Virus record (IMG/VR): IMGVR_UViG_3300020472_000183
Coordinates: 1-22,832 of that record
Length of the DNA: 22,832 bases
Source of the DNA: a virus
Strand: one strand, 5' to 3'
Shown here: piece by piece, positions 1 to 22,832 of the stretch
How positions within the stretch are numbered: position 1 is the stretch's first letter
Layout: the number at the start of each line of letters is the position of its first letter
Translations under genes and position numbers: made by a program
The notes under the pieces: model-generated
The model's database searches: none
Told to the model about the DNA's origin: nothing
Seen by the model: only the letters and a program-made list of their open reading frames with translations

Positions 1-123
1 CAGATTCTTCTTAATAACAATGATGACTTCTCAAGATTCATCATTATGATTTGGAGTCTCTTTGCTGGTTTTGAAATTCTTAATAAGGACTTCATAACCG
101 TTGCTTACTCATTCGTATATTGA
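1..123 (+). CDS. C-terminal fragment of an upstream gene, unknown function
   Basis: An open frame enters from the left edge and runs 40 codons to TGA at 121-123. The visible end is mixed hydrophobic and acidic, with a stretch rich in I, M, W, L and F (about residues 14-24) and the ending VAYSFVY. The start and most of the protein lie outside the window, so no function can be given. The Shine-Dalgarno of the next gene overlaps this stop codon, which suggests the two genes share a transcript and are translated in sequence. Its reality rests on the open frame reaching the edge and on the tight junction. Confidence 0.6.
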   Translation, partial: QILLNNNDDFSRFIIMIWSLFAGFEILNKDFITVAYSFVY

Positions 124-129
124 GGAGGT
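122..129 (+). promoter_or_regulatory. Strong Shine-Dalgarno (GAGGAGGT)
   Basis: GAGGAGGT lies 8 bases before the ATG at 138 and overlaps the TGA of the preceding gene. Most other genes in the window lack any recognisable Shine-Dalgarno, so this one marks the downstream structural gene as probably highly translated. Confidence 0.8.
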
Positions 130-137
130 AACTAATA

Positions 138-773
138 ATGGCTAAAAAGATATACCCCGGTAACTGGGTCACAAACTTAAGTAGTTACCAAGGCCAGCCA
201 GTCGTGGCTTGCCCAGGTCGTGTTTATTACCACAAGGTTGGTTATGCATTAGTAACTTCTACAGGAGCTACTGAATTTGCAGTTACCATCCCTAGTCCTG
301 ATATGCGTGGCGACGACAAAGTTCGTGCCGACATCACAGGATTAACAATTCCATCAGGAGCAAACGTATACCACGTAGGTCTTCGTGTTCCTGATATGCG
401 TAAAGATCTTGGAGTTGGTACTGCCGCTTCTGGTCTAGTTGGTACTAACGGCGACACTATTGCAGTAAAAGATGCTGCTGCCTCAGCGGCTGCTACCATC
501 TCAACTACTGTTGTTTCCTCTCCAACTATTGCAGTTGCAAGTTTAACTATTGCACCAACATCTGGAAAGAAAGGAATCGTAACCGCAGCAGTTCTTGCAG
601 GAGCAGAGACTCTTAAGGTCTATGTTCGTAATGCAGCAGGTAATGGTACTGGAAGTGCTTTATCTTCTACACAAACTGGTGGTACACCAATCATCGTTGA
701 AGTTTCATACTTCATAGACGATGAGGTTGCTGGATTGGATGATACATACATCCCATTCATCACAGAGACCTAA
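138..773 (+). CDS. Probable virion structural protein (211 aa)
   Basis: A 211-residue protein rich in Ala, Thr, Val and Gly with alternating beta-strand-like segments, no signal peptide and no membrane segment. The N-terminus is MAKKIYPGNWVTNLSSYQG. The composition resembles small beta-rich virion proteins such as head-decoration or tail-tube subunits; I recognise no specific family. The strong Shine-Dalgarno at 122-129 and an intrinsic terminator just after the stop (799-827) fit a gene needed in many copies, as a major particle component would be. It is similar in composition, but not obviously in sequence, to the 178-residue protein at 3304-3840. The structural role is inferred from composition, expression signals and context. 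Confidence 0.7.
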   Translation: MAKKIYPGNWVTNLSSYQGQPVVACPGRVYYHKVGYALVTSTGATEFAVTIPSPDMRGDDKVRADITGLTIPSGANVYHVGLRVPDMRKDLGVGTAASGLVGTNGDTIAVKDAAASAAATISTTVVSSPTIAVASLTIAPTSGKKGIVTAAVLAGAETLKVYVRNAAGNGTGSALSSTQTGGTPIIVEVSYFIDDEVAGLDDTYIPFITET

Positions 774-798
774 ATTACTAGGTTTTCTCACTACAATA

Positions 799-827
799 AG
801 AGCATCTCTTACGGGGTGCTCTTTTTT
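799..827 (+). terminator. Intrinsic terminator after the first structural gene
   Basis: AGAGCATC (799-806) pairs with GGTGCTCT (815-822) with one G-T wobble across an 8-base loop, followed by a six-T run (822-827). The hairpin begins 25 bases after the stop at 773 and ends only 5 bases before the ATG of the next gene. Confidence 0.8.
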
Positions 828-832
828 AATTT

Positions 833-1261
833 ATGGCGTTATATCAAAATCAAAAAAACGGTCAGGTTGTCGAGTTCATTGGACATCACGACAAAGACTG
901 GGCAATGGTCAAGAATGCAGCAGGTGTAGTTCAATACGTCGCCTTGGAGGACTTAGTTTCATACGAAGCAAATAAAGGTCGAACAGGTCAGAAAGTTGAA
1001 CCCGTCATCATAGACGAGAAGGATGAAGATAAACTTCCTGAAGCCGTCATCCCTGCCGATACAAGACTGAATGTCAATGTTGCTACTGCTGAAGCATTAG
1101 CCAAGCAAGTTAAAGGTATTGGCTATGCCACTGCTAAGAAGATCATTGAATTGAGATTGTCTTTACCTGCAGAAAGGTTCTCGAAATTAGATCAACTTAA
1201 AAAGATCGCAAGAGTTGACTGGGAAGAGGTATTTAAAGAAGACCTTATCTACATTGCCTAG
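833..1261 (+). CDS. Helix-hairpin-helix protein (142 aa), probably virion-associated
   Basis: The N-terminal part (residues 1-48) is short-stranded and could be a small SH3-like barrel. An acidic linker follows (about 58-72). Residues 78-132 match a ComEA-like helix-hairpin-helix: the Asn-Val-Asn-Val-Ala-Thr-Ala lead, the hairpin GIG (95-97) followed by ATAKKI, then a second helix pair around FSKLDQLKKI. This fold usually binds DNA backbone without sequence specificity. In a virion cluster it might act in head completion, DNA ejection or packaging; that role is inference. The ATG at 833 has no Shine-Dalgarno and directly follows the terminator's T-run, so the message may be leaderless or come from read-through. 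Confidence 0.75.
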   Translation: MALYQNQKNGQVVEFIGHHDKDWAMVKNAAGVVQYVALEDLVSYEANKGRTGQKVEPVIIDEKDEDKLPEAVIPADTRLNVNVATAEALAKQVKGIGYATAKKIIELRLSLPAERFSKLDQLKKIARVDWEEVFKEDLIYIA

Positions 1262-1264
1262 AAT

Positions 1265-1282
1265 AAAGCGAAAGTCGCTTTT
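1265..1282 (+). terminator. Short hairpin between two genes, possible weak terminator
   Basis: AAAGCGA (1265-1271) and TCGCTTT (1275-1281) form a perfect 7-bp stem with a 3-base loop, followed by only a short T tract. It fills the 28-base gap between adjacent genes and may attenuate transcription or stabilise the 3' end. Confidence 0.4.
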
Positions 1283-1289
1283 ATAGAGA

Positions 1290-1775
1290 TTGGAGCTTAA
1301 CGACTACGACAAAAGCCGTACAAGGTTCCATCTTGGCTACAACACCGGAGCAAATTTGCCTGCCGGTGATATCGCTCGCTTAGAAGAAGCACTAGCTCGT
1401 GTTCCTGATAGTTATTTCTATGACAGGATCATTGAACATTTGAATCGTTGCGACAAGGCTTACAGATTATCTCAGGTATTTAAGTCTGAGACATCTCCAC
1501 AGCCAAATATGATTCAAAGAATCACAGGGGATACTGACAGGCAGATAATGCAGTCAGATCCTATTAAGGCTGATAAAACATATCGTGAAATCTATCTTCG
1601 TGAAGTCGATCGATTAGCTGAGACATTATATGTCGCTAATTACAGACGAGAGGAGGTAAGACGTTATGCATTTGATCGGTCTGGTGCTGAATTTATCATG
1701 GCGGTAAAAGGTCCAGCTGATACGGCGGTTGGAACAAGAGTTGCACAAGCCGTTGGATCACAAAACTGGAGGTAA
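1290..1775 (+). CDS. Conserved-looking phage protein (161 aa), TTG start
   Basis: No ATG is available: a stop lies in frame just upstream (1284-1286), and the first sensible codon is TTG at 1290, giving MELNDYDKSRTRFHLGYN. The protein is soluble, charged and largely helical. One segment (about 24-60) is rich in leucine and arginine around an RLEEALARVPDSYFYDRI stretch, and another near 100-130 contains YREIYLREVDRLAETLYV. It resembles short connector or neck-like proteins of cyanophage virion clusters as I recall them, but I cannot name a family. It is followed by a 6-base gap and a gene with a good Shine-Dalgarno (GGAGGTAA) that overlaps this gene's stop. Confidence 0.7.
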   Translation: MELNDYDKSRTRFHLGYNTGANLPAGDIARLEEALARVPDSYFYDRIIEHLNRCDKAYRLSQVFKSETSPQPNMIQRITGDTDRQIMQSDPIKADKTYREIYLREVDRLAETLYVANYRREEVRRYAFDRSGAEFIMAVKGPADTAVGTRVAQAVGSQNWR

Positions 1776-1781
1776 CTATTC

Positions 1782-2810
1782 ATGGGTAATAAAAATGTGA
1801 AGAGAAACATTAATCCAAATCCTTTTTGGCGGGCAGGCTTCTTGGGCCCTGATCAAACTAAACCTTTTGATTGGAATCAGAGAGGCTTGCAGAACGAGCA
1901 GGAGCCCAATCGGAATTTTGTAGACAATATTGCTAAGTATGGCCCTGGTGGAAATTTGACAGGGAGAGAAGAACTAGCACGGCAAAGACAGTTACTCAAA
2001 CTACAGAGACTTAAAGAAGAAGGCCATCCTTGGGCGATGAAGCCTGAAAACCAACAATATTACGATTCAGGTGTTGTCAATATCGAAGGTGCTAAAGCAA
2101 ATATAGGTAGCAGTTCATTTACTGGAGGTGGAGATCAATCTAGTGCACCAACAGTTAATCCTGGGGCTGACAGAGAAAGAAACCAGCAGTCGGACATGGC
2201 GGCAATGCTTCAGCAGTACGGAAAAGTTCCACTTGATCCTGCTGGTGGTGCAGTCATGGGCGCTGCTATAGGCTTAGGAGCTAGCGGTGGCAAGGCTTTA
2301 CCTACATTACTAGGTGCAGGTGCTGGGTATCTTTTAGCAAGAAGTAACAGCATTTTACTTCCCGGACAAAAACCTGAAGGAGAAAGTGAAGCATTTGATG
2401 CTAGTCAGGCTATAGATGGAACGGCTCCAGTTGAATCTCAAACAGAAGTAGTGTCACAAGAAAAGGCAGATATCTCAGGGATGTATCCAGGGGTTGATCA
2501 GCTAGGTGAAGGAGGAATGGCCTTTGCTCCCGGATTTACGAATGCAGCAGCCAACAGAAGCAATACGTTTGGACAGGATGTAACTACGTTATTAGCTCAA
2601 TCAGCAAAGACGACAGGAGATCAAGTGCAAGGTGGCAACATGCAACCACAAATTGGAACCGTTGCCGGAGTTGCCGGACTGGAGGTTCCTGCCCCTGGAG
2701 GACAACCTGGAAATGTTCCTAACCCAGCTGATGAATTGGTGGCATCATTCAGTAAAGGACGAGTACCTCAATACATATATCAAACTCTCGGCGGAGGATC
2801 TTTGGTATGA
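1782..2810 (+). CDS. Gly/Ala-rich putative internal virion protein (342 aa)
   Basis: The start is supported by GGAGGTAA about 8 bases before the ATG. The N-terminal third is polar, rich in N, Q, P and R, with a basic amphipathic helix at about 61-80. Residues 154-187 are a run of Gly and Ala with hydrophobic residues (GGAVMGAAIGLGASGG, then LPTLLGAGAGYLLA), which could insert in a membrane. The rest is low-complexity, acidic and Gln/Pro/Gly-rich. This arrangement suits an internal or ejected virion protein that touches a membrane during infection, but I recognise no family and the role is inferred. The stop overlaps the next ATG (ATGA at 2807-2810), indicating translational coupling. Confidence 0.65.
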   Translation: MGNKNVKRNINPNPFWRAGFLGPDQTKPFDWNQRGLQNEQEPNRNFVDNIAKYGPGGNLTGREELARQRQLLKLQRLKEEGHPWAMKPENQQYYDSGVVNIEGAKANIGSSSFTGGGDQSSAPTVNPGADRERNQQSDMAAMLQQYGKVPLDPAGGAVMGAAIGLGASGGKALPTLLGAGAGYLLARSNSILLPGQKPEGESEAFDASQAIDGTAPVESQTEVVSQEKADISGMYPGVDQLGEGGMAFAPGFTNAAANRSNTFGQDVTTLLAQSAKTTGDQVQGGNMQPQIGTVAGVAGLEVPAPGGQPGNVPNPADELVASFSKGRVPQYIYQTLGGGSLV

Positions 2811-3250
2811 CTAGATCTAGAAGACCCGAGCACATGAAATACAAAGAAGGTGCTAGGAGATCCTTCCGACCAAATGAGTGGTACGTCGACAAAAGGAGAG
2901 AACGAGAAGCTAATAATTTCTTGGCAGGTTCGAAAGGTGGAGTTCCTAACAATCCGGCGAATATAAGATCATTCGAGCCAATACCTGCGCCTATAGACCC
3001 TGCTAGATCAATGCAAGGTGATCAAGTCGTCAGAAGAAATCCATATGGTGACGGAGAGCAAATTATTGATGGTGAAAGAGCCTTATGGAGAAGGCCTAAT
3101 CAACGAGGTTCATCCTTTGATCCTCCTCCTGTTCCTGTCGAAAGAACTGGGAAAGTGAGACGACCAAATGATAAAAAAGCCAGAAAAGGAACGAGTACAT
3201 CGATTGGCCTTATGAATACTGGTCCTCTTAGAGATGTCTCACATTTTTAA
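2807..3250 (+). CDS. Basic, Arg/Pro-rich hypothetical protein (147 aa)
   Basis: The ATG overlaps the upstream stop (ATGA), and GGAGG at 2793-2797 is a plausible Shine-Dalgarno. The protein is strongly basic at both ends, with RSRRPEHMKYKEGARRSF near the start and KVRRPNDKKARKG near the end, and Pro-rich in between. It has no membrane segment or known domain. The composition suggests a disordered protein that may bind DNA or acidic partners inside the capsid; that is a guess. The gene is real with fair confidence because of the coupling and the absence of alternative frames. Confidence 0.6.
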   Translation: MTRSRRPEHMKYKEGARRSFRPNEWYVDKRREREANNFLAGSKGGVPNNPANIRSFEPIPAPIDPARSMQGDQVVRRNPYGDGEQIIDGERALWRRPNQRGSSFDPPPVPVERTGKVRRPNDKKARKGTSTSIGLMNTGPLRDVSHF

Positions 3251-3303
3251 TTTGAATTTTCAGTATTCAATTCTCAGTAAACTTTGTATAGATGGGTAAT
3301 TAA

Positions 3304-3840
3304 ATGGCAACGAGTAGTTCAAACAAAATGCCACTGTTGGTCGACAGGCCAATGCATTCTTTCGCGACGATTGGAGGAACTGCGGCATTAACAACAGCAA
3401 CAAATCTGAATACGCCTGGCACAGCCGGTTGTGTACTGCTTGTTGATTGTTCAGGAAACGACGGTGCTGTGGTAGATAGCTTATCTATCCTCGCCTTAGA
3501 AGCAAATACGACGGCAAGAGCTGTTCTAGCTTTCTTGAGTACAGCAACAACGGCTGCGAGTATAACGACTGCTAATACTGCATACGTAGCAGGAGCGACC
3601 ATTGGATCTACTGCAAAAGGTGACAGGACAAATGTTCCATTACCTGCTTTATCTGTTCCAGTACCGAATTTAGCGAGCCCAGCTGCAACAGTTAATTCAT
3701 ATCCCAACGAATTAGAGAAGAAGAATACAGGTTTATATATTCCTTCCGGTGCATTGCTTTATGTCGGAGTTGATCAGGCAATAGCAGCACCTAGTGCAAA
3801 TACCAGAGTTCATGTTTTTGCCCAAGGCGGATTCTTCTAA
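3304..3840 (+). CDS. Probable virion structural protein (178 aa)
   Basis: An Ala/Thr/Val-rich, beta-strand-like protein with no signal peptide or membrane segment, ending in HVFAQGGFF. It has the feel of a small head-decoration, tail-tube or fibre-base subunit and sits among other virion genes; the exact role is unknown. The ATG has no Shine-Dalgarno. A 53-base gap precedes it, containing a possible weak TATAGA element at 3287-3292 and a TTGAAT/ATTCAA hairpin at 3252-3270, too weak to annotate separately. Only three bases separate its stop from the next ATG. Confidence 0.65.
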   Translation: MATSSSNKMPLLVDRPMHSFATIGGTAALTTATNLNTPGTAGCVLLVDCSGNDGAVVDSLSILALEANTTARAVLAFLSTATTAASITTANTAYVAGATIGSTAKGDRTNVPLPALSVPVPNLASPAATVNSYPNELEKKNTGLYIPSGALLYVGVDQAIAAPSANTRVHVFAQGGFF

Positions 3841-3843
3841 ACC

Positions 3844-5904
3844 ATGCCATCACTTGTCGATAGCGGAGCTTATTTAGACCAGCTCTATCAAGAAAAATTT
3901 GGTAGAGTTCCAGATGCTGAAGGTAAGGCATATTGGAAGGCTGAGTTAGAGTCTGGAAAGACAAGTCCAGAAAAGATTGCTCAGATATTTGATAATACTG
4001 ACGAAGCAAAACAAGTTAAAGAATCAAAGGCACAGGAAACTAGAGATTTCCTTGAGAAGACCTATGCAGAAGAATTAGGTCGAGAGCCAGATACATCAGG
4101 AGCAGAATATTGGGCTAATGAAATAACTTCAGGAAGGCAAACTCAAACTGATGTCCTTAGAAACATCAGGGGAAGTGAAGAATATCAAGAACAGCGAGAG
4201 CCGGAAGGTATTCCCGAGGAATGGGGGAGACCAGCCTCTGAAGAGCAATGGCAGCAACAATACGACAATCAATTCAATTCAGCAGTAGGTGATATTGCTG
4301 AACCACAGTTAGAGGAAGAAGAATCTGTACCAGAAGATCAAGAAGCGCCTGCATCTGATATCCGATATGACCCAGAGAGCGAGAAAGGAAAAAAGGGAGC
4401 TATCAATGATATTTATCGAGATATTTTAGGTAGAGATAGTGACCAAGGTGGTGCCGACTATTGGTATGACGAACTCGAATCAGGTAGACAGACTCTCGAT
4501 GACATTAGATCTAATATTGGAAGGTCAGAAGAAGCTTCGAATGTAGAAAGCAACAAAGCATTTATTGAGGAACAATATCAACAGGGCTTGGATCGAGATT
4601 CTGATGCAGGCGGGATGAGTCACTGGCTTAAGGATTTAGCTACAGGCCAGTCTCGTGACGACGTTGCTGCTAATATTCGTCGTTCGGATGAATATTCAAC
4701 TCAAGCAGATGATTACTTGGATGGACTATACGAAAATATTCTAGAAAGAGATCCAGACGACGAAGGTATGGAATACTGGAGAAATGAATTAGTTAGTGGT
4801 AATCAGACAAGAGAGGAGGTTAAGTCAAATATCAACAGAAGTGATGAAAAATGGTTAGGAGATACGTACAAGGAATTACTCGGCAGGTCTCTTGGCAATG
4901 AAGGTAGAGATTACTGGCTTGATGATATAGAACAAGGACAAACAAGGGATCAAGTTATTGCCAATATAAAAAGATCAAGTGAATACTTGAATCGGCAAGA
5001 GAAGGCATGTCCCACTGGACAACATCTGGAAAATGGGGTTTGTGTTAATGATGCAGTTACAGAATGTCCCGATGGTCAGCGCTTAGAGAATGGTCAGTGC
5101 GTTGATGATGTGATATTTTGCACAATGGAACTGTGTCCTGACGGACAATCTAAAAATGAAAACTGTGAATGTGTAGATACCGAAGAGACAGAATGTCCTG
5201 CCGGTCAAACAAGAAATGCTTCTGGGGTATGTGTGCCTGACCAACATGGTGATCCAGAAGAATGTCCTTCCGGCCAAACAAGAAATGCTGCTGGGGTATG
5301 CGTAGTAGATGAGGCAGAAGAAGTAACAGAATGTCCAGATGGATACGTTAGGAATGAATATGGTGCTTGTGTAGAAAAAGCTGGTACATGGACAGGAGAA
5401 GATCCAACTGAAGACGATGATATTGGCAACTGGATGGGAGATGATCCAACCAATAAAATAAAAAACGAAGGAGATGAAACTAAGAAACCTTTAAGTACTA
5501 CTGATGCACTCAATACGACAGAGGTGCTGGGAGGTAGGATGCCTAAACGAGGTGCTAATCCAGGGGATGGAGATCTCGGCTACGGAAGGGCTACTAATGA
5601 ATATCGTGATCTGTATAACGGGGTTGGATATAGTGAATTGAAATCCAGATATGGAAGATTAAAGACAGATTACGATTCCGCGAGAAGGGAGGCAGACTCT
5701 TATCGTGATGCTCAGCGCGAAGACGAGACATCAAGGTTACGCAGTGGTATTACAGTTGGAGGGGCTCCAGGGTCTAGAAGAACTGATCTTCGATCAGGTA
5801 ACACGGCTACCTCTGATCGATCAAGAAGAAGAGGTGTGTCGACTCGTTCAAACAGAGACAGAGATAGATCACCTAGTATGCAAGGCATTAGATCAGGTTT
5901 TTAA
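3844..5904 (+). CDS. Large repeat protein: six DUF4214-like plus six Cys-rich repeats (686 aa)
   Basis: Six copies of an about 50-residue helical unit occur at about 7-58, 65-115, 185-232, 236-285, 287-336 and 337-384. Each has the pattern of a Tyr-rich helix, LGR-x-PD, an acidic or Gly turn, YW, an ESG turn and IRxxI-RS-EE. This matches DUF4214, a family frequent in cyanobacterial surface proteins and cyanophage virions. An acidic linker (about 116-184) splits copies 2 and 3. Residues 389-510 hold six short units of the form CPxGQxxxNGxCV, EGF- or knottin-like. The tail (about 580-686) is Arg/Ser-rich, basic and disordered. There is no signal peptide. It is probably a tail or fibre-associated virion protein contacting the host envelope; the role is inferred. 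Confidence 0.75.
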   Translation: MPSLVDSGAYLDQLYQEKFGRVPDAEGKAYWKAELESGKTSPEKIAQIFDNTDEAKQVKESKAQETRDFLEKTYAEELGREPDTSGAEYWANEITSGRQTQTDVLRNIRGSEEYQEQREPEGIPEEWGRPASEEQWQQQYDNQFNSAVGDIAEPQLEEEESVPEDQEAPASDIRYDPESEKGKKGAINDIYRDILGRDSDQGGADYWYDELESGRQTLDDIRSNIGRSEEASNVESNKAFIEEQYQQGLDRDSDAGGMSHWLKDLATGQSRDDVAANIRRSDEYSTQADDYLDGLYENILERDPDDEGMEYWRNELVSGNQTREEVKSNINRSDEKWLGDTYKELLGRSLGNEGRDYWLDDIEQGQTRDQVIANIKRSSEYLNRQEKACPTGQHLENGVCVNDAVTECPDGQRLENGQCVDDVIFCTMELCPDGQSKNENCECVDTEETECPAGQTRNASGVCVPDQHGDPEECPSGQTRNAAGVCVVDEAEEVTECPDGYVRNEYGACVEKAGTWTGEDPTEDDDIGNWMGDDPTNKIKNEGDETKKPLSTTDALNTTEVLGGRMPKRGANPGDGDLGYGRATNEYRDLYNGVGYSELKSRYGRLKTDYDSARREADSYRDAQREDETSRLRSGITVGGAPGSRRTDLRSGNTATSDRSRRRGVSTRSNRDRDRSPSMQGIRSGF

Positions 5905-5907
5905 GTC

Positions 5908-7326
5908 ATGGCAAAAGGTCTAGGAAGCCTAAGCCAAGGTTTCGGACTAAAGCCGGTCACGAAGGGACTTGGATTGAACAAAGCAAGAGGGCTTTACCCC
6001 AGTAAGGGGCAGGGTTTAGGTCTCTATGGCACTGCTCAATTCCCAACAATATTAGAAGCATATAATCGAGAATCTGATTACAAGAGGTGGCAATTAGGAC
6101 AAGCGTATTATTTCGGAACAGGTAGAAGTTGGGATGATTTATCTATTTACAGCAACAGTCGATTCACGACGGGTGCTGTTAGTGGTGTCTCTAAAGATAT
6201 TGTCACGATGTTTCCCAGTGAAACTAGTCCAGAAAAAACTTGGTATGTAGGGCAAAGAACAAGGGGGAGCATAATCTTACCTCAACCTTTAACTGCTTCT
6301 CAGATATCAACCAATACAAGCGATCCTAATCCTGCTAATCATACGTTGACTTACAACGTGAGTGGTGTATTAACTTCTGCTCAGGTTGGAATCTTTTCTA
6401 TTTTTATTGGCGATCAATTTGAAGATACAGCTTCTGGAACAACTTACCCAGATAATGTTATTTCCAAGCCTGAAGGTAGTGTTGCTCTTACCTTGATAGC
6501 AGCTAATACAGGTTCGATGACATTAGTGTTTGATTTGTCTAAAGCATATGGAAGAGTAAAAGATAATCAAACTATTTATTGGAAAAAATTACCATATGAT
6601 CCATCTAATCCAAACGTATGGAACACAGGTGGAAGTCGTCACCTCTGCTCATCAACGAAACTATTTTGTTGTTGTCCTGATCATCTAGGAGGAGCCTTAG
6701 CAAACTTAGAATTTCCAAAAGGTGAAGTAGATCAAGACATGTTCCCTTTACCTAATGCAAGCAGGAATGTTCAAGCTGCTTGGGAAAGACAAGGTGCTGG
6801 TTATTACAGACAGTGGCGTAGTTTGAATAGCAGAGTAGATACGAGGCGTGAATGCAAGCATATGCATGCAATGAGGTGGGAATGTGGAATACCTTGGTAT
6901 GAACCCAATGATTTTCCAACTCAATATTACGGTGCCAATCCAGACGGTCTTTTGACAGATTCCAGCATGGAGAGAGAATTTAGTGATGAGGTTTACGACG
7001 AATACAACGCAAGACATCGTGTTAACTACGATCGATACGCATTAGCTCTAGCTGAAGTCGTTGGTTTAGAATTATTCCCTGGTACTGATGTTCGAAACAA
7101 TATCAGATCCGACGTTAGACCCATGCTATGGAATGACCACGAAGAGCCAGAAGCGAGTTGGTGCAGACTGAACGATTGGTGGTGTAAAAGAGGTACACAA
7201 GAGATAAAAATCTTTAATTCAACAGCACAGAAATTTGAAAGTACAGTAACAGTTGGAGGTGTAAGTTATCCAATGATTGAAGTCGTTAAAGAAGGATCAA
7301 ATAGCGCTCCAGTAATCGTTCCTTAG
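5908..7326 (+). CDS. Cys/His-cluster virion protein (472 aa), possible metal site
   Basis: The start ATG lies 3 bases after the preceding stop and has no Shine-Dalgarno. The N-terminus (1-45) is Gly/Leu/Lys-rich. Residues about 60-240 are beta-rich. All eight cysteines lie between 247 and 426: C247, C254, C255, C256, C316, C326, C419 and C426. Nearby histidines are H245, H259, H318 and H320. Clustered Cys/His in an otherwise Cys-free virion protein suggests zinc or iron-sulfur binding. Lambda tail-tip protein L is known to carry an iron-sulfur cluster, but I cannot show that this protein belongs to that family. It is probably a tail or baseplate component; the function is unproven. Confidence 0.7.
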   Translation: MAKGLGSLSQGFGLKPVTKGLGLNKARGLYPSKGQGLGLYGTAQFPTILEAYNRESDYKRWQLGQAYYFGTGRSWDDLSIYSNSRFTTGAVSGVSKDIVTMFPSETSPEKTWYVGQRTRGSIILPQPLTASQISTNTSDPNPANHTLTYNVSGVLTSAQVGIFSIFIGDQFEDTASGTTYPDNVISKPEGSVALTLIAANTGSMTLVFDLSKAYGRVKDNQTIYWKKLPYDPSNPNVWNTGGSRHLCSSTKLFCCCPDHLGGALANLEFPKGEVDQDMFPLPNASRNVQAAWERQGAGYYRQWRSLNSRVDTRRECKHMHAMRWECGIPWYEPNDFPTQYYGANPDGLLTDSSMEREFSDEVYDEYNARHRVNYDRYALALAEVVGLELFPGTDVRNNIRSDVRPMLWNDHEEPEASWCRLNDWWCKRGTQEIKIFNSTAQKFESTVTVGGVSYPMIEVVKEGSNSAPVIVP

Positions 7327-7346
7327 AACTTCTTAGAATAGAAAGT

Positions 7347-7877
7347 ATGGCGGCTTACCCTGAAAATACTGGTGGAATCATATCCGCTATCGAAGCTTGC
7401 ATTATTGCAGCAGGAGGTACATTGACAACGGCATACAACAATAATACTGGCGGTATCATCCAAGCCCTTGTTGCTCTTCAAACAGCAATTGCAGGAATGG
7501 GTGGTGGTTCGGCAGTTGAAATTGAACTAACAGCAGCAACAAATTTAGCGATAGGTGATGCGGTTTACATTGACGCCAATGGAAAACTTGCAAAAGCGGC
7601 TCATAACTCAACACGAGATATAGCAACAGTTGCCGGGTTAGTTCTTGAAGCGGCAACAACGAACAATACCGCAAAATTAATCTTTGCAGGAAAGATAGAT
7701 GTTACAGGCTGGTCTCAAGGAAACTTAACACCAGGGGCACGATATTTTCTGAACGGAACGGGAACAATATCCGCAACTCCTCCATCTAGTTCTAATCAAT
7801 ATGTTGTCTTAGTCGGAGAAGCCTTAACTGCAAATACAATTGCATTAAACATTGACGTTCCAGTGCTACTGAAGTAA
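7347..7877 (+). CDS. Small fibre or cement-like protein (176 aa)
   Basis: The N-terminus carries a tandem motif, ENTGGIISAIEACI at 6-19 and NNTGGIIQALVALQ at 32-45, that looks like a short helical assembly repeat. A Gly-rich hinge (50-54) follows. Residues 57-172 form a compact beta domain with the signature AIGDAVYIDANGKL, VAGLVLEAA, NLTPGARYFL and YVVLVGEAL. This small beta fold is widespread on phage fibres and capsid surfaces. The same fold appears, interrupted by a large insertion, in the 958-residue fibre downstream. It probably assembles at the base of the fibre apparatus (inference). No Shine-Dalgarno is visible. The next gene starts at the very next base after the stop. Confidence 0.7.
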   Translation: MAAYPENTGGIISAIEACIIAAGGTLTTAYNNNTGGIIQALVALQTAIAGMGGGSAVEIELTAATNLAIGDAVYIDANGKLAKAAHNSTRDIATVAGLVLEAATTNNTAKLIFAGKIDVTGWSQGNLTPGARYFLNGTGTISATPPSSSNQYVVLVGEALTANTIALNIDVPVLLK

Positions 7878-8390
7878 ATGGCAACACGCAAACCGATAAT
7901 CTATATCAATGGCTATCCAAGCGAATTGGATATTGCTAGCGATCGTCTGAATACTCCGTGGATTTATAGAGCCTCCTCTGCTCCCACTGCTCAGACAGCA
8001 GACATGTGGTACGACACCACAAATAGTTTGCTCAAGATGTGGAATGGTAGCGCTTGGGAATCTGTTGGTGGAAGCAAAGTTTACATTCAAACATCAGCTC
8101 CTAGTTCAGGGATGAACGAAGGAGACTGGTGGCATAACACGACTGATTCAAGTACTAAAATATATCTAGCTGGATCAATCAACGCTTGGACTGCTGTAGG
8201 TGGTGGAGGCGGAGGGGGTTCTGGTGGAGGAACAGATACGTCGTTTCTTGAAAACGAATATCTGGTTACGACTTCATACACAATTGGTGATGGTGATGGT
8301 GACAAGAATGCCGTATCAGTTGGACCGATGACAATTCAAAATGGAGCAATTGTCACGGTTCCTGCTAACAGAATATGGGTGATCCTCTAA
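7878..8390 (+). CDS. Tail-fibre-associated protein (170 aa) with Gly-rich linker
   Basis: Two related units, at about 34-63 and 73-107, have the pattern SAP, then (D/E)xWxxxT, then KxY or KMW, and end in W-x-x-V-G. These short WxW-type beta hairpins are common in fibre and tail-tip proteins. A Gly linker (108-118) leads to a C-terminal strand-rich tail, SVGPMTIQNGAIVTVPANRI. That ending resembles the short trimer-capping sequences of phage fibre proteins. Both junctions have no spacer: the ATG directly follows the upstream stop, and the next gene starts directly after this one. It is probably part of the fibre network. Confidence 0.7.
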   Translation: MATRKPIIYINGYPSELDIASDRLNTPWIYRASSAPTAQTADMWYDTTNSLLKMWNGSAWESVGGSKVYIQTSAPSSGMNEGDWWHNTTDSSTKIYLAGSINAWTAVGGGGGGGSGGGTDTSFLENEYLVTTSYTIGDGDGDKNAVSVGPMTIQNGAIVTVPANRIWVIL

Positions 8391-11267
8391 ATGCCACAAT
8401 ACGGAAAACTAAAAATTGATGAATTTCTGTACAACAACTCAGGTACAGATGTCACTCTTGTTCTTAACAATATTGCTCTAAAGGCAAATCCTACATTCAC
8501 TGGAACGGTAACAGTTCCAACAGCAACCGCAGGAGATAATAGTACTAAAGCAGCATCAACAGCATTCGTTGTAGCTAGTTTTGCTCCAAAGGTATCACCC
8601 ACATTTAGTGGAACGGTAACAGTACCAACTGCTTCAGCCGACGACAACACTACCAAGGCTGCTTCCACTGCTTATGTTCAAACAGAACTAGGAGACTATT
8701 TAACAACAGCCACGGCTACGAGTACTTACGCACCAAAAGCAAATCCTGCTTTTACAGGATCAGCAACTGGAGTTAATCTCACTTTAAGTGGAGACCTCAC
8801 TGTTAATGGTACAACTACAACGATTAATACGACAACACTTCAAGTAGAAGATAAAAATATAGAAATAGGCAAAGTTTCTAGTCCATCAGATACGACCGCC
8901 GACGGTGGAGGTTGGACTTTACTTGGAGCCACGAACAAGACATTCAACTGGGTTAATGCTACTGATGCTTGGACTTCTAGTGAGCATATTCATCTAATAG
9001 ATAACAAGAAGTTATTTGTTGGAGGTGCATCAGGAACGACTGATGGGCTTGAGATTGTTCATAATGGTTCAAACAGTATTCTTAATGACTCAGGAACAGG
9101 AACTCTTCAACTACAACTAGGCGGTTCAACCAAGTTAGAAATACAGTCAGGTGGAATAAACGTAACTGGTGCAATTCAAGTTAACGGCTCTGCTTTAAGT
9201 ACTGCCCCTCAAATTACGGCTACTGCATCAGGTGCTATTACCGCTGGTAACGCTGTAATCGTTAATGCAAATGGAACTGTTAGTAAAGCGACATTAAACG
9301 TAACTGCTAATAATGAATCTCAAATTACTGCGACTTTATCTGGTACTCCCCGTAGTACCTCTAGTGAGATGACTGGCGCATGGGATGAGTTTATGTGGGG
9401 CTACGACACGCAATATAGTGTTCTTCTTTGTGGTACTAGCAGTGTAGGTGGTAGTAATGATTATAAATTTAGAATGGCTAGCTGGACTGGAAGTGGTGAT
9501 GGCACTTTCCCAGTATTAACTTCTCCTAAATTCACTGTCCCTAGTGGACAGAGACTTTGGGATATTGGCCCCATAGTCGAAGATCCTAATCAGAATAAAC
9601 ATATTATTTTTTATTCGACCAATAATGACTACAGCAATCCTTACTGCAAAGGTGCTGTTATCACTGTTACTAGTGCAACTGCTGCCTCAGTAGGTTCTGC
9701 TGTTAACTTCTCTGCTAGTGGAGATTATTTTTCTCCTTGGGGTTGCTTTGACAGCAACGTAGACAAATTTATTACTACTTATACGACTTCTTCAGGAGCC
9801 CTAAAAGTAAGAGCTTGTTACATTGATGGTACGTCAATTACTAATCATAGTGAAATAACTGTTCAAGATGGTACTGGTAGAACTTCAAGTGATAAAGCAA
9901 GACTTGTTTTTGATTCTACAAATAATAAAACTGTTTGTATTTACTCAGTAGGAGCCACCCTGAAAGCAAAAGTCATAACATGTGCTTCTAACGGAACTGT
10001 TACAGCGGGTAGCGAGGTAGCTATTACAAGTTCAGGTGACTTTCCTCACGCTGATTTCAGTACTAAAGACGGAAAGATAGCTGTTGTTTATAGGAAACCC
10101 AGTAATGGTTATCGTGTTATATGTGGAACGGTAAGTGGAACAAGTATATCTTTTGGCTCTGAATTTGATTTTGCAGGTCTTTCAACTAATGATATTAGTG
10201 TAAAAGTCAAATATTCTGCAGGATCTGAAAAGTTTATAGTCCTGTTCCGAGATAATAATACTAAATTACAAGGAGAAGTACTAAATTTATCAGGGACTAC
10301 ATTTAGTGAACATGCGGATATAATCAGTGATGAAGGAGCAGCTTGGGGTTTAGCAGGTGACCAAGCTATTCGTTATGGGGATAGAAACTCATTTACCTTT
10401 ATATATGATCCTACTAAAGGGAGGGTAGCTTATCTTTATTCAGATAATGGTAGTAATGGCCCATACTATACTCACTCATTTGTAGATGGGGTTTCTGCGA
10501 CAAATTTAACGACAGAGAATTATATAGGTGTAGCCGCTGCTTCTGCTTCGGATACCGCTACAGCTACTATTGATGTTTCAGGTGCTACTAACGCCAATCA
10601 ATCTTCGTTAACACCTGGCCAAAAGTATTATGTTCAAGGTAACGGTTCATTAGGTTTAACAAAAGGTACTCCATCAGTATTTGCAGGCACTGCTGTAGCT
10701 GCTACTAAGTTAATAGTTAATGATCAGCAACCTATTCCCGTTTCAGTATGGGAAGTAGTAGCAACTCACGATTTATCAGATGGTGCTCAAACGATTAACA
10801 ATACTGGTTGGTCTGATTCATACCAAATGTACAAGTTAGTTATAACAGGACTGAGTGGCCTTACTTCACAAGTCTATTTGCGTTATTATTTTGATGCCTC
10901 AGCATCTTCTACTGGTACGGGAACTCTTGCAACCTCAGACCACTATGATTACAAAAGATTTGCGTGGAGTGGGCAAATGGGCAGTGCCACTGGGCAGTAT
11001 TACCATAAACTTTATAATAATAGTTCATCTGCTAACTGGTATTCTGTTGAATTAAATTTCCCAATGCATAGTGCAGGTTCAACATCTACACCTAAAGGTT
11101 GTTATGGAACTATGTACTTTGGAGGATTTTCTGTATTTAACGAAGTAGGTGGTTACTCTCACTCTGCTACAAATTCTCATTTTTTAAAAGGAGTTCAAGT
11201 TTATTTTCCTGGTGGTGTAACCAATATGGTAGGTAGATTAACCTTCCTTAGACAGAAATATGCTTAA
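8391..11267 (+). CDS. Tail fibre / receptor-binding protein with propeller-like insertion (958 aa)
   Basis: Domains in order: a short N-terminal cap (1-30); repeated fibre motifs NPTFTGTVTVPT-x-DN-TKAASTAFV at about 33-60, 70-96 and 118-135; a shaft segment (130-270); the first half of a small beta domain (272-309); a large insertion (about 325-700) with six or seven repeats of a beta-propeller-like pattern (D-x-x-x-NK then four strands, for example near 403, 457, 512, 561 and 612); the second half of the small domain (708-777, with SLTPGQKYYVQ); and a C-terminal jelly-roll-like region (785-958). This is typical of a host-recognition fibre. About 83 residues (118-200) are nearly identical to part of the 398-residue fibre downstream. 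Confidence 0.85.
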   Translation: MPQYGKLKIDEFLYNNSGTDVTLVLNNIALKANPTFTGTVTVPTATAGDNSTKAASTAFVVASFAPKVSPTFSGTVTVPTASADDNTTKAASTAYVQTELGDYLTTATATSTYAPKANPAFTGSATGVNLTLSGDLTVNGTTTTINTTTLQVEDKNIEIGKVSSPSDTTADGGGWTLLGATNKTFNWVNATDAWTSSEHIHLIDNKKLFVGGASGTTDGLEIVHNGSNSILNDSGTGTLQLQLGGSTKLEIQSGGINVTGAIQVNGSALSTAPQITATASGAITAGNAVIVNANGTVSKATLNVTANNESQITATLSGTPRSTSSEMTGAWDEFMWGYDTQYSVLLCGTSSVGGSNDYKFRMASWTGSGDGTFPVLTSPKFTVPSGQRLWDIGPIVEDPNQNKHIIFYSTNNDYSNPYCKGAVITVTSATAASVGSAVNFSASGDYFSPWGCFDSNVDKFITTYTTSSGALKVRACYIDGTSITNHSEITVQDGTGRTSSDKARLVFDSTNNKTVCIYSVGATLKAKVITCASNGTVTAGSEVAITSSGDFPHADFSTKDGKIAVVYRKPSNGYRVICGTVSGTSISFGSEFDFAGLSTNDISVKVKYSAGSEKFIVLFRDNNTKLQGEVLNLSGTTFSEHADIISDEGAAWGLAGDQAIRYGDRNSFTFIYDPTKGRVAYLYSDNGSNGPYYTHSFVDGVSATNLTTENYIGVAAASASDTATATIDVSGATNANQSSLTPGQKYYVQGNGSLGLTKGTPSVFAGTAVAATKLIVNDQQPIPVSVWEVVATHDLSDGAQTINNTGWSDSYQMYKLVITGLSGLTSQVYLRYYFDASASSTGTGTLATSDHYDYKRFAWSGQMGSATGQYYHKLYNNSSSANWYSVELNFPMHSAGSTSTPKGCYGTMYFGGFSVFNEVGGYSHSATNSHFLKGVQVYFPGGVTNMVGRLTFLRQKYA

Positions 11268-11334
11268 TTTATTCTTCTTAATCCTCCTTCAGGACTAGAT
11301 ACTCCTATAATCAATAGGTAATTATATAAGTCTT

Positions 11335-11508
11335 ATGGCAGATCAGGAACTTGTTCGTCAACTAATTGAGAAAGTAAAAGAGCAGCAAGCAGTAGGCGCG
11401 AAATTTCAAGCAGTAAATAAAGCAGTGGACGAACTGAAGACAACTATAGCTCAGGAAGAAATAAATGCATTAGAAGAGGTCACACCTACAGATGTAGTTC
11501 CAGAGTAG
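11335..11508 (+). CDS. Small acidic helical protein (57 aa) between fibre genes
   Basis: ATG at 11335 opens a 57-codon frame ending in TAG at 11506-11508. The protein begins MADQELVRQLIEKVKEQQAV and is charged and helical with a coiled-coil-like heptad feel (residues 5-45), ending in an acidic, Pro-containing tail. It lies alone between two fibre genes, filling most of the 298-base gap. A small coiled-coil protein could be a fibre chaperone or assembly factor, but there is no sequence proof. Regular codon use and composition make it a plausible real gene. The flanking spacers (11268-11334 and 11509-11565) show no clear promoter or terminator. Confidence 0.6.
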   Translation: MADQELVRQLIEKVKEQQAVGAKFQAVNKAVDELKTTIAQEEINALEEVTPTDVVPE

Positions 11509-11565
11509 ACGTTAGCTTCTTCGGTTCAATTAAACTACTGATAGGAAAATAGAAGAAACCTATTC

Positions 11566-12762
11566 ATGGCTTACGGTGACCTAAAGGTAAGGAATTTAAT
11601 ATGGAATACAGGCTCTGGAGATAACACAGTTGTCCTGAGTACATTAGCGACTACCAGTTCGCCGACTTTCACTGGAACGGTAACAGTACCAACTCCAACA
11701 GCAGGAGATAATAGTACTAAAGCAGCATCTACAGCCTTTGTAGTAGCATCCTTTGCTCCTAAAGCAAGTCCAGCATTCACAGGAACTGCAACAGGGGTGA
11801 ATCTCACACTGAGCGGGGATTTGACTGTTAATGGAACAACGACAACTATTAATACGACGACACTTCAGGTAGAAGATAAAAATATAGAGATAGGTAAAGT
11901 ATCAAGTCCTAGTGATACAACTGCTGATGGAGGAGGTTGGACTTTAAAAGGTGCAACCGATAAGACATTTAATTGGGTTAACTCAACTGATGCTTGGACT
12001 TCTTCTGAACATATTGCGTTAGCGAGTGGTAAATCTTTCCAGGGAAATCTGACTGGAAACGTCACAGGTAATGCTTCTGGAAGTGCGGCAACGGTTACGG
12101 GTGCTGCTCAAGCTGCAATCACTTCTGTTGGAACGCTTACTGGTTTAACTGTTAGTGGTAATACAACAATTAGCGGAAATTATCTTGATATTCAAGACAC
12201 TAAAAAATTACGTTTAGGTACTGATGGTGATTGCCAGTTCTATCATAGTGGAGGTGCAAATTTTATAGAAACAGGTAGTCAAATAATTCATATCCAAAGT
12301 GATTCTTCTATTCGATTACAGAAGAATACAGGTAATGAAAATATGTTGGTTGCTAATGCAGGCGGCTCAGTAGATTTATATCACAACAACTCAAAGAAAA
12401 TAGAAACCACAGCGACTGGCGTTACGGTAACTGGAACGGTATCAGATTCAATAGGTGATGTAAGAAAACTTGGATATACAAGTACAAGTTCAGCCTATAC
12501 ATTATTACAATCGGATAATGGTAAGTTTATAGAAATGGGAGGCGGAGGAGTAACAGCTCCTTCTGGTATGGCCGCAGGAACGATGATAACTATTGTAAAT
12601 GTTGCGTCTGCAGATCAGACTATTACTCAAGGTTCTAACTTTACTTTGACTAATGCGGCTGATGCTTCTACAGGTAATAGAACCCTAGCTTCAAAAGGAA
12701 TGGCAACTATTTTATTTCTTGGGTCTGCACAGGGCTCTATCACAGGTGCAGGGTTGTCATAA
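11566..12762 (+). CDS. Second tail fibre protein (398 aa)
   Basis: The N-terminal cap (MAYGDLKVRNLIWN) and the motif SPTFTGTVTVPTPTAGDNS mirror the larger fibre at 8391-11267. Residues 68-150 match residues 118-200 of that protein with about five differences. After about residue 155 it diverges into shaft repeats (GNLTGNVTGNASGSAATVTG) and a segment with DTKKLRLGTDGDCQFYHSGG, common in marine phage fibres. The C-terminal end (about 310-398) is a small beta-rich tip ending in GSAQGSITGAGLS. The shared base with a different tip suggests both proteins plug into the same attachment point on the particle. No Shine-Dalgarno is visible. Confidence 0.8.
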   Translation: MAYGDLKVRNLIWNTGSGDNTVVLSTLATTSSPTFTGTVTVPTPTAGDNSTKAASTAFVVASFAPKASPAFTGTATGVNLTLSGDLTVNGTTTTINTTTLQVEDKNIEIGKVSSPSDTTADGGGWTLKGATDKTFNWVNSTDAWTSSEHIALASGKSFQGNLTGNVTGNASGSAATVTGAAQAAITSVGTLTGLTVSGNTTISGNYLDIQDTKKLRLGTDGDCQFYHSGGANFIETGSQIIHIQSDSSIRLQKNTGNENMLVANAGGSVDLYHNNSKKIETTATGVTVTGTVSDSIGDVRKLGYTSTSSAYTLLQSDNGKFIEMGGGGVTAPSGMAAGTMITIVNVASADQTITQGSNFTLTNAADASTGNRTLASKGMATILFLGSAQGSITGAGLS

Positions 12763-12804
12763 TGCTCTACTACATCTACTTCACACATAGAGAGGTTATT
12801 TAAC

Positions 12805-15483
12805 ATGTCACCAATGCAGCAAATTTTTCTTGGTTTAGGTGCAGTTACTACGAAAACTTACGTTGACGATGTGTTCTCAACATACGTCTATAAAGGAAAT
12901 TCAACAGCTAGGTCGATTACTAATAATATAAACCTTACAGATAACGAAGGGATGGTATGGATAAAAAATAGAAGTAGCGCGAATAATAGTGTTATCCAAG
13001 ATACTATTAGAGGAGCAGGAGCAACAAAAAAACTTTGTAGTAATTCAAATAAGCATGAAAATTCAGGGGTTAATAGTGATACTAGGGATGGGTATATTAG
13101 TGCTTTTAATAATAATGGATTTTCTTTAGATAGAAGTGGTTCAGCAGCTGGTTATGATTGGCAAAATGTAAATAAAAATTCTAATGATTATGCAGCTTGG
13201 ACATTCCTTAAGAAACCTGGTTTCCTAGATATTGTTACCTACACTGGAAATGGTACCGCTGGTCATCAAATTGCTCATGAATTAGGCTGTATGCCTGGCA
13301 TGGTGATAGTTAAGCGTCGTAGTGGTGAAGCTGGTGATTGGCTTATTTGGCATAGAGGCGTTCATCCAACTGATGCTGGAGATTATTTCTTATCACTGGA
13401 TACAAATTTTCAAGCATATGACAATTCAAATATATGGAATGATACAAATCCTACAGCGAATCACTTTACTGTCGGCGGTGAAGCAGGAGCTAATGCTAAT
13501 GGCGCTGAACTTGTAGCCTACGTATTTGCAGGAGGTGAATCCACATCCGCCACTGCACGATCTGTCTTTTTCGATGGCGATGATGACAGACTAACCTTTT
13601 CAGCTACAAGTGATTTTGCTTTTGGTACTGGAGATTTTACTCTAGAGTGTTGGGCAAAAAGAGCAGAAGATAATGATGCATATTCAAGATTAATGGCCTT
13701 CGGCCCTTATTGGAACAATAATGATTCTAATGGTATTGCTTTTGATGATGGAGATCACGCTAATAAAATAACTTTTTCATCTTATAGAAATATCAATCAA
13801 GGCGATGTTCCTAGTAATGGAAGAGTATTAGTCTCAAATTCAAACGTATATACTGGTCACTGGTATCACGTAGCCGTAACAAGATCATCAGGTGTTTTTA
13901 GATTATTTATCAACGGAATATTAGAAGACACAGATAGTTCAATTACAAGTAGGGCTACAGAAGCATCTGCCACTAATACAATGGCTATTGCTGGAACAGT
14001 AGATAGGATGGTAAGTGAACCTTTTGACGGGAATATTTCTAATGTACGAGTAGTAAAAGGAACGGCACTTTATACATCTTCATTTAGGCCACCAACTAAA
14101 CCACTTACTAACGTAACTAATACCAAACTTCTTTGTTGCAACAATTCCAGCACGACTGGAAGTACCGTTACTCCAGGAACAATCGTTGCTGATGGTTCAC
14201 CTATTGCTAAAACAGATTCACCATTCGATGACCCTGCTGCATTTACTTTTGGAGACGCAGGGGATCAAAACGTAATCAAGACGGGTAGTTATACAGGAAA
14301 TGGAAACGCCGACGGTCCTGAAGTTTATCTAGGATTTGAACCATCTTGGGTCATGTTGAAAAACACTACTGGAACTGGCAAATGGATGATGGCTGACAGT
14401 ATGAGAGGGGCTGTTACTGGAGGGGATGACCCATATTTAGATGCATCCGACTCGGCTGCAGAATATACAACTTACGACTGGATTGAATTTACTTCAACTG
14501 GATTTAAGTTAAAGAATACAGGTGCTGCTTTGAATACTGATGGTAGTAACTACGTCTATCTATGCATAAGAAGACCTGATGGATACGTTGGCAAGCCTCC
14601 CGAACTTGGTACGTCTGTATTCGCTATGGATACAGGTAATAGTAGTGAGACGATTCCTGTCTTTGATAGTGGATTCCCTGTTGATTTTGCACTTATGAGA
14701 ATATTTGCAGGTGCTCAAGAATGGTACACATCTGCAAGATTGATCTCTGGAAAACGTTTATTCACAGATGGTGAGAATGCTGAAGCATCTTTAGATGGAA
14801 TGACCTTTGACTCAAGCTCAGGATGGGCTAAGAAAGGAAGTACTTATTCTTGGGGAAATACATACCAGTCATGGATGTGGAAACGCCACGCTGGTTTTGA
14901 TGTGGTTTGTTATGACGGATCAGGTGGTAATCAGACTCAAAAACATAGCCTTGGTCAAGTGCCTGAGATGATTTTTACAAAGCCAAGATCATTTTCTGAT
15001 TGGTGGGGTGTTTATCATGTAGGTACTGGAAATAATAAACTTCTGAGATTAAATAATAGTGATGCTGCATATGTAGATGCTTATCCATGGCAAAGCACGA
15101 CACCTACTTCAACTGTTTTTTATCTAGGACTAAATAATGCAATTAATAAAAGTGGAGAAAAATATTTGGCTCTTTTATTTAGCAGCGTTGACGGCATCAG
15201 CAAGGTCGGATATTTTGACGGCTCAAGTTCTACTCAAACCATAACCACAGGATTTGCGCCCAGATTCCTCATATTGAAATGTGCAAGTCATGGTGGAGAC
15301 TGGTTTGTATTTGATACTGTAAGAGGTTGGAGTTCAGGGAATGATCAATTCCTTATGTTAAATGCAAATACTGCACAAGGTGCGTATGACTACGGTGCTC
15401 CTACTTCAACAGGATTTACTCTGACTGTTCATAATGATCATAATAATGCAGGTCGTACATACATTTATTATGCCCATGCGTAG
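12805..15483 (+). CDS. LamG-containing tail fibre protein with DUF7483-like repeats (892 aa)
   Basis: GAGAGG upstream of the ATG is a reasonable Shine-Dalgarno. The N-terminus (1-27) is MSPMQQIFLGLGAVTTKTYV, followed by repeated DUF7483-like units (about 28-137 and 138-245), recognisable by YTGNG, a Gly-rich HxLGxxP step and a VIVK strand. Residues 252-445 are a LamG/concanavalin-A-like domain (SVFFDGDDDRLTF, GDFTLECWAK, WYHVAVTRSSGVFRLFINGI and FDGNISNVRVVKGTALY). More DUF7483-like units fill 486-892. It is likely a carbohydrate-binding host-recognition fibre. The reading frame ends abruptly at 15483, but removing one C near 15473-15475 would extend it by 18 residues to 15532. Confidence 0.85.
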   Translation: MSPMQQIFLGLGAVTTKTYVDDVFSTYVYKGNSTARSITNNINLTDNEGMVWIKNRSSANNSVIQDTIRGAGATKKLCSNSNKHENSGVNSDTRDGYISAFNNNGFSLDRSGSAAGYDWQNVNKNSNDYAAWTFLKKPGFLDIVTYTGNGTAGHQIAHELGCMPGMVIVKRRSGEAGDWLIWHRGVHPTDAGDYFLSLDTNFQAYDNSNIWNDTNPTANHFTVGGEAGANANGAELVAYVFAGGESTSATARSVFFDGDDDRLTFSATSDFAFGTGDFTLECWAKRAEDNDAYSRLMAFGPYWNNNDSNGIAFDDGDHANKITFSSYRNINQGDVPSNGRVLVSNSNVYTGHWYHVAVTRSSGVFRLFINGILEDTDSSITSRATEASATNTMAIAGTVDRMVSEPFDGNISNVRVVKGTALYTSSFRPPTKPLTNVTNTKLLCCNNSSTTGSTVTPGTIVADGSPIAKTDSPFDDPAAFTFGDAGDQNVIKTGSYTGNGNADGPEVYLGFEPSWVMLKNTTGTGKWMMADSMRGAVTGGDDPYLDASDSAAEYTTYDWIEFTSTGFKLKNTGAALNTDGSNYVYLCIRRPDGYVGKPPELGTSVFAMDTGNSSETIPVFDSGFPVDFALMRIFAGAQEWYTSARLISGKRLFTDGENAEASLDGMTFDSSSGWAKKGSTYSWGNTYQSWMWKRHAGFDVVCYDGSGGNQTQKHSLGQVPEMIFTKPRSFSDWWGVYHVGTGNNKLLRLNNSDAAYVDAYPWQSTTPTSTVFYLGLNNAINKSGEKYLALLFSSVDGISKVGYFDGSSSTQTITTGFAPRFLILKCASHGGDWFVFDTVRGWSSGNDQFLMLNANTAQGAYDYGAPTSTGFTLTVHNDHNNAGRTYIYYAHA

Positions 15484-15532
15484 TGCTGGCCGAATAGACC
15501 CTAATTTTGCGTTACCACCAAAAGAAGACTAA
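15476..15532 (+). CDS. Tiny ORF, or frameshifted end of the LamG fibre (18 aa)
   Basis: ATG at 15476 overlaps the last bases of the fibre gene in the +1 frame and runs to TAA at 15530-15532, encoding MRSAGRIDPNFALPPKED. Read through from the fibre with one C less in the CCC at 15473-15475, it would continue YIYYA-MRSAGRIDPN, resembling the internal unit YVYLCIRRPDGYVGKPPE of the same protein. So it is either the true C-terminus lost to a one-base slip or a short coupled ORF. Confidence 0.4.
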   Translation: MRSAGRIDPNFALPPKED

Positions 15533-15559
15533 GCTTACATAACGTAAGATAAGTCTCGC

Positions 15560-15853
15560 ATGACATTACTTGACCAAAGAGAGAAAGCAAAACGATCAGT
15601 CAGGCAGCAACAGAACCGCTGTGATTTTATTAATTATCTATATGACCGCTCTGGTCGTCATGATTTACCAAAAGGCCAACACCCCCATGCTGTTTTTACA
15701 GGGCTAGCAGAAGACTTTGCTTTGGAATTGGGTAGAGAAATTGTCGAAGACATGTCTAATAATTGGCATATTAAAAATGTAAGAGATGGGTTAGAGGTCA
15801 GAGACAACGCCAAGAAGATTGTTTTCGAGCAAAAAGATGAAGCTCAGAATTAG
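15560..15853 (+). CDS. Hypothetical protein (97 aa)
   Basis: A small soluble protein with a basic, helical N-terminus (MTLLDQREKAKRSVRQQQNR) and a mixed C-terminal half including LAEDFALELGREIVEDM and the ending FEQKDEAQN. There is no membrane segment, signal peptide or domain that I recognise. It lies just after the fibre genes and overlaps the next small gene by 17 bases, so the two are probably co-translated. The function is unknown; the position suggests an accessory or assembly role, but that is only context. Confidence 0.6.
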   Translation: MTLLDQREKAKRSVRQQQNRCDFINYLYDRSGRHDLPKGQHPHAVFTGLAEDFALELGREIVEDMSNNWHIKNVRDGLEVRDNAKKIVFEQKDEAQN

Positions 15854-16034
15854 TCAGCCTAATCAACAAATCGAAGCAATGGTTGGTGCTAGGGAGTTCT
15901 TGCTTCGTTTAACTGATACAAAGGAAACACCAAGGATTCCTAGAGAAGTCAGAAGAGAAGCAAGAGCAATCATGAGACACTTCCCACCAGAACATGAGTT
16001 AAGACCCCTATTGATTAAACTTTTGGATAAATAA
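15837..16034 (+). CDS. BPSL0761-like small protein (65 aa)
   Basis: I prefer the ATG at 15837 (MKLRISQPNQQIEAMVG) over one 18 bases upstream, because it gives a natural N-terminus and a short 17-base overlap with the preceding gene. The core REFLLRLTDTKETPRIP-x-x-VRREARAIMRHFP (residues about 19-49) fits the BPSL0761-like family, whose members share REFL, a short acidic loop, VRREA and (L/M)RHYP. That family is small, of unknown function and frequent in bacterial and prophage genomes. The call is from motif recall and unchecked. A spacer of 43 bases follows, with a weak AATAGG/CCTATT hairpin. Confidence 0.65.
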   Translation: MKLRISQPNQQIEAMVGAREFLLRLTDTKETPRIPREVRREARAIMRHFPPEHELRPLLIKLLDK

Positions 16035-16077
16035 ATTACCTACAATAGGGAATAAGTGCCTATTAGAAAATATTCTC

Positions 16078-16497
16078 ATGCTCTTTGCTGGAAGTAGATC
16101 AGAGGTTGGTCCATTGTTGGGAATTGGCCCCGACCTTGGACAACCTGAACCAATGCAAGAGCGAAATCAAATTTGCCTGCAAACAGATCCTCCACAGTGC
16201 TTTGACGTGAGTGATCCTTTTGATACTTCTTTAGATACTCGTTCTCCTTTAGACAATCCAAGTCGCAAAGATTTTGAAGATGAAATGAAACCTGGAGAAG
16301 GAGGACCACCGTCTGATTTTAATCTTCAAGATTTTCTAGTTCCTATAAAAAAAGCAGAAGTTCCTGATACTTGGAACGAAGGAACTGGAATTGAAAAAGG
16401 AGGTTATGAGAATGCTCCTCAATGGTTAAGAGATCAGATATGGAAACAAGACTTAAGAAGAAGACAAGAATTAGGTTTGGAACCGGTGGCTTATTGA
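16078..16497 (+). CDS. Acidic, Pro-rich hypothetical protein (139 aa)
   Basis: The first 75 residues are Pro/Asp-rich and look disordered, with two cysteines (about 33 and 41). The C-terminal part (about 110-139) is helical and basic, with APQWLRDQIWKQDLRRRQEL. No Shine-Dalgarno and no recognised domain. The next gene starts one base after the stop, so the two are probably translated together. Composition and placement resemble the small accessory virion proteins near the start of the window, but the function is unknown. Confidence 0.6.
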   Translation: MLFAGSRSEVGPLLGIGPDLGQPEPMQERNQICLQTDPPQCFDVSDPFDTSLDTRSPLDNPSRKDFEDEMKPGEGGPPSDFNLQDFLVPIKKAEVPDTWNEGTGIEKGGYENAPQWLRDQIWKQDLRRRQELGLEPVAY

Positions 16498-16498
16498 T

Positions 16499-17269
16499 AT
16501 GAATGAAGTAGATAAAATACTGGCCGCGCTGGATTCATTAATGCAATCCAAAGGTGCGGGTGAAGGAATCATAAGAGCGGCTCAACTTGGAGATGTGACA
16601 GCAAGAAGTTTGGTGAGTAAAGCAGCTAGAGATATAGATAAGTTGCAGGAGATGACTGGGCCAAAAATGTATCAAGCAATTGAGCAGGCCGAGATCCAAG
16701 CACTGGCAGATCGAGCAGGGGTCAGTGCAGAGGAAATGCAGGGAAGAATTAACACTGATGATGTAACTCCTAAAAAAGTTAATCAATTAACCAAGGAAGA
16801 GTTCTATCAAAAATTTCCCAATCAGGCAGTATCTGACAAAGAACTTTTCCTGTCAAATATTCTCAAAGATTCAAAGGGTGCAGGAAAAACAGTTGATGAA
16901 GTATTTGATAATGCTTTTATACACGGAGTAAAAAAGCTTGGGCTCAGTCAGGAAGAAGCAAAGACTTACGCTAGTGGAATTATTGGAAAGATTACGACCC
17001 CTGAACAACACACTCCAGCCGGTCCAGAATTGCTAGCTAAGTTAAATCAAATCGAAAAGACTGCACCTACTCCTGTGTCTAAAGGTGGCGTAAAAATGGC
17101 AGGAAAATATGCAAAATATATCGTACCTTTACTGGGCGGTACTAGTGGTTTGTATCTATTAGCAGATGCTTTAAGTGATAGTGAAGCAGAGCGAATGCCA
17201 TCTCCAGTTAATGAAGATGAGGCAGCAAAATTAGCTGCTGCTGAATTATTAGCACAAGCCGTAAGTTAA
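16499..17269 (+). CDS. Helical protein with one membrane segment (256 aa)
   Basis: Mostly alpha-helical and soluble through residue 200, with long charged helices (about 1-82 and 130-165). One probable membrane segment lies at 205-224 (AKYIVPLLGGTSGLYLLADA), followed by an acidic Ala-rich tail. A long cytosolic or internal part with a single C-terminal membrane anchor fits an internal virion or ejection protein, or a lysis accessory, but no family is recognised. The start ATG is one base after the upstream stop and lacks a Shine-Dalgarno. A short Lys-rich gene follows directly. Confidence 0.6.
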   Translation: MNEVDKILAALDSLMQSKGAGEGIIRAAQLGDVTARSLVSKAARDIDKLQEMTGPKMYQAIEQAEIQALADRAGVSAEEMQGRINTDDVTPKKVNQLTKEEFYQKFPNQAVSDKELFLSNILKDSKGAGKTVDEVFDNAFIHGVKKLGLSQEEAKTYASGIIGKITTPEQHTPAGPELLAKLNQIEKTAPTPVSKGGVKMAGKYAKYIVPLLGGTSGLYLLADALSDSEAERMPSPVNEDEAAKLAAAELLAQAVS

Positions 17270-17271
17270 CA

Positions 17272-17412
17272 ATTATCGAAAAACAATTACGCAAATTAAT
17301 TAAACTTAGTCTGAAGGCTCAAGCTTGTACATCCAGAAAAGAGGCCAAGAAATTGTTAAAGAAAGAACTAAAAACTCAAAAGAAAATCCAATCAAAACAA
17401 TTAACTAAATGA
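17272..17412 (+). CDS. Lys-rich 46-aa protein, non-standard start
   Basis: An open frame running from 17272 to TGA at 17410-17412 encodes a clearly protein-like basic helix, containing KQLRKLIKLSLKAQACTSRK and KEAKKLLKKELKTQKK. No ATG, GTG or TTG lies between the upstream in-frame stop and this sequence. The likely initiator is ATT at 17272 (or ATC at 17275), three bases after the preceding gene's stop. Its TGA overlaps the next ATG (ATGA at 17409-17412), the same coupling seen elsewhere in the window, which supports it being real. It could alternatively be a frameshifted extension of the upstream protein. The function is unknown; it may bind nucleic acid or membrane. Confidence 0.45.
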   Translation: MIEKQLRKLIKLSLKAQACTSRKEAKKLLKKELKTQKKIQSKQLTK

Positions 17413-17576
17413 ACTTTTACAGCGATCCAGAGGCTTTCCAATTAGCCATATTGTTCCCGTTTATTCCTTTGATCTGCGTGGCAGTAGTAACATTTATCCT
17501 CGGCTACGACACCAGAGAAGATGATGACGACGATGATGATCGAGGCACTCTTCAGCCTGCTTGGTATCCAACTTGA
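17409..17576 (+). CDS. Small single-pass membrane protein with Asp-rich tail (55 aa)
   Basis: ATG at 17409 overlaps the preceding stop (ATGA). The protein starts MNFYSDPEAFQ, has a membrane segment at about 12-32 (LAILFPFIPLICVAVVTFIL), then a run of seven Asp (38-44) and the ending GTLQPAWYPT. The short helix, acidic patch and Pro/Trp-rich tail look like a small phage membrane or lysis protein. I have a weak memory of similar short proteins in cyanophages but cannot name a family. The gene is followed by the 384-base attP region. Confidence 0.6.
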   Translation: MNFYSDPEAFQLAILFPFIPLICVAVVTFILGYDTREDDDDDDDRGTLQPAWYPT

Positions 17577-17695
17577 AATAAGTTAAACTTCGGACTATGC
17601 ATCCGATGAATTGTTACAGTCTCAGTTTGGCCCACTTTCGCGGCCCAGTCGTTTTTCGTGGCGAGTGGTGGACTGGGTTCTTGCCCTGCAACCAT

Positions 17696-17744
17696 AGGGC
17701 TCATAACCCGAAGGTCGGAAGTTCAAATCTTCCCCCCGCCACCA
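17696..17744 (+). other. attP core: 3' half of initiator tRNA-fMet
   Basis: The sequence holds a tRNA anticodon arm with the initiator-specific three G-C pairs (GGG CTCATAA CCC, anticodon CAT at 17702-17704), a variable loop AGGTC, a perfect T arm (GGAAG TTCAAAT CTTCC), the acceptor 3' strand CCCCGCC, discriminator A and CCA at 17742-17744. The 5' half does not fold properly: a forced acceptor (from about 17667) mismatches and the D loop lacks the usual GG. A 3' tRNA half just upstream of an integrase is the classic signature of attP (or one end of a prophage). The 49-base identity to tRNA-fMet is by recall. Confidence 0.8.
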
Positions 17745-17751
17745 ATTATTA

Positions 17752-17777
17752 AGTCCAGTTAGCTACTGGGCTTTTTT
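17752..17777 (+). terminator. Terminator directly after the tRNA half
   Basis: AGTCCAGT (17752-17759) pairs with ACTGGGCT (17765-17772) with one G-T wobble around a 5-base loop, followed by six T's. It starts only 8 bases after the tRNA CCA. After integration it would sit downstream of the rebuilt host tRNA and upstream of the integrase. Confidence 0.8.
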
Positions 17778-17960
17778 AGTGCTATAAAGGGATCTGAAGG
17801 AATATTTTATGTAAATGGATCAAAGCCTTCATGAGTTCAGATCGTTCTTATTGGGACTTTTTCGGCCCACTTTTTGCAAGAAACTGGGCCGTCTGCCCAC
17901 TAATTGCCCAGATTTTGGCCCAGTCCGTAGGGTTCGTTTTGTAAAACTGGGCCGCGTGAT

Positions 17961-19298
17961 ATGAATTTACCAATCAAAAAGTATATTGCTTTTTTAGAGG
18001 AATGCGATTATCGCTGGAACATGCTTACTCGTGGTGACAGTAAATATATTTATGTGAGGGATAGAGATGATCGAAACACAAGAATTTCACTCAAACCAAG
18101 AAGGATAGATAGCGATCAAGATTGTGAATGGGTCTGCAACAAAATCAAAGTTATTGATCAAGGCGTTTGGAGTGATGATGATATTCAAGAGGAAGAACTT
18201 AATATTTGGCAAAAAGACGAAGCAGCGATTAAAGGATTTTTACAAAAGAGAAATAAAGGATCTACGAATAAAAATTATTTTTCTTTATTAAAACAATTAA
18301 AAGAAAAACAAATCAAACAATCTTATAAAGCAATTAACGAATGGTTAAAAGAAAAACAATGTGGAACAAAACCTTTCCAGACCCGATTGGAATTTATTAG
18401 ACAACTTCAAAAGTTCTATGGAAATCCTGCTTGGTTCACGGATGAACAGTATCGAGCAATTCGAGATCTTCATGCAGAACAACGTAAAGAATTGACTAGG
18501 AATTTAGATAAGCAAGATTTGAGACAAGTTCGAGGAATCGTTTCAAGAGAAGAAGCAGAAATTTATTTAGATAAGTACTTCAAAGAGTTTCCATGGCAGT
18601 GCTGGGCTATTGCAATGATGATGTGTTACGGCCTTAGAAATCATGAACTGTGGTACATCAAAAAGCTGGAAAATCTTTTTATTGAGGTACCGAGGCGACT
18701 TACTAAGTCAAATGTAGATCGAATAGTCTGGCCTGCATTTGCTGAGTGGGATGAGAGATATGGATTGTTTAAAAATTTTGACGAGTATCAGTTTTATTTA
18801 CGCTGGAAAAGAAAACCACGTATAAAAAGCATTTCAAATCCACTCACTCGAACTTATTCGATTGATGACGAGGATATTTATTTTGATGGGATAGGAGATA
18901 ACAACGACGAGCTAGGGGAATATTTAACTCGCAACACTTTAGGAATAAAGCATAACGGCATTACGAGAGGGGTATTAAAAGGAAGATTTGGCAAAACTGG
19001 ACCTACTGCTTACGGAAAGAAAGGGAGAGCAGAACGCTCAATGCCACCATTGCTAGTTAAATCTCCAGTCAAAAGGTCAAGGAAGAAAATAGAGGTTCGA
19101 CCATATGACCTTCGACATACATGGGCAGTCTTTATGCATACTGATCCAGCGTTTAAAAGATTAAAGACAGTCGAAGAATGCGCTGAAGCGATGGGACATG
19201 GCTTAGCTGTTCACAAGCAAGAATATCTGCTTTGGCTAAATAAAGAAGATGAGAAAAAGGCGATGATCAGAAACCATCAACACCCTTACGTCGCGTAG
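17961..19298 (+). CDS. int: Tyrosine recombinase / phage integrase (445 aa)
   Basis: The C-terminal catalytic domain shows the family residues: box I Arg226 in CYGLRNHELW; box II YDLRHTWAVF (382-391), with Arg385 and Tyr replacing the usual leading His; His413 in AEAMGHG; and nucleophile Tyr422 in HKQEYLLWL. The N-terminal part (1-180) is probably arm-binding and core-binding: a basic segment to 50, helices at about 85-130 and 140-180. At 445 residues it is longer than many phage integrases because of an insertion of about 90 residues between the boxes (about 270-365). It would recombine the adjacent tRNA-fMet attP with the host gene. The ATG has no Shine-Dalgarno and lies 7 bases after a GGCCCA-type inverted motif, hinting at autoregulation. 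Confidence 0.9.
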   Translation: MNLPIKKYIAFLEECDYRWNMLTRGDSKYIYVRDRDDRNTRISLKPRRIDSDQDCEWVCNKIKVIDQGVWSDDDIQEEELNIWQKDEAAIKGFLQKRNKGSTNKNYFSLLKQLKEKQIKQSYKAINEWLKEKQCGTKPFQTRLEFIRQLQKFYGNPAWFTDEQYRAIRDLHAEQRKELTRNLDKQDLRQVRGIVSREEAEIYLDKYFKEFPWQCWAIAMMMCYGLRNHELWYIKKLENLFIEVPRRLTKSNVDRIVWPAFAEWDERYGLFKNFDEYQFYLRWKRKPRIKSISNPLTRTYSIDDEDIYFDGIGDNNDELGEYLTRNTLGIKHNGITRGVLKGRFGKTGPTAYGKKGRAERSMPPLLVKSPVKRSRKKIEVRPYDLRHTWAVFMHTDPAFKRLKTVEECAEAMGHGLAVHKQEYLLWLNKEDEKKAMIRNHQHPYVA

Positions 19299-19335
19299 TC
19301 AAACAAATGAGTATATTTACCCTAATTTCACCTAT

Positions 19336-19351
19336 ACACCATAGATGGTGT
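19336..19351. promoter_or_regulatory. Perfect palindrome, candidate operator
   Basis: ACACCAT-AG-ATGGTGT is a 7+2+7 perfect inverted repeat in the 102-base gap between the integrase and the next ORF. No T-run follows it directly, so an operator for a dimeric regulator is likelier than a terminator. The binding protein is unknown; the minus-strand HTH gene is a candidate. Confidence 0.45.
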
Positions 19352-19400
19352 TGAAAATTCTTTTATTGTCACACTTTGACGCTATTCTATTCAGAACGTT

Positions 19401-19595
19401 ATGAAAGGCAGACGCATGCCCAGACAACAAGATCTTATGGTCGATGAAATGATCGATCATTTGAACGTGGTTCGTTTCGAAGGAGAAGCAAAGACTTACC
19501 TTGAAACACGAGGCATCAAAATCGAATCAATTCCTCATGGGGAAATTGACCACGAAGCTAGGACAATTGATTTCAGATTGCATATACCTAGGTAG
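19401..19595 (+). CDS. Small hypothetical protein (64 aa)
   Basis: Begins MKGRRMPRQQDLMVDEMI and is charged with a helical start (about 8-32) and a strand-like second half. An internal ATG at 19416 is an alternative start. No domain recognised. It follows the integrase and a 102-base gap with an operator-like palindrome, so it probably belongs to the integration/lysogeny module. Small charged proteins here often act in regulation or recombination directionality, but there is no direct evidence for it. Confidence 0.5.
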   Translation: MKGRRMPRQQDLMVDEMIDHLNVVRFEGEAKTYLETRGIKIESIPHGEIDHEARTIDFRLHIPR

Positions 19596-19761
19596 CACAG
19601 CATCCTCTTTACTGAAAGAAATAATCTTCACGAATGAAGGATGGGAGTTGGTCAAGTTTGGAGACTGCGACTTGTTCCCCGCACCAGAAACAATCTTGAA
19701 TTGCTTGGCAAGTATTCATAAAAGATCGGTAGTAAAAGAGCTTCAGGAGGAACTTCAATAA
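19567..19761 (+). CDS. Small hypothetical protein, uncertain start (64 aa from TTG 19567)
   Basis: A frame overlapping the end of the previous ORF continues to TAA at 19759-19761, with protein-like content (WELVKFGDCDLFPAPETILN, then LASIHKRSVVKELQEELQ). Possible starts are ATG 19537 or TTG 19567; I show the latter because it minimises overlap. A frame change from the preceding ORF is also possible. There is no clear Shine-Dalgarno and no domain match. Downstream, a weak AAGG/CCTT-like hairpin with a T-run near 19784-19811 could end convergent transcripts, but it is not convincing. Confidence 0.4.
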   Translation: MISDCIYLGSTASSLLKEIIFTNEGWELVKFGDCDLFPAPETILNCLASIHKRSVVKELQEELQ

Positions 19762-19834
19762 AGGATTCTGCTGATCTCTGATTAAGGTTTTAATATTCTC
19801 GGCCTTTTTTATTAATGACCAGAATCTAAATTCT

Positions 19835-20002
19835 TCATGCAGCTCCATCTTTCTCCTCTGGATCAACTATTTCGTCGGGGAATTCCATAGCAAATTCCAT
19901 GTATTGGATGTCGTCTAATTGGTGAAGCGGAATACCAGACTTCGAGAATTGAATCTTGCGCTTTTTATCTGGCTTGTGATCCTCGAAGTTGGAGCTGGTC
20001 AT
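19835..20002 (-). CDS. Acidic 55-aa protein, coupled to the HTH gene
   Basis: On the minus strand, ATG (20002-20000) overlaps the TGA of the HTH gene (ATGA), and the frame runs 55 codons to TGA (19837-19835). The protein starts MTSSNFEDHKPDKKRKIQFS with a basic patch (12-16). It then has an amphipathic, acidic C-terminal half (IPLHQLDDIQYMEFAMEFPD). The overlapping start is good evidence for a real coupled gene. It could be an accessory partner of the HTH protein; the function is unknown. Confidence 0.6.
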   Translation of the reverse strand: MTSSNFEDHKPDKKRKIQFSKSGIPLHQLDDIQYMEFAMEFPDEIVDPEEKDGAA

Positions 20003-20235
20003 TTTGCCGCCGCTTGCTTTCTAGCTAAGCGCCTTTGTAATGATCCACTCGATTGACGAACTAAACGCTCAACCTCTGATAATTTCCAGATCTTTTGAGA
20101 ATCATCATTTAAAGGGTCTTTCGTGATGTAATGAGTTCCCTTGGATGCAATTGGATAAAACCGCCTTTCTAGAGTTTTTGCGGAGATTCCAAAGTGTTTG
20201 CATACTTGGGTTTTACTTATCCAGCGTTCTGCCAT
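19999..20235 (-). CDS. Small HTH DNA-binding protein, excisionase-like (78 aa)
   Basis: Residues 5-26 (WISKTQVCKHFGISAKTLER) are a classic helix-turn-helix with conserved W, hydrophobic core and S-x-x-TL, followed by RRFYPIA and a wing-like YITKD-x-KIWKLSEVERLV. The tail (65-78) is basic. The size and MerR-like/Xis-like layout suit an excisionase or a small regulator of the integration module. The gene is on the minus strand, opposite to every virion gene here, and shares a divergent intergenic region with the holin-like genes. Excisionase versus repressor cannot be decided from sequence alone. Confidence 0.7.
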   Translation of the reverse strand: MAERWISKTQVCKHFGISAKTLERRFYPIASKGTHYITKDPLNDDSQKIWKLSEVERLVRQSSGSLQRRLARKQAAAK

Positions 20236-20241
20236 TGAATC

Positions 20242-20253
20242 GACCTATTGGTC
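20242..20253. promoter_or_regulatory. Palindrome GACC-TATT-GGTC, candidate operator
   Basis: A 4+4+4 inverted repeat lies immediately upstream of the minus-strand HTH gene's start codon. The position suits autoregulation of that gene. Short and unproven. Confidence 0.3.
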
Positions 20254-20273
20254 TATCTAGTGTATGCTTTATC

Positions 20274-20303
20274 TTGCATAATGCAACCCACTTAATATAT
20301 AAG
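20274..20303 (+). promoter_or_regulatory. Candidate divergent promoter with palindromic -35 region
   Basis: TTGCAT-A-ATGCAA (20274-20286) is a perfect palindrome and reads as a -35-like TTGCAT on both strands. Rightward, TATATA or TATAAG follows at 20296-20303 (16-18 base spacing), ahead of the holin-like gene at 20321. Leftward, a weaker TACACT follows toward the HTH gene. Promoter activity is inferred. Confidence 0.45.
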
Positions 20304-20320
20304 TATCTTGCTAACTGAAA

Positions 20321-20800
20321 ATGGCCGAAGTCGAGGAAAAGAAGAAACTATCTGAAGAGGAGAAAAAGAAAGCAGAAGCAGCTAAGAAAAAGAAAAAGGA
20401 GCAAGAAGATGAAGATGCTCCTCTTTGGCATGACTTGCTGTCTGCATCTATAAAAGTAGCGGTCCTTGGGTGGTCGATCACAATGTTGACATTATCCTAC
20501 GTACGTCTACCTGAGAAGTTGACGTTTGGAACAACAATAATTCCAATCCCTGAGCAAGGAAATATTGATCCAACTTTTCCTGCCTCTCTCCTGGGAAGCC
20601 TGCTAGCTGGATTTGGAATCCAGGCAGCGAACGGGAAGAAGGGAAATGGGAATAGCGGAGGAGGTGCTTTAACAGAGGAGAAATTATTGAAAATTCTTGC
20701 TACGTTAAACAGCAATGAACAGATCATTCGTGTTCAGACTCCTATTCGCATCGTCGGGGCAGAACTCGTACAATCAGAGAAGCCAACTAAAGATAGTTAA
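20321..20800 (+). CDS. Holin-like membrane protein (159 aa)
   Basis: Residues 1-33 are an extreme Lys/Glu-rich charged helix. Two probable membrane segments follow: about 42-62 (ASIKVAVLGWSITMLTLSYV) and 86-103 (FPASLLGSLLAGFGIQAA), with a Gly/Asn linker after and a soluble C-terminal tail (117-159). Two segments plus a charged terminus fit a class-II-like holin or other membrane accessory. No endolysin lies in the window, so the lysis role is inferred from topology and pairing with the next gene. Its stop TAA shares one base with the next ATG. Long A-rich codon runs near the start could favour slippage. Confidence 0.6.
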   Translation: MAEVEEKKKLSEEEKKKAEAAKKKKKEQEDEDAPLWHDLLSASIKVAVLGWSITMLTLSYVRLPEKLTFGTTIIPIPEQGNIDPTFPASLLGSLLAGFGIQAANGKKGNGNSGGGALTEEKLLKILATLNSNEQIIRVQTPIRIVGAELVQSEKPTKDS

Positions 20801-21009
20801 TGTCTGACTCTGGAATAAATCTTGATGCTTCTCAAGAGATCAAGATCACAGTGATGCAGTTAAAGATAGAGCGTCTGGAGGAGAAGCAAGCGGACCTCAG
20901 AGAGAGGCTAAAGGTAGTAGAGAAGTGGGTCATCGGAGCTGCTGCGGTCTTAAGCTTTGGGACCGTAGTTGTAGGATTTGCTACGAATATAAGTAAGGCA
21001 TACCTCTAA
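20800..21009 (+). CDS. Coiled-coil plus membrane helix protein, XhlA-like holin (69 aa)
   Basis: Residues 15-42 form a heptad-like coiled coil (IKITVMQLKIERLEEKQADL), followed by one membrane segment at about 44-63 (WVIGAAAVLSFGTVVVGFAT) and a short polar tail. This compact layout matches hemolysin XhlA-like holin accessory proteins found in many phages. It overlaps the previous gene by one base (TAATG), so the two are translationally coupled. The family call is from topology only. An AT-rich palindrome with T's (21010-21030) lies right after the stop. Confidence 0.65.
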   Translation: MSDSGINLDASQEIKITVMQLKIERLEEKQADLRERLKVVEKWVIGAAAVLSFGTVVVGFATNISKAYL

Positions 21010-21030
21010 AATTTTCTGAAAATTATTTTT
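21010..21030 (+). terminator. AT-rich hairpin, possible weak terminator
   Basis: AATTTTC-T-GAAAATT (21010-21024) is a perfect inverted repeat followed shortly by five T's (21026-21030). The stem is AT-only apart from one C-G, so it is a weak terminator at best. Confidence 0.35.
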
Positions 21031-21063
21031 CTCTAAAGTATAGGGGAGAGTTGTATTTAAGTA

Positions 21064-21588
21064 ATGAAACGGTTCGCTGTTTTAATTGGGTTGCTGTCGA
21101 TATGTGGACCGGCTAATTCCGAAGTTCACCATCGGATTCAATCAAGTATTCAATTAACTGTCGATGGGGCTAGTACAGTCTCGAAACGTATTCCATCGAC
21201 AATATCGGTAAGTGGAAGCAATATCGCTGTGGGGAGTGGAAATAATGATACATTTTCAGGTTTGACCGCAGGCTCAGCAACGGCCAGTCCGACAGGGGTT
21301 ATGGGAAATTTTGGAATTCACACTGCTGGCCAGAGTTTCAGTTTCAGTAATTCGTACCTACAGGGCGACCCTATAGCTACCTTGAACTCAGGTAATACTG
21401 TATCGACTACGACGGGGCAAGTTCAATCCTTACCTTCTTACGGAGACACCACAGTATTTGCAGGCGGAACCAAGGGAACTTTGGCTGGAACGTTGACTTC
21501 AGCAGGGGGTGGAACTTTGACGATAACCGGCGGAGCGAGTGGTACTACGGCTATTGGACAGCATACGCAAGAGATAACAATACGCTAG
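21064..21588 (+). CDS. Secreted cyanophage-type protein 1 (174 aa)
   Basis: The N-terminus MKRFAVLIGLLSICGPANS is a typical signal peptide with likely cleavage before Glu20. The mature part is Gly/Ser/Thr-rich and beta-strand-like, beginning HHRIQSSIQLTVDGASTVSK. It is the first of three exported proteins in a row. I recall a similar trio in T4-like cyanophages; the function is unknown there too as far as I know. A GGGGAG stretch lies about 16 bases upstream, too far for a normal Shine-Dalgarno. It may be exported to the host envelope or periplasm, or be a virion part; neither is shown here. Confidence 0.7.
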   Translation: MKRFAVLIGLLSICGPANSEVHHRIQSSIQLTVDGASTVSKRIPSTISVSGSNIAVGSGNNDTFSGLTAGSATASPTGVMGNFGIHTAGQSFSFSNSYLQGDPIATLNSGNTVSTTTGQVQSLPSYGDTTVFAGGTKGTLAGTLTSAGGGTLTITGGASGTTAIGQHTQEITIR

Positions 21589-21589
21589 G

Positions 21590-22030
21590 ATGAAACGCCT
21601 AGTTGGGCTAATATTTTTATTACTTAGCTGGGCAGATCCCAGTCATAGCGTGCCTGTGGTGCCAAATTATACATCTGGAAAATTAGATAGCACTACAACT
21701 CAGCGGCAGGTTATCTCGGAGGTCATCGTGTCAGAAGACTACAATTCAGGATTTGTGTATAGCGTTTCTGGTACAGGAATACAACCGAGTACAGGTCACA
21801 TAAATGCAACAGGTTTAAGTACAATTAGTCATACGACGACTTCAGGTGGTACGTCCACATGGACAGGGTTAGATTTAGACACGGCTCCAAACTGGTCACT
21901 AACAACGCCAGGCGGAACCTTTACAATGACACAGAGTTACCAAGGGCCAGGACTTCGGAACCGCACCACCATAACGAGATCACAAGAAATCGAAACGACG
22001 ATAGTCAGTTCAAGCGTATTCAGTCAGTAG
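21590..22030 (+). CDS. Secreted cyanophage-type protein 2 (146 aa)
   Basis: Starts one base after the previous stop. MKRLVGLIFLLLSWADPSHS is a signal peptide with cleavage near Ser20. The mature part is strand-rich with Thr/Ser/Gly (YTSGKLDSTTTQRQVISEVI near the start) and ends TTIVSSSVFSQ. It is close in composition to protein 1 but not a clear duplicate. It is the middle member of the secreted trio. The following gene overlaps its 3' end in another frame, so the real junction between the two needs care. Confidence 0.7.
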   Translation: MKRLVGLIFLLLSWADPSHSVPVVPNYTSGKLDSTTTQRQVISEVIVSEDYNSGFVYSVSGTGIQPSTGHINATGLSTISHTTTSGGTSTWTGLDLDTAPNWSLTTPGGTFTMTQSYQGPGLRNRTTITRSQEIETTIVSSSVFSQ

Positions 22031-22821
22031 CTGCAGGACTTCTCGGTATATTCTTATTCCCAATAAATGTATTAGCAGATGTAGGTGGCGTGTCTGCTAC
22101 CTCTAATCCTGTCGCTAATAGTTCAGGGTCAGCAACTGTGAACGCATATCAAGTGTTGACTGGAAATTTTATTAACTCAACGTTTGGTCGAAATGGCGTT
22201 GTATGCCAAGCAGAGACGATGACATTATCTCCATACGTTGGATTAAGCCATAATATAAAACGACCATTCGAAAGTTCATACCCGGAAAATGTTTACGATA
22301 TGAGGGATATTGATGGTGACGGTGCCCCAGATAATCCAGGGAGCGTGCTGTTTCAGAAAGAGGTATTAACTCAGCAGAAGGATAATCACGGGTTAAATTA
22401 TGGCCTAACGATTCAGTGGTCTAGGCCACTAGATTCAAAGCTACAATCACTGTGCAAAGAAGCAGCCAGTAAAGAGATTGCATTTCGTCAAGCAGAATTA
22501 AATCTAAAAGTTCTGGACTACGAAATTTCACGACTCAAGCACTGCGGTACCTTGAAAAAGGCTGGGATAACCTATTCTAAGACCTCACAATATGCCTCAG
22601 TTTGTGGCGATATTGAGATTGCTGAAAGTCCTTTTTCTGTCCCGGACCATACCCATAAAATCAATCTTAAAAAAGTAGAAGCCAAAGAAGGGTCAGAAAA
22701 AAAACAAGTAAACAACAAAGATAAAGGACAACAAACCAACGCATCTACTTCTTCAGACTCTTCTGCTCTGCTCGGCGTTCACGAACTGAAAGCACCTTGG
22801 GCTTCTTCCCTAGACGACTAA
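21859..22821 (+). CDS. Secreted cyanophage-type protein 3, start uncertain
   Basis: A hydrophobic signal-like segment (AAGLLGIFLFPINVLA) is followed by a mature start at DVGGVSATSNPVANSSGSAT, then four cysteines, helical parts (KEAASKEIAFRQAELNLKVL) and a Lys/Asn/Ser-rich low-complexity tail. The only conventional start is ATG 21859, which overlaps gene 2 by 172 bases and adds 54 out-of-place basic residues before the signal segment. More natural starts are ATC 21979 or ATT 22018. It is the last of the secreted trio and, by recall, similar to a T4-like cyanophage protein. An A8 run near the 3' end could affect the frame. Confidence 0.65.
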   Translation: MDRVRFRHGSKLVTNNARRNLYNDTELPRARTSEPHHHNEITRNRNDDSQFKRIQSVAAGLLGIFLFPINVLADVGGVSATSNPVANSSGSATVNAYQVLTGNFINSTFGRNGVVCQAETMTLSPYVGLSHNIKRPFESSYPENVYDMRDIDGDGAPDNPGSVLFQKEVLTQQKDNHGLNYGLTIQWSRPLDSKLQSLCKEAASKEIAFRQAELNLKVLDYEISRLKHCGTLKKAGITYSKTSQYASVCGDIEIAESPFSVPDHTHKINLKKVEAKEGSEKKQVNNKDKGQQTNASTSSDSSALLGVHELKAPWASSLDD

Positions 22822-22832
22822 GAATTTTCTTC

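Follow-up and report, generated by a model that had tools for sequence, protein, structure and literature searches.

A putative attP with eight arm-type sites around an initiator tRNA-Met core in a marine cyanophage fragment

Eight short repeats in a marine cyanobacterial virus are very probably the docking sites of an integrase that inserts the virus into the initiator tRNA-Met gene of its host. They lie in the window, a phage fragment of 22,832 bases taken from IMG/VR. From its sequence and those of its relatives, we conclude with high confidence that a temperate cyanophage has its attP here, where a heterobivalent tyrosine integrase would act on eight arm sites together with an anticodon core (Table 1).

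Table 1. Proposed parts of the integration module, in window coordinates. Distances are counted from the anticodon.
Feature	Sequence	Coordinates	Strand	Distance	Remarks
P-arm site 1	GGCCCACT	17629–17636	+	~-74	
P-arm site 2	GGCCCAGT	17642–17649	+	~-61	
Left accessory element, weak in the window	AGTGGTGGACTGGGTTCT	17664–17681	+		12/18
Core, anticodon stem-loop of initiator tRNA-Met	GGGCTCATAACCC (GGG-CTCATAA-CCC)	17697–17709	+		From the sequence, the L023 phage/host comparison and the relatives' alignment
Seven-base anticodon loop, probable strand-exchange region		17700–17706			
3′ half of tRNA-Met(CAT)		17697–17744	+		
Phage-carried tRNA terminator		17751–17777	+		Accounts for AGCCCAGT at 17765
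Right accessory element	AGTGCTATAAAGGGATCT	17778–17795	+		Conserved regardless of arm word
P′-arm site 1	GGCCCACT	17864–17871	+	~+161	
P′-arm site 2	GGCCCAGT, inverted	17883–17890	-	~+180	
P′-arm site 3	TGCCCACT	17894–17901	+	~+191	GGCCCACT in L017
P′-arm site 4	TGCCCAGA	17905–17912	+	~+202	Degenerate; L018 and L076 use the corresponding positions
P′-arm site 5	GGCCCAGT	17917–17924	+	~+214	
P′-arm site 6	GGCCCAGT, inverted	17946–17953	-	~+243	Ends 8 bp before the int start codon
Tyrosine integrase, 445 aa		17961–19298	+		Active-site residues, fold, predicted domains
Candidate excisionase, 78-aa winged helix-turn-helix		19999–20235	-		Convergent to int, conserved in most relatives

Clustering of the repeats

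Six exact GGCCCA(C/G)T octamers were found (P-arm sites 1 and 2 and P′-arm sites 1, 2, 5 and 6). Two degenerate copies with one or two mismatches (P′-arm sites 3 and 4) bring the total to two on the left and six on the right of the tRNA half, in both orientations, as the preliminary description had read them; P′-arm site 3 becomes perfect in a 95%-identical relative. The surrounding GC content (~0.39–0.42) agrees with the motifs having been described as lying in AT-rich DNA. That they cluster only here had to be qualified: no shuffle placed more than two octamers in any 325 bp (300 dinucleotide shuffles of the entire window; mean octamer total 0.67, maximum 4), but the other 22.5 kb of the window holds one perfect octamer, at 16655 on the minus strand, within an ORF. 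The window-wide count nevertheless bore out the enrichment, six or more octamers having a Poisson P of ~1e-14 at the background rate, for a motif picked after the region was seen. When the window was scanned without a preset motif, for the most repeated 6-mer per 330-bp stretch, the scan led to 17631–17641 and CTGGGC, in six copies. A one-mismatch copy at 17765 on the minus strand was rejected as an arm site, since it is the tRNA terminator stem and is kept in relatives with differing arm words.

Arm words of the relatives

Relatives were gathered from viral and genome contigs; several share descent, so that the tests described here are not all independent. One contig, L024, was binned in a MAG labelled Euryarchaeota and is probably a misassigned phage contig. 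When the attP regions of related integrases (28–63% identical) were compared, the layout was kept at nearly equal distances from the core but other words were used: GGCCCCGT (L018), TGTACACT (L024), TGTCCAGT (L026), TTGTCCG (L025), ATTCCCC (L076), TTTTGAC (L077), ATGTGAA (L078), AGGTAAA (L082) and ATCAACA (L028). In the ~370 bp preceding int, every lineage tested had 4–8 copies of its own word, and the words of the others were nearly absent; a single GCCCCG in L017 was the exception to this diagonal pattern.

A word shared between the left and right arms was significant by shuffling (p ≤0.0015) in the window (2 + 6 sites, p 0.0005), L017, L024, L025, L026, L028, L076, L077, L078 and L082, and L018 had a shared 6-mer (p 0.0005). 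L081 showed no significant word common to both arms in this test, and the repeats of P-SS2 were marginal (p ~0.03).

In the closer relatives, the sites stood at nearly constant distances from the anticodon, at ~-85, -75 and -61 on the left and at ~+162, +175/180, +192, +203, +215 and +241 on the right, with the zero points of the two distance scripts being one base apart. The sites that fell no more than 3 bp from one of the window's numbered seven of eight in L018 and in L076, six of eight in L024 and in L026, and five of seven in L025 (p 0.0001–0.0075). L076, with an integrase 36% identical to that of the window, repeats all eight window sites, strands included. From L024 to its close relative L026, motif position 4 has changed from A to C, and has done so in every one of the eight sites. 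The distant members L028, L077 and L078 have 2 + 2 sites, from which we infer one site per protomer of a tetramer.

Such lineage-specific words at fixed distances are expected of arm-type integrase sites, and are hard to explain otherwise. Two other origins were nevertheless weighed. Inverted copies of the motif can pair, and a scan called weak terminator-like stems at some of them; a reading of these pairs as RNA hairpins or terminators is hardly credible, however, as the main sites of L024, L025 and L026 are all on one strand, where such hairpins cannot form, and still keep their positions. The real terminator, moreover, is the one carried with the tRNA half (Table 1). The repeats could also be operators of a repressor or an excisionase controlling the int promoter rather than arm sites, for the right-hand sites lie immediately upstream of int (the last one overlaps the start codon in L025 and L026) and a 42-kb relative encodes a CI-like regulator. 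We consider this improbable. The same word occurs beyond the core as well, ~60–85 bp to the left of the anticodon, where more than 300 bp separate it from int and its distances are again conserved, and repression of an integrase gene through arm sites, as described for KplE1 IntS (PMC2951348), is compatible with the repeats being arm sites of an attP.

Across the lineages, the integrase appears to change in step with its DNA address. One possible reason, which we put forward tentatively, is that the arm words are private addresses under diversifying selection among phages competing for one initiator-tRNA attB. The intasome geometry would stay fixed, and the N-terminal domain would switch together with all four to eight sites, barring a rival's integrase from acting at the attachment sites of the phage. 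In nearly every integrase pair, conservation is lower in the N-terminal domain than in the catalytic one, and the divergence of the former alone is hence weak evidence of matched specificity.

The adjoining integrase

The preliminary description had called the integrase uncharacterised. Indeed, the product of the adjoining ORF was recognised by no HMM library and received no integrase assignment from Pfam, PHROGs, NCBIfam or PDB sequences. When examined for the R-K-HxxR-(H/W)-Y residues, however, R226, K249, R385, H413 and Y422 were invariant in nine relatives, with the usual spacing. The corresponding boxes read YGLRNHE, TKS, PYDLRHTW and MGH...Y, and the box-II histidine position is occupied by Tyr382. 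Profile comparison with the annotated P-SS2 integrase gave an hhalign probability of 98.8, at 28% identity over the alignment.

An earlier structure prediction with three sequences was poor. An AlphaFold model built from nine relatives reached a moderate pLDDT of 71.6, and its predicted domains are an N-terminal arm-binding domain (~1–70), a helical core-binding domain (~82–184) and, less certainly, a catalytic domain, which carries the five active-site residues. The first of these is predicted as a three-stranded sheet (19–22, 29–34, 41–48) and a helix (52–65), with pLDDT ~75–91. All of the top 40 fold matches were enzymes of the tyrosine-recombinase fold, including lambda Int (1z1g, the top match), XerA, Cre and the telomere resolvase TelA; the best E was 0.006, for a model of moderate quality. 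Its active-site boxes, the profile comparison and the fold ranking identify the protein as a tyrosine integrase, with a predicted lambda-like N-terminal arm-binding domain. Scanning for sigma-70 promoters gave no hit close to int.

Two of the eight sites are imperfect, and some host copies, such as L023, carry degenerate repeats, as might a decayed or non-functional attP remnant. We regard that as very unlikely, since the integrase ORF is intact and recurs at 95% identity in other contigs, where the sites occupy the same positions.

Core and host locus

Initiator tRNAs are marked by three G-C pairs in the anticodon stem and by an unpaired first base. By the G-C stem pairs, and by the unpaired first base as read in L023, the core tRNA is assigned as a cyanobacterial initiator tRNA-Met. 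The phages carry this tRNA from the anticodon to CCA, and phage and host match from the core across the 3′ half of the tRNA and on through a terminator. The Prochlorococcus single-cell contig L023 has a complete tRNA-Met beside an asparaginase gene, and this tRNA-Met is followed by the gene of a related integrase, joined to it. The P-SS2 paper already proposes the tRNA-Met/asparaginase locus as the integration site of that phage (PMC2784084). Five more Cyanobiaceae integrases (L036–L040) are located at the same tRNA-Met, and that of L043 at another tRNA-Met. In the integrated Cyanobiaceae genomes examined, a search for attR found none.

ARAGORN reported no tRNA in the window. Rfam gave a weak whole-tRNA match (17667–17741, 31.5 bits), which arises because phage DNA to the left of the core is able to pair with the 3′ strand of the acceptor. 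A working phage tRNA at this position was rejected, as most relatives do not keep its 5′ part. Likewise rejected was tRNA-dependent lysogeny (PMC10865867), as L023 rebuilds the full tRNA.

The core of L078 and L082, TTCATAACCCCAAGG, matches a different tRNA-Met; to judge from it, the integrase family may target two tRNA-Met genes. In L028, which has just 2 + 2 arm sites, a second core-like sequence (TCATAACCC, at ~433) stands directly before int.

Accessory elements and candidate excisionase

The element AGTSMTAYMAAGGGATYT occurs as a direct repeat at ~-37 and +76 in most relatives, regardless of the arm word. Its scores were 16–18 of 18 in the best cases, compared with 10–13 typical by chance, for a consensus derived from the same sequences. 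The left element scored 18/18 in L024, L025 and L026, at the same distance as the weak copy of the window. The repeated element may be bound by a host bending protein or by the excisionase.

Most relatives, and P-SS2 too, have a gene for a 78-aa winged-helix protein that lies convergent to int. The protein is homologous to another with a sub-threshold match to the DUF1233 excisionase family, and is a likely candidate for the excisionase. The P-SS2 paper took the excisionase of that phage to be host-encoded; the role could belong to the counterpart in P-SS2 itself, ACT65662.1 (annotated as hypothetical).

Phage context

Proteins that the phage has in common with T4-like cyanophages (phrog_564, 650 and 848; S-RSM4, S-RIM8, S-WAM2) are encoded at 21064–22821, beside the tRNA-targeting integrase. 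The early window genes tested (138–3840) had no PHROG match. In the 42-kb relative, L066, the CI-like transcriptional regulator is at 2868–3719 on the minus strand, and helicase/primase, dCMP deaminase and exonuclease genes are also present. This gene content supports a temperate phage.

Proposed mechanism

The sites, the core, the integrase gene, the attL-like junction, the fixed layout and the switching words are all present in the sequences compared, and may be put together as follows. The small N-terminal domain of the integrase would bind the eight GGCCCA(C/G)T-type sites, and the core-binding and catalytic domains would work on the anticodon stem-loop with which the tRNA-Met 3′ half begins. 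Bending of the DNA, probably aided by a host factor, would gather the two left and six right sites onto one integrase tetramer. In the host initiator tRNA-Met gene, this tetramer would exchange strands within the anticodon loop of seven bases. At attL, the 3′ half and terminator brought by the phage would rebuild the tRNA. The P′ sites would remain just upstream of int after integration, and through them the integrase could repress its own gene. The convergent winged-helix protein, as the likely excisionase, would switch the direction of the reaction. Each lineage has an arm word of its own, which apparently changes at every site along with the N-terminal domain of the integrase. Bridging of arms and core by the integrase is proposed by analogy with lambda, and autorepression by analogy with KplE1, where the tRNA-associated integrase IntS has arm sites overlapping its own promoter and represses itself through them (PMC2951348).

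Among the relatives, nature provides at least nine arm codes on a single geometric scaffold. Two questions are thereby opened to testing: how DNA is read by the N-terminal domain of the integrase, and how as many as eight sites can change jointly without loss of function. A complete integration module is described for the little-known temperate phages of marine picocyanobacteria, and a candidate is offered for the excisionase that P-SS2 was thought to lack. The integrases are potentially orthogonal tools for cyanobacterial genetics.

Comparison with known systems

A lambda-style attP, as first suggested from the repeats, is supported by the neighbouring tyrosine integrase, the core in a tRNA anticodon loop and the relatives' own words flanking the same core. 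A core and arm sites on both sides are present. The claim of a full lambda-style architecture needs two refinements: the P′ spacing is not that of lambda, and accessory bending-protein sites are only suggested. The attP and Int of lambda likewise have a core with arm sites on both sides, an N-terminal arm-binding domain (predicted here) and a tyrosine active site. The lambda P′ sites are much closer to the core. Here, up to six P′ sites lie ~160–245 bp away, because the tRNA 3′ half and the terminator intervene. Also unlike lambda, int reads away from attP, the sites reach its start codon, and no IHF sites were recognised.

The putative attP of P-SS2 at tRNA-Met/ansA resembles that of the window in its host tRNA, in its position just upstream of int, in a distantly homologous integrase and in the convergent small winged-helix gene. 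It differs in its arm word and weaker repeats, and the available part of the paper describes neither arm sites nor an excisionase (PMC2784084). No description of cyanophage arm sites was found in the open-licence literature. A family of divergent tyrosine integrases of Prochlorococcus and Synechococcus, also beside a tRNA and modelled on lambda Int, differs in being reported at tRNA-Phe or tRNA-Cys, in islands (PMC10187409).

In cluster K mycobacteriophages, attP is also 5′ of int, with multiple arm sites on the left and right and a stem-loop between the core and P3, and phages sharing attB have different arm sequences (PMC3203893). Fewer lineages were compared there, with no fixed ruler over many words, and the targets are tmRNA or other tRNAs. 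The principle of differing arm codes is therefore not new, as those phages had already shown it. Judged by its sequence, the attP of the window is of the known lambda type, but its P′ sites are unusually far away and its arm code switches rapidly. New in detail are how many codes share one conserved ruler, the six-site P′ array at its long distance, and an integrase that goes unrecognised.

Follow-up and report, generated by a model that had tools for sequence, protein, structure and literature searches.

Whether marine Prochlorococcus harbors prophages is an old open question. The closest described system is that of the siphovirus P-SS2, for which a 53-bp putative attP including 36 bp of tRNA-Met was proposed, with tRNA-Met and ansA as the insertion site; the same work (Sullivan et al. 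2009, PMC2784084) also describes phage-like islands that Synechococcus RS9917 carries at tRNA-Met sites. T7-like cyanophages such as P-SSP7 and S-TIP37 likewise combine a tRNA-half attP with an integrase of their own, and for them integration was shown by experiment, while stable lysogeny was not found (PMC8776855). In Prochlorococcus itself, tycheposons are tRNA-bordered elements with a tyrosine recombinase, and a second-hand account lists tRNA-Met among the seven tRNA genes named for them (PMC10872708).

The viral DNA analyzed here (22,832 nt, hereafter called the window) shares features with all of these. As in P-SS2, the 3' half of a tRNA-Met is followed by a terminator-like hairpin and then by an integrase gene, which in P-SS2 begins about 210 nt downstream; unlike the window phage, P-SS2 is a siphovirus, and the half is its sole DNA similarity to window positions 17300-19400. 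The two integrases are homologous over the length of the protein by profile comparison (E 1.3e-28, 26% identity). The T7-like cyanophages differ from the window in using tRNA-Leu and in belonging to another phage family (PMC8776855). Given the tRNA-Met match in the P-SS2 attP and the homologous integrase, neither the target nor the layout is new. New are the phage lineage, a junction in a single-cell genome, the pattern of arm-type repeats, and an integrase module common to unrelated phages and host islands. Our literature search found nothing that combined initiator tRNA, integrase, attP, phage and cyanobacteria and, within its incomplete coverage, no mention of AG-424-E20, 'Prochlorococcus prophage' or 'prophage in Prochlorococcus'.

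Judging from the sequence, we put at roughly 0.87 the probability that the half is a working attachment-site core, which the downstream integrase recombines with the Prochlorococcus tRNA-fMet gene beside ansA. This defines the insertion site precisely and adds a phage lineage that has an integrase and a probable repressor, along with one candidate single-cell junction, so that the frequency of lysogens could be counted from reads spanning tRNA-fMet.

The attachment core and its host

The core, GGGCTCATAACCCGAAGGTCGGAAGTTCAAATCTTCCCCCCGCCACCA, occupies positions 17697-17744 of the window (48 nt, + strand) and is defined by its sequence, by its exact match to host genomes, and by the point at which similarity to Prochlorococcus AG-424-E20 begins; base 17696, which the preliminary description had counted in, lies outside the run. 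It reads as the 3' part of an initiator tRNA-Met, consisting of the anticodon arm GGG-CTCATAA-CCC with its three initiator-type G-C pairs, the variable loop, a T arm with all five pairs intact (GGAAG/CTTCC), the acceptor 3' strand, an A and CCA, in line with the first description. Directly 3' of it, a terminator-like hairpin with a T run (17751-17777, + strand; assigned by eye, without a terminator-scan score) resembles the hairpins behind host tRNA-fMet genes, again by eye. The integrase ORF starts at 17961, and thus at the distance of 216 nt past 17744 given before. The window shows two marks of a tRNA-directed phage attachment site: a sequence identical to the end of a host tRNA gene on the 3' side but unrelated to it on the 5' side, and an integrase gene adjacent to it.

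The left flank carries a small acidic phage ORF of 55 aa (17409-17576, + strand, by eye), and DNA similar to this region also stands left of the core in the viral contigs L004, L047, L044 and L045, as judged by eye. Between the ORF and the core lies an anticodon-arm-like hairpin, TCGGA-CTATGCA-TCCGA (17590-17606, + strand, by eye). The viral contig L005 has a second anticodon-arm-like copy upstream of its core as well (9534-9557, TCGGG-TCAATAA-TCCGA-AGGTCG), relative to which the window copy is more decayed. Such copies are perhaps remnants of an older attachment site or of a second tRNA copy.

The use of half-tRNAs for naming hosts is an already published method (PMC3861242). An exact 43-nt stretch of the half was searched over a collection of 84,980 species genomes and was found at 36 places, 23 in records titled Prochlorococcus and 13 in other bacteria (Desulfobulbaceae, other Deltaproteobacteria, and Myxococcales or Myxococcaceae). 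Of the 23 Prochlorococcus records, 22 contain the full 48 nt including CCA, the remaining one (L012) ending differently, whereas none of the 13 others does. ARAGORN finds one complete tRNA-Met in each of the 23 Prochlorococcus loci. Within the Cyanobiaceae, 250 of 400 genomes contain the stretch when any letters are allowed at two T-stem pairs, six of them with two copies by a count from our own table. The proposed alignment to bacterial tRNA-fMet genes thus names the genus Prochlorococcus. It cannot name a host strain, because the half is common to many Prochlorococcus records. The T stem occurs in three versions among the phage lineages, GGAAG/CTTCC, GCAAG/CTTGC and GGGAG/CTCCC, and hosts with the latter two exist.

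A divergent tyrosine recombinase

The ORF behind the core (17961-19298, + strand) encodes a divergent tyrosine recombinase of 445 aa, identified by its catalytic residues. R226, K249, L384-R385-H386, H413 and Y422 are invariant in all 11 proteins aligned. Pfam and PHROGs return no integrase family for the window protein or for the integrases of AG-424-E20, viral contig L044 and P-SS2, and of two host-element proteins scanned, one (L060) gives weak integrase matches. Searching the PDB sequences with a profile of the integrase yielded no match, as did tblastn against phages with the window integrase and with a 472-aa protein of the window. In Foldseek, with a weak model (pLDDT 64), lambda Int is the top match (E 3e-4, TM 0.22-0.28), heading a list led by lambda Int and Xer/Cre in which the leading matches have TM scores of 0.2-0.4 and a single one passes E 0.001; the VIA list for the same model names Tn1549, P2, Xer and Cre at Z about 10. 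Further downstream, a small HTH-like protein on the opposite strand (19999-20235, - strand) might, as a guess, be an excisionase, its HTH match (E 0.003) being below the curated cut-off.

The window integrase has matches in 141 of 400 Cyanobiaceae genomes (E 1e-5). AG-424-E20 alone exceeds 60% identity, followed by five genomes at 33-34% in the best segment, the others among the matches listed being weaker. In these five, the integrase gene lies behind a 77-nt initiator-type tRNA-Met, which is preceded by an asparaginase gene in the two host elements examined in this respect (G406 and G222). A displaced second half was found in three of the five genomes, at a distance of 14.7 kb on the same contig in G406 and on other contigs in G289 and G222, each with substitutions or insertions relative to the tRNA of its own genome. 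On the left of the displaced half in G222, 29 nucleotides are identical to the left flank of the unoccupied site in the viral contig L254, and the partial integrase of L254 matches that of G222 at 89% identity. Should the two contigs of G222 be opposite ends of a single element, G222 and L254 would provide attL, attR and attP for one relative. L254 also carries siphophage tail genes. Next to its displaced half, G222 has a recombinase-like ORF and others, none of them phage-like by eye; G222 (contigs L113 and L114) belongs to the genus of AG-424-E20.

More distant members of the family stand behind other tRNA genes, namely elongator-type tRNA-Met (L064 and L067-L070), tRNA-Thr (L065 and L071) and tRNA-Lys (L072), which indicates that the wider family has switched targets. 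The P-SS2 integrase groups in the tree with those beside elongator tRNA-Met, on a long branch and with an unsure place. A single integrase family, missed by Pfam and PHROGs in the phage members scanned, is thus common to unrelated phages and islands at one gene.

Phage lineage and lifestyle

Four ORFs of the window (138-3840) match genes beside the capsid gene of the Synechococcus phage S-EIV1 (KJ410740), in the same order and at 26-49%. The capsid gene lies outside the window; that of a relative (G002) encodes a protein matching the S-EIV1 capsid at 69% over residues 1-352. By this gene homology and colinearity, the phage belongs to the S-EIV1 lineage. A tycheposon, in contrast, is a cargo element without structural genes of a tailed phage, from which the window is set apart by its homology to the capsid-side block of S-EIV1. 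S-EIV1 itself differs from the window in that no integrase is annotated, and at E 1e-5 neither the window integrase nor the repressor-like ORF of a relative has a match in it. As a separate observation, two long genes with repeated N-terminal segments (8391-11267 and 11566-12762) look like tail-fibre genes by eye, and there is a 61-nt match to cyanophage S-RIM32.

A second relative, G407 (IMGVR_UViG_2716884763_000001, 56.2 kb), matches the annotated terminase of S-EIV1 at 52% and the long S-EIV1 gene between terminase and capsid at 44%; the G407 counterparts of the two have no Pfam family. Both G002 and G407 encode a VapE-like helicase and a repressor-like HTH protein; the two HTH proteins are 50% identical, and their presence in close relatives makes lysogeny plausible. 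G407 (L145-L147 and L142) ends on gene borders exactly, at one end on the integrase ATG, and that end (L142) shows no attachment site. Its IMG id, 2716884763, looks to us like that of a cell genome rather than a metagenome, and G407 may be a prophage cut out of a cell genome by a predictor.

It is a tentative proposition, somewhat short of an even bet, that the S-EIV1-like lineage is truly temperate in Prochlorococcus, with integrase, attP and repressor kept and the prophage residing in uncultured cells. The S-EIV1-like capsid gene was found in none of 400 Cyanobiaceae genomes and the 472-aa window protein in none of six host genomes, both searches having been run without a positive control genome; the VapE-like helicase is present at 30-35% in three of the six. 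An integrase close to that of the window occurs in one of the 400 family genomes and in one of 41 genomes of the genus of AG-424-E20, where at E 1e-15 two genomes match, AG-424-E20 and the more distant G222. Together with the missing capsid gene, this rarity would also suit a lytic phage that inserts at tRNA-fMet only sometimes and transiently, as T7-like cyanophages integrate at tRNA-Leu without stable lysogens (PMC8776855). We regard such transient integration as a live possibility of less than even odds: the relatives carry a repressor-like HTH gene, of a kind which the same source reports as not found in T7-like cyanophages (PMC8776855), and host elements of which both ends are present use integrases of this family.

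A candidate junction in a single-cell genome

In the single cell Prochlorococcus AG-424-E20, a contig of 7,634 bp (L031) carries ansA, encoding L-asparaginase II (Pfam Asparaginase_II), then a complete tRNA-fMet gene, and then the gene of a 432-aa integrase that is 60-64% identical to that of the window. Window positions 17697-17822 and this contig are 94% identical in nucleotide sequence; the similarity begins exactly at the first base of the half and resumes inside the integrase gene at 68-72%. To the left of the junction lies host DNA colinear with a relative (G153, 86%), and this colinearity stops 38 nt beyond the tRNA, within the hairpin. The contig thus offers a candidate junction with reconstituted tRNA for a relative at 60-64%, and it has one odd join: about 50 nt after the integrase stop it continues into genes which are sited elsewhere in G153, the first of them a host gene shorter than in G153 (L031, 1-1815). 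Behind the integrase, the contig therefore holds a rearrangement or an amplification chimera, as a result of which one end of the insertion is visible in AG-424-E20, with one junction on the contig and one tRNA half in the genome. With a close integrase relative at exactly tRNA-fMet, viruses with this integrase probably insert at the initiator tRNA gene of Prochlorococcus.

It is conceivable, and to us only a little less than evenly balanced, that what AG-424-E20 carries at this locus is a cargo island, or an integrase captured by itself, and no phage insertion. The integrase and the right arm alone are phage-like, while the genes next to them match none of the phage loci compared and are located elsewhere in a relative, and host islands employ the same integrase family at tRNA-fMet. 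However, the AG-424-E20 integrase pairs in the tree with that of phage contig L047 (94/95), within a clade of six (100/100) whose other five members are all from phages, the island integrases standing apart, and the nucleotide similarity to the phage spans the core into the right arm.

An origin of the join as an assembly artefact, in which the DNA of an infected cell was connected through the 48-nt shared sequence, appears unlikely to us. While the other odd join on the contig and the presence of just one tRNA half in the genome would be in line with it, related elements in host genomes have a half at either end, and repeats of 48 nt are usually resolved by long k-mers in assembly. The attachment site at the initiator tRNA gene proposed in the preliminary description is supported by the exact host match, the adjoining integrase, the single-cell junction, and the displaced halves in related host elements.

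Repeats around the core and a proposed course of integration

The core is flanked by copies of GGCCCA, putative arm-type sites of the integrase identified from repeat counts: two in the left arm (17629-17647, + strand; copies at 17629 and 17642) and four, as GGCCCA or its complement, in the right arm (17864-17953, + strand; 17864, 17885, 17917 and 17948). These six copies in the att region compare with three in the other 22.3 kb of the window. The repeat is specific to the lineage, being GGCCCA in the window and L004, GGCCCC in L047, TGTCCA in L092 and TGTCCG in L045, at offsets from the core that are nearly constant, about -55 in four of the five contigs and +168, +181 to +188, +199, +221 and +247 to +251, with some places empty in some contigs and no left-arm copy of its 6-mer in L047. 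The lineage motifs were picked after looking, which inflates their P values, so that a blind count of the commonest 6-mer is the fairer test. None of 500 shuffles reaches the observed number in any of the five contigs, and the other segments of the same contig reaching it are 0 of 127, 0 of 118, 3 of 76 (L047), 0 of 110 and 0 of 74. Such a pattern, in which the motif changes as a set but keeps its positions, would be expected of arm-type sites that evolve along with their integrase.

In the integration that we propose, the tyrosine recombinase encoded 216 nt downstream would bind the repeats on both sides of the core and carry out recombination between the core and the Prochlorococcus initiator tRNA-Met gene that neighbors ansA. 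The shared tRNA stretch always includes the whole anticodon loop in 14 phage sites compared, starting at tRNA nucleotides 25-33, which makes strand exchange within this loop most likely. The host 5' half would thereby be joined to the 3' half, terminator and integrase of the phage, so that the essential tRNA is remade and the 3' half of the host itself is displaced to the far end of the insertion.

Viral records with the same layout

The 14 sites comprise 13 IMG/VR records, including the window, and P-SS2. In each, the half is followed on the same strand by an open frame 74-279 nt downstream; the integrases of these records are related by tblastn or profile, and a further record (G003, L003) has the same site. 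Across 15 phage halves, the T stem retains five of five pairs despite sequence differences, and CCA is encoded in 11, being absent from L215, L217, L242 and P-SS2. The 5' flank of the half is dissimilar between phage lineages.

ARAGORN detects no tRNA anywhere in the window. The Rfam tRNA model scores 31.5 bits over 17667-17741, above its own cut-off, the gathering score of 29; for comparison, two complete host genes reach 65-66 bits, scores of 22-25 are obtained for the P-SS2 half and for two displaced halves from hosts, and those of the viral contigs L047, L045 and L044 remain without a match up to E 10. These comparison scores and the blank ARAGORN result indicate that the 5' side of the window half pairs slightly by chance, yet is no tRNA gene, in agreement with the first reading of the sequence. 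A functional phage tRNA at this position was considered and rejected for the same reasons. A tRNA gene carried by the phage, now decaying and without a part in integration, is a very improbable reading of the half: the Rfam score, above the gathering score over the whole length, speaks for it, but all 15 halves keep their T stem next to 5' flanks that are unrelated from one lineage to another, and the half-only pattern with an open frame close behind it in 14 of 14 contradicts such decay.

It is not rare for IMG/VR records to carry an initiator tRNA gene or half of one. A survey of 123 loci found at least 110 such places, by a rough rule 67 complete genes and 43 halves, these counts being lower bounds and one of the two underlying searches having asked for complete genes. 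At least 16 of the surveyed places have an integrase-like ORF within 2.5 kb, and at least 10 of these are halves, some with an integrase of the same family. Integration at the single essential initiator tRNA gene had at first been considered notable in itself; this argument is weakened because the inserted half remakes the gene, because a site of the same kind had been proposed for P-SS2, and because other initiator tRNA halves lie beside integrase-like ORFs in IMG/VR. One viral contig, L046, carries a complete tRNA-Met at its very end (48-122).
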